Below the pieces are notes generated by a model, which was not told the origin of the DNA, ran no database searches, and was given only the letters and a program-made list of their open reading frames with translations. Below, piece after piece: positions 1 to 64,000 of a DNA stretch of 64,000 nucleotides (position 1 is its first letter; every line of letters begins with the position of its first letter). The stretch lies in the NCBI GenBank assembly GCA_017410525.1, contig JAFQQQ010000009.1, positions 1-64,000 of the forward strand, in the 5' to 3' direction. This DNA comes from Bacilli bacterium (lineage in GTDB: Bacteria > Bacillota_I > Bacilli_A > RF39 > UBA660). Position numbers and translations under genes: made by a program.

Positions 1-74
1 TTTTTGTTTTTTTGTTTTTTTAATTTGTCAAAAACACAAACTCCTTTATTTTAAACGTTTTTTAATTTTTAAAA

Positions 75-113
75 ATCAAAAAAAGTGATTTTTTTGAAAA
101 AACACTTTTTACA
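75..113 (-). terminator. Probable intrinsic terminator
   Basis: An AAAAAGTG/CACTTTTT stem with a long A/T loop is followed by T residues on the minus strand, just past the stop of the gene at 133-996. The region is so T-rich that exact stem limits are uncertain. Confidence 0.45.
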
Positions 114-132
114 TTTTTTTGCTTTTTTGTTT

Positions 133-996
133 TTATTTTCTATTGTATCTTCGATTAAATTTATCTGTTTGACTTATTTTTTTAACCTTCACAAACTCTT
201 CTTTTTTCATATAATTTAAATCTATGTGTGGTAAATTATCACTTCCCTTTACTGGACACATAGTTATAAAGTCTTGTGAGTTGTGTAAACATACTACTTT
301 AAAATAATTAACAATTTTTTTATCTTCTCTGCCACACTCATCATATCTAAAATAATATATATCGTCATAAAACCCCAAAAACAATCTTTTATCTGAAGGA
401 ATATATTTTTTTATTTCTTCCACTACCTCTTTTAAAGGAAATTTTTCTTCAAATATAGCGGTATTTGGCATTTCGAGATTTTCATTATAATTAGATAAAT
501 GTTTTTGTATGTGTTTATAAAAATCATCTTGTTCGTATCTAACTATTTGTCTAAATAAATATGAGTTCGCATCTCTTTCTCCATTATTTAATCTACCAGT
601 TCTTTTTTTTGAATAAAACCATACACTATTTAAACTTTTATCTGCCACCCTACTTATATTTTTAACACACAATCTATATAACTCTTCATATCTTTCTTGA
701 TAAGATAAGAGTTTTGTTCTAGTAAAAAACATATTATATTCAAACTTTTTTATTTTTTCCTCTTTATTAAATAAATTATCCTTTATATACTCTTTTTCTA
801 CATAATCTAATATTTTTTCGGCAAGTTCTAACTCTCCTAATGTAATTAAGTTAGAACAATAATAAGGATATCCGGAATAATCTTTTGGATATTTTTTAAA
901 ATATTCTTCATATAAAAGTCTAGCTGATATTGGATCTGTTTCTGCAAGATCAAGAGCTTGTTTGAACTCCCAAATATTAAAGTAATTTTTATTCAT
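133..996 (-). CDS. Hypothetical protein with TPR-like N-terminus
   Basis: I do not recognise the family of this 287-residue soluble protein. The first ~70 residues form amphipathic helices typical of tetratricopeptide-like repeats (segments around ALDLAETDPISARLLYEEY and LGELELAEKILDYVEKEY). This suggests a scaffold or protein-binding role. The C-terminal half is a basic/aromatic mixed region ending in an Arg/Lys-rich tail, with no catalytic motif that I can see. There is no signal peptide or membrane segment. The start is supported by an AAGGGGGAT ribosome site a few bases upstream of the ATG. It appears to be a single-gene transcript with a T-rich terminator region behind it. Confidence 0.75.
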   Translation of the reverse strand: MNKNYFNIWEFKQALDLAETDPISARLLYEEYFKKYPKDYSGYPYYCSNLITLGELELAEKILDYVEKEYIKDNLFNKEEKIKKFEYNMFFTRTKLLSYQERYEELYRLCVKNISRVADKSLNSVWFYSKKRTGRLNNGERDANSYLFRQIVRYEQDDFYKHIQKHLSNYNENLEMPNTAIFEEKFPLKEVVEEIKKYIPSDKRLFLGFYDDIYYFRYDECGREDKKIVNYFKVVCLHNSQDFITMCPVKGSDNLPHIDLNYMKKEEFVKVKKISQTDKFNRRYNRK

Positions 997-1229
997 AGTA
1001 TCCCCCTTAAATTGGTTATTATTATAGTGGTGTTTTATAAAAAAGTCAAATTATAGGTGTTTGAATAATTCAATGATTTTAATAGTCATAAAATTTAGCA
1101 CACTATTACCACATATACTAATTTTGTTTATATTATTTTAAAATTATTATTAAAAAAATACATTTTTAGGTATACTTTATATCTACCTATATTTTATTTA
1201 AATATAATATTATGAAAGGAGATATTGGT

Positions 1230-1394
1230 ATGTTTGGATACGGATTCTATGGATATCCTTGTGGCGGATATGGTTGTGGATGTGGATATGGTGGAACTTC
1301 ATGGATTTGGATTTTAATTGTAATATTTATAATATTCTTTATATTCTGTAATGGCAGAGATAATCATTTTGATTGTCCAAGAAGATTTAATTAA
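1230..1394 (+). CDS. Gly/Tyr/Cys-rich mini-protein with one TM helix (YjcZ-like)
   Basis: This 54-residue protein has a Gly-Tyr-Cys head (FGYGFYGYPCGGYGCGCGYGG), one strongly hydrophobic helix (WIWILIVIFIIFFIF) and a short charged tail. The layout resembles the YjcZ/SscA group of tiny spore-coat-associated proteins of Bacilli, but similarity by eye in such low-complexity sequence is weak. I place the start at the ATG at 1230 because AAAGGAG lies 8 bases upstream. The ATG at 1212 overlaps that ribosome site and has none of its own. It is one of the few plus-strand genes here, is monocistronic, and has a strong terminator directly after it. Confidence 0.6.
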   Translation: MFGYGFYGYPCGGYGCGCGYGGTSWIWILIVIFIIFFIFCNGRDNHFDCPRRFN

Positions 1395-1395
1395 A

Positions 1396-1426
1396 AAAAG
1401 AAAATGAATAATTCATTTTCTTTTTG
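1396..1426 (+). terminator. Intrinsic terminator
   Basis: A near-perfect 15-bp palindrome (AAAAAGAAAATGAAT / ATTCATTTTCTTTTT) starts directly after the stop of the YjcZ-like gene. The T-run lies in its right arm. Confidence 0.8.
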
Positions 1427-1565
1427 TACTTTCTTTTAACTTTTCACTTATTCTACAAACAAGCAAACTTTCTCAAAACTTTAATTTTTGAAGTTCAATC
1501 CATCTATTATAAATTTTCTTTTATTTCTTCTATTAAAACGCTTATTTCATAAGTATTTATGTAAA

Positions 1566-1592
1566 CAAAAAAACCTTATAAAATAAGGTTTT
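1566..1592 (-). terminator. Terminator of tRNA-Gly
   Basis: A 9-bp stem, AAACCTTAT/ATAAGGTTT, with a 3-base loop is followed on the minus strand by a T-run. It lies 11 bases past the tRNA 3' end. Confidence 0.85.
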
Positions 1593-1602
1593 AACAATCA
1601 TA

Positions 1603-1677
1603 TGGAGCAAGTGACCGGGATCGAACCGGCATCCTAGCCTTGGCAAGGCCATATACTAACCATTGTACTACACCTGC
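1603..1677 (-). tRNA. tRNA-Gly (GCC)
   Basis: The cloverleaf folds fully. The 7-bp acceptor GCAGGTG pairs with CACTTGC, the anticodon loop is TTGCCAA (GCC, glycine), the T-arm is CCGGTTCGATCCCGG, and the CCA end is encoded. It has its own promoter and terminator, so it is a single-tRNA transcription unit. Confidence 0.96.
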
Positions 1678-1696
1678 ATTAAATAGTGATATATAA

Positions 1697-1725
1697 AATA
1701 TACACTATTTTTTTTATTTTGTAAA
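1697..1725 (-). promoter_or_regulatory. Promoter of tRNA-Gly
   Basis: A TTTACA -35 and a TATATT -10 are separated by exactly 17 bases. Initiation would fall about 12 bases before the mature tRNA 5' end. Confidence 0.6.
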
Positions 1726-1729
1726 GAGT

Positions 1730-3700
1730 TTATTCAACAATTGTTTCAAATTGCGAATTATAAAGTTCTGCATAGAATCCATTCTTTTTTAAAAGTTTAG
1801 AATGAGTTCCTTGTTCAATTATGTTTCCATCTTTCATAACTAGTATTAAATCAGCATTTTTAATAGTAGATAATCTATGTGCAATTATAAAAGATGTCTT
1901 TCCTTTTGTTAATTTATCCATAGCTTTTTGAACCAATTCTTCTGTTCTTGTATCTACATTTGAAGTTGCTTCATCTAATATTAAGAATGGGGCATTTTCA
2001 ATCATACCACGAGCTATTGTAAGTAATTGTTTTTGCCCTTGACTTATGGCATCATTATCACCTATTTTAGCATCTAATCCTCCTGGAAGTGTTTTAATAA
2101 AATGATCAACCCCTACTACTTCACAAACTTTCATTATTTCTTTATCACTAACATTCTTTTTATTGAACTTAAGATTATCTCTAATTGTTCCTTCAAATAC
2201 CCAAGTATCTTGAAGTACCATAACAAATAAATCATGAATATTTTCTCTAGTTAAATCTTTTATAGATACTCCATCTATCAATATATCACCAGAGTTTATT
2301 TCATAAAACTTCATAAGTAAGTTTACCATCGTAGTTTTCCCAGCGCCTGTAGGACCTACTATAGCAATCTTTTGTCCTGGTTTAACTTTAGCACTAAAAT
2401 CATTTATTATTGTTCTTTTTTCATCATAACCAAACTTAACATTTTTAAATTCTATTTGTCCTTTTACACTCTTTTTGTTAAGTTTACCTTTTATTTTACT
2501 TTCATTTGTCATTTCTTTTTCATCAAGAAAATCAAACACTCTTTCTGAAGCAGCAGCAACCGATTGAAGAGATGTCATTGCTTGAGCAATTTGAGAAAGT
2601 GGATTAGAAAACATTCTAACATAAATTATGAACGCAACTATAACACCAAATGTAATAATATTATTCATAACAAGTAATGCCCCTACTACACATACAGCAA
2701 CATATCCAAAGTTACCAATAAACATCATTAAAGGCTGCATTATTCCACTTAAGAATTGACTTTTCCAATTACTCTCATATAATTTATTATTTAAATTATC
2801 AAACTCTTTATTTGCTCCATATACTCCATTATATGCTTTTACTACATTATGTCCCGAATATATTTCTTCTATATATCCATTTAAATCTCCTAATTGTTCT
2901 TGCCTTTCTGTAAAATATTTTTGAGATTTACCTAGAATTAAACCCATTAAAGCAAAACCTATTAAGCTTGAAAGAATAGCTGTTATAGCCATAATCCAAT
3001 TTGTTATAAACATCATAAGTAATGAGCCTAATAAGAATGTTAATCCTGTTACTAAAGATGATAAACTATTATTTAGATTGTGAGCAATCATATCAACATC
3101 ATTTGTAACTCTAGATAGCACATCTCCAGTTTCATGTGTATCAAAATATTTGAGTGGTAATTTATTTATTTTTTTACTTATATTGCTTCTAAGTTTTTTA
3201 GCAAACTTATTAGAAGCAATTGTCATAAGTAATGCCTGAACATAGTTAAATATTGCACTTATTAAATATAATATTCCTATAAATATAGCAATACTTTTTA
3301 CTTTAGACATATCTATTTTAGGTTTTACTATATTATAAATAGACTTAGGCAGTTTATCAAAATTACCTGATATTTTATTTAAATCCACATCATCTTCTTT
3401 AGCATAATCAATTAACTCTTGAAATTCTTTTTTATCTTCATTACTGATATTTTTATCATACATTATATCTTTTTCAATTTCTTCACTTATATTAGGACTT
3501 ATGCCTGAAGCAATTGTATCTGTTAATTCTGACAATTTATTAGGAGCAACTAAAGAAATAATTGCACTCACCATAGCAAGCACTAAAGAAATAATTAAGA
3601 AATATTTCCAAGTACTTAAATTATTAAATAATCGTGTTATAGAGCCTTTAAAATCTCTAGATTTTTCAGAAACATTCATTGGTCCGCCATGTCTAGCCAT
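1730..3700 (-). CDS. ABC exporter half-transporter, catalytically canonical subunit
   Basis: This 656-residue type IV ABC exporter half has an N-terminal six-helix permease domain and a C-terminal nucleotide-binding domain. Walker A is GPTGAGKTT (about residue 450), the signature is the altered ISQGQ (about 550), and Walker B LILDEA carries the catalytic Glu. A large acidic extracytoplasmic loop of about 70 residues sits between TM1 and TM2. I choose the start at 3700 because AGGAGG lies just upstream and the protein begins MARHGGPM, a start typical of this family. It overlaps its partner's stop by 8 bases. Together they form a heterodimer of the BmrCD/TM287-288 type, probably exporting drugs, lipids or peptides; the substrate cannot be read from sequence. 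Confidence 0.92.
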   Translation of the reverse strand: MARHGGPMNVSEKSRDFKGSITRLFNNLSTWKYFLIISLVLAMVSAIISLVAPNKLSELTDTIASGISPNISEEIEKDIMYDKNISNEDKKEFQELIDYAKEDDVDLNKISGNFDKLPKSIYNIVKPKIDMSKVKSIAIFIGILYLISAIFNYVQALLMTIASNKFAKKLRSNISKKINKLPLKYFDTHETGDVLSRVTNDVDMIAHNLNNSLSSLVTGLTFLLGSLLMMFITNWIMAITAILSSLIGFALMGLILGKSQKYFTERQEQLGDLNGYIEEIYSGHNVVKAYNGVYGANKEFDNLNNKLYESNWKSQFLSGIMQPLMMFIGNFGYVAVCVVGALLVMNNIITFGVIVAFIIYVRMFSNPLSQIAQAMTSLQSVAAASERVFDFLDEKEMTNESKIKGKLNKKSVKGQIEFKNVKFGYDEKRTIINDFSAKVKPGQKIAIVGPTGAGKTTMVNLLMKFYEINSGDILIDGVSIKDLTRENIHDLFVMVLQDTWVFEGTIRDNLKFNKKNVSDKEIMKVCEVVGVDHFIKTLPGGLDAKIGDNDAISQGQKQLLTIARGMIENAPFLILDEATSNVDTRTEELVQKAMDKLTKGKTSFIIAHRLSTIKNADLILVMKDGNIIEQGTHSKLLKKNGFYAELYNSQFETIVE

Positions 3701-5456
3701 TTTGTAACTCCTCCTTTGATAGTTGTGATAAAGCAATTTCCTTATAAACTTTACATTTCTTTAAAAGTTCCTTATGTGTTCCTATTCCTACACATTTACC
3801 TTTATCAAGTACAACTATTTTATCTGCATTTATAATAGTACCTATTCTTTGAGCTACTATCAAACTTGTTGCATCTTTTGTATATTTCTTTAAGTTTTTT
3901 CTAAGTATAGAATCAGTTTTATAATCGAGTGCTGAGAAAGAATCATCAAATATATATATTTCAGGATCTCTTGCGATTGCTCTTGCTATTGCTAATCTTT
4001 GTTTTTGACCACCTGATATATTTGTTCCACCTCTAGCAATATGCGCATTATAATTTTTATCCATGCTTGTTACAAAATCAGTACCTTGAGCAACTTCTAT
4101 TGCTTCTTTTATTTTATTTAAACTTGCTTCTTTTCTACCATTATATCCATAGCCTACATTTGACTTAACAGTACCAGTAAACATAACCGCCTTTTGAGGA
4201 ACATACCCTATTTTATTATTTAATGATTCTAAAGTATAATCCTTAACATTTATTCCATCTATTAAAACTTCACCATCTGTAGCATCATAAAATCTTGGAA
4301 CTAAGTTTATTAAAGTACTTTTACCACTTCCTGTAGAACCTATAAATGCAATAGTTTCCCCTTTTTCTACTTTAAAACTTATATTTTCTAGCAAATACTC
4401 ACCTGAATCAGGATATTTAAATGATACATTTTTAAACTCTACTGTACCTACTTCTTTAGTTTCCTTTACATCTATCTTGCCATCTTTAATAGAAATATCA
4501 CTATCTAAGACTTCATTAATTCTTTTAGCTGAAACTTGTGCTCTTGGAAGTATCATAAATATCATAGCAAGCATTAAGAAAGCTGCTATTACTTGCATAC
4601 CATAACTTGTAAATACAACCATATTACTAAATAAACTTATCTTATCAAGCAATCCCGCATTACTTATTAATATTGCTCCTATTATATATATTCCTAAAGT
4701 TAAGCTATGCATAACAAGATTCATCATAGGATTTAATATAGCAAAACATTTTTGATTAAACATCTGCATATTCGTTAAATTTCTATTAACACTCTCAAAT
4801 CTATTTTGTTGATATTTTTCTGCATTAAATGCTCTTATTACTCTTATACCAGTTAAGTTTTCTCTTGTTACACCATTTACTTTATCTATCAATTTTTGAA
4901 CTTTTTCAAATCTTGGAAACACTATTATAAGTAAAGTTATAACTGTAATTAAAAGTATTACTACACAAGCACCCGTAAGTATACTCCACTCTAAATTTTT
5001 GTTTAATATTTTAGTCACTGCCCATATAGCCATGACAGGAGCTTTTATAAGCATTTGTAGTCCCATAGCTATAAACATTTCTATTTGAGTAACATCATTA
5101 GTAGTACGAGTTATTAAACTACTTGTTTCAAATTTTTTTATTTCTTCCATCCCAAATTTTCCAACTTTTCTAAATATTTTACTTCTTAAGTTTAAAGAGA
5201 AATTAGCAGATAATTTAGAAGTTAGAAATCCTACCAATATAGCAGATATTAAACTACCAAAAGCACACAACATCATATATCCACCCTGAAGCAATATATC
5301 TCTTATATTGCTACCTTCTGTTTGAATAAGAGTTGTTATTGAACTCATATAATCAGGTAATTTTAAATCTAACCACACTTGACTTGTTATCAATATAAAA
5401 CTAAATAATACTATTACCCAATCTTTTTTTGTAAAAGTTTTAAACATCTTAAACAT
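3693..5456 (-). CDS. ABC exporter half-transporter, degenerate-site subunit
   Basis: This 587-residue partner of the downstream half-transporter has an N-terminal six-helix permease and a C-terminal ATPase domain. Walker A is GSTGSGKST (about residue 372) and the signature is a perfect ISGGQ. Its Walker B reads FDDSFSALD, so the catalytic Glu is replaced by Asp, while the partner has a good Walker B and a changed signature. This split of one active and one degenerate ATP site is the established mark of heterodimeric exporters such as BmrC/BmrD. AGAGGTGATAAA precedes the ATG. It is the first gene of a two-gene operon. Confidence 0.92.
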   Translation of the reverse strand: MFKMFKTFTKKDWVIVLFSFILITSQVWLDLKLPDYMSSITTLIQTEGSNIRDILLQGGYMMLCAFGSLISAILVGFLTSKLSANFSLNLRSKIFRKVGKFGMEEIKKFETSSLITRTTNDVTQIEMFIAMGLQMLIKAPVMAIWAVTKILNKNLEWSILTGACVVILLITVITLLIIVFPRFEKVQKLIDKVNGVTRENLTGIRVIRAFNAEKYQQNRFESVNRNLTNMQMFNQKCFAILNPMMNLVMHSLTLGIYIIGAILISNAGLLDKISLFSNMVVFTSYGMQVIAAFLMLAMIFMILPRAQVSAKRINEVLDSDISIKDGKIDVKETKEVGTVEFKNVSFKYPDSGEYLLENISFKVEKGETIAFIGSTGSGKSTLINLVPRFYDATDGEVLIDGINVKDYTLESLNNKIGYVPQKAVMFTGTVKSNVGYGYNGRKEASLNKIKEAIEVAQGTDFVTSMDKNYNAHIARGGTNISGGQKQRLAIARAIARDPEIYIFDDSFSALDYKTDSILRKNLKKYTKDATSLIVAQRIGTIINADKIVVLDKGKCVGIGTHKELLKKCKVYKEIALSQLSKEELQNG

Positions 5457-5637
5457 TTTATCACCTCTTTAATTATATACTATTTATAATAATTTTTGTA
5501 TGTTTTTTACAAATATTCTAAATATATACCTATTTATAATTAAAGTCAATTAATTTCACTAAAATTTTAAAATTATTGTACTAAAGTTATATTTTTATTA
5601 TTTCCGCATATTTTTTATTAATAAAGTAAAGTTATAA

Positions 5638-5666
5638 TTGACAAAAAAGATTGATTAGTGTAAAAT
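5638..5666 (+). promoter_or_regulatory. Promoter of tRNA-Cys
   Basis: A perfect TTGACA -35 and a TAAAAT -10, preceded by TG, are separated by 17 bases. The predicted start is about 12 bases before the tRNA. Confidence 0.85.
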
Positions 5667-5684
5667 TATATTTATGAAACAGAT

Positions 5685-5758
5685 GGGTCTATAGCCAAGT
5701 GGTAAGGCGTGGGACTGCAACTCCCTGATCGTTGGTTCAAATCCGACTAGGCCCTCCA
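5685..5758 (+). tRNA. tRNA-Cys (GCA)
   Basis: The acceptor GGGTCTA pairs with TAGGCCC, the anticodon loop is CTGCAAC (GCA, cysteine), the T-arm is GTTGG TTCAAAT CCGAC, and TCCA is encoded at the 3' end. It is a single-tRNA unit with its own promoter and terminator, opposite in direction to its neighbours. Confidence 0.95.
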
Positions 5759-5768
5759 ATAAAAAAAT

Positions 5769-5797
5769 AAAATCGAACTTAATTGTTCGATTTTTTA
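5769..5797 (+). terminator. Terminator of tRNA-Cys, probably bidirectional
   Basis: A 10-bp stem AAAATCGAAC/GTTCGATTTT is followed by a T-run on the plus strand. An A-run on the other side lets it also end the minus-strand gene at 5810. Confidence 0.85.
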
Positions 5798-5809
5798 TTT
5801 TAAAAGTGA

Positions 5810-6703
5810 TTATCTTGTATAAGTATTATATCCGTAAACAATAGCATCCTTATCATAATCATATTGTAAATATAAAGTATCTTCTTCTATATGAGTTCCA
5901 TAATAGTAAGAGTAATCTTCATATTCATAATCAATTACAAGACTGCCAGTTTCTTCATTAAACCTCCAAGTGCATTTAGTTACGTCATCATAAATAATAT
6001 CATCTATATCACAAGTGTTATCAGATTTTATTTCAACTGTATCACCATAATAAGAATAACTTCCAGTTATATCAATTGGTTTTGTAAATATAACATTGAA
6101 TAATCTAATTACTCCTATTAAGGCAATTATTGCAGCAAGACCTACTCCTACCCACATTACAACTTTCCATCCTTTTTTATTTATGATATTTTTTGTAGCA
6201 TAAATATTTTCTACCTTTTTTTCAGTTGTAAGTAATTTATTTAATTCATCTTTAAATTCTTGATGATTCCAAGTAAAGAAGAACATTGGTAAATGGTTGT
6301 ATTGATGAATTATAATAACTCTAAATATCCAAAATGCCGTATGTGTAGATACTTTTGTAATTCTATTCAAAGGTATACTTGTTTCAGTTCTTTTAAATGG
6401 TATATATTTTTCTTTATATACTTGATTTTCTGTTAAACATAAAACTGTTTTAACCGCACATTTATAGAACCAATTCAAAAATAAATATAAAATAGATAAT
6501 ACAATAAGTATTATTATCTCTCTACCTACTCTAGCCCAAAAATTATAATAAGGGCTTGATATTCTACCTGAAAAATTTGCAATTGTAAGCACTAAAAGAT
6601 TAAGTCCTAAAATAACTAAATAAATTTTATCTAGTGCTGAAATAAATAATAACCTTGACGTAACTATTGGTTTAATTTTTTTTGCTTCTTTTTCCATAAA
6701 CAC
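5810..6703 (-). CDS. Membrane protein with PH-like domain
   Basis: This 297-residue protein has two N-terminal membrane helices (about residues 28-48 and 62-85). A segment with the look of bacterial PH (bPH2/YdbT-like) domains follows: CLTENQVYKEKYIPFKRTE, then IPLNRITKVSTHTAFWIF. A third helix lies near 180-203. The extracellular C-terminus is acidic and Tyr-rich (GSYSYYGDTVEIKSDNTCDI), resembling small DUF5640-type lipocalin-like tails. The GTG at 6703 is favoured as start because AAAGGAG sits 7 bases before it; the ATG two codons later is possible. The function is unknown. Confidence 0.7.
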   Translation of the reverse strand: MFMEKEAKKIKPIVTSRLLFISALDKIYLVILGLNLLVLTIANFSGRISSPYYNFWARVGREIIILIVLSILYLFLNWFYKCAVKTVLCLTENQVYKEKYIPFKRTETSIPLNRITKVSTHTAFWIFRVIIIHQYNHLPMFFFTWNHQEFKDELNKLLTTEKKVENIYATKNIINKKGWKVVMWVGVGLAAIIALIGVIRLFNVIFTKPIDITGSYSYYGDTVEIKSDNTCDIDDIIYDDVTKCTWRFNEETGSLVIDYEYEDYSYYYGTHIEEDTLYLQYDYDKDAIVYGYNTYTR

Positions 6704-6765
6704 ACCTATACTCCTTTCTACTTTAATTATACAATAGATTACTATTTTGCCAATATTTGTAAATT

Positions 6766-6787
6766 AAAAAGAGCAATTGCTCTTTTT
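6766..6787 (-). terminator. Intrinsic terminator
   Basis: An 11-bp perfect palindrome AAAAAGAGCAA/TTGCTCTTTTT overlaps the stop codon of the methyltransferase-like gene. It can work in both directions. Confidence 0.8.
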
Positions 6788-7457
6788 ACCATAGAAACGG
6801 AATTAATTTATATTTAACTCTCTTTTTGTATTCTGCATATCCTTTTAAATCTTTTTCTAACACTTCTTCTTCATTTCTTATTCTTTTAACAACTATAAAT
6901 GGATATACCAAAAAAATAACAAATGAAATAATAGACCCTAATATTAAAGGCATTGACAAGAAAAGTAAAGTGGTTACTGCATACATGGGATGTCTTACAA
7001 TCCCATATAGTCCTGCATCTATTACTTTTTGCCCCTTTTGTACTTCTATTGTACGAGATAAATAAACATTTTCTCTTAATACTTCAACATATAAAATATA
7101 TGATAAAATAAATATTATAGATGAAATAACTATAACAAAATTAGGTAATTCTATCCAATTAAATCTATAATTTAAACCCGCTATTACAAAACCTATTATG
7201 AACATTGAACCACTTAATTTAACAACTTGTTTTTGTTCCGGTTCTGTTTCCTTAGCATTCAATCTACTTTTTAATAAAGTTGGTGATTTTATTATCATAA
7301 ATATTCCTGAAATAAACATAGGAACAAATAATAAACATATAAGTAACCAACCATTCCAATAATTTATAGTATTTGCTGGTATAAATATTAACAAACACAC
7401 TAGTACAAATCCTAATAAAAATTTTAGTATTGCTTCAAAAAATAATTTTATATTCAT
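6786..7457 (-). CDS. Isoprenylcysteine carboxyl methyltransferase-family membrane protein
   Basis: This 223-residue polytopic membrane protein has about five hydrophobic helices. Its C-terminal half carries GLYGIVRHPMYAVTTLLFL, the RHPxY SAM-binding signature of the ICMT/PEMT-like family, followed by a helix and an Arg/Glu-rich end (RIRNEEEVLEKDL...YAEYKKRVKYKLIPFLW) typical of the family. It probably methylates a membrane-embedded or lipid substrate, but bacterial members rarely have a proven substrate. AAAGGGAT precedes the ATG. It is probably monocistronic. Confidence 0.82.
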   Translation of the reverse strand: MNIKLFFEAILKFLLGFVLVCLLIFIPANTINYWNGWLLICLLFVPMFISGIFMIIKSPTLLKSRLNAKETEPEQKQVVKLSGSMFIIGFVIAGLNYRFNWIELPNFVIVISSIIFILSYILYVEVLRENVYLSRTIEVQKGQKVIDAGLYGIVRHPMYAVTTLLFLSMPLILGSIISFVIFLVYPFIVVKRIRNEEEVLEKDLKGYAEYKKRVKYKLIPFLW

Positions 7458-7591
7458 AAGTACTATCCCTTTCTATTAATTAAATTATAACATAAATAAT
7501 CAAAAAAAATCACTATATGTTTCATTTCCATCAGTACTTTTTATCACTACATCAATGAAAAAGAGCACTTCTCTGCCCTATAAATTGTAAT

Positions 7592-8134
7592 TTATTTTTT
7601 ATAATTTTTTTTAAATTCTGCTTCTGTATTTTCTAATTGTTTACATATTTGCATTGCATGTTCTTTTTCATAACCTCTAGCATCACATTTTTGAATTTTT
7701 AATAGTCGTTTATAAAAATCTATATTTTCTTTATTTATATCTTGAATTTTTATTTTAGAAGAATGTAACTCTATTAATTTTACCATGATATCAATTTTAT
7801 ATTCCGGAATATTTAGACGTAATAATATATCTTTCGACATGTCTGCAGACTTTTTAGCGTGATTTTTAAAATGCCTTATATTTCCTTCATCTTGAAAGCA
7901 AAAAGGCTTTCCAATATCATGAAGTAATAAAACTAATCTATCATCAAAATTTTTATCACAAGCATTAATGGTTGCTAATGTATGATTCCATACATCAAAT
8001 GAGTGCCATTCACTTTTTTGTTCAAAATTTTTTTCATTTTTTAATTCTGGTATTATTAAGAAAATTTCATCTTCTACCAGCGAAATATTATCACATAATA
8101 AATAATATTTTAATCTATCTAAATTATTCAACAT
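7592..8134 (-). CDS. Stand-alone HD-domain phosphohydrolase
   Basis: This 180-residue protein is essentially one HD domain. It has a metal-binding His in HSFDVWNHTL, then LLLHDIGKP (the HD pair), and a later His in LIELHSSKI. The sequence resembles the HD half of CCA-adding enzymes and related HDIG phosphodiesterases, but no nucleotidyltransferase domain is attached. A nucleotide or RNA-end phosphohydrolase role is likely but not provable. I place the start at 8134 because GGTGGTATT precedes that ATG. The in-frame ATG at 8164 sits directly after a TATAAT-like box and lacks a ribosome site. Confidence 0.75.
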   Translation of the reverse strand: MLNNLDRLKYYLLCDNISLVEDEIFLIIPELKNEKNFEQKSEWHSFDVWNHTLATINACDKNFDDRLVLLLHDIGKPFCFQDEGNIRHFKNHAKKSADMSKDILLRLNIPEYKIDIMVKLIELHSSKIKIQDINKENIDFYKRLLKIQKCDARGYEKEHAMQICKQLENTEAEFKKNYKK

Positions 8135-8310
8135 AATACCACCAACTTTCAAATTACCATTCATCCATCTAATTATATTATATCATAGATTTCCGATTAA
8201 TTTCCGTTTCATTTCCAATTAATTTCCATATTTTTTCTGATTTATTTTTATTAATCATTTCTGTTTTGTAAATATCACGCACTCATTTCACTACAAAATT
8301 TCAAACAAAC

Positions 8311-8340
8311 AAAAAATCACTCTTTCAAAACAGTGATTTT
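8311..8340 (-). terminator. Terminator of tmRNA
   Basis: A 9-bp stem AAAATCACT/AGTGATTTT with a 10-base loop is followed by T residues on the minus strand, about 45 bases beyond the tmRNA 3' end. Confidence 0.8.
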
Positions 8341-8383
8341 CCTTTATAAAACTTGACTTTTAACAGTTCAAGTGAAACTCTTA

Positions 8384-8727
8384 TGGTGGAGCCGAGGAGA
8401 TTCGCACTCCTGTCCAAATACACTAACACAATAACATCTACAAGTTTAGTTGATTAGTATATGTCCTACTAAATAAGTTAACCAACAAACAATTTAATAG
8501 TAAGTCTATTATTTTCATTATTACTTATAGACATCGTAATAATATATCCTACTAATTCGAGCCTCATATAAATATCGTAGGAAAATATTTATTGAAGCAG
8601 CCTTCTATATTCTATTAAGCGAAAGCTAATTGATTTCTGTTTCCAGTTATTTATTTTTGGAATTTAACGCATTACCTTACGACTTGCAATTAGAGCTCAA
8701 GCATATCTGTCGAAACTAGACGGCCCC
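8384..8727 (-). ncRNA. ssrA: Transfer-messenger RNA (tmRNA)
   Basis: The 344-nt RNA has ends that pair as a tRNA-Ala-like acceptor: 5' GGGGCCG with 3' CGGCTCC, then ACCA. The T-arm (GGAGTGCGAATCTCC) and the 5' TTTCGACAG typical of tmRNA are present. The likely tag begins at the GGA codon at 8644, after AATAACT, and reads GNRNQLAFA, then TAA TAG. An in-frame TAA four codons before that Gly limits where the tag can begin. It rescues stalled ribosomes with SmpB and marks products for proteolysis, for example by ClpP, encoded at 50011. The LAFA end differs from the LAA end common in Bacillus and recalls the AFA of mycoplasma tags. Confidence 0.95.
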
Positions 8728-8754
8728 GTAAGAAGAATTATAGCACCATTTTAT

Positions 8755-8964
8755 TTAATAGTCAATTCTAATTACTTTAGTTACTACATCTATATACGAA
8801 AAAGATTTCACACCTAAATCAGTATCTACTAAAAATATATAATCATATAATTCTTTTATTTTTGCTTCGTATTCTTCATATTTATTTCTTCCTAAATTAT
8901 ATTTAATTGATACTTTATCACCAATGTGTTCTAACATCTCTTTTTTTACGCTTGATATTGTCAT
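8755..8964 (-). CDS. veg: Veg family protein
   Basis: This 69-residue protein matches the small Veg family (DUF1021) along its length: SSVKKEMLEHIGDKVSIKYNLGRNKYEEYEAKI, then an SFSYIDVVTKVI ending like the family's SYSYADVLT. In Bacillus subtilis Veg influences biofilm matrix gene expression and is one of the most abundant transcripts, and veg lies next to yabG, as here. The start codon overlaps the stop of yabG (ATGA), so translation is coupled. Confidence 0.88.
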   Translation of the reverse strand: MTISSVKKEMLEHIGDKVSIKYNLGRNKYEEYEAKIKELYDYIFLVDTDLGVKSFSYIDVVTKVIRIDY

Positions 8965-9743
8965 CTTGGATACCCCATATACATTGTACCTTTTGTAATA
9001 ATACCACCTATTCCTTCTTTTCCATATTTAGTACTAGATATAATATCTTTTAAATCTATATCTTTATTTATATCAGCTAAACTCATACGACTTGCAATTA
9101 TAGCAGGATCTAAAGCATGTATATTTATTCTTTTAGGACTTGAAGCGAAATTAGCACCTGCTTTTATCAATTCTTCATAATCAGATTGACAAGCACCTGC
9201 TATTATAACTAGTTTTTCATGACTCTTTTCAAACTTTCTCGCTTCTTTAACTGCCTTAACAAAATTAATGCTATTCTTATAACTATTTATATCGTGTACC
9301 CCACCTTTTTTCTTATAATATGCATCATGACCCGTTATAACTAATATATTAGGATTATATTCTTCTAAATATTCACTTATTTTATTGGGAACTATATTTT
9401 CATCTTCACATATTCCCATGGCCATTAAATTAATATTATTATAATACTTTAAACACCTATCCAAATATTCTCTATCGCCATCTATGTGAAGTATCTTACC
9501 TGGAAGATAAAAGTAATCATCTCTATCTAAACTAGTAGAATCTTTAACCCTTTCTATTACATCTTTATCATCACTCATTTTAAAATCTGTTTTAACCAAA
9601 TCCTCTATATCACTGTCTGCATATAATCTAACGTTAGCCCCTTTTAAATAACAAATATCTTCGTCATCAATATCTATTACTTTAAAAATCATATCATGTT
9701 TATGAGATATTCTTGTTACATAATCGCCTACTTTTATATCCAT
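8961..9743 (-). CDS. yabG: YabG-type sporulation protease
   Basis: This 260-residue protein shows the YabG (peptidase family U57) layout. An N-terminal SH3-like segment reads MDIKVGDYVTRISHKHDMIFKVIDI. The core contains HIDGDREYLDRCLKYYN, VITGHDAYYKK and IAGACQSDYEELIKAGANFASSPKR, and the protein ends in KGTMYMGYPR. In endospore formers YabG is made in the mother cell and processes coat and precortex proteins. It is slightly shorter than Bacillus YabG. TTGGTGATAAT precedes the ATG. Its coupling to veg reproduces the Bacillus order. Its presence implies a sporulation programme or a recent ancestor with one. Confidence 0.88.
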   Translation of the reverse strand: MDIKVGDYVTRISHKHDMIFKVIDIDDEDICYLKGANVRLYADSDIEDLVKTDFKMSDDKDVIERVKDSTSLDRDDYFYLPGKILHIDGDREYLDRCLKYYNNINLMAMGICEDENIVPNKISEYLEEYNPNILVITGHDAYYKKKGGVHDINSYKNSINFVKAVKEARKFEKSHEKLVIIAGACQSDYEELIKAGANFASSPKRINIHALDPAIIASRMSLADINKDIDLKDIISSTKYGKEGIGGIITKGTMYMGYPR

Positions 9744-9834
9744 ATTATCACCAATAAAGTATATGATTTTAATTTATTTTTATAACTAGTTGTATAAATA
9801 AAAATTTTTTTATCAATATAATATAGGTGATTAT

Positions 9835-10320
9835 ATGTTAATATATTTAGCTATATTTTTTTGTAAAATAATCGAAAATGCGGTTGGTACTTTAAGGCTT
9901 ATTGTAGTCGCAAATGGCAAAAAAAAATTAGGCGCTATCCTTCAAGGTGTAGTTGCTCTTGTTTGGATATTTGGCACTGGTATTGTAATTGTTGATATAA
10001 ATAAAGATTTATTTAAGATAGTTATATTTGTTATAGGATCTATAGCAGGATCATTTTTAGGCAGTATTATAGAAGAAAAAATTGCTTTAGGCAGTAATAT
10101 GCTTATATGTATTACTAAAGAAAAATTTGAAAATGTTATAAAAGAAAAATTAAATAATTATAAAATAACCACTATATGTGAAAAAGATAATAATTACTCA
10201 GTATTATTAATTATTTTAAAAAGAAAAGAAATAAGTAAAATAAGTAAAACATTAAAGAAAATAGATAGTGATATTGTTATAATAAGTGAAAAAGCAAAAA
10301 CTATAAATAATATAGTCTAA
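9835..10320 (+). CDS. UPF0316 (DUF2179-type) membrane protein
   Basis: This 161-residue protein has three N-terminal membrane helices with the conserved layout of the UPF0316/YebE family (FCKIIENAVGTLRLIVVANGKKKLGAILQ and a GSFLGSIIEEKIALGS junction). A soluble C-terminal DUF2179-like domain follows, which may bind small ligands or partner proteins. The family has no firmly known function. TAGGTGATTAT lies just before the ATG. It is divergent from yabG and may be followed in the same transcript by the tiny ORF at 10370. Confidence 0.85.
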   Translation: MLIYLAIFFCKIIENAVGTLRLIVVANGKKKLGAILQGVVALVWIFGTGIVIVDINKDLFKIVIFVIGSIAGSFLGSIIEEKIALGSNMLICITKEKFENVIKEKLNNYKITTICEKDNNYSVLLIILKRKEISKISKTLKKIDSDIVIISEKAKTINNIV

Positions 10321-10334
10321 TATAATATAAGAAA

Positions 10335-10367
10335 AATCACCTAATAAATAAAATATATTAGGTGATT
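10335..10367 (+). promoter_or_regulatory. 12-bp hairpin covering the ribosome site of the next ORF
   Basis: A perfect inverted repeat (AATCACCTAATA / TATTAGGTGATT, 9-base loop) ends 2 bases before the ATG of the tiny ORF. Its right arm contains the AGGTGATT ribosome site. No T-run follows, so it is not a normal terminator. In RNA it should hide the ribosome site. Confidence 0.6.
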
Positions 10368-10369
10368 AT

Positions 10370-10543
10370 ATGGGAAGATGGTTTCGTTGTAGAGGTTTTT
10401 GGTGGGCATTACTATTAGCTTTTTGTTTTCTTCTATTTTATCAAATTATTCTTACTTTCTTCATTTTTACCAGATTTAATTTCTTCTTGATATTTATTTT
10501 TATGTTTTTTATATTCTTTTGTTTTTTCAGGATATTGTGGTAA
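10370..10543 (+). CDS. Possible tiny hydrophobic protein
   Basis: A 57-codon ORF begins MGRWFRCRGFWWALLLAFCFLL and continues as an almost wholly hydrophobic, Phe-rich chain. AGGTGATTAT before the ATG matches the site of the upstream UPF0316 gene exactly. The basic head plus membrane helix would suit a small membrane peptide. Against it, the distal half read on the opposite strand gives a Lys/Glu-rich frame that also looks protein-like but has no start codon. Only one of these readings can be coding; I favour the plus strand because it alone has a start signal. Confidence 0.4.
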   Translation: MGRWFRCRGFWWALLLAFCFLLFYQIILTFFIFTRFNFFLIFIFMFFIFFCFFRILW

Positions 10544-10554
10544 TTTAAGTATTG

Positions 10555-10588
10555 AAAAAAGGAAAAAATCAAATTTTTTCCTTTTTTT
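10555..10588 (-). terminator. Terminator of recA (bidirectional)
   Basis: A 15-bp stem AAAAAAGGAAAAAAT/ATTTTTTCCTTTTTT with a 3-base loop ends 3 bases before the recA stop. Runs of A and T flank both sides, so it can also end plus-strand transcripts. Confidence 0.85.
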
Positions 10589-10589
10589 A

Positions 10590-11621
10590 TTATTCTTCAG
10601 TTTTTGAACTTCCTATCTCAAGTGCATCATTTTTTTCGAAGTAGGCTCTTACTTTTCTTTCAATTTCTTCTTTCATTTTAGGATTTTTCTTAAGCCATTC
10701 TTTTACATTTTCTTTACCTTGACCTACTTTATCACCATTATATGAATACCAAGCACCACTTTTATCAAGAACGCCTGCTTCAACACCTAGATCCACTATT
10801 TCTCCATTAAGAGAAACCCCTTCACCATAAACTATATCAACTGAACAAGCTTTAAATGGAGGAGCCATTTTGTTTTTAACTACTTTAATATTAGTTCTAT
10901 TACCAATAGCATCACTACCTAATTTAATTTGTTCACCTTTTCTAATTTCAAGTCTTATTGAAGAATAAAATTTAAGTGCTCTTCCACCTGGAGTAACCTC
11001 CGGATTTCCAAACATTACTCCCACTTTTTCTCTTAATTGATTTATAAATATAACTACTGTATTAGTTTTATTAACTATGCCTGATAACTTTCTTAACGCT
11101 TGACTCATTAATCTGGCTTGAAGCCCCACATGAGAGTCACCCATTTCTCCTTCAATTTCTGCTTGCGGCACTAATGCTGCAACTGAATCTACAACAATTA
11201 TACTAATCGCACCACTTCTAACTAATGCTTCACAAATTTCTAATGCTTGTTCCCCATTGTCAGGTTGAGATAATAACAAATCATTTATATTAACTCCTAA
11301 TTTAGAAGCATATATTGGATCTAACGCATGTTCAGCATCTATAAACGCTGCCCTTCCACCCTTCTTCTGGGCTTCAGCAATTGCATGAAGAGCGAAAGTT
11401 GTCTTACCGCTTGATTCAGGCCCAAATATTTCTATAATTCTTCCTTTAGGATATCCACCTATTCCTAAAGCTATATCTAGTGAAATAGAACCACTTGGTA
11501 TCGTATCTATTTTTTGATGTTCTCTTTCACCTAGTTTCATCACAGCCCCTTTTCCAAATTGTTTTTCTATATCTGATAAAACTTGATCTAACGTTTTATC
11601 AGAACTAACTGATTTTGCCAT
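10590..11621 (-). CDS. recA: Recombinase A
   Basis: This 343-residue RecA is of normal length. It has Walker [10 protein letters not shown] (about residues 66-74), Walker [12 protein letters not shown]1 loop residues ([22 protein letters not shown]) and L2 ([22 protein letters not shown]). It drives homologous strand exchange and activates LexA self-cleavage. TAAAGGAGGACG precedes the ATG. It is a single-gene unit with a near-consensus promoter, a candidate LexA box and a strong terminator, so its expression is probably damage-inducible. No lexA lies in the window. Confidence 0.99.
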
Positions 11622-11652
11622 TTAATACGTCCTCCTTTATAATCACAATTAC

Positions 11653-11681
11653 ATTATACTAAAGTAAAATTAGTTTGTCAA
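11653..11681 (-). promoter_or_regulatory. Promoter of recA
   Basis: Perfect TTGACA and TATAAT boxes with 17-base spacing lie on the minus strand, about 30 bases before the recA start codon. Confidence 0.9.
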
Positions 11682-11690
11682 TAGTTTTTG

Positions 11691-11704
11691 CGAACATTTG
11701 TATA
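11691..11704 (-). promoter_or_regulatory. Candidate LexA (SOS) box of recA
   Basis: The site reads TATACAAATGTTCG, matching 10 of 14 positions of the Bacillus LexA consensus CGAACATATGTTCG; one half-site is perfect. It lies 9 bases upstream of the -35. Confidence 0.5.
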
Positions 11705-11735
11705 GTTTTTCTGCATCCAATTTTTTACAAAAATT

Positions 11736-11759
11736 AAAAAAGAGTGAAATTAATCACTC
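11736..11759 (-). terminator. Intrinsic terminator
   Basis: A GAGTGA/TCACTC stem holds the stop codon of the gene at 11750 in its loop. A run of six T residues follows on the minus strand. Confidence 0.7.
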
Positions 11760-12367
11760 AGTTTTCTTTCATATATTTTGTTATAAGTACTTATAAGCCA
11801 TTTTCCATTAACGTTTTCATATGTTAATAATAATATTTTTTGTATTTTTTCTAAGTTGCTACCACTCACTATTTGATTATTAACCGTCTTATATGAAAAA
11901 CAATTAATAGTTACCCTAAAAGTTAATTTTTCTTTACTGTATTCAGTTATAGTATAACCAATTAAATCTATACCGTCTGTAATATCGGCAAATCCGTTAC
12001 TTCGAAAATTTTCTATTCTACTTATATTGAATTCTTTTAAGTGACCGGTTAATATATCATCAAAATTTGTATCAAAAGTTTTTATCTTGTTTTCCATATC
12101 TACATATTTAGAATATAACTCACTCATAAGAATATCTGCATTTACACTATTATCTATATTATTTATTTCTTCTTTTGTTAAACCTTCTTTTACAGAAAAT
12201 CTAGCACCCTTATTTTTATTTATAAGTTGATTTACTTCAGTATACTTTTTCTTTTGCTTATTTTGAAATCTACTAGCAATTATAATGCCTATAGAACATA
12301 TAATAATAGTTATAGATGTAATTGCAACTACAATTATAAAACCTATATTTGATAACACATTAATCAC
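11750..12367 (-). CDS. Membrane-anchored protein, Tim44-like C-terminal domain
   Basis: This 205-residue protein has one N-terminal membrane helix (about residues 8-30), a Lys-rich linker, then a soluble alpha+beta domain. That domain (MSELYSKYVDMENKIKTFDTNFDDILTGHLKE...; TFRVTINCFSY...; WLISTYNKIYERK) looks like the Tim44/Mba1-type fold. In bacteria such anchored domains are of unknown role, perhaps in membrane-protein assembly. The family call is by eye and moderate. AGAGGTGATTA precedes the ATG. Confidence 0.6.
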   Translation of the reverse strand: MINVLSNIGFIIVVAITSITIIICSIGIIIASRFQNKQKKKYTEVNQLINKNKGARFSVKEGLTKEEINNIDNSVNADILMSELYSKYVDMENKIKTFDTNFDDILTGHLKEFNISRIENFRSNGFADITDGIDLIGYTITEYSKEKLTFRVTINCFSYKTVNNQIVSGSNLEKIQKILLLTYENVNGKWLISTYNKIYERKLSD

Positions 12368-12405
12368 CTCTTTATTCTATATATATTATAGATTAAAAAA
12401 AAGAA

Positions 12406-12897
12406 TTATTCAACTCTTTTTATATTAAATATTTTAGCAATTAAACTAATAATAATAAATATGATTATTCCATATATAACATTAACCAATAATGAATTGC
12501 ATATTCCCTCTATCAAAAACGTTTCATTAAATGTAACGTAATCGATTATACATAATAATAAATAACTAATTATTCTATAAATACAAATTACTATTACGTT
12601 TATAAAATTAGAATTAACAACATTATAATTCATATAGTTATATCCAAGTATTATAAATCCACTACAAATACCAAAACTAATTGTATTTATAAATGGTGAT
12701 CCTGTAAATGAAATATCATAAAATAATCCACATATTATAGATAGTATTACAAAGTTAAAATTATCTTTTTTAAAATATGGATAAAGTATGGTTAAACTTG
12801 TTAATAAAAACAACGGAGCTAAAAAGCTATAAACATTTACAATGTTTGTGAATGTTGCCTCAAATAGAAACGAGAATATCAAAATAATATATATCAT
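12406..12897 (-). CDS. mreD: Rod shape-determining protein MreD
   Basis: This 163-residue hydrophobic protein has five to six membrane helices, including FYDISFTGSPFINTISFGICS, typical of MreD. It lies directly after mreC with a one-base stop/start overlap (TAATG). MreD acts with MreC, RodA and a class B PBP in lateral wall synthesis. The sequence is poorly conserved, so gene order carries much of the assignment. Confidence 0.87.
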   Translation of the reverse strand: MIYIILIFSFLFEATFTNIVNVYSFLAPLFLLTSLTILYPYFKKDNFNFVILSIICGLFYDISFTGSPFINTISFGICSGFIILGYNYMNYNVVNSNFINVIVICIYRIISYLLLCIIDYVTFNETFLIEGICNSLLVNVIYGIIIFIIISLIAKIFNIKRVE

Positions 12898-13742
12898 TAT
12901 TCTTCTGCCTTTCTATTTAAAATAGTTACTATACTTATATTTTCAAACTCTACAGAAGGTTTAACTTCAACAACACTGTCTAAATCATATTCATCTTTAA
13001 CTATTTTAGAGACTTTACCTATTATTATTCCACTAGGAAAGTAATCTGTAAGCCCGGTAGTTGTAACTAAATCCCCTTCCTCTATTTTTTTTGAATTAGT
13101 AATACCTTCTATTTTATATACATTATTTTCTTTATCATAACCAGTTAATAATCCATATAAATATTCATCAGACGAATCAATTTTTATAGATATTTTATTA
13201 CTTATTTCATCGCTTGTTAAAAGTTTAACAGTGCTAGAAAAATTACTTACATCTATAATTTTGCCTATAAGACCTTTATTAGTTATTACTGCATCTCCTT
13301 TTTTTATACCATTCTTACTACCTTTATCTATTGTAAGATTATTGTACCAATATCCTATATTTCTATTTACTACGGTAGCATTTATATAAGTATATTCAGA
13401 TAAAGTAGCATTTAAATCTAATGCGGATTTTAACTCTGTAATCTCTTTTTGCAATTCTTCTATTTGAGCATAATATAAATCCGTTTTTTCTACTTTTTCT
13501 TTTAATTCGGTATATTTTTTATATAAGTCCTTTTTTTCATTGAATATTTCAAGTTCATTACTTACAAACTTAATAGGTGCATAAAATACTGTTTGAATGA
13601 ATGTAGTTGTATCTTTTATTGCTTTCTCAAAAAAGTTTAAATCCTTATCATCATCTATTGTATAAGAAGATATCCCAAGTAATAGAGCAAATGATACAAT
13701 TACTATAATTATATATTTTAATATATTATTCTTTCTTTTCAT
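12897..13742 (-). CDS. mreC: Rod shape-determining protein MreC
   Basis: This 281-residue protein has an N-terminal membrane anchor (about residues 9-26), then a coiled coil (EIFNEKKDLYKKYTELKEKVEKT...LQKEITELKSAL). The extracytoplasmic double beta-barrel of MreC follows (VVNRNIGYWYNNLTIDKGSKNGIKKGDAV, then KGLIGKIIDVS). It organises the elongation machinery outside the membrane. AATAGGTGATAAA precedes the ATG. mreB, which in Bacillus lies between radC and mreC, is absent from this spot. Confidence 0.95.
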   Translation of the reverse strand: MKRKNNILKYIIIVIVSFALLLGISSYTIDDDKDLNFFEKAIKDTTTFIQTVFYAPIKFVSNELEIFNEKKDLYKKYTELKEKVEKTDLYYAQIEELQKEITELKSALDLNATLSEYTYINATVVNRNIGYWYNNLTIDKGSKNGIKKGDAVITNKGLIGKIIDVSNFSSTVKLLTSDEISNKISIKIDSSDEYLYGLLTGYDKENNVYKIEGITNSKKIEEGDLVTTTGLTDYFPSGIIIGKVSKIVKDEYDLDSVVEVKPSVEFENISIVTILNRKAEE

Positions 13743-13781
13743 TTTATCACCTATTTTTATTATAGTACATTTTAATTTGTT

Positions 13782-14471
13782 TTAAAAGCAAATATCATTA
13801 TTTTCTAAAAAACTATAATAATTATTTTTAGTTATTATTATATGATCTAAAAACTTAACTCCAAGTATTTTAGATGCTTGAACCAAATTATTAGTTATAT
13901 CAAAATCTTGTTTACTTGGAAGTGCATTTCCCCCTGGATGATTGTGCACACAAATGATTGCACTTGCACCAAGTAAATACGACTCTTTAAATATTTCTCT
14001 GGGGTGTACTAGGCTATAATTAACAGTGCCAATAAAAAGAAGTTTATCTCCTATTATTTTTTTGCTATTATCTAAATATATAGCAAAAAAATATTCTTGT
14101 TTTTTGTCCCCTATTTTTTCTTTATAATATTTGTAAACTAATTCAGCACTATTTAATTTAATATTCTTCAATGAATCTACTTCCCTATTTATTCTTTTAC
14201 CAAGTTCTATACAAGCAATTAAATTACATGCTTTACTTATACCGATCCCTTTAAATTCTCTTAAATATTCTAAGTTAATATCATTTAATTTTTTTATGTT
14301 TTCTATTTTACTTAAAAGTTGACTACCTAAATCTTTAGCAGAGCTGCCCTTAGTTCCTGTTTTAAATATAATTGCAAGCAATTCTTCATTACTTAAGTTT
14401 TCTACCCCATATTCTATCAATCTTTCACAAGGTCTATCTTCCTTAGGTATATCTTTTATTTTAACCCCCAC
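13782..14471 (-). CDS. radC: RadC family JAMM-domain protein
   Basis: This 229-residue RadC has an N-terminal UPF0758 helix-hairpin-helix part (LREFKGIGISKACNLIACIELGKR) and a C-terminal MPN+/JAMM metal site (HNHPGG, then PSKQDFDIT). The RadC/DprA repair role is historical; the biochemical activity is unsettled. The start is a GTG (GTG GGG GTT) preceded by GGAGG and overlaps the upstream gene by 11 bases. The radC-mreC-mreD order matches Bacillus except for the missing mreB. Confidence 0.95.
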   Translation of the reverse strand: MGVKIKDIPKEDRPCERLIEYGVENLSNEELLAIIFKTGTKGSSAKDLGSQLLSKIENIKKLNDINLEYLREFKGIGISKACNLIACIELGKRINREVDSLKNIKLNSAELVYKYYKEKIGDKKQEYFFAIYLDNSKKIIGDKLLFIGTVNYSLVHPREIFKESYLLGASAIICVHNHPGGNALPSKQDFDITNNLVQASKILGVKFLDHIIITKNNYYSFLENNDICF

Positions 14472-14919
14472 TGATTACTACCTCCTCATATTTTACTAAA
14501 ACTTGATTTATTATAGACGAGATTGCTGTTTCATCATTTGTATTTTTTAAAACAGTATCATAATTTTCTAATAACCCTAAAAAATTTTTATTAGTTATAC
14601 CATACTCTTTTATTATTGTTTCATTACCTATATTTTTATAATAGTTTACTATCTTTTCGGCGTTTTCTTTTAATTCGGTTATCCCAACATAAACATAATA
14701 CAAATTATCTTGTTTACTATAAACATAATTTTGGAGTGATATTGTATTTTCTTCTAAACTTTCTAAAGTAGAAAAAACTCCGTATTGTATAAAATATAAA
14801 GTATCTCCTTTATTTGCTACTTTAATTCCTTCATAAGCATCATATTGTTTTAGAAAAAAATTAGAAAGGAAAAAACCAATGATTAGAGCTATTATGAATG
14901 TTAATAAATATTTTTTCAT
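14461..14919 (-). CDS. Membrane-anchored SPOR-like protein, positional counterpart of SpoIIB
   Basis: This 152-residue protein has an N-terminal signal anchor (about residues 4-23) and a central SPOR-like repeat (YFIQYGVFSTLESLEENTISL ... YYVYVGITELKENAEKIVNYYKNIG). The tail is helical. SPOR domains bind glycan strands stripped of stem peptides at division septa. In Bacillus subtilis the SPOR protein SpoIIB lies just upstream of maf-radC-mreBCD, so position and domain agree. It is much shorter than SpoIIB, so a general septal role is also possible. GGTGATAAT precedes the ATG. Confidence 0.68.
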   Translation of the reverse strand: MKKYLLTFIIALIIGFFLSNFFLKQYDAYEGIKVANKGDTLYFIQYGVFSTLESLEENTISLQNYVYSKQDNLYYVYVGITELKENAEKIVNYYKNIGNETIIKEYGITNKNFLGLLENYDTVLKNTNDETAISSIINQVLVKYEEVVISGG

Positions 14920-14969
14920 ATTATCACCAAATTTATTGTAGCTTAATCATTAGTTTTATTTTGTCGAAA

Positions 14970-17120
14970 TTAGTCTTCTTCGTCGTCTTTCTTAACTAGG
15001 ACCTCTCTAGGTTTAGAACCGTTTTGTGGACCTACTATCCCCCTATCTTCTAGTAGATCAATGCATCTTGCTGCTCTATTATATCCAAGTCTAAATCTTC
15101 TTTGTAAAAGTGAGGCACTTGCTTTACCTTGTTCTATAACAAAATCTACTATTTCGTTATATAAAGGTTCTTCGTAATCATCTCTACTATCTAACATAGT
15201 AGTAGCGCCTCTTTCCTCATCATCCATTAGTAATGATTCATCATAACTAGCTTTTTGTTGATTACAAACATAATCTACTATAGCTTTGGTTTCATCTTCA
15301 GAAATAAATGTTCCTTGGATACGGACAGGAGCATTTGTTCCTTGCGGTAAAAAAAGCATATCACCTTTACCTAGTAATTTTTCAGCGCCTACCATGTCAA
15401 GTATCGTTCTTGAATCAATACCACTTGATACAGCGAATGATATTCTTGATGGAATATTAGCTTTAACTATACCTGTAATTACATCTGTAGAAGGTCTTTG
15501 TGTTGCAACAATCAAATGTATTCCTGCTGCACGTGCCATTTGTGTAATTCTCATAATTGAATCTTCTACTTCTTTGGCAGCAACTAACATTAAATCTGCA
15601 AGTTCATCTATTACTACAACGATAAAAGGCATTCTCTTAGTTTGTTCTTCTTCAGGAAGTCCTTCGTTCTTTTTATCTATATATGCATTATAACTTTCAA
15701 TATTTTTTGTTTTGCTTTCTTCAAAAACTTCATATCTTCTTTCCATTTCAGCAACTATTCTTTTTAAAGCAACATTTGCTCTTTTAGGATCAGTTACCAC
15801 TGGAGCCATTAAATGTGGCACTCCATTATAAATAGAAAGTTCTACTTTTTTAGGATCCACAAGCACAAGCTTAACTTCATCCGGTTTAGCTCTCATAAGG
15901 ATAGATGCAAGTATACTGTTAATACAAACGGATTTACCACTACCAGTAGCTCCCGCAACTAAAAGGTGTGGAGTTTTATTAATTTCCATCCATTGTGGAT
16001 TACCCATTATATCTCTACCAAGAACTGTAAGTAATTTAGAATTAACTTTACTAGCCGGAAGACTTGTTAAAACTTCTCTAACACTTACCATGGAAATTTT
16101 TCTATTTGGAAGTTCAATCCCTATAGTACTTTTACCTGGAATAGGTGCTTGAATACGAACATCTTTAGCAGCTAAAGCAAGAGCAATTTCTCTATTTAAA
16201 CTAAGTATTTTACTTACTTTAGTTCCTGCTTTTATTTCAAGTTCATATTGAGTTACCGCAGGTCCTACGTGTGTATCTACTACTTTTGCTTCTATTCCAA
16301 AATCCATTAATACTTGAATAAGTATTGGTATATTATTTTTTATTGCAAGCTCATTTTCCTTACCATCAGTTTTAATTGGTTTATTTAAAAGTGAAATTGG
16401 TGGATAAACATATCTTTTACTTGGTTTATCATCCGTAACAGGAATAACTACTTCTACTTCTGGTTCTTCTTTTACTTGTTCTTTTTTCTTTCTTTCTCTT
16501 TTTGAAACATGAACTTTACCAGCTACTTTTTTAACTTCGTCTTTAGTTTTCTTCATCATTTCAAAAATAGTAAGACCTGTATAAATTATCAATCCGCATA
16601 CTATTAAAGCAAAACATATAAACCATGTCCCATTAAGAGTTAGAAGGGTCGCAAATACACTAACAAATATTGCCCCTATTATACCTCCTCCTGTTTCTGG
16701 AATCCAAAAGTCTTGTTTAATACCTTTCATAACGTTATCAACAGTAGTTTTTAATACATTCATTCCATCTTCTAATATATTGAAATTATTTGGATCTATT
16801 TCATTTGCTTCAATATAACTTATGTGTAACAAAGTAAGTATTCCTATAATAATTATAAAAAGCCCAATTGATTTTCCTGTAACTATTTTAGGCTGTTTTC
16901 TCTTTATTATAGTGTATAATCCTATACCACATAATACTACTAAAAACAAAGCCCAAAGAGTTCCAAATAAAAAACAAGAAAACCCTTTTATAAAATCCGC
17001 AACCATTCCAAAAGGACAAAGGCCTACGATTGCTATTAATACTAAAAATATTCCTTTTAATTCTACTATGTAACCTACCGGTTCTACTTCTTCTTCTTTA
17101 CGTTTTTTCTTTTTTGCCAT
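14970..17120 (-). CDS. ftsK: DNA translocase FtsK/SpoIIIE
   Basis: This 716-residue protein has a Lys-rich head and four membrane helices in the first ~190 residues. A short charged linker, the alpha/beta motor (Walker A GATGSGKSV near residue 390; Walker B FIVVVIDELADLM) and a C-terminal gamma winged helix (ASLLQRRFRLGYNRAARCIDLLEDRGIVG) follow. It pumps chromosomal DNA through the division or sporulation septum, reading oriented KOPS/SRS sites. I choose 17120 as start because GGAGG lies 5 bases before that ATG; the ATG 12 bases upstream overlaps the site. Confidence 0.97.
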   Translation of the reverse strand: MAKKKKRKEEEVEPVGYIVELKGIFLVLIAIVGLCPFGMVADFIKGFSCFLFGTLWALFLVVLCGIGLYTIIKRKQPKIVTGKSIGLFIIIIGILTLLHISYIEANEIDPNNFNILEDGMNVLKTTVDNVMKGIKQDFWIPETGGGIIGAIFVSVFATLLTLNGTWFICFALIVCGLIIYTGLTIFEMMKKTKDEVKKVAGKVHVSKRERKKKEQVKEEPEVEVVIPVTDDKPSKRYVYPPISLLNKPIKTDGKENELAIKNNIPILIQVLMDFGIEAKVVDTHVGPAVTQYELEIKAGTKVSKILSLNREIALALAAKDVRIQAPIPGKSTIGIELPNRKISMVSVREVLTSLPASKVNSKLLTVLGRDIMGNPQWMEINKTPHLLVAGATGSGKSVCINSILASILMRAKPDEVKLVLVDPKKVELSIYNGVPHLMAPVVTDPKRANVALKRIVAEMERRYEVFEESKTKNIESYNAYIDKKNEGLPEEEQTKRMPFIVVVIDELADLMLVAAKEVEDSIMRITQMARAAGIHLIVATQRPSTDVITGIVKANIPSRISFAVSSGIDSRTILDMVGAEKLLGKGDMLFLPQGTNAPVRIQGTFISEDETKAIVDYVCNQQKASYDESLLMDDEERGATTMLDSRDDYEEPLYNEIVDFVIEQGKASASLLQRRFRLGYNRAARCIDLLEDRGIVGPQNGSKPREVLVKKDDEED

Positions 17121-17190
17121 AAATACCTCCATAGTCTACAACAATATTATAACATAAATATACTTAAAAATAACAAAAAAAGTTTTTCTT

Positions 17191-17331
17191 TTATACTAAA
17201 TTATACATTGTGTTATAAATTCTTTCATCACTTGCATATTCCATTATAAATTGATTATCTTTTTTACATATTATTATTCCTATTGTTTTATATTGATTTA
17301 TACTTTTTATGTTCCTATCTATATAATTCAT
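17191..17331 (-). pseudogene. Collapsed DUF1016 nuclease gene (start fused to C-terminus)
   Basis: A 46-codon ORF reads MNYIDRNIKSINQYKTIGIII ... MEYASDERIYN. It matches the last ~48 residues of the intact DUF1016 protein at 50609-51496 (MNYIDKNVKSINQDKTIGIII ... MEYASDDRIFE). Upstream DNA, including the ribosome site and leader, matches the intact gene's leader. The copy therefore lost about 250 codons between two MNY-coding sites, leaving the true start joined to the tail. The PDDEXK core and DUF1016 N-terminal domain are gone, so no nuclease can be made. The tail ORF is still open. Confidence 0.85.
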
Positions 17332-17425
17332 ATAGTTAACTCCTTTGAAACAAGATAACACATACAAATTATTTAATCAAATGAACATTTTGATTTATTT
17401 GTTAATTTATTTTTACAGTAATTAA

Positions 17426-17460
17426 AAAACTACAGACAAAATTCTATTTCCTGTAGTTTT
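17426..17460 (-). terminator. Terminator of the exchanger gene, part of the cassette
   Basis: A 10-bp stem AAAACTACAG/CTGTAGTTTT with a 15-base loop is followed by T residues on the minus strand. The same hairpin lies at 51592-51624. Confidence 0.8.
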
Positions 17461-17500
17461 AACTATTACAATTTTATAAAAACACTATAAATTTTATTTT

Positions 17501-18451
17501 TTATACAAATAGATAAATATAGTAAACAATAACAACTATCAGCATTATTATGCCTTCTCTTCTTGTAAGTTCTTTATCACTTCTACCAAATATAAATAAT
17601 AATAACCCCGCTAAAAGTACAACAATTAAATCCACAAGATTAAAAGCGCCAGAAGATACTGTCCCAAAAATTGTTATTGGCAACCCTAATACAACACATA
17701 TATTAAATATATTAGTACCAATTATATTCCCTATAGCCATATCAAACTCACCTTTTTTAGCTGATACTAAAGTAATTGTTAATTCAGGCAAACTTGTTCC
17801 TATAACTATTATTGTCATTGCTATTATCTTTTGAGAAACATTTAGAGATTCAGCTATATAAACTGCACTATCTACAATAAAATCACTTGTAATAATTATC
17901 CCTATTATAGATAATATTGTCCTCAATATTGCTTCTTTTCTATCGTATCTAGGTTTGTCTTGAAAAAAATCTCTTTGTTTTTTTACAATGGAAAAAATAT
18001 ATACACAAAAAGTTATAAACCATATAAGAAGCACAATTCCATCTGCTCTACTTAAACTATTTTTTAAATCACTACTAAATAAAGAGTCATTTATTAAGAA
18101 AAAGAATGCTGAGGTTATAATTAATAATAAAGGTAGTTCTTTTCTTACCGTTCTTTCTTTTAATCTAATAGGTTTAACTATAGCAGATACCCCTATAATA
18201 AGTAGAATATTTATTATACAACTACCTATTATATTAGCAAGAGTCATTTCTGCATTTTTAGATGCAATACTATTAAAAGAGATCGCTAGTTCCGGAGCAC
18301 ACGTACAAAAAGCAGCTATTGTAAGAGCAATTACCATTTTAGATACTTTAAAACTTTCTGCAATAGCGGTTGCTGCATCTACAAACGTGTCTGATAATTT
18401 AATAATTAAATATAACGAAACTAATAATATTATTATACTAAGTAGTAACAT
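17501..18451 (-). CDS. Calcium/sodium antiporter (CaCA family, YrbG-like)
   Basis: This protein of about 316 residues has ten or so helices in two inverted halves. Each half carries the family's alpha-repeat: AFCTCAPELAISFNSIASK with GSCIINILLIIGVS, then GTSLPELTITLVSAKKGE with GNIIGTNIFNICVVLGL. It exchanges cations, probably Ca2+ for Na+ or H+, across the membrane. I start at the ATG at 18451 because AGGTGATTTG precedes it; a TTG one codon earlier is less likely. It is monocistronic, ending at the cassette-borne terminator. Confidence 0.93.
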   Translation of the reverse strand: MLLLSIIILLVSLYLIIKLSDTFVDAATAIAESFKVSKMVIALTIAAFCTCAPELAISFNSIASKNAEMTLANIIGSCIINILLIIGVSAIVKPIRLKERTVRKELPLLLIITSAFFFLINDSLFSSDLKNSLSRADGIVLLIWFITFCVYIFSIVKKQRDFFQDKPRYDRKEAILRTILSIIGIIITSDFIVDSAVYIAESLNVSQKIIAMTIIVIGTSLPELTITLVSAKKGEFDMAIGNIIGTNIFNICVVLGLPITIFGTVSSGAFNLVDLIVVLLAGLLLFIFGRSDKELTRREGIIMLIVVIVYYIYLFV

Positions 18452-18502
18452 CAAATCACCTATCTATATATAAATAGTATAACACATTTTTTGGTTTTAT
18501 AT

Positions 18503-19763
<1,261 letters not shown>

Positions 19764-21095
19764 CTATTCTAAACTATTTACTGCCTCTTTAAATGTTTCT
19801 CCCCTTTTTTCAAAATCATCAAATTGATCCCAAGACGCGCATGCTGGGCTTAAAAGTATTGTATCTCCTCCATTAGAAATGTTATAAGCAAACCTAGTAG
19901 CTTCTTCTAATGTGTCAACAACTGTACAATCTATTTTACATTCATCTGCAAACTCTTTTATTCTGTTTTTTGTTTCTCCATAACAAACTATATGAGTTAC
20001 ATAAGTTAAATCATCTTTTAAGTCTTGAAAAGAATGTCCCCTGTCTAAACCGCCTAACAAAAGTACTACTGGTGTATTAAACGCATTAAGAGCAATTTCA
20101 GTAGATTTAACATTAGTGGCTTTTGAATCGTTATAAAAATCCCTACCATTTATTTTAGCAACAAACTCCATACGGTGTTCAACACCTGTAAATTTATTTA
20201 ATACTTCTTTAATTGTTTCATTAGATATTCCTAATTCTTTAGTAGCAATTATAGCACACATAATATTTTCATAATTGTGCATGCCTTTTACTCTTATCTC
20301 ATTTAAATTGATTATCTTTTCATCTTTATAGTAGATAGTGCCATCTTTTATAAAGCAATCTGCTTCCTCAGTACTAGAAAAATATATTTTGTTAGATTTT
20401 ATATCTTTAGTAGATTCATAAGAATCTTTATTTGATTTATTTATTATAGCTATATTTTTACTATTATGATTCATAAATATTCTAAGTTTATGATCTATAT
20501 AATTTTCATAAGTACCAAAGAAATCTATATGCACAGGAACTAAATTAGTAAGTATACTAACATTAGGATTAAAATCATAACAATCATGTAATTGTTGTGC
20601 GGATATTTCAAGTACAACTGCATCATTTATTTCTACTTGTTCCACTATTTGTGATAAAGGATAACCTATATTACCGCCTAAATGAACTCTTTTACCCATG
20701 GCTTTTATAAACTCATAAACAAGCGTTGTTGTAGTTGTTTTACCATTAGCACCTGTTACAGCTATAACAAAAGCATCCTTAGGTAAAAAATGATATGCAA
20801 CTTCTACTTCATTAACTACTTTTATTTCAAGCTCTATAGCCTTTAAAATCAAAGGATGATCATATCTAATCCCTGGGTTTTTTATAACTAAATCAAAACT
20901 AGAATCAATTAAAGATACAGGATCATCGCTTTGTATAAAAGTTACTCCTAATTCTTCTAACTCTTCTATATGCTTAATGTCTTGTTCTTTTTTATCAGTA
21001 ACAAGTATTTTATTATTATACTTACTCAATAATTTAGATACTTCATATCCACTTCTAGCCATTCCAAGTACAAATATTTTTTTATTTTTAAACAT
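19764..21095 (-). CDS. murD: UDP-N-acetylmuramoyl-L-alanine:D-glutamate ligase
   Basis: This 443-residue Mur ligase adds D-Glu to UDP-MurNAc-L-Ala in the cytoplasm. The N-terminal Rossmann domain begins VLGMARSGYEVSKLL, the ATP site is TGANGKTTTTTL, and the C-terminal domain has HRMEFV, the NDSKATN loop and LLLGGLDRG, all characteristic of MurD. GGAGTGATATT precedes the ATG. It lies just upstream of eno and after a lipoprotein gene rather than in a dcw cluster. Confidence 0.98.
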   Translation of the reverse strand: MFKNKKIFVLGMARSGYEVSKLLSKYNNKILVTDKKEQDIKHIEELEELGVTFIQSDDPVSLIDSSFDLVIKNPGIRYDHPLILKAIELEIKVVNEVEVAYHFLPKDAFVIAVTGANGKTTTTTLVYEFIKAMGKRVHLGGNIGYPLSQIVEQVEINDAVVLEISAQQLHDCYDFNPNVSILTNLVPVHIDFFGTYENYIDHKLRIFMNHNSKNIAIINKSNKDSYESTKDIKSNKIYFSSTEEADCFIKDGTIYYKDEKIINLNEIRVKGMHNYENIMCAIIATKELGISNETIKEVLNKFTGVEHRMEFVAKINGRDFYNDSKATNVKSTEIALNAFNTPVVLLLGGLDRGHSFQDLKDDLTYVTHIVCYGETKNRIKEFADECKIDCTVVDTLEEATRFAYNISNGGDTILLSPACASWDQFDDFEKRGETFKEAVNSLE

Positions 21096-21112
21096 AATAT
21101 CACTCCTTTATA

Positions 21113-21562
21113 TTATATGTCACAAATAGCACCCTTAGATTCATAAACTCTAACAATACCACTAGTAGTTAATCTATTTCCTACCACATAATCTTTATCT
21201 ATTTTTTTATCTTGTTCCATTTTCTTTAAATCTACTAGACTTAAATCTATTTTTGATGTTATAGCTACTGCTGTTTCATTATAATTTATAGTATATGTAT
21301 ATCCACCATATAAATCATTTAAATTATAATATTCTAAACTTTTTGATTCATTTAAATAATTTATAATGTCTTCATTTAATGATATATATTGTTCTTTCTT
21401 TTCTATTCTAGTTACAAAATTATCTTTATAATAAATATTATATATTCCTTTCATAGTGTAATTCTGTAAATCATTATCTACTTCTATATTACAAGTAATC
21501 ATTTCTTCTTTATTACAACCTACTAAAAATAAAGCAAATATAAGAATAATTATTTTTTTCAC
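21113..21562 (-). CDS. Lipoprotein, possibly YehR/DUF1307-like
   Basis: This 149-residue protein has a lipoprotein signal (MKKIIILIFALFLVGC; LVGC lipobox, Cys16). The mature part (VTRIEKKEQYISLNEDIINYLNE ... ITSKIDLSLVDLKKM) resembles DUF1307 lipoproteins of the YehR type, whose role is unknown. The match is by eye only. The start is a GTG with GGTGATAGA just upstream. It lies 17 bases before murD and may share its transcript. Confidence 0.7.
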   Translation of the reverse strand: MKKIIILIFALFLVGCNKEEMITCNIEVDNDLQNYTMKGIYNIYYKDNFVTRIEKKEQYISLNEDIINYLNESKSLEYYNLNDLYGGYTYTINYNETAVAITSKIDLSLVDLKKMEQDKKIDKDYVVGNRLTTSGIVRVYESKGAICDI

Positions 21563-21602
21563 TCTATCACCATTTTCATTATATCACTTTTTTTATATAA
21601 AA

Positions 21603-21648
21603 GAAAATAACAGTTAACGCTATTTTACTTATTATTAACTGTTATTTT
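21603..21648 (-). terminator. Terminator overlapping a gene end
   Basis: A 14-bp stem AAAATAACAGTTAA/TTAACTGTTATTTT flanks the stop codon of the gene at 21625. The last codons of that gene form part of the stem. Confidence 0.75.
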
Positions 21649-22068
21649 ACAATTTATTAGTTTATTTACAATTTTTTTATTATATTTTTGTTTACTATCT
21701 ATATTGATTGCAATATCCATAACTTCCCATACAGCAACCCAACCTATTATTAAAATAAGTTCTTTTATTATTTCTGGCTTAGTCAAAGTTGAAACTATTA
21801 AGAATAACATACCTACTATAAATAGTATTACTTGTTTATTATCATAAAACTTATCTATTTTCTTTATATCTTTAATAGAATCTTCTAAACCGCTTTTTAT
21901 AAGTTTATCTATATTTTTTATATCTAATCTAGTATTTACTATAATTTCTACATCATCTTTTACTTTAGCTTCATCAATTAAATATTCAATTAATTCACTA
22001 GAGACTTCATTACTATATTTTTCATATAAATCTCTTTCTCTTCTAATGTTAACTATTATATTTTTCAT
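21625..22068 (-). CDS. Small membrane protein of unknown family
   Basis: I do not recognise this 147-residue protein. The N-terminal ~85 residues are charged and helical (RRERDLYEKYSNEVSSELIEYLIDEAKVKDD). Two adjacent membrane helices (about 86-105 and 113-130) and a short basic tail follow. The layout suggests a cytoplasmic domain tethered to the membrane. The start at 22068 is preceded by GGTGGTAAT; an ATG nine codons earlier has no ribosome site. Confidence 0.65.
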   Translation of the reverse strand: MKNIIVNIRRERDLYEKYSNEVSSELIEYLIDEAKVKDDVEIIVNTRLDIKNIDKLIKSGLEDSIKDIKKIDKFYDNKQVILFIVGMLFLIVSTLTKPEIIKELILIIGWVAVWEVMDIAINIDSKQKYNKKIVNKLINCKITVNNK

Positions 22069-22092
22069 ATTACCACCATAATTATTATAGCA

Positions 22093-22118
22093 CAAAAAAC
22101 AGGTAATTAAAATTACCT
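22093..22118 (-). terminator. Terminator of the CDF transporter gene
   Basis: An 8-bp stem AGGTAATT/AATTACCT is followed by GTTTTTTG on the minus strand. Confidence 0.8.
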
Positions 22119-22129
22119 ATTCATATTTT

Positions 22130-23014
22130 TTACACACTCTTATCCTTACCTACTTCAATTGGATTTACATGTATCACTGTTAAATATATTTCATCAAGTT
22201 TTTTACCTATTTCTTTTTCTAAATCATCAGCTATCTTATGACTTTCAAAAGTAGTTAAATTACCATCTACATAGATTGTAAATGATATTTGATATTTATA
22301 TCCTACGGGAGTTGAATTAAAATGTATAACTTTTTTTATTTCTTCATGAGAGTTTATAATTTCATAAACTTTTTTCTTTGTTTCATCAGATATAGATTTA
22401 TCCATTAAAACATCGTAACTTTCTTTAAATATTTTTAGGGATGTTAAAATCATCCATATAGAAATCAAAGCACCTACTACTCCATCAAACCAATAAACAT
22501 TTAATAGGGTAAGTAAACAAGCAAATAAATTACAAAGTGTTATAACACAGTCATTTCTATGATCTTTAGAATTAGCTTTTATAAGTAAATTATTGTATTT
22601 TTTTGATAATTTATCTGTATATATAAATAAACATAATTTAGTTATGATTGTTACTATACAAACTATTACAAGCCAAATTGAAAATTCATATTTACTATTA
22701 TTGAAAATAGAACTAAATGCATCTTTAAATACAAAAAGTCCCATTAGAATCATAGCTATACTTATTAGCATAGAATAAATATATTCTGCTTTTCCATGTC
22801 CTAAATTGTGATCATCATCACTTGGTATACTAGCAATTTGATTACCTATAAAAGTCATAACACTTGATATTATATCACCCGCACTATTAAATGCATCTGC
22901 TATCATGGCTTGACTATTTGTAATAAATCCTATTGTTGCTTTTATTATAAGTAAAAATAAATTCCCTATTATTCCTAATATACTAGCAATTTTTGCACTC
23001 TTAAATCTTTTCAA
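22130..23014 (-). CDS. Cation diffusion facilitator transporter
   Basis: This CDF-family metal/proton antiporter of about 294 residues has six helices. The metal-site motifs are SQAMIADAFNSAGD in TM2 and NLGHGKAEYIYS in the loop, with KANSKDHRNDC before TM5. The cytoplasmic C-terminal domain ends in VIHVNPIEVGKD. It probably exports Zn, Mn, Fe or Co; the exact ion is not evident. The best start is the TTG at 23014, because AGGTGA lies 5 bases before it inside the upstream gene's last codons; a GTG at 23023 has no such site. It is translationally coupled to the PHP gene. Confidence 0.93.
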   Translation of the reverse strand: MKRFKSAKIASILGIIGNLFLLIIKATIGFITNSQAMIADAFNSAGDIISSVMTFIGNQIASIPSDDDHNLGHGKAEYIYSMLISIAMILMGLFVFKDAFSSIFNNSKYEFSIWLVIVCIVTIITKLCLFIYTDKLSKKYNNLLIKANSKDHRNDCVITLCNLFACLLTLLNVYWFDGVVGALISIWMILTSLKIFKESYDVLMDKSISDETKKKVYEIINSHEEIKKVIHFNSTPVGYKYQISFTIYVDGNLTTFESHKIADDLEKEIGKKLDEIYLTVIHVNPIEVGKDKSV

Positions 23015-23015
23015 A

Positions 23016-23828
23016 TTATTCACCTATATTTTCTATAAAATCAAATTTTTCTATTATGTCTTTACCTATTAGATTATTAACAAATTCTATACATTCTTCA
23101 TACATTCTTATTTGTTCTTTATAATGAGCATCTATACTATATACTACTTTAATATTGTAATTAGAAGCAATCTTCCAAAACTCTTTACAAGGATAATAAA
23201 TCTGTTTTTTCATATTAGATAAATATAAAAAAGCTTCTGTTAAATTAATTTCTAAAGGTATATTATGTTTTTCAGCTGAAGAACAAATTATATGAGCAAC
23301 CCTTTCTTCAATATCACCAAAAGACTCTCTATTTATCATATAAAGATCTGGGTGTGCAATTAAATCAGGAATTTGTTTTTCCATTGCCATATCTAAATAT
23401 TTAGCATAAGTTAAAAGTTCTTCATCAGTAAAATCATGATATCTAAACCTAATTACTTCATTGTCTTTACCTAATATAAAATGTTGACCTAATACTATTC
23501 TATCTGTTTCATTTTTTAATTCTAATAAATCATCTTCTTTATCATGTCTATATTCTACTTCAAAACCAGACTCTATATCTATAATATCTAAATATTTTTC
23601 TTTTAATTTTTTTATGCTTTCTAAATATTCATCTTTATCTTCATATGCCATTCTCATAACTCTTCTATCATCAGTTCCATCTTTATGCGGCATATGATCT
23701 GTAAAAGAAATCTTTTTAAAACCTTTATTTATAAACTCTTTAACAAAATCTTCATCTGTCATTGTACTATCTGCATGACCACATCTAAAAGTATGTCCGT
23801 GATAATTAAAGTTTTGAAGTTTTTTCAT
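23016..23828 (-). CDS. PHP-domain phosphatase, histidinol-phosphatase-like
   Basis: This 270-residue PHP hydrolase has the metal motifs NYHGHTFRCGHAD at the N-terminus, ISFTDHMPHKD, ESGFEVEYR, GQHFIL, DLIAHPDLYM, LEINLTEAFLY and YSIDAHYKEQI in the family order. It resembles HisK/HisJ histidinol-phosphate phosphatases, but no his genes are nearby, so the substrate may be another phosphate ester. AGAGGTGAGTT precedes the ATG. It forms a two-gene unit with the CDF transporter. Confidence 0.88.
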   Translation of the reverse strand: MKKLQNFNYHGHTFRCGHADSTMTDEDFVKEFINKGFKKISFTDHMPHKDGTDDRRVMRMAYEDKDEYLESIKKLKEKYLDIIDIESGFEVEYRHDKEDDLLELKNETDRIVLGQHFILGKDNEVIRFRYHDFTDEELLTYAKYLDMAMEKQIPDLIAHPDLYMINRESFGDIEERVAHIICSSAEKHNIPLEINLTEAFLYLSNMKKQIYYPCKEFWKIASNYNIKVVYSIDAHYKEQIRMYEECIEFVNNLIGKDIIEKFDFIENIGE

Positions 23829-23971
23829 AACTCACCTCTTATATTTTATTCTAAATTAACAATTTATATTATATCACTTAAAGCTTTATTAGTAAATTAA
23901 TTTATTGATTTTATTATTCTTTATTGAGTTTCTTTTATTAAACTTAACAAATTTACAAAAAATATAAAAAT

Positions 23972-23997
23972 GAAAAAAACTCAAATTATTTTGAGTT
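23972..23997 (-). terminator. Terminator of the YunG-Ada gene
   Basis: An AACTCAAA/TTTGAGTT stem with the stop codon in its loop is followed by seven T residues on the minus strand. Confidence 0.8.
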
Positions 23998-24603
23998 CTC
24001 TTTCCATATCTTATATTCTTTTTTCATACAAACACCACATGGTCTATAACCTAGTTCCTGAGCAACTTCTTCGCTTTCAAAGAACACTCTATTTTCTTTA
24101 TAGTGCCCTTTCTTTAACCAATTTAAAACTGATTTGCAATCAAATCTACCATATATTTTAATTTTTTTATTACCACCCATAGTACCAGGTATTTTACTTA
24201 ATACGGTACCACTCTTAGTTAAGAGTTTATAATCTTTTTTACCACACTTAACAAAGTTTTCTTTTACTCTTTCTAAGAGTAACTTATATCTATTCTTTGT
24301 ATCTTCATTAGAAAGTAAATATTCTCTTGTTCTTTCTATTCCTGTTTTATAATTAGGGAGTGTTTTAAATTGAGAAACAGTTAAATCAACTATCTTATCA
24401 TTTATTAAATTATAATAATGACTTCCATATTCGCTTTCACATCTCATGATTTTTCCACCTAAAAAATCATTAAGAACTAAAGCAGTAATAGCACATTGAC
24501 CTAAAGCCTTATTTTCTTCACACCATTTATCTTTTAAAGTAGGATAACAAGTATCCTTACTAAAAGACATACTAACTATTTCACAAACTTCATTTATTAT
24601 CAT
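23986..24603 (-). CDS. YunG-like domain fused to an Ada-type zinc-binding domain
   Basis: This 205-residue protein has two parts. Residues 1-115 resemble YunG: GQC37AITALVLNDFLGG, GSH62YYNL, D73LTVSQF, then LSNEDTKNRYKLLLERV. The Cys-His-Asp order suggests a papain/transglutaminase-like site, though no activity is proven for YunG. Residues ~135-205 resemble the Ada metal-binding domain (IPGTMGGNKKIKIYGRFDC156; FFESEEVAQELGYRPC189GVC192). Only three of the four Cys of classical Ada zinc sites are present. I place the start at 24603, where GGTGTAAT precedes the ATG. Confidence 0.75.
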   Translation of the reverse strand: MIINEVCEIVSMSFSKDTCYPTLKDKWCEENKALGQCAITALVLNDFLGGKIMRCESEYGSHYYNLINDKIVDLTVSQFKTLPNYKTGIERTREYLLSNEDTKNRYKLLLERVKENFVKCGKKDYKLLTKSGTVLSKIPGTMGGNKKIKIYGRFDCKSVLNWLKKGHYKENRVFFESEEVAQELGYRPCGVCMKKEYKIWKENSK

Positions 24604-24644
24604 ATTACACCACAATTTTATCTTATCATTTATAATTATTAAAA

Positions 24645-25502
24645 TCAACTTTTAATCAAAATTATACCTATTATTATAAGTATTCCAGCAATTACTTTTT
24701 TTAATATATCTTTCTTTTCTTTGAGAAAAAAATAACTAACAAAAATATTTAAAATAACTGTTAAACTTGTTAAGGGCGCTACTACACTAACACTACCTAA
24801 CTCATATGATTTTAATTTTGTAATCATCATAAGACTCCATGTAATGCCGGTAACAATGAGTGCGTATTTATTGCAAACTTTGTACTCTTTTACTATATCT
24901 TTAATTTTTATTCTCTCAAACAAAAATATTAATATTATAGGTATTAGAAACGTTAATAAAACATAAAAAGATAAATTAAATTTATTTGAGTTATTAACAT
25001 CTAAGAAAAGTGCAACAGCTAAACACGCATTAGCAATTACTCCACACAACAAATGTTTATTAAATTTAAAGTTTTGTTTTTTATAAAATACAATTATATT
25101 ACTTAAAACAATTAAAAATGAACCTATAATTTTTTTTATTATTAATGGTTCTTTAAAAAACAATACCCCCATAAAAATCATAAAAACTGTAGATATTTGT
25201 TTTAATATTATATATGTAGATGATTCCAGTCCTTTTCTTGAAGTAGTACCTAATCTATCATTTATAGTATAAAAAATAATTGATATAAATAAAAACAAAT
25301 AAACTCTATAATCTGTTACAACTTTGAATTCGAAAAATGGCAATAAAAATATACAAGTAATAACGGATATAAACTGAATTAATATTGTTAAAACTCCATC
25401 ATTGATATTTTTTTTAGTAACTATTTTGTAATTTTGATTAAATATTACGGATACAATTAAATAAATAATTATATAAATTTTAAAATTACTAAATAAAGTC
25501 AT
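24645..25502 (-). CDS. EamA/DMT family transporter
   Basis: This 285-residue protein has ten hydrophobic helices in two repeats. Each repeat ends in the DMT pattern (FFKEPLIIKKIIGSFLIVLSNIIV; YFFLKEKKDILKKVIAGILIIIGIIL). It probably exports or imports small metabolites; the substrate is unknown. AGGTGGTTAT precedes the ATG. A second, divergent EamA gene lies just upstream, but a hairpin near 25590 and a 150-base gap separate them. Confidence 0.88.
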   Translation of the reverse strand: MTLFSNFKIYIIIYLIVSVIFNQNYKIVTKKNINDGVLTILIQFISVITCIFLLPFFEFKVVTDYRVYLFLFISIIFYTINDRLGTTSRKGLESSTYIILKQISTVFMIFMGVLFFKEPLIIKKIIGSFLIVLSNIIVFYKKQNFKFNKHLLCGVIANACLAVALFLDVNNSNKFNLSFYVLLTFLIPIILIFLFERIKIKDIVKEYKVCNKYALIVTGITWSLMMITKLKSYELGSVSVVAPLTSLTVILNIFVSYFFLKEKKDILKKVIAGILIIIGIILIKS

Positions 25503-25633
25503 ATAACCACCTATTTAATTATATAAAAAAAGATTAATTATATTTTATTAATTAATATTTTTTCTATGTTTTTATTACTAATTTAAAACTATATATTAAA
25601 ATATATAGTTCATTTAACACTATATTATAATAC

Positions 25634-25660
25634 AAAGAAAAAGAAAGTGTAACTTTCTTT
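25634..25660 (-). terminator. Terminator of the second EamA gene
   Basis: A 9-bp stem AAAGAAAGT/ACTTTCTTT abuts the stop codon, with mostly T residues after it on the minus strand. Confidence 0.7.
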
Positions 25661-26556
25661 TAACCACTTATTCCTTCACTTATTCCAAGTATTATTATAC
25701 CAAATAGTACTATAAATATAGTTAAATATTCATTTTTATTTAATTTTTCTTTTAAGAATATTCTTGCTAATAATATAGAAACTATACTATACGAAGCAAT
25801 TATAGGTATTGATAAGGTTGAATTAGAGGATACTGCAAAAACATAGAAAAATTGACCTATAGTTTCAAATATACTAGCACCTAACCTATCTTTTTCATTC
25901 TTTATTGCAATTTTTTCTTTCTTTATAAATATTAAATATATAAACAATACTAAACCATATATAAAGAAAGTATATTCATAAGCAATTAAAGCAGCATCTT
26001 CACTTATTAACTGTAATTTATCTAGATATACTGCATCCAAAAAAGTACCCATGCCATCTAGTATACAATATAAAATTGGAAATATTAAAGCAATTAGACC
26101 TACCACTTTTTTAGAATAATTCTTTTTTTCTTCACTATTATTTTTTTCTACTATAGATAGCGCTAATACACCTATAAATATTATAAATATTCCAATAATA
26201 TCTAATAAACCTAATGTTTCTCTAAAAATTATAAGTAATAACAAGCTAGTTATAACTCCTGAACAGTTTTGTATTGGAGATGATATAGAAAGTTGTAAAT
26301 ATCTTAACCCTTTATATCCTATTATCATAGATAATATATAGAAAAATGATACAGGTAAATATTTAATAATATCCAAAAAATTAAAGTTTATATCTTTCAT
26401 AATTATATATATTGTAGCATATATCCCCATTACAAAGCCAACCATTATACCAGTTTTTAAATGACTATATTTATCTTTTTCATCTGCACCTTTTTTATAA
26501 AATAAATCAGCTAATGCCCATAATAATAAAGTTATTATCGCATATATAAACCACAT
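25660..26556 (-). CDS. EamA/DMT family transporter
   Basis: This 298-residue ten-helix DMT transporter has both repeats intact: FRETLGLLDIIGIFIIFIGVLAL in the middle and FLKEKLNKNEYLTIFIVLFGIIILG at the end. A conserved-looking SISSPIQNCSGVITSLLLL helix is present. The sequence is quite different from the neighbouring EamA protein, so the pair is not a recent duplication. AGGTGATATT precedes the ATG. The substrate is unknown. Confidence 0.9.
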   Translation of the reverse strand: MWFIYAIITLLLWALADLFYKKGADEKDKYSHLKTGIMVGFVMGIYATIYIIMKDINFNFLDIIKYLPVSFFYILSMIIGYKGLRYLQLSISSPIQNCSGVITSLLLLIIFRETLGLLDIIGIFIIFIGVLALSIVEKNNSEEKKNYSKKVVGLIALIFPILYCILDGMGTFLDAVYLDKLQLISEDAALIAYEYTFFIYGLVLFIYLIFIKKEKIAIKNEKDRLGASIFETIGQFFYVFAVSSNSTLSIPIIASYSIVSILLARIFLKEKLNKNEYLTIFIVLFGIIILGISEGISG

Positions 26557-26587
26557 AATATCACCTATCTTCTCTAAATATTATAAC

Positions 26588-26615
26588 ACAAAAGGAGTAT
26601 TTATCTACTCTTTTT
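26588..26615 (-). terminator. Terminator of the NUDIX gene
   Basis: A GAGTA/TACTC core stem extended by A/T pairs lies just past the stop, with T residues following on the minus strand. Confidence 0.65.
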
Positions 26616-26995
26616 TATTTAATTAAATATTTGGCAAGCGGCATATCAGCTTTAGCTAAATCATAACTAAGTATTTGATCTATTTTTACCCATGCATATT
26701 CTAAATGATCGTGTAATTTAAAATCTCCACTTACATAATCGCATTCATATAATCTTAAATCAATAGTTCTATTTGGATATTCACATATATTATTTGTAAT
26801 AAAATTCTTACATTTGATATCCATTTCAAACTCTTCTTTTATTTCTCTTTCAATAGCACATTCTTCTGTTTCCCCTACTTCAACTTTACCTCCAGGAAAT
26901 TCCCATTTACCATATACATTAGAATCTCCTGTTGAACGTCTAGCTATTAAAACTTTACCATCTTTTTTTATAAGTGCGGCTACTACTGTTATCAT
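26615..26995 (-). CDS. NUDIX hydrolase, MutT-like
   Basis: This 126-residue protein is a single NUDIX domain. The box GGKVEVGETEECAIEREIKEEF fits Gx5Ex7REUxEExGU, with Phe at the last Gly position. The front VVAALIKKDGKVLIARRSTG and the middle GKWEFPGGK are as in MutT/8-oxo-dGTP diphosphatases. It probably cleans oxidised dGTP from the nucleotide pool, although CTP-type activities occur in this group. AAAGGAGATAG precedes the ATG. A small unknown gene lies 17 bases upstream and may share the transcript. Confidence 0.93.
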   Translation of the reverse strand: MITVVAALIKKDGKVLIARRSTGDSNVYGKWEFPGGKVEVGETEECAIEREIKEEFEMDIKCKNFITNNICEYPNRTIDLRLYECDYVSGDFKLHDHLEYAWVKIDQILSYDLAKADMPLAKYLIK

Positions 26996-27012
26996 TTTCT
27001 CTATCTCCTTTT

Positions 27013-27192
27013 TTATTCTATATAATTATTTAAATCAAAGCTGTTTTGTAAAGCAATCTGTTCTAATTTAGAATTAGACGCATTTTCTACGTTATTAAGT
27101 TCAATCGCTGCCATAGGATTATAACACATGGCAGTTCCATAATAATCCATTAGATCACTTCTTAATCTTTCATACTCTATTTCTTTATACAT
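27013..27192 (-). CDS. Small soluble protein of unknown function
   Basis: This 59-residue protein is acidic and mostly helical (EYERLRSDLMDYYGTAMCYNPM, then NASNSKLEQIALQNSFDLNNYIE). I do not recognise it. The pattern of a DYYGTA motif followed by a second helix ending in DLNNY looks like a conserved fold, not random sequence. The start at 27192 has GGAGG 5 bases upstream; an ATG 12 bases earlier overlaps that site. It lies just before the NUDIX gene in the same direction. Confidence 0.7.
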   Translation of the reverse strand: MYKEIEYERLRSDLMDYYGTAMCYNPMAAIELNNVENASNSKLEQIALQNSFDLNNYIE

Positions 27193-27232
27193 ATTATCCT
27201 CCATAAATTACTTATATTTTATATATTAAAAC

Positions 27233-27256
27233 AAAAAAAGTCAATTAAGACTTTTT
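27233..27256 (-). terminator. Terminator of the surface-protein gene
   Basis: An 8-bp stem AAAAAGTC/GACTTTTT contains the stop codon in its loop and is followed by T residues on the minus strand. Confidence 0.75.
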
Positions 27257-28516
27257 AAATTTATATTTTATATTACGTAACCAATTACTTATTTTCATTC
27301 TATTTAAGTAAATAATAAATCCTAATAATATAATTGTTAATAAAGAAATTAAACTTTTTAAAAATGTAGGTTTATTACTGTCTACGTTACTACCACTTAC
27401 CGTTTTTAAAATGTTTTTAGTAACACTATATATACCACCTTCATTTACTGTTGAATATCCACTTTTTAAATACTCTGAAGGATTAGAAGAATACTTTCCG
27501 CCGCTTATAAAACCACTATGTATATCTTTAAAAGATTCCGAAAAGAAAAACACATTTTTTCCTGCTTCACTTATAAAAGTACCATTTGAAAAACTCATAG
27601 AATAGATTAAACTGCTATTCCCTCTTCCAATATATTCATATATAACATGACTATTTTTACTTGTAAACTTACCATTACTGATATTTATTTGAATATCTCC
27701 TGCATATCCATTATTAGACTCTATTTGTATTGCAGTACCACTTGCTTTTATGCCGTTATTATATCCACCAGTAGGTGTTTTATCTATACCCGTAGCAGTT
27801 ACAGTAGCACCATTTATATTTAATATCCCTGACTTTATTCCTATTCCTGATTCTACACCAGTTATTTTTGCTTTTCCTATATAAAAATTTGAATAACCAG
27901 CTATATAAAGACCTGTTCCTGTTGAATTGATTTGTGCTCCATCTGAAATATTAATTACAGGATTGGATTCTTTATCTTTTATATTTCCATTTACATAAAC
28001 TCCTATCCCAGTATCTCCATCGACATCATCTACAGCATTTATCTTACCATCTAAGTAAACAACTACACCATATGATTTAGAGTTTTCATGACTTATAAAT
28101 ATTCCTGACCAGCCTTCTAAAGTGATATCTTTACCTACATGAACAGAACTATATTTATTATCATTTACATTATTACTACCAACAAGCATAACAGCACCAT
28201 ATTTAGGTTTTGATTCTTTTATCGTACCACTACCACTCAAATTTAAATATCCACCTTTTACTTCAAATACCTTTTCAGCCGCAACTATTGTCTTACCATT
28301 TAGATTTATATTTACTGTTTTATTAATTTGTAAAGTATTATCTAAAGTTACATCAGAAATGAGTGTTATTATATCATTACTACTTACATTTAAAATTGCT
28401 TCTTCTAAAGAAGAATAATATTTATCCCCTACTTTAGCCAAAGGAGTTATTCCGGCGTTTACTACTTTTGGAAGTATAAATAAACTTAATAATACAGTAA
28501 AAAATATTTTTTTCAT
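27245..28516 (-). CDS. Secreted, membrane-anchored beta-helix protein
   Basis: This 423-residue protein has a signal peptide (MKKIFFTVLLSLFILPKVVNA). After a YYSSLEEAILNVSSNDIITLISD motif, seen in Firmicutes surface proteins at the start of beta-helix repeats, comes a long stretch of short beta strands rich in Gly/Asn/Ser. The regular N-I-N-G pattern (KTVNINLNGKTI; SGILNINGATVTA) suggests a pectate-lyase-like right-handed helix. A membrane helix (about residues 390-408) and a Lys/Arg tail anchor the C-terminus. There is no LPxTG motif. It is likely displayed outside the cell for adhesion or glycan binding; no catalytic residues are evident. Confidence 0.78.
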   Translation of the reverse strand: MKKIFFTVLLSLFILPKVVNAGITPLAKVGDKYYSSLEEAILNVSSNDIITLISDVTLDNTLQINKTVNINLNGKTIVAAEKVFEVKGGYLNLSGSGTIKESKPKYGAVMLVGSNNVNDNKYSSVHVGKDITLEGWSGIFISHENSKSYGVVVYLDGKINAVDDVDGDTGIGVYVNGNIKDKESNPVINISDGAQINSTGTGLYIAGYSNFYIGKAKITGVESGIGIKSGILNINGATVTATGIDKTPTGGYNNGIKASGTAIQIESNNGYAGDIQINISNGKFTSKNSHVIYEYIGRGNSSLIYSMSFSNGTFISEAGKNVFFFSESFKDIHSGFISGGKYSSNPSEYLKSGYSTVNEGGIYSVTKNILKTVSGSNVDSNKPTFLKSLISLLTIILLGFIIYLNRMKISNWLRNIKYKFKKS

Positions 28517-28561
28517 TGTCCACCTCCTTACATTTTATTCACTCAACATTTTTTTATAAAC

Positions 28562-28592
28562 AAAAAAGAAAATAATTTTTTATTATTTTCTT
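28562..28592 (-). terminator. Terminator of the HEPN gene
   Basis: An 11-bp stem AAGAAAATAAT/ATTATTTTCTT touches the stop codon and is followed by six T residues on the minus strand. Confidence 0.8.
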
Positions 28593-30126
28593 ACTTATTT
28601 TTACTTAAAGTTTTAGATTCTTCTTTTTTATAACATTTACTTGGAATAAATGCTTCTGAATTTAAGAATTTTTCATATTTAATAAGAGGTAATACTATTA
28701 CTCTAACTGTACCTTTTTTAGGATCTACATCGCTTAATTCTATCATAGGCTCTAAAGTAAGTGGTGATGTGTATGTTCTTATATTTCCATGTGCTAAACT
28801 ATCTCTTACTACTTCACAAATAATTTTATTCCATATTTCTTTATCTTCAGTAAGTATACCCCTACTCTTTTCTTTTTCAAAACTTTTCATATAGTAATTT
28901 TCAGTTATTGGAGTTCTATCTTCATTATCTGAATATAAATATATATCTGGATCATCAATATCAAAATTCACTTTACTATAATCAACTTCATCAAAATTAT
29001 TATTTTGTAAACGATACATTAACAAATATGATTTTAATACCATTAAAGCAGGATAACAAGAATCTATACCAAATTCATCACCATCAAAAAAACTTACCAT
29101 AAAACTAGGATTATTTATTGAAGTATACAAATACCAAAAATGACTCATCCAGTTACTAATTTCTGTTTTAGGATTTAATTCATATTTTAAATGAGTACTT
29201 ATAATCCCACTTTGTATTGAATAATCAAATTTATAAAAATATTCTCCATATACACTTTCTATATATCTTATTAAATCCACAACATGTTCAACTTTAATTT
29301 TCATAGTTTCCCATTTTATGTCATCAACACTATTAATATTTTTTAATTTATTAATAAATTTATCCAGATCTACTTTAGATTCTTCATCAGCAGATTCTTT
29401 TAGGAAAAGTTCTGGACTCTCTATTCCTAATGTTTGTAAATTTTTATAAGTTATTTTATTAATCGTAGTTAAAATTAAATATTTAATTAAAGTATCTTGG
29501 TCTGGTATCTGAATTTGCGGCACATCAAACGTATACATAGCTTCACTAAGACCTAAAGCATCTATATTTCCAAAATATTCAAATACAAACATTTGAAATT
29601 GCATATTAAATAATTCTGATTCATAATAACTTTTTGTTTTTAAATGGGCAAAAGGTATAAAAGGATTTTCTTCATCAATATAGAAATTACTATGTAATAA
29701 AGAATTACGAACTCTCCTTAGATAATCTATATTTTCTTTATCAGTATTTGGATTTGTTTTAATACTCAACCAATTATCAAAATCAGTAGATACTACTTTT
29801 GAATCAAAAAAATTTTCCAATCTTAATTTTTGTTCATTAGTTAATGAAAGTTTAGATAAATCTAATTCATTATTATTCTTTTTATACTCTATTATCTTAC
29901 CAGTATTTTCTATTGCTTCTTTATTTAGACCTAGTAAAGCAATCATAATAGTAAACATAATATTATTAAATTCTGATTGCGTTATTTTAGGATTAGAATA
30001 ATATTTATTCATTAATTCTTGTCTAAATTTCAAAGTATCTTCTTTTCTATAACCATTTTTATATACTTCAATTAACCTATTTATAGCATTATATGATCTA
30101 CGATAATATCTTTCATATACATCCAT
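28591..30126 (-). CDS. Large protein with two HEPN-type RxxxxH motifs
   Basis: I do not know this 511-residue family. It is soluble and helical, with no other recognisable domain. Two separate segments match the HEPN ribonuclease motif R(N/D/H)xxxH: RNSLLH at residues 140-145 (after NIDYLRRV) and RDSLAHG at 441-447 (after WNKIICEVV). HEPN domains supply RNase activity in many toxins, abortive-infection proteins and Cas13; some are non-catalytic. It has its own promoter (TTGATT-N17-TATAAT) and terminator. A 93-nt RNA gene lies directly upstream in the same direction. GAAGGGGTG precedes the ATG. Confidence 0.72.
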   Translation of the reverse strand: MDVYERYYRRSYNAINRLIEVYKNGYRKEDTLKFRQELMNKYYSNPKITQSEFNNIMFTIMIALLGLNKEAIENTGKIIEYKKNNNELDLSKLSLTNEQKLRLENFFDSKVVSTDFDNWLSIKTNPNTDKENIDYLRRVRNSLLHSNFYIDEENPFIPFAHLKTKSYYESELFNMQFQMFVFEYFGNIDALGLSEAMYTFDVPQIQIPDQDTLIKYLILTTINKITYKNLQTLGIESPELFLKESADEESKVDLDKFINKLKNINSVDDIKWETMKIKVEHVVDLIRYIESVYGEYFYKFDYSIQSGIISTHLKYELNPKTEISNWMSHFWYLYTSINNPSFMVSFFDGDEFGIDSCYPALMVLKSYLLMYRLQNNNFDEVDYSKVNFDIDDPDIYLYSDNEDRTPITENYYMKSFEKEKSRGILTEDKEIWNKIICEVVRDSLAHGNIRTYTSPLTLEPMIELSDVDPKKGTVRVIVLPLIKYEKFLNSEAFIPSKCYKKEESKTLSKNK

Positions 30127-30152
30127 ATAAACACCCCTTCAATCGATGGTGT

Positions 30153-30181
30153 ATTATAGCACAAATATTAAAATAAATCAA
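30153..30181 (-). promoter_or_regulatory. Promoter of the HEPN gene
   Basis: A TTGATT -35 and a TATAAT -10 are separated by 17 bases. They lie between the small-RNA terminator and the HEPN start codon, so the protein gene can be transcribed separately. Confidence 0.65.
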
Positions 30182-30188
30182 AATAAAC

Positions 30189-30281
30189 AAAAAATGAGGC
30201 CTTTCGGCCTCTTCAGGGGGTTTTGGTTGTGTGTCCTTCACATATAAGCTTCGTAAAGAACACGTGGTATGTTACCATACC
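30189..30281 (-). ncRNA. Unidentified ~93-nt structured small RNA
   Basis: No reading frame fits here, but there is a full transcription unit. From the promoter onward it shows GGTATG-GTAA-CATACC (6-bp stem, GNRA-type loop), GTGTTCTT paired with AAGGACAC (8-bp stem), a single-stranded AACCAAAACCCCCTGAAG, and the terminator stem GAGGCC-GAAA-GGCCTC followed by ATTTTTT. It lacks the conserved core of SRP RNA and is too short for 6S or RNase P RNA. The C-rich stretch could pair with ribosome sites, as in other Firmicute small RNAs. It lies between recG and the HEPN gene. Confidence 0.7.
30196..30211 (-). terminator. Terminator of the small RNA
   Basis: The stem GAGGCC/GGCCTC has a GAAA tetraloop and is followed by A and six T residues on the minus strand. 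It is unusually GC-rich for this window. Confidence 0.9.
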
Positions 30282-30287
30282 ATTATA

Positions 30288-30316
30288 AGTATAGAATATT
30301 TTTTTTAATTAGTCAA
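30288..30316 (-). promoter_or_regulatory. Promoter of the 30.2-kb small RNA
   Basis: A TTGACT -35 and a TATACT -10 with exact 17-base spacing lie directly after the recG stop. The predicted start is near 30281. Confidence 0.75.
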
Positions 30317-30320
30317 TATG

Positions 30321-32303
30321 TTAATCTAAATTTACTGAACTATTAAGTAAAGTTATTAAATTAGAATAATTGTTAATATTGCCTGATTCCAGCAATTCAT
30401 TTGAATCTTCTTTAGCTTTAAGTAATATATTAAAATCTGTTTTAAAATCAGCAAGTCTAAAGTTCATATCTCCACTTTGTCTTACTCCAAACAAATCTCC
30501 ACTACCTCTAAGTTTAAAGTCCTCTTCACTAATCTTAAAACCATCTATAGTTTGTGTCATTATATTAAGCCTTTCTGCTTCTCTATCACTTATAAGCACA
30601 CAATAACTTTGTAAATCATTTCTGCCTACTCTGCCTCTTAATTGGTGTAATTGAGATAGCCCAAATCTATATGCATCAAATATAACTATCATAGTAGCAT
30701 TCTTAACATCTACCCCCACTTCTATAACAGTTGTACTAATCAGTATAGAAATATCTCCCTTTTTAAAATTTTCCATTACTTTATCTTTTTCAGTCTTTTC
30801 CATCTTACCATGCATTACACCTATTTTACACACTTTACCAAAAGCACTTGTCATTTTTTCTTCTAGTTTATTTACATTCTCCAAATCTATTTTATCAGAC
30901 TCTTCTATTAAAGGCGCTATTACATATATTTGATGTTTTTCTTTTATTTCTTTATACATTAACTCTAGTACATCTTTTATATTATTATTACTTTTTAAAC
31001 TAGTAATAATCTCTTTTCTACCGCTTGGCATTGTCTTAATACTAGACACATCCATATCTCCATAAATAGTTAAAGCATAAGTTCTAGGTATAGGTGTTGC
31101 ACTTAAATAAAGTATATCGGGAGTTATTCCTTTATTCTTTAAATTACTTCTTTGATTTACACCAAAACGGTGTTGCTCATCTGTTATAACTAAACCTAAA
31201 TTATTATAGTTTACATCCTCACTTATTAAAGCATGAGTACCTATAATTATATCTATTTCTTTATTCTCTAACTTTTTATAAATAGTTTTCTTTTCGCTAA
31301 CTTTTAAATTGCCTGTAAGTAGTTCTATATTTATATCACAATCCTTAAATATGCTTTTTAAGTTTAACAAGTGTTGATTGGCAAGTACTTCTGTAGGTGC
31401 CATAAGTGCTCCTTGATATCCACTTAAATAGTTAATATATAAAGCAATGATTGCTACTATAGTTTTCCCACTTCCTACATCACCTTGTACTAATCTATTC
31501 ATCCTATTAGCACTATTTAAGTCTTCATATATCTTATCTACAGCGTTCATTTGGTCTGTAGTTAATTTAAACGGTAATTTATTTATAAATTCCATTACTA
31601 AAGATTTATCTACATGTCTTTTTAATCCTATTTTATTCTTCTTATTCTTTTTTAAACTATTCATCTTTAACATAAATAAAAATAATTCTTCATATTTTAA
31701 ATATGCTTTAGCTTTTTTTAAATCTAATTCATTTTTAGGATTATGAATATTTATTACTGCATCTTCTTTTTCAATTAACTTATATTTTTCTTTTAAATAT
31801 TCAGGTACATACTCTTGTACTTGATAATCATCAATACTATTTATATATCCCCTTATTTGATTACTACTAATCCCACCTATTTGGTGATATATAGGTTCAA
31901 TTACAGGAATATCAGGTAATTTACTAAATCTAATATCAGAGGCTACTATAGTATTATGAGTTTTATCAAACTTACCAATTAAAGTTAAAGTAACTCCTGG
32001 ATTTATTTTGCTTTTTAAAAATCCCCTATTAAATATAACTACATTCATTAAATAATTACCGGTATTAAATTTAAATGACATTTTATTCATCTTTTTATTA
32101 AAGAAAAATAAACTAGGTTTACTTTCTACTATACCATCTATAATTATTTTATCATCTTGAAATAATTCTTCTATATTACTTCTTTTTATTACATCATATC
32201 TAAAAGGATAATAACTAATTAAATCTTTTGTAGTCATTATCCCATTATTCTTTAATATATTTTCTGTTTTAGGACCTATTCCTTTTAAAGTTCCTATATC
32301 CAT
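30321..32303 (-). CDS. recG: ATP-dependent DNA helicase RecG
   Basis: This 660-residue RecG has an N-terminal wedge/OB domain. Helicase motifs are I (GDVGSGKTIVA), II (TDEQHRFG, a DEQH box), III (LSATPIPRT), V and VI (ISTTVIEVGVDVKNA; QLRGRVGR), and the C-terminal RecG motif is present (DFKLRGSGDLFGVRQSG). It reverses stalled forks and branch-migrates Holliday junctions. AGGTGATTTT precedes the ATG. A putative export protein gene lies 8 bases upstream, likely in the same operon. Confidence 0.98.
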   Translation of the reverse strand: MDIGTLKGIGPKTENILKNNGIMTTKDLISYYPFRYDVIKRSNIEELFQDDKIIIDGIVESKPSLFFFNKKMNKMSFKFNTGNYLMNVVIFNRGFLKSKINPGVTLTLIGKFDKTHNTIVASDIRFSKLPDIPVIEPIYHQIGGISSNQIRGYINSIDDYQVQEYVPEYLKEKYKLIEKEDAVINIHNPKNELDLKKAKAYLKYEELFLFMLKMNSLKKNKKNKIGLKRHVDKSLVMEFINKLPFKLTTDQMNAVDKIYEDLNSANRMNRLVQGDVGSGKTIVAIIALYINYLSGYQGALMAPTEVLANQHLLNLKSIFKDCDINIELLTGNLKVSEKKTIYKKLENKEIDIIIGTHALISEDVNYNNLGLVITDEQHRFGVNQRSNLKNKGITPDILYLSATPIPRTYALTIYGDMDVSSIKTMPSGRKEIITSLKSNNNIKDVLELMYKEIKEKHQIYVIAPLIEESDKIDLENVNKLEEKMTSAFGKVCKIGVMHGKMEKTEKDKVMENFKKGDISILISTTVIEVGVDVKNATMIVIFDAYRFGLSQLHQLRGRVGRNDLQSYCVLISDREAERLNIMTQTIDGFKISEEDFKLRGSGDLFGVRQSGDMNFRLADFKTDFNILLKAKEDSNELLESGNINNYSNLITLLNSSVNLD

Positions 32304-32311
32304 AAAATCAC

Positions 32312-32830
32312 CTATATTATATTAGATAAAATACCAAATGATATTAACATCATTATTACGGATGCGATAAATACACCTAGTAATGCGGCAAGAAATGATT
32401 TTTTCTTATCCATTTCAAGTACAGCAGCTATTAAGCATCCTGTCCAAGCACCCGTTCCAGGTAAAGGTATACCTACAAAAAGCACTAATCCCCAATAACC
32501 ATATTTTTCTATTTGGCCTTTATGTTTATCTATTTTTTTGTCTAACCATTTAGCTATACCATTAATTTTATTGCTTTTATTATTTCTCATAGAGTTTAAT
32601 ATTTTATTTATTAACCATAGTATAAATGGGATCGGTAATATGTTTCCTATCATACAAATTAAATAACTAATCCAAGGATTCATACCAAATAATGAAGCAG
32701 CAATCAAACCACCTCTAAGTTCTAGTATAGGACACATTGATATTATAAATACTATTATTTCTTTCATAAAAGGTACTGCAATAAAGCTACCTAAACTTTC
32801 TACTATAAAATTAACTATTTTCTCTGACAT
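32312..32830 (-). CDS. Small multidrug-export-family membrane protein (PF06695 type)
   Basis: This 172-residue membrane protein has about five helices. It carries the family features MCPILELRGGLIAASLFGMNPW and GIPLPGTGAWTGCLIAAVLEM, with a charged cytoplasmic loop between (KKIDKHKGQIEKYG). The family was named as putative small multidrug exporters, but transport is not well shown; the fold is related to DedA-like proteins. The start at 32830 has AGGAGTGATACT upstream. It probably heads the recG operon. Confidence 0.87.
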   Translation of the reverse strand: MSEKIVNFIVESLGSFIAVPFMKEIIVFIISMCPILELRGGLIAASLFGMNPWISYLICMIGNILPIPFILWLINKILNSMRNNKSNKINGIAKWLDKKIDKHKGQIEKYGYWGLVLFVGIPLPGTGAWTGCLIAAVLEMDKKKSFLAALLGVFIASVIMMLISFGILSNII

Positions 32831-32913
32831 AGTATCACTCCTATATAAGTATATCATATTTTATACTAAATTTATAATAATCTAAACTTTTTTTATTTTT
32901 TTAAGAAAAAGTG

Positions 32914-32942
32914 TTGACAAAAGAACTTTTTTGGATTAGTAT
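32914..32942 (+). promoter_or_regulatory. Promoter of the 33.0-kb small RNA
   Basis: A perfect TTGACA -35 and a TAGTAT -10 with 17-base spacing lie on the plus strand, against the direction of both neighbouring genes. Confidence 0.7.
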
Positions 32943-32948
32943 ATTAAG

Positions 32949-33043
32949 TACCAATTCGGAATTAGGCGAATTGGTGCTAGTATCACACTAGCCAACCCCT
33001 TTTTATTCTTTTATAGAAACTGCTCAGGGGGCAGTTTCTTTTT
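32949..33043 (+). ncRNA. Unidentified ~95-nt structured RNA with a possible pseudoknot
   Basis: Three stems follow in order. ACCAATTCG/CGAATTGGT has 9 bp (32950-32975). GCTAGT/ACTAGC has 6 bp (32976-32992). GAAACTGC/GCAGTTTC has 8 bp (33016-33038) and is followed by five T, so it serves as terminator. The terminator loop TCAGGGG can pair with CCCCT at 32996-33000, giving a 5-bp pseudoknot. No convincing ORF exists and no gene follows in this direction, so it is a free RNA, not a leader. I cannot match it to a known family. Confidence 0.75.
33016..33043 (+). terminator. Terminator of the 33.0-kb small RNA
   Basis: An 8-bp stem GAAACTGC/GCAGTTTC with a 7-base loop is followed by TTTTT on the plus strand. 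Confidence 0.88.
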
Positions 33044-33058
33044 GTTAATAAAAAAGAG

Positions 33059-34159
33059 TTAATCAATAAACTCTACTAATATATCATTAGAAACATATAT
33101 GTAATCTTTGTTTATATATATGTTTTTTTCATCTTCTAATAATTTATTTTCTTTTATTAGTTTATTAACTATATCCATTTCTTTTATATCTTTATTATAT
33201 TTATTTTTAAATATTTCTTTATTTATACCTTTAATCTTTCTAAGACCTAATATGAACTCATTTTCTATTGTTTCATTTAAATCAAGTTTATGTGATTCTT
33301 TTATGTATTCACCATTTAAATATTTATTTATGTTTCTAGTATTATCATATCTAATATTATCTATATAACCTGAAGCACCTAATCCGAACCCATAATAGTT
33401 ATCATTATTCCAATAAGTTAGGTTGTGTCTTGATTCATAACCAAGTGCACTAAAGTTACTTATTTCATAATGATTATATCCATTATCTTTTAACTTATTA
33501 CAAATATGTTTATACATTTCATAATCTAAATTATCATCGATATTTTTTATATTGTCAATATATAGTTTAGTATTAGGTTCTATTATTAAAGAATATGTGG
33601 ATATATGAGTTATATTTAATTTTAAAAACTCTTCTATATCACTATTTAATTCATCTAAGGTTTGGTTAGGTAAACCATATATTAAATCAATATTTATATT
33701 TTTAAATCCTATTTCTTTACAAACATTTATTTTATCTACTATTTCTTCTTTAGTATGTTTTCTATTTAAAAAATTTAAATATTTCTCATTAAAAGTTTGA
33801 ATACCTATGCTCAACCTATTAACACCATTTTCATAAAGTAATTTTAATTTATTTTTAGTAATATTCTCTATATTACATTCAAATGCAAATTCACACTCTT
33901 TATTTTTATTTAATATTTTTATTATATTAAATAATTTAGTTAATTGGTTTACATTTAAACAACTAGGAGTACCTCCGCCAATATAAATAGTATTTAATAT
34001 CTCATTTTTATATTTACTCTTTATTTCTTTTTCTAATGAATCTAAATATTTATCTATCCACTCATCATTCTTTAAAAATTTACAGAAATCACAATAACTA
34101 CAAATAGTATCACAAAAAGGGATATGGATATAAACACTTTTATTTTGTGAACTTACCAT
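33059..34159 (-). CDS. hemW: Heme chaperone HemW (radical SAM)
   Basis: This 366-residue radical-SAM protein begins SVYIHIPFCDTICSYCDFC, which gives the CxxxCxxC cluster plus the further Cys typical of HemW. It then shows YIGGGTPS, NRLSIGIQTFNEKYL and IDLIYGLPNQT. The C-terminal HemW domain is present (HYEISNFSALGYESRHNLTYW). HemW, once annotated as HemN, binds heme and is not the coproporphyrinogen oxidase. The ATG at 34159 is best placed after AAGGG; it overlaps the upstream regulator by 20 bases. The lepA-hemW proximity is conserved in Bacilli. Confidence 0.95.
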   Translation of the reverse strand: MVSSQNKSVYIHIPFCDTICSYCDFCKFLKNDEWIDKYLDSLEKEIKSKYKNEILNTIYIGGGTPSCLNVNQLTKLFNIIKILNKNKECEFAFECNIENITKNKLKLLYENGVNRLSIGIQTFNEKYLNFLNRKHTKEEIVDKINVCKEIGFKNINIDLIYGLPNQTLDELNSDIEEFLKLNITHISTYSLIIEPNTKLYIDNIKNIDDNLDYEMYKHICNKLKDNGYNHYEISNFSALGYESRHNLTYWNNDNYYGFGLGASGYIDNIRYDNTRNINKYLNGEYIKESHKLDLNETIENEFILGLRKIKGINKEIFKNKYNKDIKEMDIVNKLIKENKLLEDEKNIYINKDYIYVSNDILVEFID

Positions 34160-34622
34160 TTTCATCCCTTTTTTGTCCTTCAACGGTCATATTACTACCT
34201 AAGATTAAGTTTTCTCTGCTATTTATTTCTTGTATCTCTTTAATATCATTATATAAAGATTCGGATATTCTAAGTAATCTAGTTTCTAAATCTTCATTTA
34301 TAGCATTTATGGTTACACCCATGGAACTAGCAATTTCTTCTGCTGTAAAACCTTCCTTAATTAATTCTGCTGCTTTAAGAACTCTTTGCTTTACTATTTC
34401 ATCTGTTATTGTTTTAGGTTTGTTAGAATTTAACACGTTTTGAACTTTTAAGTACTTTTCAGAATCTATTCTAGGTAATAACTCATTCATTAATGTAGAT
34501 ACTGTGGCATTACTTATTTTAAAGTGTTCTGCAGTTTTTCTTGTAGATGAACTATTATCTATAATATAATTAGCTATTTCCTTAGTAATTTCTATTCTCT
34601 CTTCATCTGTAAACTTTGCCAT
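34140..34622 (-). CDS. Double-HTH regulator with SpoIIID-like repeats
   Basis: This 160-residue protein appears to be two copies of a SpoIIID-type DNA-binding unit. The first helix-turn-helix is at residues 27-51 (STRKTAEHFKISNATVSTLMNELLPRI), followed by the helix KYLKVQNVLNSNKP. The second is at 91-119 (GFTAEEIASSMGVTINAINEDLETRL), with a tail SRENLILGS that recalls the basic end of SpoIIID. SpoIIID itself is ~93 residues with one unit and acts in the mother cell. The start overlaps the lepA stop by one base (TAATG), and hemW overlaps its end. The family call is by eye. Confidence 0.65.
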   Translation of the reverse strand: MAKFTDEERIEITKEIANYIIDNSSSTRKTAEHFKISNATVSTLMNELLPRIDSEKYLKVQNVLNSNKPKTITDEIVKQRVLKAAELIKEGFTAEEIASSMGVTINAINEDLETRLLRISESLYNDIKEIQEINSRENLILGSNMTVEGQKRDENGKFTK

Positions 34623-36421
34623 TAGTCTTCCTCCATAGAAAGTACAGCTAAGAATGCTTCTTGAGGTACTTCTACACTACCTACCATCTTCATTCTCTTT
34701 TTACCTTCTTTTTGTTTTTCCAATAATTTTCTTTTTCTAGATACGTCTCCACCATAACATTTAGCAAGTACATTCTTTCTAACGGCTTTAATATCACTTC
34801 TAGCAATTGCTTTAGTACCTATAACAGCTTGAATAGGTATTTCAAATTGTTGACGTGGTATTAACTTTCTTAGGTTTTCAACAATTGCTTTTCCTCTATT
34901 ATAAGCAAAATCTTTATGTACTATTAAACTTAAAGCATCTACTATATCCCCGTTTAATAAAATATCCATTTTAACTAAATTACTTGGTTTATATCCTATT
35001 ATTTCATAGTCAAAAGAAGCATAACCTTTAGTATAACTTTTTAATTTATCAAAGAAATCATATACTATTTCTGATAAAGGTATTTCATAATGTATATTTA
35101 CACGTGTTGTATCTATATATTCCATAGATACATAATTACCCCTTTTATTTTGACACAATTCCATTATAGGGCCTATATATTCACTAGGTACAAATACATT
35201 AGTTTTTATATATGGTTCTTTTATTTCTTTAATTTTTTGTCTTTCAGGCATTTTAGCAGGACTATCTACATAAACTATACTTTTATCAGTCATTTCTACT
35301 TCATAAATAACTGAAGGTGATGTAGCAATTAAATCTATACCAAATTCTCTTTCTATTCTTTCTTCTATTATTTCCATATGAAGAAGACCTAAAAATCCAC
35401 ATCTAAATCCAAAACCTAAAGCTTGAGATGTTTCAGGTTCAAACTCTAACGAAGCATCATTTAGTTTTAATTTTTCTAGGGCTTCTCTAAGATCTGGAAA
35501 TTTATTTGATTCTATTGGATATAGTCCACAGAATACCATAGGCTTCATTGGTTTGTATCCTGGAAGTGGTTCTGAACTTGCATCTTTTTCTAAAGTAATT
35601 GTATCTCCTACTTTAACATCTTCTATTTTCTTTATACTAGCACATAAATAACCTACTTCTCCAGTAGTTAATTCATTCTTTCTTGTTATATGAGGGGTAT
35701 TAACACCAAGTTCAACTACATCATAGATATTATTGGTAGCAAACATCTTTATTTTATCTCCCACTTTAACACTTCCATTAACTACTCTTATTAAAGTAAC
35801 TATTCCTCTATAAGAATCAAAATAACTATCGAAGATTAAAGCTTGTAATTTATCTTCCCTTCTACCTGTTGGGGCAGGAACTCTTTCTATTACTGCTTCT
35901 ATTAGTTCTTTTATTCCTATACCATTTTTAGCACTACAAAGAATTATTTCATCATCATTAAATCCTAAAGTTTCCTTTAATTCTTTTTTTACCTTGTCAA
36001 TATCCGCATTAGGTAAATCTATTTTATTTATAACAGGAATAATTGTCAAATCATTTTCCATAGCAAGATAAAGGTTAGCGAGTGTTTGAGCTTCTATACC
36101 TTGAGCAGCATCTACTACTAAGATTGCCCCTTCACACGCAGCTAAACTTCTAGATACTTCATAAGTGAAGTCTACGTGACCAGGAGTATCTATTAAATGA
36201 AGTGTATAATCTTCTCCTTTATAATTGTATTTTAACTGCACTGTATTTAATTTAATTGTTATTCCTCTTTCTCTTTCAATATCCATACTATCTAAGAGTT
36301 GAGCTTGTTTTTCTCTTTCTGTAATCGCACCAGTTATATCAAGTAATCTGTCAGCAAGTGTACTTTTACCATGATCTATATGAGCAATTATAGAAAAGTT
36401 TCTAATATTTTCCTGTTTCAT
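34622..36421 (-). CDS. lepA: Elongation factor 4 (LepA)
   Basis: This translational GTPase of about 599 residues has G1 [10 protein letters not shown], switch [11 protein letters not shown]4 NKIDLP and domains II to V. The LepA-specific C-terminal domain is present ([54 protein letters not shown]). It back-translocates or remodels stalled ribosomes. The start is the ATG at 36421, after AGGTGAAAGAA; the GTG three codons earlier lies within that site. It starts an overlapping lepA-regulator-hemW operon. Confidence 0.98.
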
Positions 36422-36449
36422 TTCTTTCACCTAGTTATTATTATATCAA

Positions 36450-36477
36450 AAAAACATATTATTTTAAATATGTTTTT
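36450..36477 (-). terminator. Terminator of cca
   Basis: An AAAACATATT/AAATATGTTTTT stem touches the stop codon of cca and is followed by T residues on the minus strand. Confidence 0.75.
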
Positions 36478-37564
36478 AATAGTTTTCACTTATATATTTT
36501 TTTAATATATCCTTTTTATTTTCAAGTAATTTATTAACTAATTTATATTCTAAATCATCAAATATTTTTCTTAAAAACTTACCAGGTTTTCTATTTAATA
36601 ATTCACATATCTCTTTTGCTTCTATCTTTATGTCTGTTTTATTATGTATATATAAACTATTATACCTTTCATTAACTATCTTTTTATCTACTCCTTTTAT
36701 CTCACTAACTATTGTAGAAATATATAATCCATAGTTATATAAGTTATTATAATTAAGTAAATCTTTAGACATTAATTCATTTATTTTTATTATTGATTCT
36801 TTCTCAGCATTATTAAATGTATATTTATTAAGTACATCAAGCTGAGCCCATATACCTATCAAATAAGTAGTAGTTACTAAAATATCTAAATTAGATAATT
36901 CTAGATCTTCTTCTAACTCTAACTCTTTTATTAACTTTATACCTTTATCTCTATTTGGACTAGAAAATATTTTATCTAATTCTTCTTTCTTTCTATAATA
37001 AGATAGATTTTTTAATAGACATTTATGTTTTTTTATAGCTTTTTTTAATTCTTCATCTAAATCAAAATCTAATACAGTAGCAAACCTAATAGCTCTTAGT
37101 ATTCTAAGAGAATCTTCATATATTTTTAAATCTGCATTACCTACTGTTCTTATTAGTTTTTGATCTATATCATCTTTACCGTTCAATAAATCTATTATTA
37201 TACCTTCACTATCTATACACATAGTATTCATAGTAAAGTCTCTTCTTTTTAAATCATCTAATAAATTATCTACATACTCTATTTCTATAGGTTTTCTATT
37301 ATTTAAATATTTAATATCTTTTCTAAATGTAGTTATTTCAAATCTATTGCCATGACTAATTAGAGTTACTGAACCATATTGTTCTGCAGGAAGTATAGAA
37401 TCTCCAAAAATCTCTTTTAATTCTTTAGGGGTTGCATTTGTACATATATCGTAATCAATACTAACTCTATCTATATATAAGTCCCTAGGATATCCACCTA
37501 CAAGATACGCTAAAAAACCATTATCATTTATTTTTTTAAGTATGCCTAAAGCAACTTCATTCAT
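36476..37564 (-). CDS. cca: CCA-adding tRNA nucleotidyltransferase
   Basis: This 362-residue class II nucleotidyltransferase has GGYPRDLYIDRVSIDYDICTNA (the GG and DxD catalytic motifs), RRDFTMNTMC, and the RNA-binding neck helices (DSLRILRAIRFATVLDF). Because both tRNA genes in this window already encode CCA, it may mainly repair ends. No HD domain is attached; a stand-alone HD protein is encoded at 7592. GGTGATAGA precedes the ATG. Confidence 0.95.
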   Translation of the reverse strand: MNEVALGILKKINDNGFLAYLVGGYPRDLYIDRVSIDYDICTNATPKELKEIFGDSILPAEQYGSVTLISHGNRFEITTFRKDIKYLNNRKPIEIEYVDNLLDDLKRRDFTMNTMCIDSEGIIIDLLNGKDDIDQKLIRTVGNADLKIYEDSLRILRAIRFATVLDFDLDEELKKAIKKHKCLLKNLSYYRKKEELDKIFSSPNRDKGIKLIKELELEEDLELSNLDILVTTTYLIGIWAQLDVLNKYTFNNAEKESIIKINELMSKDLLNYNNLYNYGLYISTIVSEIKGVDKKIVNERYNSLYIHNKTDIKIEAKEICELLNRKPGKFLRKIFDDLEYKLVNKLLENKKDILKKYISENY

Positions 37565-37608
37565 TCTATCACCTACTATAATTATATCAAATATTTGAAA
37601 TTAGATAA

Positions 37609-37638
37609 AGAAAAAAAGCATTAGTTTAATGCTTCTTT
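37609..37638 (-). terminator. Terminator of hup
   Basis: A GCATTA/TAATGC stem overlaps the stop codon and is followed by a run of T residues on the minus strand. Confidence 0.8.
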
Positions 37639-37893
37639 TAATTTAGATCCAGCTTTTCCTTTAACTGCCACTCTTGCAGGTATTTTAACTGTTTCACCAG
37701 TTCTTGGATTACGTCCTTCTTTAGCAGCTTTCTTTTCTGCAGTGAAAGTAAAGAATCCTGTTAAAGTTACTTTTCCTTCTTTTTTTAATCCAGCTGTTAC
37801 TCCACCCATGAAAGCATCAAGAGCACGAGTAGCATCTGCTTTTGTTAATCCAGCTTCTTCAGCTATAAAATTTACTAAATCTGTTTTAGTCAT
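37621..37893 (-). CDS. hup: DNA-binding protein HU
   Basis: This 90-residue HU is of full length. The dimer core begins MTKTDLVNFIAEEAGLTKADATRALDAF, and the DNA-binding arm reads GRNPRTGETVKIPARVAVKGKAGSKL. It compacts the nucleoid and bends DNA. Its base composition is slightly less AT-rich than its neighbours, as expected for a highly expressed gene. GGGAGGTAGTCG precedes the ATG. It is monocistronic. Confidence 0.98.
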   Translation of the reverse strand: MTKTDLVNFIAEEAGLTKADATRALDAFMGGVTAGLKKEGKVTLTGFFTFTAEKKAAKEGRNPRTGETVKIPARVAVKGKAGSKLKEALN

Positions 37894-38018
37894 TTCGACT
37901 ACCTCCCTATCTAATTAATAAGCTATCTTGCTTACAATTTAATATTACCATATCTAGTGGAGGTTTGCAACAATTTTTGGTAAAAAAGTGTAAATTTTGC
38001 TTGTTTTTCAAAGAAAAA

Positions 38019-39146
38019 CTATTTATTTTTCTTTAAATAGTTCTCTATTTCTTTAAATTCTGCTGTTTTTAAATCAGTTGAACCTAATTCTTCAAATAAT
38101 TTCTTTTGTTTTTTATCTATTTTATTTGGAATTACTACATTTATTATTACATACATATTACCTTTAGAACCACTATGTAGATCTTCTACACCTTTTCCTT
38201 TAAGTCTATGTTTATCTCCTGTATTAGCTCCTGGTTCAATAGTTAATTTAACATTTCCATATAATGTAGGTATTTCTTTTTTACAACCTAACACTGCTTC
38301 TGTAATAGTTAATGGAAGTTCTAAATAAATATCATTTCCATCTCTTTCAAATAATGGATGTTCTTTAACTCTAAACTCTAAATATAAATCTCCATTTTCT
38401 CCACCATTAGTTCCACTATCACCTTTTCCAGCAAGTCTTAAACGATTTCCAGTATCAACACCAGCAGGTATTTTTACTTCTAAATCTTTATTCTTTCTAA
38501 CACTTCCAGTACCTCTACAATGTGAACAAGTAGATTCATAAGTTTTTCCTTTACCTTTACAATCTGGACAAGTTGTACGGGTTGCGAAAGCGCCAAAAAG
38601 AGTATTTTGTTGCATAGTGACCATTCCACTACCATGGCAAGTTGAACAGGTTTTTTCTCCCTTACCACCTTTACCACGACATTCATCACATTCATCATAG
38701 AAATCAATATTTATTTCTTTTTTACATCCAAACACAGCTTCATCAAAAGTTAAATCTACTCTCATTAATCTATCAGAACCACGGCGCGCCCTAGTAGTTT
38801 GTCTACCTCCGCCAAATCCTCCAAAGTTAGAAAATCCACCGCCAAAAGATCCACCGAATAGTTCACTAAATATATCACTGAAATCAAAATCAGAAAAATC
38901 AAATCCAGCTCCACCATTCATTTGATCGAATGCTGCATGACCAAATTGATCATATTGTTTTCTCTTTTGTTCATCACTTAAAACTGCATAAGCTTCTTGA
39001 GCTTCCTTAAACTTTTCTGCAGCATCTGGTTCTTTAGATACATCTGGGTGATATTTCTTAGCTAATTTTCTAAAAGCACTTTTAATTTCTTTTTCAGAAG
39101 CACCTTTAGGTACCCCCAGCACCTCATAATAATCTCTTTTATTCAT
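38019..39146 (-). CDS. dnaJ: Chaperone protein DnaJ
   Basis: This 375-residue DnaJ has a J-domain (YHPDVS; HPD at about 32-34) and a Gly/Phe-rich linker. The zinc centre has four CxxCxGxG repeats ([32 protein letters not shown]), followed by substrate-binding barrels. It stimulates DnaK ATPase and delivers substrates. AGGTGAAGT precedes the ATG. It lies 7 bases after pepF, so the usual dnaK-dnaJ pair is interrupted by a peptidase gene in the same transcript. Confidence 0.98.
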
Positions 39147-39153
39147 ACTTCAC

Positions 39154-40944
39154 CTACTTAATTAATTGTTTTAATTCATTTAATTTTTCTTTAAATAAAG
39201 TTAATGCTTCCCCTACTGGTTTTGGAGTTTTCATATCTACACCAACACGCTTTAATATATTTAAAGGATAATCATTACCACCGCTACTTAAAAAAGTTAA
39301 ATAGTTTTCTTTTGTTTTATTATCTCCTTTAAGTATACGGTTAGCTATTGATAAAGCACTACTTAATCCTGTTGCATATTTATATACATAAAATGGTGTA
39401 TAGAAATGCGGTATTCTAGCCCATTCATATCTTATATTATTATCACTAACTACATTATTACCATAATATAATTTATTTAACTCATAATATGTATTTGATA
39501 TTTCTTCTTCTGTTAAAGGAATACCATCTTGTTCTTTTTTATGCATTAACATTTCAAATTCAGCAAACATAGTTTGTCTATATAATGTAGCCCTTACAGA
39601 CTCTAAGAAATCTACTAAATAGAATATTTTTTCTTCCTTTGTTTTAGCATTTTTATACATATAATCATTTATTAACACTTCATTTACTGTGGAAGCAATT
39701 TCAGCTAAAAATATAGGATAATTACTATCTACATAATTTTGACTTTTAGAATAATAAGAATGCATAGAATGACCTAATTCATGTCCCATAGTGCTTACCG
39801 CATCAACTGTTTCATTATAATTTAGAAGTAAATATGGATATGAGTCATAACATCCCCAAGAATAAGCACCTGATCTCTTACCTTCGCTTGGATAAATATC
39901 TATCCATTTCTCATCAAAGGCTTTATTTAAATCATTTAGATATTTTTCTCCTAATGGTTTTAATGCTTCAAATAATATTTTTTTGCCATCTTCAAAAGGT
40001 ATTTTATCATTACTATTTTCTACTAAATCAACATATATATCATACATATGGAGTTCGTCAAGATTTAACATTTTCTTTCTTAGTCCCATATAATCATACA
40101 TTAAATCTAAATTTTTGTGAACAGTATCTATTAAATTTTTATATACACTTATATCTATATTATCATTAAATAAACTTCTTTCTAAAGTTGAATTATATTT
40201 TTTTACATTTGTTATAAAAGAAGATTCTTTTATTTCTCCTAAATAGATAGAAGCAAGTGTATTTTTTCTATTTTTATAATAGTTATACATAGCATTAAAA
40301 GTACTTTCTCTTACACTTCTATCCTTACTTTGCATATAAACAATATAATTACTTTGAGTTAATTTAACATCTTCACCATTTTCATTTTTTATATAACCCA
40401 AATCAATATCAGCATTATTTAAACTGCTAAATGCTTCATGACAATTACCAAAAGCATTTGTAGCTTTAACATAAATATCTTCTTCTTTTTGACTTAATGA
40501 ATGTGGTTTAAAACGATATATATCTTCTAAATAAAACTTATATTCTTTTAATTTTTCGTTATCAGATATATATTTTAAAACAGTTTCATAATCACTTTCC
40601 ATCATTTCAGGTTCTATAAATGAAAATTTTTCACTTAACTCTTCGTTTAACTTTTCAATTTTCATCTTTAATGACTTAGTATTGTTATCTTTAGTATCAA
40701 CATCAAAAGCCATTTTAGAATAAACATAAAGTTTTGTTATAATTCTATCTTGTTCTTCCGTAAGTTTTAAAAAGTTATATAAACTTTCACTACTATCCAT
40801 AATATGAGATTTAAATTTAAGTATTTTTGGAGTAAATTCATTTACTCTAGCAACATCTTTTTCTATTTCACTACTATTTTTATACATTTTACTTAAATCC
40901 CATTTATATTTATTAGGTACCTCACTTCTTGCCTTATATTCCAT
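39154..40944 (-). CDS. pepF: Oligoendopeptidase F family metallopeptidase
   Basis: This 596-residue M3B peptidase has the zinc site GHELGHSMHS and downstream Glu in IFLAEIASTVNEVLI. The family's substrate-channel segments are present (YSWGCYDSYPYLLLNY; RIPHFYTPFYVYKYATG). It degrades cytoplasmic oligopeptides. GGAGATACT precedes the ATG. It lies between dnaK and dnaJ, an unusual place, suggesting it may clear peptides released by ClpP or other proteases under heat stress. Confidence 0.95.
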   Translation of the reverse strand: MEYKARSEVPNKYKWDLSKMYKNSSEIEKDVARVNEFTPKILKFKSHIMDSSESLYNFLKLTEEQDRIITKLYVYSKMAFDVDTKDNNTKSLKMKIEKLNEELSEKFSFIEPEMMESDYETVLKYISDNEKLKEYKFYLEDIYRFKPHSLSQKEEDIYVKATNAFGNCHEAFSSLNNADIDLGYIKNENGEDVKLTQSNYIVYMQSKDRSVRESTFNAMYNYYKNRKNTLASIYLGEIKESSFITNVKKYNSTLERSLFNDNIDISVYKNLIDTVHKNLDLMYDYMGLRKKMLNLDELHMYDIYVDLVENSNDKIPFEDGKKILFEALKPLGEKYLNDLNKAFDEKWIDIYPSEGKRSGAYSWGCYDSYPYLLLNYNETVDAVSTMGHELGHSMHSYYSKSQNYVDSNYPIFLAEIASTVNEVLINDYMYKNAKTKEEKIFYLVDFLESVRATLYRQTMFAEFEMLMHKKEQDGIPLTEEEISNTYYELNKLYYGNNVVSDNNIRYEWARIPHFYTPFYVYKYATGLSSALSIANRILKGDNKTKENYLTFLSSGGNDYPLNILKRVGVDMKTPKPVGEALTLFKEKLNELKQLIK

Positions 40945-40967
40945 AGTATCTCCTTTTTATAATTTAA

Positions 40968-40991
40968 GAAGTTCTAGTTGCCTAGAACTTC
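40968..40991 (-). promoter_or_regulatory. Intercistronic hairpin between dnaK and pepF
   Basis: A perfect 10-bp stem GAAGTTCTAG/CTAGAACTTC with loop TTGC is followed on the minus strand by only a weak T stretch. It could partly terminate transcription or protect the 3' end of dnaK mRNA, giving more DnaK than DnaJ. Confidence 0.6.
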
Positions 40992-40994
40992 ATT

Positions 40995-43099
<2,105 letters not shown>

Positions 43100-43100
43100 A

Positions 43101-43700
43101 TTATTCACTTACTTTAACCATTGCTGGTCTTATAACTTTATCTTTATAGATGTAACCTTTTTGTAATACTTCAATTACCATACCAGGTTCTACACCATCT
43201 CTTTGTTCTGCCATAATAGCATTATGATATACAGGATCAAAAGGCTTATTAGCACCATCTATTTGTTTAACTTCAAAGTTCCCCATAATATTTTGCATAC
43301 TACAATAAATCATTTTAAATCCTTCTAAGAACTTAGACACTTCATCATCTAAATTATCATCATCAAGTTTTATAGCTCTTTCAAAGTTATCCATAATTGG
43401 AAGTATTTGTTTAATTAAATCTTCATTACAGAACTTTAGCATTCTAACTACTTCTTCATCTTTTCTTTTTCTATAGTTAATTAAATCTGCACGAGCAACT
43501 AAAACTTCTTGATCTTTCTTTTTTAATTCATCTTTTAATTCTTCGATTATTTCTTTATATTTATGTTTTTCTTTTTTCTTATCATGTTTTTTATCGTGTT
43601 CTCCACAATGACAAGTCTCTGTACACTTTACATCTTCGGTACAATTGCACTCACTACCGCAAGTACATTCTTCATTACAATAACACTTATTTTCTTCCAT
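43101..43700 (-). CDS. grpE: Nucleotide exchange factor GrpE with Cys-rich N-terminus
   Basis: This 199-residue GrpE has the long helix (KEIIEELKDELKKKDQEVLVARADLINYRKRKDEE), the four-helix dimer part, and the beta-wing end (GVEPGMVIEVLQKGYIYKDKVIRPAMVKV). It releases ADP from DnaK. The odd part is residues 1-46: nine Cys within positions 6-32, including CxC pairs at 6/8, 12/14, 18/20 and 30/32, followed by a His/Lys/Asp stretch (HDKKHDKKKEKHK). This resembles a small metallothionein. AAGAGGCAGTT precedes the ATG, and the extension is in frame with no better internal start. Confidence 0.96.
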   Translation of the reverse strand: MEENKCYCNEECTCGSECNCTEDVKCTETCHCGEHDKKHDKKKEKHKYKEIIEELKDELKKKDQEVLVARADLINYRKRKDEEVVRMLKFCNEDLIKQILPIMDNFERAIKLDDDNLDDEVSKFLEGFKMIYCSMQNIMGNFEVKQIDGANKPFDPVYHNAIMAEQRDGVEPGMVIEVLQKGYIYKDKVIRPAMVKVSE

Positions 43701-43713
43701 AACTGCCTCTTTT

Positions 43714-44703
43714 CTATCTACTATCTATATTATCTTTTATAAATTCTAGAAGTGTAATTACTCTTTCATATTCCATTCTCTTTGGTCCTATTAAAGCAAT
43801 TGTACCTTCTTCACCATTAATAGTGTATTTTGTTTTAATAACTGTTACATCATCATCAAAATCATTTTCACTACCTATATAAATATTTATACCGTTATCT
43901 TCTTCTTTAATATTTTTTACTATCTCTTTATCTTCAAACTTACTAATTATATCTCTAATTTTGTCGGTATCGTTAAACTCTGGTTGCATAAGTATATTCT
44001 TTCTACCATTAACTTTAACTGACTCATTTGTAAAATCGCTAAATGCGCTGTAAAATGCATTATATAATACCTCGTGTTGTTTTACATACTGAGCTATAAT
44101 TGGTTTTACTTGGTATTCTAATACTTCACTAACACTATCTATACTAGTTCCAATTATTAATTTATTTATTAAATCAACAGTTTGTTTAATCTCAACAGAA
44201 TCGACATCACCGGGTATGTATATAGATTTGTGTTCTACATGACCTTTATCAGTAACAACTATAGCCACTATATTATTTTTATCTATTGGAATAACTTCTA
44301 CTTTTTGAACTAAATTGTGGCTTGACTTTTTACCAAGCACAACTGTTGTATAGTGAGTAAGTTCTGATATAATTTCCATACTTTTTAAAATTATATCATT
44401 TACTACTAGTGATTTATTGTCAACTATTGTTTGAAGTTTTAACATATCTTCTCCATTAAGTTCTCTTGGAGTCATAATATTATCTACATAATATCTATAA
44501 CCTTTTTCGCTAGGAACTCTACCAGATGATATATGTGTTTTTTCTAATAATCCAACTTCTTCTAAATAATTCATTTCCGCTCTTATTGTCGCACTAGAGC
44601 ATTTCATTGAATCACATAATGTTTTACTACCTACTGGTCTAGCATTCTTTATATAATCTTCAACAATCAGTTTAAGTAATTCTTCTTGCCTTTTACTAAT
44701 CAC
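43714..44703 (-). CDS. hrcA: Heat-inducible transcription repressor HrcA
   Basis: This 329-residue repressor has a winged-helix N-terminus (RQEELLKLIVEDYIKNARPVGSKTLCDSMKCSSATIRAEMNYLEEVGLLEKTHISSGRVPSEKGYRYYVD) and the GAF-like HrcA core. It binds CIRCE inverted repeats and is kept active by GroEL. The start is a GTG with AGAGGTGATTAA upstream. It is first in the operon hrcA-grpE-orf-dnaK-pepF-dnaJ and represses itself. Confidence 0.97.
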   Translation of the reverse strand: MISKRQEELLKLIVEDYIKNARPVGSKTLCDSMKCSSATIRAEMNYLEEVGLLEKTHISSGRVPSEKGYRYYVDNIMTPRELNGEDMLKLQTIVDNKSLVVNDIILKSMEIISELTHYTTVVLGKKSSHNLVQKVEVIPIDKNNIVAIVVTDKGHVEHKSIYIPGDVDSVEIKQTVDLINKLIIGTSIDSVSEVLEYQVKPIIAQYVKQHEVLYNAFYSAFSDFTNESVKVNGRKNILMQPEFNDTDKIRDIISKFEDKEIVKNIKEEDNGINIYIGSENDFDDDVTVIKTKYTINGEEGTIALIGPKRMEYERVITLLEFIKDNIDSR

Positions 44704-44755
44704 TTAATCACCTCTTTAATATTATATAAGTTTTTTATGATTATATAACATTTTT

Positions 44756-44782
44756 TTAGCACTACACATTTCTAAGTGCTAA
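44756..44782 (-). promoter_or_regulatory. CIRCE operator 1 (HrcA site)
   Basis: TTAGCACT and AGTGCTAA are separated by 11 bases, the standard CIRCE geometry. The innermost C/G pair of the consensus is replaced by A/A. It lies between the -10 and hrcA, within the transcript leader. Confidence 0.93.
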
Positions 44783-44786
44783 AATA

Positions 44787-44815
44787 AGTATAGCACCTTA
44801 AATTAGCACTGTCAA
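44787..44815 (-). promoter_or_regulatory. Promoter of the hrcA-dnaK operon
   Basis: TTGACA and TATACT with 17-base spacing form a sigma-A promoter. The -35 lies inside CIRCE 2 and the -10 just before CIRCE 1. Confidence 0.9.
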
Positions 44816-44830
44816 TAGGCTGAGTGCTAA
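44803..44830 (-). promoter_or_regulatory. CIRCE operator 2 (HrcA site), one-base-longer spacer
   Basis: TTAGCACT and AGTGCTAA are both perfect but lie 12 bases apart rather than 11. The site covers the -35 box. Confidence 0.88.
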
Positions 44831-44852
44831 AATTTTACTTTTTTTCAAAAAA

Positions 44853-44877
44853 AAGATAGAAAATTAATTTCTATCTA
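44853..44877 (-). terminator. Terminator of the HerA-like gene
   Basis: A 9-bp stem AGATAGAAA/TTTCTATCT overlaps the stop codon and is followed by eight T residues on the minus strand. Confidence 0.85.
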
Positions 44878-46636
44878 TAAACCATACACCACTTATATCA
44901 CAACTATTACTAGAAGGTGCTGGGTGTGGCATATCTAGTTTTATTAAAGAAGGAAGTTTAAATCCAGAACCGAATGCTATACAAGTTCCTGGTTGAAGTA
45001 ATTTAATTTTCTTTAATATTTCTGTTGTAATGTTTGGTACCATTTGTCTTATATATTCTACATCTGTTGGGTGTAACATCTTAAATATTAAGAAATTACT
45101 GCATTGAGAAAGTGCGGTTGTTGAAAGTTCTGAAGGTCTTTGTGAAATAAGGCCAAGCATTACCGCATATTTTCTACCTTCTTTTGTAATTCTATCAAAT
45201 ATATTATAACCTATTACATCTACATCTGTATCGTTTTGTACATATCTATGAGCTTCTTCTAGAATTATATGTATTGGAAGACTAGCTCTTTTATTTAAGT
45301 TTTTAGCATATTCAAAGAATAATCTTGAATAGATTTTTGTTAATGTTTTAGCAAATCTATCATCTACATAGTTTATATTAAAGTTTATTAGTTGTGCTTT
45401 TCTACCTGCATCAGTAGTTAATATTTCTTTTATAAAAGCATCTCTTGATTGATATTCAGGTATATCAAAGTATTTAGCATAATCTCCATTAACTAAGCTT
45501 CTAAGTCTAACTTTAAGTACATTGTATTCATCAAATATTTTATCGCTGCTAAGCACTCCTTCTGAAATTAAAGCAAATTCAAAAGCATCATATAAATCTT
45601 TTAAAGTATATCTAAAACTTCCATCAGGTAAACTTAATTCTACATCTTCAGTAACAAATCCATTTATAAATGTTGTAAGTAATTCCATTTCTCTTATCTT
45701 ACCAGTATTATCTATAAGTAAACATTGTTTTAATGGTCTAGTATATCCAGGTTGATATATTGGAGTTTCTAGATTTAAATCTTTTGTACTATAGTGACTA
45801 AGTACTGAGAATATTTGATCTCTTATTTGAGCAGGAGATTTACCACTAGCAAGTATATCAAGTAATGCCCTTGCTATTATATCGTTTTTACTTTTTAAAA
45901 CTTGACTTTCTTCTCTAGCAAATATAGTAACTAACTTCATAGCCTTTTCTATTATAGGTAGTTCACTTCTGGATTTAGCCTCTAATAATAAAGCAATATC
46001 ATCTACTGTAAGCAACCATAGAGGTATTTTTACATTAGGAACACTTTCATCATTAACATTTGTTGTATAAGCCTTGAAATTAATTTCAGGTGTCTTTTTG
46101 TTCAAATCTTGAAAAGCTGTGTGATATTCTCCATAAGCATCAAAAATTAAAATACTTGCTTTATAAGCTATTGCATTTTGTTTTTCAAATAAATTTTGAA
46201 ATATTCTTGATACACTACAAGATTTACCACTTCCAGTAGAGCCAAATATAGCAAAATGATTACTAAAGAATTCATTTATATTAACACCTATATCTATTCC
46301 TTCATATATTGGGCTTTTACCTATATATAAATCTCTTTTTTCATCATAATTAGGCATACCTAATATACTATTCATTTTTTCTTTAGATATAAGTTTAGAA
46401 GTTGCACTGAAAGATGGTTTCTTAGATACACCAAATAAGAATTTATCATCGATAAACTCTCCCACTAAATTGATATTTGCTATATCAGTTTTAATATCTA
46501 CTATTTCACCTATCATTTTTCTTTCTTTATCTTCTAAAAGAACATATAAATTTATTATACTTTGCATCTCCGTCAAATTAACATTTAATTTAAGAAATAC
46601 TGTATTTTCTTGTATACCGACTATTTTACCTAACAT
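44864..46636 (-). CDS. HerA-like ATPase with HAS barrel
   Basis: This protein of about 590 residues has an N-terminal HAS-barrel-like domain (MLGKIVGIQENTVFLKLN; MIGEIVDI; VGEFIDDKFLFGVSKKP). A HerA/FtsK-type motor follows, with Walker A AIFGSTGSGKS, Walker B HIILEEAHRY, the HerA motif RITKEGRKYAVMLGLISQRPSELSTTALSQCSNFLIFKM, and a C-terminal arginine region. HerA hexamers work with the nuclease NurA in archaea and with various effectors in bacterial defence. No nuclease partner lies beside it here. The start at 46636 is preceded by AGGTGATTCT. It could be a housekeeping translocase or a solitary defence ATPase. Confidence 0.88.
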   Translation of the reverse strand: MLGKIVGIQENTVFLKLNVNLTEMQSIINLYVLLEDKERKMIGEIVDIKTDIANINLVGEFIDDKFLFGVSKKPSFSATSKLISKEKMNSILGMPNYDEKRDLYIGKSPIYEGIDIGVNINEFFSNHFAIFGSTGSGKSCSVSRIFQNLFEKQNAIAYKASILIFDAYGEYHTAFQDLNKKTPEINFKAYTTNVNDESVPNVKIPLWLLTVDDIALLLEAKSRSELPIIEKAMKLVTIFAREESQVLKSKNDIIARALLDILASGKSPAQIRDQIFSVLSHYSTKDLNLETPIYQPGYTRPLKQCLLIDNTGKIREMELLTTFINGFVTEDVELSLPDGSFRYTLKDLYDAFEFALISEGVLSSDKIFDEYNVLKVRLRSLVNGDYAKYFDIPEYQSRDAFIKEILTTDAGRKAQLINFNINYVDDRFAKTLTKIYSRLFFEYAKNLNKRASLPIHIILEEAHRYVQNDTDVDVIGYNIFDRITKEGRKYAVMLGLISQRPSELSTTALSQCSNFLIFKMLHPTDVEYIRQMVPNITTEILKKIKLLQPGTCIAFGSGFKLPSLIKLDMPHPAPSSNSCDISGVWFIDRN

Positions 46637-46705
46637 AGAATCACCTATCCTATGTATATTATACATTAAAACTTAATAAATTAAAAGAGTTTAAGAGCAA
46701 AGAAA

Positions 46706-46731
46706 AAGAAAGTTTTTTAATCAACTTTCTC
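46706..46731 (-). terminator. Terminator of the gap operon
   Basis: A GAAAGTT/AACTTTC stem overlaps the end of the YgjV-like gene and is followed by a mixed T/C run on the minus strand. Confidence 0.65.
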
Positions 46732-47214
46732 ACTGTTTTTTATTATTCTAATTAATTCTATAGAATTAGATATTAAGAGTATTAATTCTGTTACTATACT
46801 TACATAAGAACTTACGAATATAGCATACATTATCCAACAACTCGAACTAACAAGTGCACCTTTTAATAATATTTTTTTCTTCTTATAAGTCATCCCTACT
46901 AAATATGATACATTTGCCATCATAGGTAATATCGAATAGATGTCTTCATAAAAAATTATAGTTATTAAAGAATATATTGTTATAAATATAGGTAAAATTA
47001 TTTTTTTATTATTAAATTTTATTAATGTAATATTTCTAAATATTCCTATAAAACAACAAAACGCACCTGATAATCCACCAAGGAGGAAGTAATGAACTGC
47101 ATAAACAAAATTAGATGTTATTTGATACAGTAGTATAGTTGTAGTTTCTTTTTTATAAAATGATAATACTACTATACAAAAACCTAATATTCCTATTAAT
47201 TGTATATAAAACAT
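46717..47214 (-). CDS. YgjV family inner-membrane protein
   Basis: This 165-residue protein has about six membrane helices. The YgjV family pattern is visible (ITSNFVYAVHYFLLGGLSGAFCCFIGIFRNI) together with a late WIMYAIFVSSYVSIVTELILLISNSIELIR. The fold is related to PQ-loop/SWEET-like carriers, but the role is unknown. It starts 2 bases after the gap stop with only a weak ribosome site, so it is read from the gap transcript by coupling. Confidence 0.82.
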   Translation of the reverse strand: MFYIQLIGILGFCIVVLSFYKKETTTILLYQITSNFVYAVHYFLLGGLSGAFCCFIGIFRNITLIKFNNKKIILPIFITIYSLITIIFYEDIYSILPMMANVSYLVGMTYKKKKILLKGALVSSSCWIMYAIFVSSYVSIVTELILLISNSIELIRIIKNSEKVD

Positions 47215-47216
47215 AA

Positions 47217-48221
47217 CTAAATATTGCCAAAATACTTAGCAGTTCTTACCATTTGAGCAGAATAACTCATTTCATTATCATACCAAGCAATAACTTTAAC
47301 AAGTTGTTTACCATCTACTTCAATAATCTTAGTAAGTTGACCATCAATAAGTCCACCTAAATATGAACCTCTAATATCGCTTGATACAATCGGATCCATA
47401 GTAAATCCCACTGTTTCATTTGCATTCATTTTAAATAAGTTATTTATTTCTTCTACCGATGTATTTCTGTTTAACTCTAAGGTTAAATCTATTACTGAAC
47501 CTGTAGGAACTGGAACTCTTAAGGCTCCACCATCTAATTTTCCTTTAAGTGATGGGATAACATGTCCTATAGCACTTGCCGCTCCTGTTGAAGACGGAAC
47601 AATATTTGCTGCACATGCTCTACCACGTCTTGAATTTATACCTTTTTTATGAGCAATGTCAAGCGTTGCTTGATCATTTGTATAAGCATGTACTGTAGTC
47701 ATAAATCCTTTTTTAATACCTATATTTTTTTCTAAAATATTAAGTACAGGAGCTAAACAGTTAGTTGTGCAAGAAGCTGCACTTATAACTTCTTCACTTC
47801 CATCTAATGTTTCTTCATTAACATTATATACTATTGTTTTTAAATCTCCTTTAGCTGGAGCACTTATTATAACTTTTTTAGCACCAGCTGCTATATGAGC
47901 ACTTGCACTATCTTTATCAGTAAATCTACCTGTACATTCAAATACTTCATCAACGTTTAATTCCCCCCAAGGTAAATTTGCTGGATTTGTTTCTGAATAT
48001 ACTCTTATTCTTCTATCCCCAACTATTATAAAGTTGCCATCAAAAGTTATTTCATTTGCTCTATAATTTCCATGATTTGTATCATATTTAAGCAAATATG
48101 CTAATTGCTCTGCATCTGTTAAATCGTTTATTGCGACAACTTCGAAATTAGGATCTTCCTCCATTATTCTAAATACTAATCTACCAATTCTACCGAATCC
48201 ATTTATTGCTACTCTTATCAT
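47217..48221 (-). CDS. gap: Glyceraldehyde-3-phosphate dehydrogenase
   Basis: This 334-residue type I GAPDH has an N-terminal Rossmann fold (IRVAINGFGRIGRLVFR), the catalytic Cys in SAASCTTNCLAP, the His in TVHAYTNDQ, and the phosphate-site loop RVPVPTGSVIDL. The YDNEMSYSAQ C-terminal motif is present. It makes 1,3-bisphosphoglycerate with NAD+. GAAGGTATAATT precedes the ATG. It is 15 bases after the TGS-kinase gene and is followed by the YgjV-like gene. Confidence 0.99.
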   Translation of the reverse strand: MIRVAINGFGRIGRLVFRIMEEDPNFEVVAINDLTDAEQLAYLLKYDTNHGNYRANEITFDGNFIIVGDRRIRVYSETNPANLPWGELNVDEVFECTGRFTDKDSASAHIAAGAKKVIISAPAKGDLKTIVYNVNEETLDGSEEVISAASCTTNCLAPVLNILEKNIGIKKGFMTTVHAYTNDQATLDIAHKKGINSRRGRACAANIVPSSTGAASAIGHVIPSLKGKLDGGALRVPVPTGSVIDLTLELNRNTSVEEINNLFKMNANETVGFTMDPIVSSDIRGSYLGGLIDGQLTKIIEVDGKQLVKVIAWYDNEMSYSAQMVRTAKYFGNI

Positions 48222-48236
48222 AATTATACCTTCTTT

Positions 48237-49901
48237 CTAATTTTTAAAACAACTTCCCCCTATAAATTCTCTTAAAACCGAATTTGACGGAACATCATCA
48301 CTTGGGATTGGTAAAAAATTCCTTAAGAAATTTATAAGTCTTAATGCTTCTGGATATTCTGAATCATCTTCATCAACATTGAAAAGTAACGGTTCAACAT
48401 AAGTTTTAAGAACTCCTACTTCATATATTAAAGATGAATTTACTACTGTATCAGCATCATCCTGAAATTTAAATATATTTTCTCTTTCACCTTTTTTTAT
48501 TTCGGGCCACATTCTAAGTGTTTCCCTTGCTCCATATCCTCTTGTTTTACTATCTCTAACTATTCTTCTTAGCTTTCTAATATCACTAGTATGAATATGA
48601 CTATGATGATCTACATTCATTTGAGTTAAAGGGCTTATATAAATTTTATACTTTTGATCTTTATTTACAGACATAGTAAGTTCATCATTTAAAGCATGAA
48701 GCCCTTCTACTATTATTATATCTTTTTCCCCTAGCTGTAAGTAATTACCATTATACTCTCTTTTACCTAATACAAAATTAAATGTTGGTAAACTAACTTT
48801 TTTACCTTCTAATAAGTCTGTTAAGTTTTTGTTAAATAAGTCTATATCTAAAGCCCTTACAGATTCAAAATCAGGTTTTCCGTTTTCATCTAATGGTCTT
48901 TTATTTAAATCAGTGAAATAATCATCTAAAGCAATTGGATGAGTTATAAAACCTTTACTCCTCAAATAAATATCTAACTTTTTAGAAGTAGTTGTTTTAC
49001 CACTTGATGATGGGCCTGCAATAAGTACTAATTTTATATTCTTTTTACTAGTATGAATTTCTTCTGCTATGTTTGCTAACTGTGCATCATAGTGTGCTTC
49101 TGCAAGATTTATAAGTTCTCCTATTTTTGCTTGTGAGACTACTCTATTTAAATCAGCAGCATGCTCTACACCTAATACTCTACCCCATTTTGTATATTCT
49201 AAAAACTTATCAAACACTTTTTCATGGTGTACATAATCTAATACACATTCTGGATTTTCTATGTCAGGAAGCGACATTACAAATCCATCTTCCCCTGTGT
49301 ATGTTAATTTAAATTCATTAATTTGACTTGTGCTATAAGCCATTTTTCCATAAAAATAATCATATAAATCATTTATTCTATAAAGATTAATATAAGTATT
49401 TGAAATATATTTTAGTACATTTACTTTATCCATTTTACCCATTTTTTTAAAAAACTTTATAGCATCCAATCTAGACACATTAAGTTTGGTAAATTTATAA
49501 TCTTCCTCTACTATTAATTTCATTTCCTTATATATTTTATTTATTATATCTTTATTTACCTTGGCATTCCTAATAGTACAGAATACTCCTTTATCTATTG
49601 AATGTTCTGCTATTACTTCAGCGTCATTACCTAATACATTTCTAACTGCAAGAACAAGTATAAATCTCGCACTTCTAACGTATATTGAATTCCCAACTGA
49701 TGTACTTCTATCTAAAAAATCTATATTACACTTCTTATTTAAAGTATCGCTTAAATCAACTAAGTTATTATTTACTTTAGCAGCTAATATGTCATAATTG
49801 TAGTTGTGTTTAAAATGATCAGCTATCTCTTTATAAGTTGTTCCTTCTTCAAACTCTACTACATCGGTGCCTCTAAATGTGACTTTAAATTTTTTATTCA
49901 T
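48237..49901 (-). CDS. Nucleoside (uridine-like) kinase with N-terminal TGS domain
   Basis: This 554-residue protein has a TGS domain (residues ~1-65, [19 protein letters not shown]), a segment like the second domain of threonyl-tRNA synthetase, and a C-terminal uridine/phosphoribulokinase P-loop domain. The kinase part has Walker [17 protein letters not shown], then [19 protein letters not shown] and [21 protein letters not shown]. Such fused kinases are common in Firmicutes and gut anaerobes; the natural substrate is not firmly known. AGGTAGATGATAAT precedes the ATG. It is first in the gap operon, divergent from clpP. Confidence 0.92.
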
Positions 49902-50010
49902 ATTATCATCTACCTTACATAATTATTTTATCAAAAAAAAAATACTTTGTCGACTTATTTTATGCATAAATAAACCATTTATTACTATTATATACATAGG
50001 AGATGATAAT

Positions 50011-50589
50011 ATGTTAATACCTACCGTAATAGATAAAGTAAATAACAATGAAAGAGTTTATGATATTTATTCAAGACTTTTAAAAGATAGAATTATAATT
50101 ATTAATGGAGAAATAGATAATAATGTCGCTAATAGCGTTGTTGCTCAACTTCTCTATTTAGATTCTCTAAACAATGAAGATATTAGTATTTATATAAACT
50201 CTCCCGGAGGGAGTGTTACAGATGGGATGGCTATTTATGATACAATGAATTTTATAAATAGTGATGTTTCTACTATTGGTATTGGAATATGTGCTTCTAT
50301 GGCAGCATTCCTACTTAGTAGTGGAAAAAAAGGTAAAAGATATTTACTACCTAATAGTGAGGTTATGATTCATCAACCTTTAGGCGGTGCTCAAGGTCAA
50401 GCAACTGAAATAAAAATAGCTGCTGAACACATTTTAAAAACTAAAGATAAATTAAATAAAATTCTTTCTATCAATACAGGAAAAAATTTGGGTATTATAG
50501 AAAAAGATACAGATAGAGATAACTTTATGGATGCAAATACGGCTTTAGAATATGGTATTATTGATGAAATAATAGAAAGTAAAAAATAA
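50011..50589 (+). CDS. clpP: ATP-dependent Clp protease proteolytic subunit
   Basis: This 192-residue ClpP has the full triad: Ser96 (GICASMAAF), His121 (MIHQPLGG) and Asp170 ([10 protein letters not shown]). It forms the proteolytic barrel for ClpX/ClpC and would degrade tmRNA-tagged products. The ATG at 50011 with AGGAGATGATAAT is the start; an open frame runs further upstream but has no ribosome site and overlaps the opposite gene. No CtsR-type operator is visible upstream. It is monocistronic. Confidence 0.97.
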
Positions 50590-50610
50590 TTCTCATTTTG
50601 AGAATTTTTT
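50588..50610 (+). terminator. Terminator of clpP
   Basis: An 8-bp stem AATTCTCA/TGAGAATT with a 3-base loop is followed by TTTT on the plus strand and lies directly after the stop. It also abuts the end of the convergent DUF1016 gene. Confidence 0.85.
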
Positions 50611-51496
50611 AATTTAGAATAAAATTAGTTTCAAATATTCTATCATCACTTGCATATTCCATTACAAATTTATTACCTTTTTTACTTATTATTATCCCTA
50701 TTGTTTTATCTTGATTTATACTTTTAACATTTTTATCTATATAGTTCATATATGTACTTATTTGTCCTATGTATTCTTTCTTTAACTCAGTTATTTTTAG
50801 TTCTATAACTACAAAACAATTATATTTATAATTAAATAACAATAAATCTATATAATTATATCTATCTCCTATTTTTATTTTGTATTCATTATCGATATAA
50901 CTAAATCCATCGCCTAATTCTTTCATAAAATTTTCTATATCTTCTAATATTAGATGTTTTAATACTTTCTCTGTTATCTTTTCATAATCATAATTGCTTT
51001 TTATTAGTATTGGATTTTTTATAAAATCCTGAACTTCATTTTTTTCTTTTTGGATTAATTTAGTTTTTGTTTCTATAGGTAATCTCTCATACTCTTTATT
51101 TTTTATTTTATACCTAAGTTCCCTAACTCCTAATCTTTGTTTTTTTGAAATATCTATATAATAGTTAATTTCATTTATATCATCAAACTTTAATAATTCT
51201 ACATAGTGACTCCAAGTTAATTGGTGCGACACTGTCGCACCTTTTTGTTTTAAAATAAAAAATTGTCTCATCCTTTTTAAAGAACTTACTGTATAACCTT
51301 TACCTAACTTTTTAGAATACTCTTTTATTAAACTGTCGCCATATTTAGCCCTTGTTTCACCACCTTGCGCTTCTATTATTAATTTTCCCACATTATAATA
51401 AGTTTCTAATTCATTTCTATTTTTACTATAATCCTTTACTTTCTTATATACTTCGTTATTTAATAAGTGTTCTTTTATTCCGTTATAATAATTCAT
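50609..51496 (-). CDS. DUF1016 (YhcG-type) PDDEXK nuclease-domain protein
   Basis: This 295-residue protein has the DUF1016 N-terminal domain (YNVGKLIIEAQGG ... YGDSLIKEYSKKLGKGYTVSSLKRMRQFF ... QLTWSHYVELL) and a C-terminal PDDEXK nuclease domain with YIDLLLFNYKYNCFVVIELK (D...ExK). The family is scattered among bacteria, often near mobile or restriction genes, and its target is not settled. The start at 51496 follows AGAGGAGATG. A deleted second copy with the same leader and terminator lies at 17191-17490. Confidence 0.92.
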   Translation of the reverse strand: MNYYNGIKEHLLNNEVYKKVKDYSKNRNELETYYNVGKLIIEAQGGETRAKYGDSLIKEYSKKLGKGYTVSSLKRMRQFFILKQKGATVSHQLTWSHYVELLKFDDINEINYYIDISKKQRLGVRELRYKIKNKEYERLPIETKTKLIQKEKNEVQDFIKNPILIKSNYDYEKITEKVLKHLILEDIENFMKELGDGFSYIDNEYKIKIGDRYNYIDLLLFNYKYNCFVVIELKITELKKEYIGQISTYMNYIDKNVKSINQDKTIGIIISKKGNKFVMEYASDDRIFETNFILN

Positions 51497-51655
51497 ATAG
51501 TCATCTCCTCTGAAACAAGATAACACACACTTATTATTTAATCAAATGAACGTTTTTGACGAATTGTTAGCTTATTTTTACAGTAATGAAAAAACTACAG
51601 GCAGAATTAACTTTCCTGTAGTTTCAACCGTTACAAATTTATAAAAACATTATAT
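51497..51655 (-). repeat. Leader and terminator shared with the deleted DUF1016 copy
   Basis: This non-coding stretch matches 17332-17490 over nearly its whole length. It begins a few bases from the polC stop and ends at the DUF1016 ribosome site, so it is the 5' part of the duplicated cassette. Confidence 0.8.
51592..51624 (-). terminator. Terminator of polC, part of the cassette
   Basis: A 10-bp stem AAACTACAGG/CCTGTAGTTT is followed by T residues on the minus strand. It is nearly the same hairpin as at 17426-17460. Confidence 0.8.
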
Positions 51656-51665
51656 ATTTTATTAT

Positions 51666-54600
51666 TTAATCAAACAAACTTAATTGATTAGATTCACTCA
51701 TTCCATTAAATATTCCCATAGATTTCATTTTTTCTATAAGAGTGCCTGATACTTTAGCTCTATATTGAACTTCTTCAATACTTAAGAAAGGTCTTTTTTC
51801 TCTTTCTTCTACTATGTTTTTAGCAACTGTATCTCCAAGTCCATCTATGCTTGAGAATGGTGGATAAATAGATTTCTCATCCCTAACTCCCCAAACAGTT
51901 GCATTACTCTTATCAAGATCTACTGGTAAAAATTTAATACCGCGAGCAGTAGCTTCTAAACAAACCTTTAAACTTTCAAGTTGTCCAAGTTCTTTGTTTG
52001 TAGCTTCATAACCTTTGTTTTGTATTTCAATTATCTTGTTCTTTATAGCGTCATAACCTTTAATCATTACTTCTACATCTACATCTGTAGCTTTACTTGT
52101 AAGCCAAGAAGCATAGAAATAAACAGGCATATGAACTTTATACCAAGCAATTCTAAACGCACTCATAACATAAGCGGCTGCGTGTGCTTTAGGGAACATG
52201 TATTTAATTTTGCCACAAGAATCAATAAACCATTTTTCAATTCCTGCTTTTTCCATTATTTCCTTATGTCCTGCCCAAGTTTCGGGATCTTTAGATGCCC
52301 TTCCCTTACGAACAAATTCCATTATTTTAAATGCTTTTATCGGTTCTACACCTTTATACATTAAATAAACCATGATATCGTCACGACATCCTATAACTTC
52401 TTTAAATGGCACTATTTTATTCTTAATCAATTCCTGAGCATTTCCTAACCATACATCAGTCCCATGTGAAAGACCAGATATTTTAACAAGTTCTGCGAAT
52501 GTCGTTGGTTTTGTTTCAGCAACCATTCCTATTGTAAATGGAGTACCAAATTCTGGTATGCCGAGCGTTCCTGTTGGACACATAATTTGTTCATTAGTGA
52601 CACCAAGTGCTTTAGTAGAAGTAAATATACTCATTGTATCTTTATCATCTAAAGGTACTGTTAAAATGTCTGTACCTGTTAGGTCTTGAATCATTCGAAG
52701 TTGTGTTGGATCTGAATGGCCTAAAATATCTAGCTTAAGTAAATCTTGATCGATTGCATGATAATCAAAGTGAGTTGTCCTCCAAGGGCTTGTTGGATCA
52801 TCTGCTGGAAATTGGAAAGGCGTGAAATCTGATACTTCCATATAATCAGGAACAACTACTATACCCCCTGGATGTTGTCCTGTAGTTCTTTTTACACCAG
52901 TACATCCTAAAGCAAGTCTTTCTATTTCAGCAGTTCTCATAACTATATTTTTATCTTCACAATAGCCTTTTACAAATCCAAATGCGGTTTTGTCTGCAAC
53001 CGTACCTATTGTTCCTGCTCTATAAACATTATCCACACCGAATAATACTTTTGTATATTCATGAGCAGATGCTTGGTTTAAATCTGAAAAGTTAAGGTCT
53101 ATATCCGGTACTTTATCTGCATTAAATCCAAGGAAAGTAGCAAATGGCATGTCTTGACCATCTTTGTACATTTTTTCCGCACATTTAGGACATTCCTTAT
53201 CTGGTAAATCGAATCCACTAGAATATTCTGCACCTAATTCATTACCATTTTCATCTTTAAATATACTGTGTTTACATTTTAAACATCTATAATGGGCAGC
53301 AAGAGGATTAACTTCTGTTATACCCATCATTGTAGCAACGAAACTTGAACCTACTGATCCACGCGAACCTACTAAATATCCATCGTCATTTGAGTGTTTA
53401 ACAAGCCTTTGGGAAATTAAGTATATAGGGTCAAAACCTCCACCTATAATACCGCCTAAACTCTTTTTTAATTTTTTGTCAAGAGATTTATCATTTAATT
53501 CTCCATCTTCTTCAGTCCATTTTTCTTTTAAATATTCTTTTAGCATTTCTTTAACGCTATCAAAACCTTTAAGGATTATGTTATGAACTTCAGAATAAAC
53601 CTTTGTATCTAATTCTATTCCCTCTAAATTAGGATTTTCTTTCTTTACACTGTCAAGACAACATTTATAAACAATATCACCATATAATTCAGTAGATATT
53701 CTTCCTTCTATATTGTGTGGTAAAGGATTACCATACCAATCATTTGCTTTTTCGTATACTAAGTCTGTAACTACTCTAGGGCAGTCTAAGTAACTCTTCC
53801 CATCATCACTTTTTACCCTTGGTGAGAAAGGTATTCCTCCAGTATCTATGATAACTTCAATTTCTTCGACCATGTCTAATACTTTATTAGTATTTTCAAC
53901 TACAATTTCATAAGATAAATCATCACCTAAAAACTCAAAATCTTCTAGCATTTCCCTAGTAGTACGGAAGTGCATTGAAGGTATTTTAGTTATACTACTT
54001 TTAGCAAGTGGATGTCGTCCACCTCCTGGTACCTTTTGATTTACAATTATTTCACGATATATTTTATCTTCTCTTGTAAAGTGGTGTACATCTCCAGTAG
54101 CAACTATTATTTTACCAGCTTCCTTAGTTGCTTCTACTACTTTTCTTATATGATTTTGTAACTCTATCTCATCTTTAAAGTCACTTGTTTGTATTAAGTG
54201 ATTATAACATTCTGGAGGTTGTACTTCTACATAATCATAGAAATTGATTATGTTAGTTAATTCTTGACCTTCTTTACTACGTGCTTGAATAAATACTTCT
54301 GATTCATAACAACCACTACCTATAAGTAATCCTTCTCTTAACTCTTCTAATTTACTTCTAAGAATTCTAGGTGTTTTATAAAGATAAACTGTATTAGCAA
54401 GTGATATTATTTTAAATAAGTTTTTTAATCCTGTTTTATTTAAAGCAATCGCATTGAAGTGGTATGTCCTACCAAATTTGTGTATTTCATCTTTAGATAT
54501 TAACTTATCTAAGTCAGATATTACTTTAAAGTTTTGTGAAATTAACTTTTGTAACATTTTATGGAATACTAAAGCAGTACCCTCTGCATCGTAATCTGCT

Positions 54601-56345
54601 CTATGATGAGCATCTTCTTCCCAAGGGATATTATATCTTTTTACTAAAGCTGATAAACCATGTCTAGCAAACCCTTGATCTAAAGTTCTAGATAATTCTA
54701 AAGTATCTATTACTGTGTTTTTAAATTCTCCTAAGTTATATTTTTTCATTGCCATTTCAATAAACGAAATATCGAATTTAGCATTATGAGCTACCATAGG
54801 AAGATCTCCAGCCCACTCTAAGAATTTTTTTGTTACTGTTTCTTCCGTCTCTTTGCCCTTAACCATTTCATCTGTTATACAAGTTAATTCTGTTATTTTT
54901 GGGGGAATTGGTCTTTTGGGATCAATTAATTCATCAAATCTATCTATAATATTTCCATCACAAATCTTAACCGCACCAATTTCAATCATTTGATCTCCAC
55001 CAGCTGCATTAAAACCGGTTGTTTCTGTATCAAATACTACATATGTTGTACCTTTTAATTCAGCATCACTAGGTCTTACTACTATATTTACAGTATCATC
55101 TACTAAATTTAATTCTACTCCATATAATCCTTTAAACTTTTCTTTGGGATCTTCTATTTTTTTGTTATGAGATCTAATCATATCATATACAACAGGGAAT
55201 GCTTGACAACCATTATGATCCGTTATAGCAACACCCCTATATCCCATATCAATACATCTACTTATAAGTTCACAAGTATGTTTACCTAAATCTAATTTAG
55301 TAACACCGTCCATTTGACTCATCATAGTATGAGCGTGCAACTCAACTCTTCTAACAGGAGCATCATCCATTAATTTAACATCCTCATGGTTACTTACATT
55401 TATATCCATTATACTAAGAACATCTTCATTAGAGTACTTATCTTCTTTTATAGAACCTCTAAACTTAAACCATTTACCTACTTTCAAAGCCTTAGATAAT
55501 CTTTTTGTTTCTTCATCTCCATTGACAAATATTTTCGCATATATACTGTCTGTTCTATCTGTAATTTTTAAAGTAAATATTCTTAAATCAGTTTTTGTTT
55601 CCCTTACTTCAAATCCAAATATTTCACTTTCTACAGTAACTAATGGAGTTTTACCTACTATTGTATCCATTCTAACTACATCAGTATCTATAACTCTACC
55701 AAGTATTACATTTGGATCATCTACCGTTTCAATTCTTTTTGGGGTATAATTTTTTTTCCATGAAAAAGCAGGTGTCTCAACTGTATTTAGTTGTTCTTTT
55801 AATATAGAAACATCTATACTACTTCCATCTACTTTAGAGTTTTCTATTTCTCCCTGTATTTTTAAAGACTCTTCCTCATCAACTAATATTTCTAAATTTG
55901 TAGTATAACCAACTCTATTTAAATATTCTTCTATTTTTAATTTATATTCTTCTAATTTTTTTAATTCAGCTACATTATCTACATATATAGTTGCTTTAGA
56001 ATCTTGTATTTCTATTTTATTATCTACAAACATACTTAACATAGAACTCTCTTTACTATAGAAATCTATTATATTTTTTAAGTAATATATTAAAAAATCA
56101 TTATTTTTATTTTGTACATTAAAAACTACATTTACATTATCTATGCTATTAAAAGATTCTTTTAATTTACTAATAAATTCTTCATATAAAGATATATCTA
56201 AAGTACTATTTATATCAACATAAAAACAATAGTTAGTCTTTTCTTTATTAGCAACTATTCTATTTAATTTAGCCTCTTTCAAACTATCTATACACTCTTT
56301 AGATAAGTTTAATTTTTCTATTAATGTTTGAATTTTAGAGTCCAT
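51666..56345 (-). CDS. polC: DNA polymerase III, PolC type
   Basis: This 1,559-residue replicative polymerase is about 120 residues longer than Bacillus PolC (~1,437). Order: helical N-terminus, OB domain (KTDLRIFTLKITDRTDSIYAKIF), PHP start (VELHAHTMMSQMDG), embedded 3'-5' exonuclease (VVFDTETTGFN; HNAKFDISF; HHRADYDAEGTALVF), the PHP remainder, then the polymerase with GSRGSVGSSFVATM, a zinc finger (CLKCKHSIF...CPKC), the catalytic PDIDLNF, and the finger and duplex-binding ends. AGGTGGTAGT precedes the ATG at 56345. It is monocistronic with the cassette-borne terminator. Confidence 0.98.
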   Translation of the reverse strand: MDSKIQTLIEKLNLSKECIDSLKEAKLNRIVANKEKTNYCFYVDINSTLDISLYEEFISKLKESFNSIDNVNVVFNVQNKNNDFLIYYLKNIIDFYSKESSMLSMFVDNKIEIQDSKATIYVDNVAELKKLEEYKLKIEEYLNRVGYTTNLEILVDEEESLKIQGEIENSKVDGSSIDVSILKEQLNTVETPAFSWKKNYTPKRIETVDDPNVILGRVIDTDVVRMDTIVGKTPLVTVESEIFGFEVRETKTDLRIFTLKITDRTDSIYAKIFVNGDEETKRLSKALKVGKWFKFRGSIKEDKYSNEDVLSIMDINVSNHEDVKLMDDAPVRRVELHAHTMMSQMDGVTKLDLGKHTCELISRCIDMGYRGVAITDHNGCQAFPVVYDMIRSHNKKIEDPKEKFKGLYGVELNLVDDTVNIVVRPSDAELKGTTYVVFDTETTGFNAAGGDQMIEIGAVKICDGNIIDRFDELIDPKRPIPPKITELTCITDEMVKGKETEETVTKKFLEWAGDLPMVAHNAKFDISFIEMAMKKYNLGEFKNTVIDTLELSRTLDQGFARHGLSALVKRYNIPWEEDAHHRADYDAEGTALVFHKMLQKLISQNFKVISDLDKLISKDEIHKFGRTYHFNAIALNKTGLKNLFKIISLANTVYLYKTPRILRSKLEELREGLLIGSGCYESEVFIQARSKEGQELTNIINFYDYVEVQPPECYNHLIQTSDFKDEIELQNHIRKVVEATKEAGKIIVATGDVHHFTREDKIYREIIVNQKVPGGGRHPLAKSSITKIPSMHFRTTREMLEDFEFLGDDLSYEIVVENTNKVLDMVEEIEVIIDTGGIPFSPRVKSDDGKSYLDCPRVVTDLVYEKANDWYGNPLPHNIEGRISTELYGDIVYKCCLDSVKKENPNLEGIELDTKVYSEVHNIILKGFDSVKEMLKEYLKEKWTEEDGELNDKSLDKKLKKSLGGIIGGGFDPIYLISQRLVKHSNDDGYLVGSRGSVGSSFVATMMGITEVNPLAAHYRCLKCKHSIFKDENGNELGAEYSSGFDLPDKECPKCAEKMYKDGQDMPFATFLGFNADKVPDIDLNFSDLNQASAHEYTKVLFGVDNVYRAGTIGTVADKTAFGFVKGYCEDKNIVMRTAEIERLALGCTGVKRTTGQHPGGIVVVPDYMEVSDFTPFQFPADDPTSPWRTTHFDYHAIDQDLLKLDILGHSDPTQLRMIQDLTGTDILTVPLDDKDTMSIFTSTKALGVTNEQIMCPTGTLGIPEFGTPFTIGMVAETKPTTFAELVKISGLSHGTDVWLGNAQELIKNKIVPFKEVIGCRDDIMVYLMYKGVEPIKAFKIMEFVRKGRASKDPETWAGHKEIMEKAGIEKWFIDSCGKIKYMFPKAHAAAYVMSAFRIAWYKVHMPVYFYASWLTSKATDVDVEVMIKGYDAIKNKIIEIQNKGYEATNKELGQLESLKVCLEATARGIKFLPVDLDKSNATVWGVRDEKSIYPPFSSIDGLGDTVAKNIVEEREKRPFLSIEEVQYRAKVSGTLIEKMKSMGIFNGMSESNQLSLFD

Positions 56346-56396
56346 ACTACCACCTAATATATAGTATATCAAAAATAATTTTCATTTAAAAGAAAA

Positions 56397-56428
56397 AACA
56401 AAAAAATAATCAAGTTTCCTTGATTATT
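56397..56428 (-). terminator. Terminator of the coiled-coil gene
   Basis: A perfect 10-bp stem AATAATCAAG/CTTGATTATT with loop TTTC overlaps the stop codon and is followed by seven T residues on the minus strand. Confidence 0.88.
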
Positions 56429-58040
56429 TCTTAGTTATAGTTGTTTCTTCTAACTCTAATTCTTCACTAGTTTTTTTGTTTTTGAAATAATTAACCAATA
56501 TATCTTTTTTATCTTTTAGTGTATTAGAGAAATTTCTTAACCAATCTAATTCTTTATTAATAAATAAATTATTTAAACTAATAATTAAATCATCTCTATT
56601 AATGTAATCTCCTTCTTTAACATTAACTTCTTTTAAAGTTGACATTTCTACTTCAGTCATTACTTTATTTGCTTTTGTCTTACCAAATACTTTAAGTAAA
56701 TCTAATTTAGAAACTTTCTTCTCTTTAACTAATTTTAGTGTACTACATTTTTTAAATTTGCGTTTTAATTTTTTAATAGTTTCTTCTGATATTTTATATT
56801 CTTTTCCTGTTTCTTTTGTTATATATTTCTTATCTTTTGTTTTATTATATAAATTATTTATAGCTTGACTAATATCATCACTATTTATATATTCACCGCA
56901 TGGTAATTTAATAGATTCACCAAGCATACCATTTTCTTTATACTCTCCATCTCCAGATTTAGAACTAATATATAAATTATCTTTTGATTTGCTTTCGCTT
57001 ATCTTAACGCTATTTAAAGACATAGCTTCTTTAACTATTTCATTATATATAGTTTTAAGTAAATTTTGCATATCATCCACAGCAATATTCCCGTTTTTTT
57101 CTTCAAAATTAGAAACAACTGGATCATCTATTTGAACTATATCTTCATCGGTTTTAGTTGAATCATCTTTTTTATTTTCATCCTCTGTAATATTACTTGC
57201 ATTACCTTTTCTTCTATCATATTCTGCTTTTTCCCAATGTGTCATAGACATCATAACAGCAGCAGTTTCTTCTTTCGTTAATTCAGTTATTTTTAAATAT
57301 TCTTCTACTTTTTTTAACGCTTTTCTAATTTCATCCATTCTATCAGCAATTCCATTGCTTTCTTCATAGATTGCTCTCCAATCAGCACCATTAATTACTT
57401 GTTGTTGATCATTATATTCATATTTAAAAGAATCTAATCTTAGCATAGCAGAATCAAAATTAATTTGTTGTTGTTTTAATTCAAAATTTAATCTTTTTTG
57501 TTCAGCCATTAATGATTTTCTTAAGTTACCCTTAATTTCAACCATTTCTCTTAAATCTACTCTACTATAATCTAATCCTTTACCTAGATCTTCTAAATCT
57601 TGTTTGTTGGATATTTCTTCATCTGTTACGATTTTTAATTTAGAAATTTCAACCGCTAAAGATTGTTCTTGATCTTTAAAGTTACCTTCTAATTCTTTTA
57701 ATTTAATGTTATATTCTCTTTCTAAATCTTTTCTTAACATAGAACCATAACTAGCGAAAAAATTAGAATTACTATTTTGAGCATTTCCTATATATGCTTC
57801 TATATCTCTTTCCATTTTTTCCTTAAAATCATTAAGAGCAATTTCTCTTCTTACTTTTAAGTTTTCTAATTCTAATTCTAATTCTTTTCTTTTACTTATT
57901 CTTTCTACTTTCAATTCACGAATTTTATTAGCTGTTTCATTTTTTTCGTTTTCTAACTTTACAGGTATATTTTCTATCTCTGCTTTTTTATCAAAATAAG
58001 GTTTCATTATATTTTCTAATATTTCTAAATTATTTTCCAT
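56424..58040 (-). CDS. Long coiled-coil protein of unknown function
   Basis: This 538-residue soluble protein is of unknown family. Residues ~10-230 are predicted coiled coil, rich in Lys and Glu heptads (ELELELENLKVRREIALNDFKEKMERD; LRKDLEREYNIKLKELEGNFKDQEQ). A flexible acidic middle follows. The C-terminal part carries two copies of a short motif (EYINSDDISQAINNLY and DYINRDDLIISLNNLF) that look like a repeated helical unit. There is no signal peptide. It could be structural or partner-binding, perhaps for division or cytoskeleton. AGGGGATATA precedes the ATG. Confidence 0.75.
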   Translation of the reverse strand: MENNLEILENIMKPYFDKKAEIENIPVKLENEKNETANKIRELKVERISKRKELELELENLKVRREIALNDFKEKMERDIEAYIGNAQNSNSNFFASYGSMLRKDLEREYNIKLKELEGNFKDQEQSLAVEISKLKIVTDEEISNKQDLEDLGKGLDYSRVDLREMVEIKGNLRKSLMAEQKRLNFELKQQQINFDSAMLRLDSFKYEYNDQQQVINGADWRAIYEESNGIADRMDEIRKALKKVEEYLKITELTKEETAAVMMSMTHWEKAEYDRRKGNASNITEDENKKDDSTKTDEDIVQIDDPVVSNFEEKNGNIAVDDMQNLLKTIYNEIVKEAMSLNSVKISESKSKDNLYISSKSGDGEYKENGMLGESIKLPCGEYINSDDISQAINNLYNKTKDKKYITKETGKEYKISEETIKKLKRKFKKCSTLKLVKEKKVSKLDLLKVFGKTKANKVMTEVEMSTLKEVNVKEGDYINRDDLIISLNNLFINKELDWLRNFSNTLKDKKDILVNYFKNKKTSEELELEETTITKK

Positions 58041-58082
58041 TATATCCCCTCCAAAATCACGAGTATTCTAACACTTTTTTCA

Positions 58083-58334
58083 TTATTCGTCAAATTCGTC
58101 TTCATCATCTTTAGAAAGAGCAAATTGACTTAAAACATAATCTAATTCATTATTATCTTTAACTTCTTCCACAACTATATCTTCATCAATTATTTTTTCT
58201 GTTCCTATTACTATATCTAAAGGTTTAAAATTACTAATTAAAAAAACATAACGAATGTGGTGTAGATTCATAGCATTTATCACTATATATTCCTTATCAT
58301 TACTTAATTTTACTATTTCTCCTATTTCTAACAT
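58083..58334 (-). CDS. Small acidic protein of unknown function
   Basis: This 83-residue protein begins with a small beta-rich segment (LEIGEIVKLSNDKEYIVINAMNLHHIRYVFLIS), like an SH3-type barrel, and ends in a very acidic tail (SKDDEDEFDE). I do not recognise it. GGAAGGTATAGT precedes the ATG. It lies between the coiled-coil gene and the prepilin gene in the same direction, with gaps of 42 and 15 bases, so the three may form an operon. Confidence 0.68.
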   Translation of the reverse strand: MLEIGEIVKLSNDKEYIVINAMNLHHIRYVFLISNFKPLDIVIGTEKIIDEDIVVEEVKDNNELDYVLSQFALSKDDEDEFDE

Positions 58335-58349
58335 ACTATACCTTCCATT

Positions 58350-58715
58350 CTAACTTTCTTTATATTGACAATTTAATGATTTGTCACTTTGTACTGTGTA
58401 TATCAACTTATCGTTTTCTACACTCTTGTTTGTTTTTGGATTTTTTGTTTCATATTTGACTATTCCGTATGCCATTAATTCATTTATTTCAACCTCTATT
58501 TTATTATTTGGAATAATCATATTTTTAAAATCTTCTTCATTATTTTTTATATAAGTATCTCCTGCTAAGCATAAGTTTTCGACCATGCTATCATATTTTC
58601 TTTCTTCATCTTTTTTAGATAAATTAAGTAGACTAGGAAAACTTACCATGAATATAGCTGCAACAACTAAAACAATTGCGACTAATTCTATGAGTGTAAA
58701 ACCTTTATTATTCAT
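58350..58715 (-). CDS. Type IV prepilin-like protein
   Basis: This 121-residue protein has the class III signal GFTLIELVAIVLVVAAIFMVSFPS: short basic leader, cleavage after Gly, methylatable Phe, Glu5 and a long hydrophobic helix. Residues after ~40 form a soluble head with two Cys (CLAG and NCQY) that could pair. No prepilin peptidase, ATPase or other pilin lies in the window, so it is an orphan minor pilin or a pseudopilin of a com-type system elsewhere. GGTGATTATGT precedes the ATG. Confidence 0.85.
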   Translation of the reverse strand: MNNKGFTLIELVAIVLVVAAIFMVSFPSLLNLSKKDEERKYDSMVENLCLAGDTYIKNNEEDFKNMIIPNNKIEVEINELMAYGIVKYETKNPKTNKSVENDKLIYTVQSDKSLNCQYKES

Positions 58716-58787
58716 ACATAATCACCTATCATATAAAGTTTATCATAATTTACAGTTTTATTCAATAATATAATTTATATAAATAAA

Positions 58788-58812
58788 AAAAAGCTTAAAA
58801 ATTTAAGCTCTT
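58788..58812 (-). terminator. Terminator of efp
   Basis: An AAGCTTAAA/TTTAAGCTC-type stem overlaps the stop codon and is followed by eight T residues on the minus strand. Confidence 0.8.
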
Positions 58813-59360
58813 GAAGCGTATTTACCGTCTGCAGTATATACAGATATAACTTCATCATTTTCAATAAATAAAGGAACTCTAACAACTAATCCAGTTTCTA
58901 ATTCTGCATCTTTAGTTGCATTGTTAGTAGTATTTCCTTTAACAGCAGGTTCTGTTTTGACAACTTTTAAATCTACTTGTGCTGGTAAAATTATACCTAA
59001 TAATTCTCCTTCATAGAAAGAAATTAAAACATCTAATCCTTCTTTTAAATAATTAACATTATCACCTAATTGTTCTTTAGTTAAATCTATTTGTTCATAT
59101 GTTTCCATATTCATGAAATTATAAGAATCTCCATTTGCATATAAAAATTGCATTCCTACTTTTTCAACGATAGCTTTTTCTAATTTAACGCCTGAGTTAA
59201 ATCTTTTTTCAACTATAGAACCTGTACGAAGATTTTTTAATTTAACTTGAACGAATGCTGCTCCTTTACCTGGTTTAACATGAGAAAATTCAAGTACTGT
59301 ATATATATTATCTTCAAAAAGGATTGTCATACCATTTTTAATATCATTAACGTTAAACAT
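58803..59360 (-). CDS. efp: Elongation factor P
   Basis: This 185-residue EF-P has three beta-barrel domains. The tip loop HVKPGKGAAFVQVKLKNL holds the lysine that is modified in many bacteria. The C-terminal domain ends in GLVVRVPLFIENDEVISVYTADGKYASRA. It relieves ribosome stalling at polyproline. GGGGAGGAGG precedes the ATG. It is 33 bases downstream of rpmG and probably co-transcribed with it. Confidence 0.98.
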   Translation of the reverse strand: MFNVNDIKNGMTILFEDNIYTVLEFSHVKPGKGAAFVQVKLKNLRTGSIVEKRFNSGVKLEKAIVEKVGMQFLYANGDSYNFMNMETYEQIDLTKEQLGDNVNYLKEGLDVLISFYEGELLGIILPAQVDLKVVKTEPAVKGNTTNNATKDAELETGLVVRVPLFIENDEVISVYTADGKYASRA

Positions 59361-59393
59361 TATATTCCTCCTCCCCTTACTAAAGTCTTAATA

Positions 59394-59561
59394 CTATTTA
59401 GATTCTTTATGAAGAGTATTCTTTTTACATTTTGGACAGAATTTATTTAATTCTAAACGATCTGTAGTATTCTTTTTATTTTTTTCTGTACGATAGTTTT
59501 CTTCTTTACATTCAGTGCATTTTAGAGTTATTCTTTGTCTAGCTTCTCCTTTTTTTGCCAT
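59394..59561 (-). CDS. rpmG: Ribosomal protein L33 (zinc-ribbon type)
   Basis: This 55-residue L33 begins [18 protein letters not shown], continues [20 protein letters not shown] and ends [14 protein letters not shown]. Two CxxC pairs (CTEC, CPKC) make it the zinc-binding (C+) form; the C- form, used under zinc starvation, lacks them. AAAGGAGGAGAAACT precedes the ATG. Confidence 0.97.
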
Positions 59562-59604
59562 AGTTTCTCCTCCTTTTTTTAATGTTCCAATATATTATAG
59601 CAAA

Positions 59605-61674
59605 TTATCTATAAATTTCAAAGTATTTTTTGCTAACTTTTTGAGTTATTCGAGTATTTACACGACTCATGTTCGAATATGATGTGTCTTCTGGAGCGAC
59701 ATCAGGTGAAATTACGGTAAAAACCACTTCAGGATTGTCATATGGAGCATAAGCGGCAAAAGTTGATGTAGTAGTTGCCGTGTCTATTATTCCATCACCA
59801 TCTGTGTCTAAAAAGCTTTGAGCAGTACCAGTCTTTCCTGCAGGTTTATGACTATAGTCAATATATCCATATCCTGTTCCACCTGGAGAGGTTACTAGTT
59901 TGAAACCTTCTTTTACTCTTTGTAAATATTTATCTTCAGTTTTAACTTTGTTTAATTCTTTTACTTCTGTTTCATAAATTAAATTTGTCAAAGATTCTTC
60001 CTTTGAATCAAACACAGCTTTAAGTAAATATGGTCTTAATCTTACACCGTTATTAGCAATTGTTGACATATATTGTGATAATTGAATTGGGGTATATGTA
60101 TCATATTGACCTATTGAGAAATCTAAAAGCAATCCTGATAATCTATTACTTCCTTCGTATCCTAATGATTCATTTGGTAAATCTATACCAGTTTTTACTC
60201 CCAATCCAAATTCAGCGAATGTATCCCTATAAATATCGAATGCAGATTCATCTATCTTTAATGGCTTATTATAACTATATTTACCTTTTCCTACTTTTAT
60301 AGCTGTATAGAATTGATAAACATTTGATGAATATTTTAAAGCAGATAAATCATCTATATAGCCATAGTTTCTAAAAGAACATTTTATAGGAGTAGCAGCT
60401 ATTTTTATACACTCATCTTTTCTAACTTCACCCATTTGTAAAGCACCCGTATTATAACCTACAATATGAGATGCGCCTTTTACAATTGAACCAGGTGTTA
60501 CAGAACCTGTTATTACTCCTGGGCTATAATCATAAATAACATATTTACCATCTTTTTCAACTATTTGTTTTCCTGCCAAGGCAAGTATTTCTCCTGTATT
60601 TGGATCATTTATAATTACATATGATTTATCAAAATACTGGGTGTTTTTTTCTTTTTTTGCAGCAATTAATTCTTCTTCTAATATTTGTTCTACTGCTTGT
60701 TGTAATTTTATATCTATAGTAAGCACTATGTCATTACCGCGATTTCCTTTTGTAATTTCCGTTAAACTACCATCACTATTTACTTGATAAGTTGCCTTTG
60801 TACCTTTTAAATAATCTTCATATTGATATTCTATATAACTTGTTCCTACTCTATCAGTTAAGGCATAACCTAGATCTAAATAATACTCTTTTAAATTATA
60901 TGGAATACCACTACTACTAGACGATACACTACCTAAAATTGTTTTAAATGTATTTCCATAAGGATAATACCTTTCCCAATCAAGTTTTACATTAACACCT
61001 GTTAATATATTTATATTTTCTGCTATTTTAGCATATTCCTCATCTGTCACATCATCTTTTTTTATAACTTTTTCTGTATAGTAATAACCCTTATTCATAA
61101 GATTATAAATATAACAAGCTTCTTTATCTATATCTCCATAAGCCTCTATATCTTTTTCAGTTACTCTTTCTAGCTTTAAAGCATCTATATCATCTAAAGT
61201 TAACTTTCTATTTTTATAATCTTCCCATTCTTTATCTTTAATTCTTTTATTAGCTTCTTCCTTGTTATTTAATATCCAAAATCTCTTTAACATGTTTTCT
61301 GTTAATTTTTTATAATTTACATCTATATATTCAGCTACCTTGTAAGCAGTTTCTACTTCTTGTTTGGTTGTTATTTTATTTGGTTTCTTATAATAAATAG
61401 TTTTTACAGAAGTATTATCTACTATAATATTTCCGTTCCTATCATATATTCTTCCTCTTGGAGTAGAATCTCCTTCTATAATATTTACAGTAAGTGTATT
61501 AAGTTTAGCACTATAATACTTGTTTCTTATTATTTGTACATAGAAAAGTGTTGATAATAGTAGTGCCATTATTATAATTATTATGATTACTAAGATTTTA
61601 TATCTTTTTTCAATTGTTTCTTCTATATTTACTCTTTTTTTATAATACTTATATTTGTTTATCTTTTTCTTCAT
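59605..61674 (-). CDS. Class B penicillin-binding protein (PBP2/SpoVD-like)
   Basis: This 689-residue transpeptidase has a cytoplasmic basic head, one membrane anchor (about residues 29-50), a dimerisation region (GRIYDRNGNIIVDN), then the transpeptidase with Ser-active SIVK (in TPGSIVKGASH), SSN, and KTG (HKPAGKTGTAQS). No PASTA domains are present. It cross-links peptidoglycan and could partner RodA in elongation with MreC/MreD. The start has no good ribosome site. A 22-codon leader ORF with a strong site ends inside it, so it is probably translationally coupled. Confidence 0.95.
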   Translation of the reverse strand: MKKKINKYKYYKKRVNIEETIEKRYKILVIIIIIIMALLLSTLFYVQIIRNKYYSAKLNTLTVNIIEGDSTPRGRIYDRNGNIIVDNTSVKTIYYKKPNKITTKQEVETAYKVAEYIDVNYKKLTENMLKRFWILNNKEEANKRIKDKEWEDYKNRKLTLDDIDALKLERVTEKDIEAYGDIDKEACYIYNLMNKGYYYTEKVIKKDDVTDEEYAKIAENINILTGVNVKLDWERYYPYGNTFKTILGSVSSSSSGIPYNLKEYYLDLGYALTDRVGTSYIEYQYEDYLKGTKATYQVNSDGSLTEITKGNRGNDIVLTIDIKLQQAVEQILEEELIAAKKEKNTQYFDKSYVIINDPNTGEILALAGKQIVEKDGKYVIYDYSPGVITGSVTPGSIVKGASHIVGYNTGALQMGEVRKDECIKIAATPIKCSFRNYGYIDDLSALKYSSNVYQFYTAIKVGKGKYSYNKPLKIDESAFDIYRDTFAEFGLGVKTGIDLPNESLGYEGSNRLSGLLLDFSIGQYDTYTPIQLSQYMSTIANNGVRLRPYLLKAVFDSKEESLTNLIYETEVKELNKVKTEDKYLQRVKEGFKLVTSPGGTGYGYIDYSHKPAGKTGTAQSFLDTDGDGIIDTATTTSTFAAYAPYDNPEVVFTVISPDVAPEDTSYSNMSRVNTRITQKVSKKYFEIYR

Positions 61675-61717
61675 TTATTTTTTTTATTTGAAAAAAGACT
61701 TTATTTATTATAATCAT
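61649..61717 (-). CDS. Possible 22-residue leader peptide of the PBP gene
   Basis: After AGGTGATTCTA there is an ATG opening a short frame, MIIINKVFFQIKKINEEKDKQI, whose stop lies 26 bases inside the PBP gene in another frame. It carries the ribosome site that the PBP start itself lacks. Confidence 0.45.
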   Translation of the reverse strand: MIIINKVFFQIKKINEEKDKQI

Positions 61718-61784
61718 TAGAATCACCTACTATTTATTTTATTCATTATTATTTTATTTAATCATATATTATAATGGTGAATAT

Positions 61785-62045
61785 ATGAAAGGTTTAATCA
61801 AAAATTATATTGATAAATTAACTACACAAACTTTAAGTGAGTTTGCAGTTAAGAATGATATTAAATTAAGTACTAACGAGCTAGAATATTTACTTAATTT
61901 AGCAAAGAATAACTTTGATGATATCTTAGTTAATGAAGATAAATATTTAGGTTTAGTAGAGAAAAATATCAATCCTACTGCATTTATAAAAGTTAAAGAA
62001 TTATATTTATACTATAGAAATAGATATAAAGGATATTTATTTTAG
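61785..62045 (+). CDS. DUF2624 (YqfT-like) protein
   Basis: This 86-residue helical protein (KNYIDKLTTQTLSEFAVKNDIKLSTNELEYLLNLAKNNFDDIL) matches the small DUF2624 family. In Bacillus subtilis the family member yqfT lies beside yqfS, the nfo counterpart. Here it converges on nfo with an end overlap of 9 bases, so gene neighbourhood supports the call although orientation differs. Its role is unknown. The ribosome site, TGGTGAATAT before the ATG, is modest. Confidence 0.8.
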   Translation: MKGLIKNYIDKLTTQTLSEFAVKNDIKLSTNELEYLLNLAKNNFDDILVNEDKYLGLVEKNINPTAFIKVKELYLYYRNRYKGYLF

Positions 62046-62909
62046 AATATCCTCTATTAAATTATTATTAAAACTTTTATTTTTTATCATTTCTATTTCC
62101 TCTTTATATGGAGGATTTTGTTCTACATAAGGAGTTTCTAATATTTTAGGAATTCCTTTTAATTTATCGTGATAAATAATTTTAATTAAATTATCAAAAC
62201 CAATACTACCTATACCTATATTATCATGTCTATCTTTATGAGCACCCATTATATTTTTAGAATCATTTATATGCACAACCCTTAAATAATTTAGACCTAT
62301 TACTTTATCAAATTCTTCTAATATACTATCAAAATCACTTAAATCATACCCTGCATCATTTAAGTGGCACGTATCCATACAAACGCCTATTTTATCCTTA
62401 TATTTAACTCCATCTATAATAGTTTTTATTTCTTCAAAAGACTTACCTACTTCACTACCTTTACCTGCCATAGTTTCTAGACAGATTGTTACTTTAGTGT
62501 TTTCAGTTAAAGATACATTTAAAGAGTCTATTATATTTTGTATTCCTACACCAACACCAAGACCTACATGACTACCAGGATGAAGCACTAATTTATCTAC
62601 ACCTAAGCTTTCTACTCTACTTATTTCTTCTTTAAGAAATCTTACATTAAAATCAAAATTATTAGAGTTAGCAAGATTTATAATATATGGAGCATGAACT
62701 ACTACATTTTTTATATCTATATTATTTTTAAGCATAAGTTCTTTTGCTTTATTAGTCAATTCTTCATTTATTGGTATTCTAGCTGTATTTTGTGGAGCAC
62801 CTGTATAAAACATAAATGTATTGGCATCATATTTTAGCGTCTCTTCAACACTACCTAACATTTGTGTATCTTTTTTAAATGATACGTGTGAACCTATTAT
62901 TAATTCCAT
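62037..62909 (-). CDS. nfo: Endonuclease IV
   Basis: This 290-residue AP endonuclease has a TIM-barrel with the trinuclear zinc ligands in GSHVSF, HAPY, HPGSHVG, ETMAGKG, GVCMDTCHLNDAGYD, HINDSKNIMGAHKDRHDNIGIG and ILETPY, all in family order. It nicks abasic sites during base-excision repair. The start at 62909 has GGTGATAAAA upstream. It may be first in its own transcript, and converges on the DUF2624 gene. Confidence 0.98.
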   Translation of the reverse strand: MELIIGSHVSFKKDTQMLGSVEETLKYDANTFMFYTGAPQNTARIPINEELTNKAKELMLKNNIDIKNVVVHAPYIINLANSNNFDFNVRFLKEEISRVESLGVDKLVLHPGSHVGLGVGVGIQNIIDSLNVSLTENTKVTICLETMAGKGSEVGKSFEEIKTIIDGVKYKDKIGVCMDTCHLNDAGYDLSDFDSILEEFDKVIGLNYLRVVHINDSKNIMGAHKDRHDNIGIGSIGFDNLIKIIYHDKLKGIPKILETPYVEQNPPYKEEIEMIKNKSFNNNLIEDILK

Positions 62910-62932
62910 TTTTATCACCATATAAATTATAA

Positions 62933-62962
62933 CAAAAAAACATATCTTTTTAAATATGTTTT
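62933..62962 (-). terminator. Intrinsic terminator
   Basis: An AAAACATAT/ATATGTTTTT stem abuts the stop of the gene at 62962 and is followed by T residues on the minus strand. Confidence 0.75.
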
Positions 62963-63261
62963 TATCTTTTTTCTAATGTATCACTCATCTTATTTATAAA
63001 TTGTGCACTTATATCTTGAAGTGTATTTAAATAGGCAAACAAAGCATGAAGGAACTCGTCTTCAGTTATATTTTTTCTATTTATATTAAGCATCTCTTTA
63101 TTAAGCATCATATTAGGCATAACACCAAACTTAGTACATATTTTAGAATAATTAGAAATAAGTTCTTCTAATTCATCTATTATTTCTTTTCTTTTTGTTT
63201 CTTTTGGCAAAAGTTTGTAATATTCAATTAAACCACTAAAGGCTTCTTTTTGTACTTCCAT
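62962..63261 (-). CDS. Small helical protein of unknown function
   Basis: This 99-residue soluble helical protein (EAFSGLIEYYKLLPKETKRKEIIDELEELISNYSKIC, then DEFLHALFAYLNTLQDISAQFINKM) is not a family I recognise. Its start meets the stop of the upstream gene at one shared base, so the two are translationally coupled and probably act together. There is no membrane segment or catalytic motif. Confidence 0.75.
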   Translation of the reverse strand: MEVQKEAFSGLIEYYKLLPKETKRKEIIDELEELISNYSKICTKFGVMPNMMLNKEMLNINRKNITEDEFLHALFAYLNTLQDISAQFINKMSDTLEKR

Positions 63262-63626
63262 TAAGCAACCTTTCTCATAACTTTTTCTTCTATATATTCT
63301 TCTTTTTGTAGTTCACTAATTATACCTATTATACGAGTGGTAGCTAATTTCATATTACATATTTTCTTATACTTTTCTTTAAATGCATAATAACTATTTT
63401 TATTTTTTTCTTCTATACCAGATTTCTTATTTTTAACTTGTTCTAACCTTTTCTTTTCATTTAACCCTGTAATTCTACTTAATTGATCATCTAAATATTT
63501 TAATTCTGATTTTAAAGCATTTAACTCTTCACTAGAAGGATTACTACTATTTAAAAGTATTGCATATTCATTGTATTTTTGTTCTCTTTGTTTTTGTAAT
63601 TGTTTTTTGTCAATACCAATTATCAT
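63261..63626 (-). CDS. Basic coiled-coil protein of unknown function
   Basis: This 121-residue, Lys-rich helical protein (KKQLQKQREQKYNEYAILL ... SEELNALKSELKYLDDQLSRI ... EKKRLEQVKNKKSGIEEKNKN) is likely a coiled coil. I do not recognise the family. The start at 63626 follows AGGAGGATATAT; a frame extending further upstream would include the ribosome site and has none of its own. It lies 54 bases after pcrA and is coupled to the next small gene. Confidence 0.75.
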   Translation of the reverse strand: MIIGIDKKQLQKQREQKYNEYAILLNSSNPSSEELNALKSELKYLDDQLSRITGLNEKKRLEQVKNKKSGIEEKNKNSYYAFKEKYKKICNMKLATTRIIGIISELQKEEYIEEKVMRKVA

Positions 63627-63680
63627 ATATATCCTCCTACCTTTAATAATTATATAAAAAAAGAAGAACTTAGTCAATCA

Positions 63681-64000
63681 CTAGTCTTCTATTTTTTTCA
63701 AACTTTTATGACCTTTCATGATTTTAATAATGCCGTGTGGATGAGCAAAAGCAATTGTAAGTATTGAGGGCTCTACTGTTATAATTACACCTTCTCCATA
63801 CTTGTCATGGATTACTTTTTCACCAGGAGTATATTCTTCATATTTATTAATATTAGAACTTTTAAATATTTTATTATAATTACTATTTAAATTTTGTTTT
63901 ATTTCTTCTTTATCTAAATACTCACTATCTATTTCACCTATAAATCTACTAGGCGGATTATAACTATCTTGTCCATATAAAAGTCTTCTTTTTGTATTTA
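63681..64000 (-). CDS. pcrA: ATP-dependent helicase PcrA/UvrD, 3' end only
   Basis: The frame runs off the window edge. The 106 visible codons read TKRRLLYGQ, PPSRFIGEID, and the C-terminal Tudor-like domain YTPGEKVIHDKYGEGVIITVE, ILTIAFAHPHGIIKIMKGHKSLKKIE. This matches the end of PcrA-type helicases, where this domain contacts RNA polymerase. The helicase motifs lie beyond position 64000. Confidence 0.9.
   Translation of the reverse strand, partial: NTKRRLLYGQDSYNPPSRFIGEIDSEYLDKEEIKQNLNSNYNKIFKSSNINKYEEYTPGEKVIHDKYGEGVIITVEPSILTIAFAHPHGIIKIMKGHKSLKKIED

Follow-up and report, generated by a model that had tools for sequence, protein, structure and literature searches.

A metallothionein-like Cys/His head on GrpE of a Bacilli bacterium, probably a metal store on a chaperone cofactor

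We found that GrpE encoded in the 64,000-nucleotide stretch of DNA analysed here (the window) begins with a short head dense in cysteine and histidine; on balance, this head is probably a metallothionein-like metal store or buffer appended to a carrier that is itself likely to be under heat-shock control. Judged from sequence, the reading that fits best is a transplantable appendage for the buffering of metal, not a dedicated switch of DnaK. The original prediction had offered both functions. Metal storage is the reading we prefer; a response of DnaK nucleotide exchange to metal or redox state is less supported, since unrelated proteins carry the same kind of module, which also occurs in free peptides, and since the head was often gained or lost, observations that a metal store fits better than a GrpE-specific switch does. 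In the mechanism we propose, the head would bind a soft or borderline metal, most likely Cu(I) or Zn(II), with the thiolates of the CxC pairs and part of the histidines as ligands. GrpE would serve as a soluble carrier, probably heat-shock-controlled, and the two heads of the GrpE dimer would form the store or buffer with no need for contact with the exchange reaction. Modules in the family sit on different carriers or stand as separate peptides, with two of them in the genome under study. We infer in this way the metal binding, the identity of the metal, the buffering role, the heat-shock control and the stoichiometry of the dimer.

The protein matches the Pfam GrpE profile PF01025 over residues 36–199 (E = 1.2e-45; 155.6 bits versus a curated cut-off of 25.8). 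Cysteines occupy positions 6, 8, 12, 14, 18, 20, 26, 30 and 32, with CxC pairs at 6-8, 12-14, 18-20 and 30-32; the count of nine cysteines and four CxC pairs given by the original prediction for residues 6–32 was therefore exact by translation. The His/Lys/Asp-rich run that it placed after the Cys stretch and ahead of the GrpE helix was seen at residues 33–48; in the translation GEHDKKHDKKKEKHKYK comes after the Cys stretch. The earlier claim of a GrpE whose head resembles metallothioneins agrees with both the profile match and the CxC pattern. Such richness in Cys is not a matter of chance: among 333 ORFs of at least 80 aa in 326 kb of the same genome (1.1% Cys; the DeoC gene lies outside this sample) the GrpE head is the richest 30-aa stretch, with nine Cys, and the runner-up has six. 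In an AlphaFold2 model built with 28 sequences residues 1–36 have no structure and a helix begins at residue 37; pLDDT is <50 for most of residues 1–37, with block means of 43–47 over residues 1–40. For the rest the model predicts elements in the order expected for GrpE (helices 37–112 and 119–141, strands 144–148, 181–185 and 188–191), at a mean pLDDT of 69.8 and a pTM of 0.41 and with the beta domain partly below 50.

Table 1. Features of the grpE region in the window, and carriers of metallothionein-like modules elsewhere in the genome and the family
Feature	Position or genomes	Strand	Basis
dnaJ with CxxCxGxG zinc-finger domain	38022..39146	-	PF00684 match at 38505-38690
dnaK	40995..42800	-	Profile matches
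ORF separating grpE from dnaK, about 100 aa	42797..43108	-	No Pfam or NCBIfam match
grpE, nucleotide exchange factor with Cys/His head, 199 aa	43101..43700	-	ATG start; PF01025
His/Lys/Asp-rich run, residues 33-48, linking Cys head to GrpE helix	43557..43604	-	Translation and model
Cys-rich head, residues 6-32, nine Cys, four CxC	43605..43685	-	Translated sequence
hrcA, heat-shock repressor, preceding grpE	43714..44703	-	TIGR00331, 296.6 bits, cut-off 197.2
CIRCE-like operator (candidate HrcA site) upstream of hrcA, arms TTAGCACT / AGTGCTAA, standard spacing	44756..44782	.	Pattern search
Another CIRCE-like inverted repeat with the same arms, its spacer longer by one base	44803..44830	.	Read from sequence
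DeoC aldolase with C-terminal Cys/His tail ECNCGCEHDHDCICGDDCHCKEGK	L271:2648-3361 (own genome G000, contig C9, outside the window)		Sequence read
Single-cluster ferredoxin, C-tail module	G020, G021, G033, G034, G049, G071, G083, G114		Pfam for G021 and G071; others by likeness
HisRS, C-tail module	G013, G056, G069, G096, G100		Named by reading of sequence
Free peptide	G018, G066, G082, G102, G115		ORF reading
NrdD, module as linker to glutaredoxin-like domain	G057, G045		Pfam for G057; G045 by likeness
DUF1292, loop module	G039, G072		Pfam for G039; G072 by likeness
Desulfoferrodoxin with module	G074		Profile search
RelB-like protein with module	G041		Matches below curated cut-offs

The gene is the second in the order hrcA-grpE-orf-dnaK, followed by an ORF that reads as a putative M3-type peptidase and by dnaJ (Table 1). 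The CIRCE-like site upstream of hrcA has two mismatches to the CIRCE consensus, with a chance expectation of 0.01 on average; from this HrcA/CIRCE context grpE is probably under heat-shock control. The ORF between grpE and dnaK was present at only two of 80 related loci (L032 and L033). We rejected the idea that the head replaces DnaJ, since a DnaJ that has its zinc-finger domain is encoded in the same region.

The genome (1.04 Mb, 10 contigs; GTDB order RF39) has named relatives that are mostly MAGs of uncultured Bacilli, Mollicutes, Tenericutes and Erysipelotrichaceae, with one Candidatus Coprosoma, under the NCBI lineage Bacillota incertae sedis. GrpE was detected in 112 of the 117 family genomes; leaving out one copy at a contig edge (G033) we had 111 loci, 109 of them with a readable start. 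The number of head cysteines in these 109 is bimodal: none in 64, one to three in five and at least four in 40. The named set (the best 80 of 140) gave a similar picture, with at least four head Cys in 25 of 78 readable GrpE and none in 43. Conservation of the Cys pattern in relatives, on which the earlier claim depended, held at close range: all 15 loci with core identity of at least 80% (14 from the named set, the best 80 of 140, plus L117) have 5–15 head Cys. L117 appears to be the same genome as L041. At four loci of the named set (best 80 of 140) the head is rich in His and has no Cys, with 24 His at L026 and 13–14 at L061, L064 and L065. His-rich or His+Cys heads, with up to 24 His, were seen at L019, L026, L052, L061, L064, L065, L075 and L078–L080. 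Five family genomes with completeness >90% (G013, G085, G095, G135 and G138) gave no GrpE match; two of them, G013 and G135, have a metallothionein-like module elsewhere.

Several features of the heads point to selection. In 63 unique Cys-rich heads, which share ancestry so that their motif counts are not independent, CxC was observed 214 times versus 110 ± 8 in shuffled sequences, CC 25 times versus 113 and CxxC 18 times versus 107; enrichment of CxC with depletion of CC and CxxC is as in metallothioneins. Among 246 pairs of aligned heads with core identity of 70–97%, Cys was retained in 78% of cases versus 48% for all other head residues (the pairs share sequences, and the aligner favours Cys on Cys, a score that we lowered), and the codon differs in 501 of the 1289 aligned pairs of head Cys. 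On a tree of 135 GrpE cores, with 137 columns and many open forks, 23 changes are needed to explain the Cys head, and well supported branches force 17 of them: the head was gained or lost at least 17 times.

A search for CxC..CxC across the own genome produced 53 matches, mostly noise (15 in the control), and two metallothionein-like modules were accepted, the GrpE head and the tail of DeoC; at a third candidate place, C1:168524, there was no Cys-rich ORF. By a three-CxC pattern combined with ORF reading, non-GrpE modules are present in at least 25 of the 117 family genomes, on the carriers collected in Table 1 (G075 was judged among the matches listed for it). The pattern matched 82 of 117 genomes; 41 were read from the first pattern and the other 41 rescanned with a slightly stricter one, a match being counted as a module by judgement of each ORF. 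Out-of-frame CxC matches inside longer ORFs were taken as chance, 35 loci having been rechecked with no further module accepted, and at L279 a frame of 232 aa that contains a Cys-rich stretch was excluded as unlike the modules. An extra free peptide is present in G135, outside the 117 genomes. Free peptides of 45–60 aa (L306, L315, L317, L319, L357 and L358) have the motif CxCGCxEGKECTC in common with several GrpE heads, which looks as if one module was fused or released. With one 60-aa head as query (E ≤ 1e-4) we observed matches in 11 of 117 family genomes; in a search against 395 genomes of the class, family members included, five matched, all of them inside the family. At L324 and L328, NrdD and a C-terminal glutaredoxin-like domain are joined via a CxC linker. 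The GrpE head is present in three of 23 genomes with another carrier versus 37 of 86 others (Fisher p = 0.008); in the tree-paired test such complementarity was not upheld (median p 0.25).

The non-GrpE modules are associated with scarcity of HMA (PF00403) proteins. These proteins were found in 60 of 117 family genomes, and the own genome had no PF00403 match. Any HMA was present in four of 25 genomes with a non-GrpE module versus 56 of 92 others (p = 8e-5; tree-paired median p 0.031). For copper-type HMA, defined by a frame length of 51–100 or 701–840 aa, a split chosen after looking at the data, the counts were one of 25 versus 50 of 92 (p = 2e-6; tree-paired median p 0.016); an HMA-based count would miss a copper ATPase that has no HMA. 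The length rule was checked on nine proteins: 5/5 long ones scored above the copper ATPase cut-off TIGR01511 (they also passed TIGR01512, with lower scores) and 4/4 short ones passed the cadmium/zinc-type TIGR01512 and failed TIGR01511, small CopZ-like frames being classed by length only. Genome size and completeness do not account for the association. The GrpE heads themselves had no link with any HMA (p = 0.43, 0.5 and 0.22 for heads with at least 4, 6 and 10 Cys); for heads with at least 10 Cys versus copper-type HMA we obtained p = 0.063, and heads of 4–9 Cys, as in the own genome, have no copper link. A 7-Cys GrpE head and a copper ATPase occur together in G048, a sister genome of the same genus. 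When non-GrpE modules were pooled with GrpE heads of at least 10 Cys, a threshold picked after looking, copper-type HMA was present in three of 36 genomes versus 48 of 81 (p = 1.6e-7; paired median 0.039). The scattering of Cys-rich modules across carriers suggests an unusual, dispersed way of holding metal. One could speculate further, and we do so tentatively, thinking it rather doubtful, that the family uses a distributed metallothionein: each genome would have one or two Cys/His modules that can be transplanted, on a housekeeping protein (GrpE, HisRS, ferredoxin, NrdD, DeoC and others) or free, replacing a mostly absent CopZ/CopA copper system.

A metal store is not the only function that could be imagined for the head. 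It might be a switch by which metal or redox state operates the DnaK cycle, with metal or a disulfide altering either the exchange activity or the reach of the tail toward the substrate-binding domain of DnaK. The GrpE of E. coli has a disordered tail that touches this domain and competes for the substrate site via its IIM motif, according to excerpts of PMC12915176, and this contact keeps a DnaK switch in consideration; mitochondrial relatives of GrpE are responsive to redox conditions, and redox-sensitive GrpEL2 and Mge1 exist (excerpts of PMC12987570). Given that the head studied here has no hydrophobic IIM-like motif, metal could have assumed that role. Still, we regard the switch as unlikely, because the same kind of module is carried by DeoC, HisRS, ferredoxin and others or stands free, because the head has no Cys in 64 of 109 family GrpE and was repeatedly gained or lost, and because the heads are depleted in CxxC, the usual redox spacing. 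Somewhat less likely again is a thiol reservoir, in which the clustered Cys of these anaerobes would be a store that is sacrificed or reacts with oxidants and metal binding would be incidental. The redox carriers among the module proteins (ferredoxin, desulfoferrodoxin, NrdD beside a glutaredoxin domain) speak in its favour; the relatives with His-rich heads free of Cys and the strict CxC spacing argue for metal rather than for thiol number alone, and the HMA association likewise concerns metal.

It could also be that nothing was selected, and that a tolerant disordered tail drifted neutrally by repeat expansion. GrpE tails do vary widely in length and sequence, even within the genus; however, a bimodal Cys count, enrichment of CxC, retention of Cys above other tail residues in spite of codon changes, and modules of the same kind on other carriers make drift quite improbable. 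The possibility that the head is not translated at all, the start being wrong, was rejected and has in our view hardly any chance. The sequence GAGG, a ribosome-binding-like site, is located 5' of the grpE ATG, and among the first 100 codons there is a single other in-frame ATG, GTG or TTG, at codon 87, which falls within the conserved helix of GrpE; with no alternative start before it, any translation of GrpE includes the head. The same type of site precedes the chosen start in 34 of the 40 family GrpE with a Cys head (starts were partly picked by that site).

The metal-store reading has partial precedents. The protein shares with other GrpE (PF01025) the full-length domain, the hrcA-grpE-dnaK context and a disordered N-terminal tail, and differs from them in that its tail is rich in Cys/His with CxC pairs and has no hydrophobic DnaK-binding motif like the IIM of E. 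coli. The nearest tested precedent is HspA of Helicobacter pylori, a GroES whose His/Cys C-terminal tail binds nickel in vitro; deletion of this tail lowers cell nickel, from which a storage role was concluded (both in excerpts of PMC3856676). Each is a heat-shock co-chaperone with a Cys/His tail, metal binding being presumed for GrpE; our protein belongs to another co-chaperone family, has the tail at the opposite end and dominated by CxC, and shares the module with non-chaperones. Thus, it is not an HspA, which has a GroES domain and a C-terminal tail, though its head may work like one. Like the bacterial metallothioneins SmtA and MymT (excerpts of PMC7558416), the head has many Cys in a short stretch, with high Cys content and CxC motifs. 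A metallothionein is also a small separate protein, and here only the free 45–60-aa peptides of relatives are of that kind, the head being part of GrpE. Unlike SmtA and MymT, the modules are fused to carriers, the free peptides share a motif with some GrpE heads, and known families give no profile match: none of the Pfam and NCBIfam metallothionein models matches the GrpE head or the free peptide, the only PF00131 (metallothionein) match being a weak one (E = 0.16) to the DUF1292 insert of a relative. With Hpn and Hpn-2, the His-rich metal stores of Helicobacter described in excerpts of PMC3856676, the modules have in common a short sequence rich in metal ligands; they differ in being dominated by Cys and attached to housekeeping proteins. 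In open-licence literature no paper was found, by title or abstract, on GrpE tails that are rich in Cys or bind metal, or on metallothionein modules on housekeeping proteins, and excerpts of PMC7387436 contain nothing on metallothionein fusions.

If the preferred reading is true, a cofactor of a chaperone also serves to store metal, and metal storage in this little-studied bacterial group would be a module on varied housekeeping proteins, not a gene, and thus would be missed by annotation. This raises two questions: whether GrpE tails, which in E. coli are in contact with DnaK, can take on further duties, and how small genomes handle copper or zinc when the usual export proteins are absent. 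Outside the family, a Cys-rich GrpE head was observed in one of 27 readable proteins (from the best-scoring 28 of 58 matches, a sample rich in small complete genomes). This head, at L232 in another family, is an independent case, and its 12 Cys are arranged as six CC pairs in SDES-type repeats.
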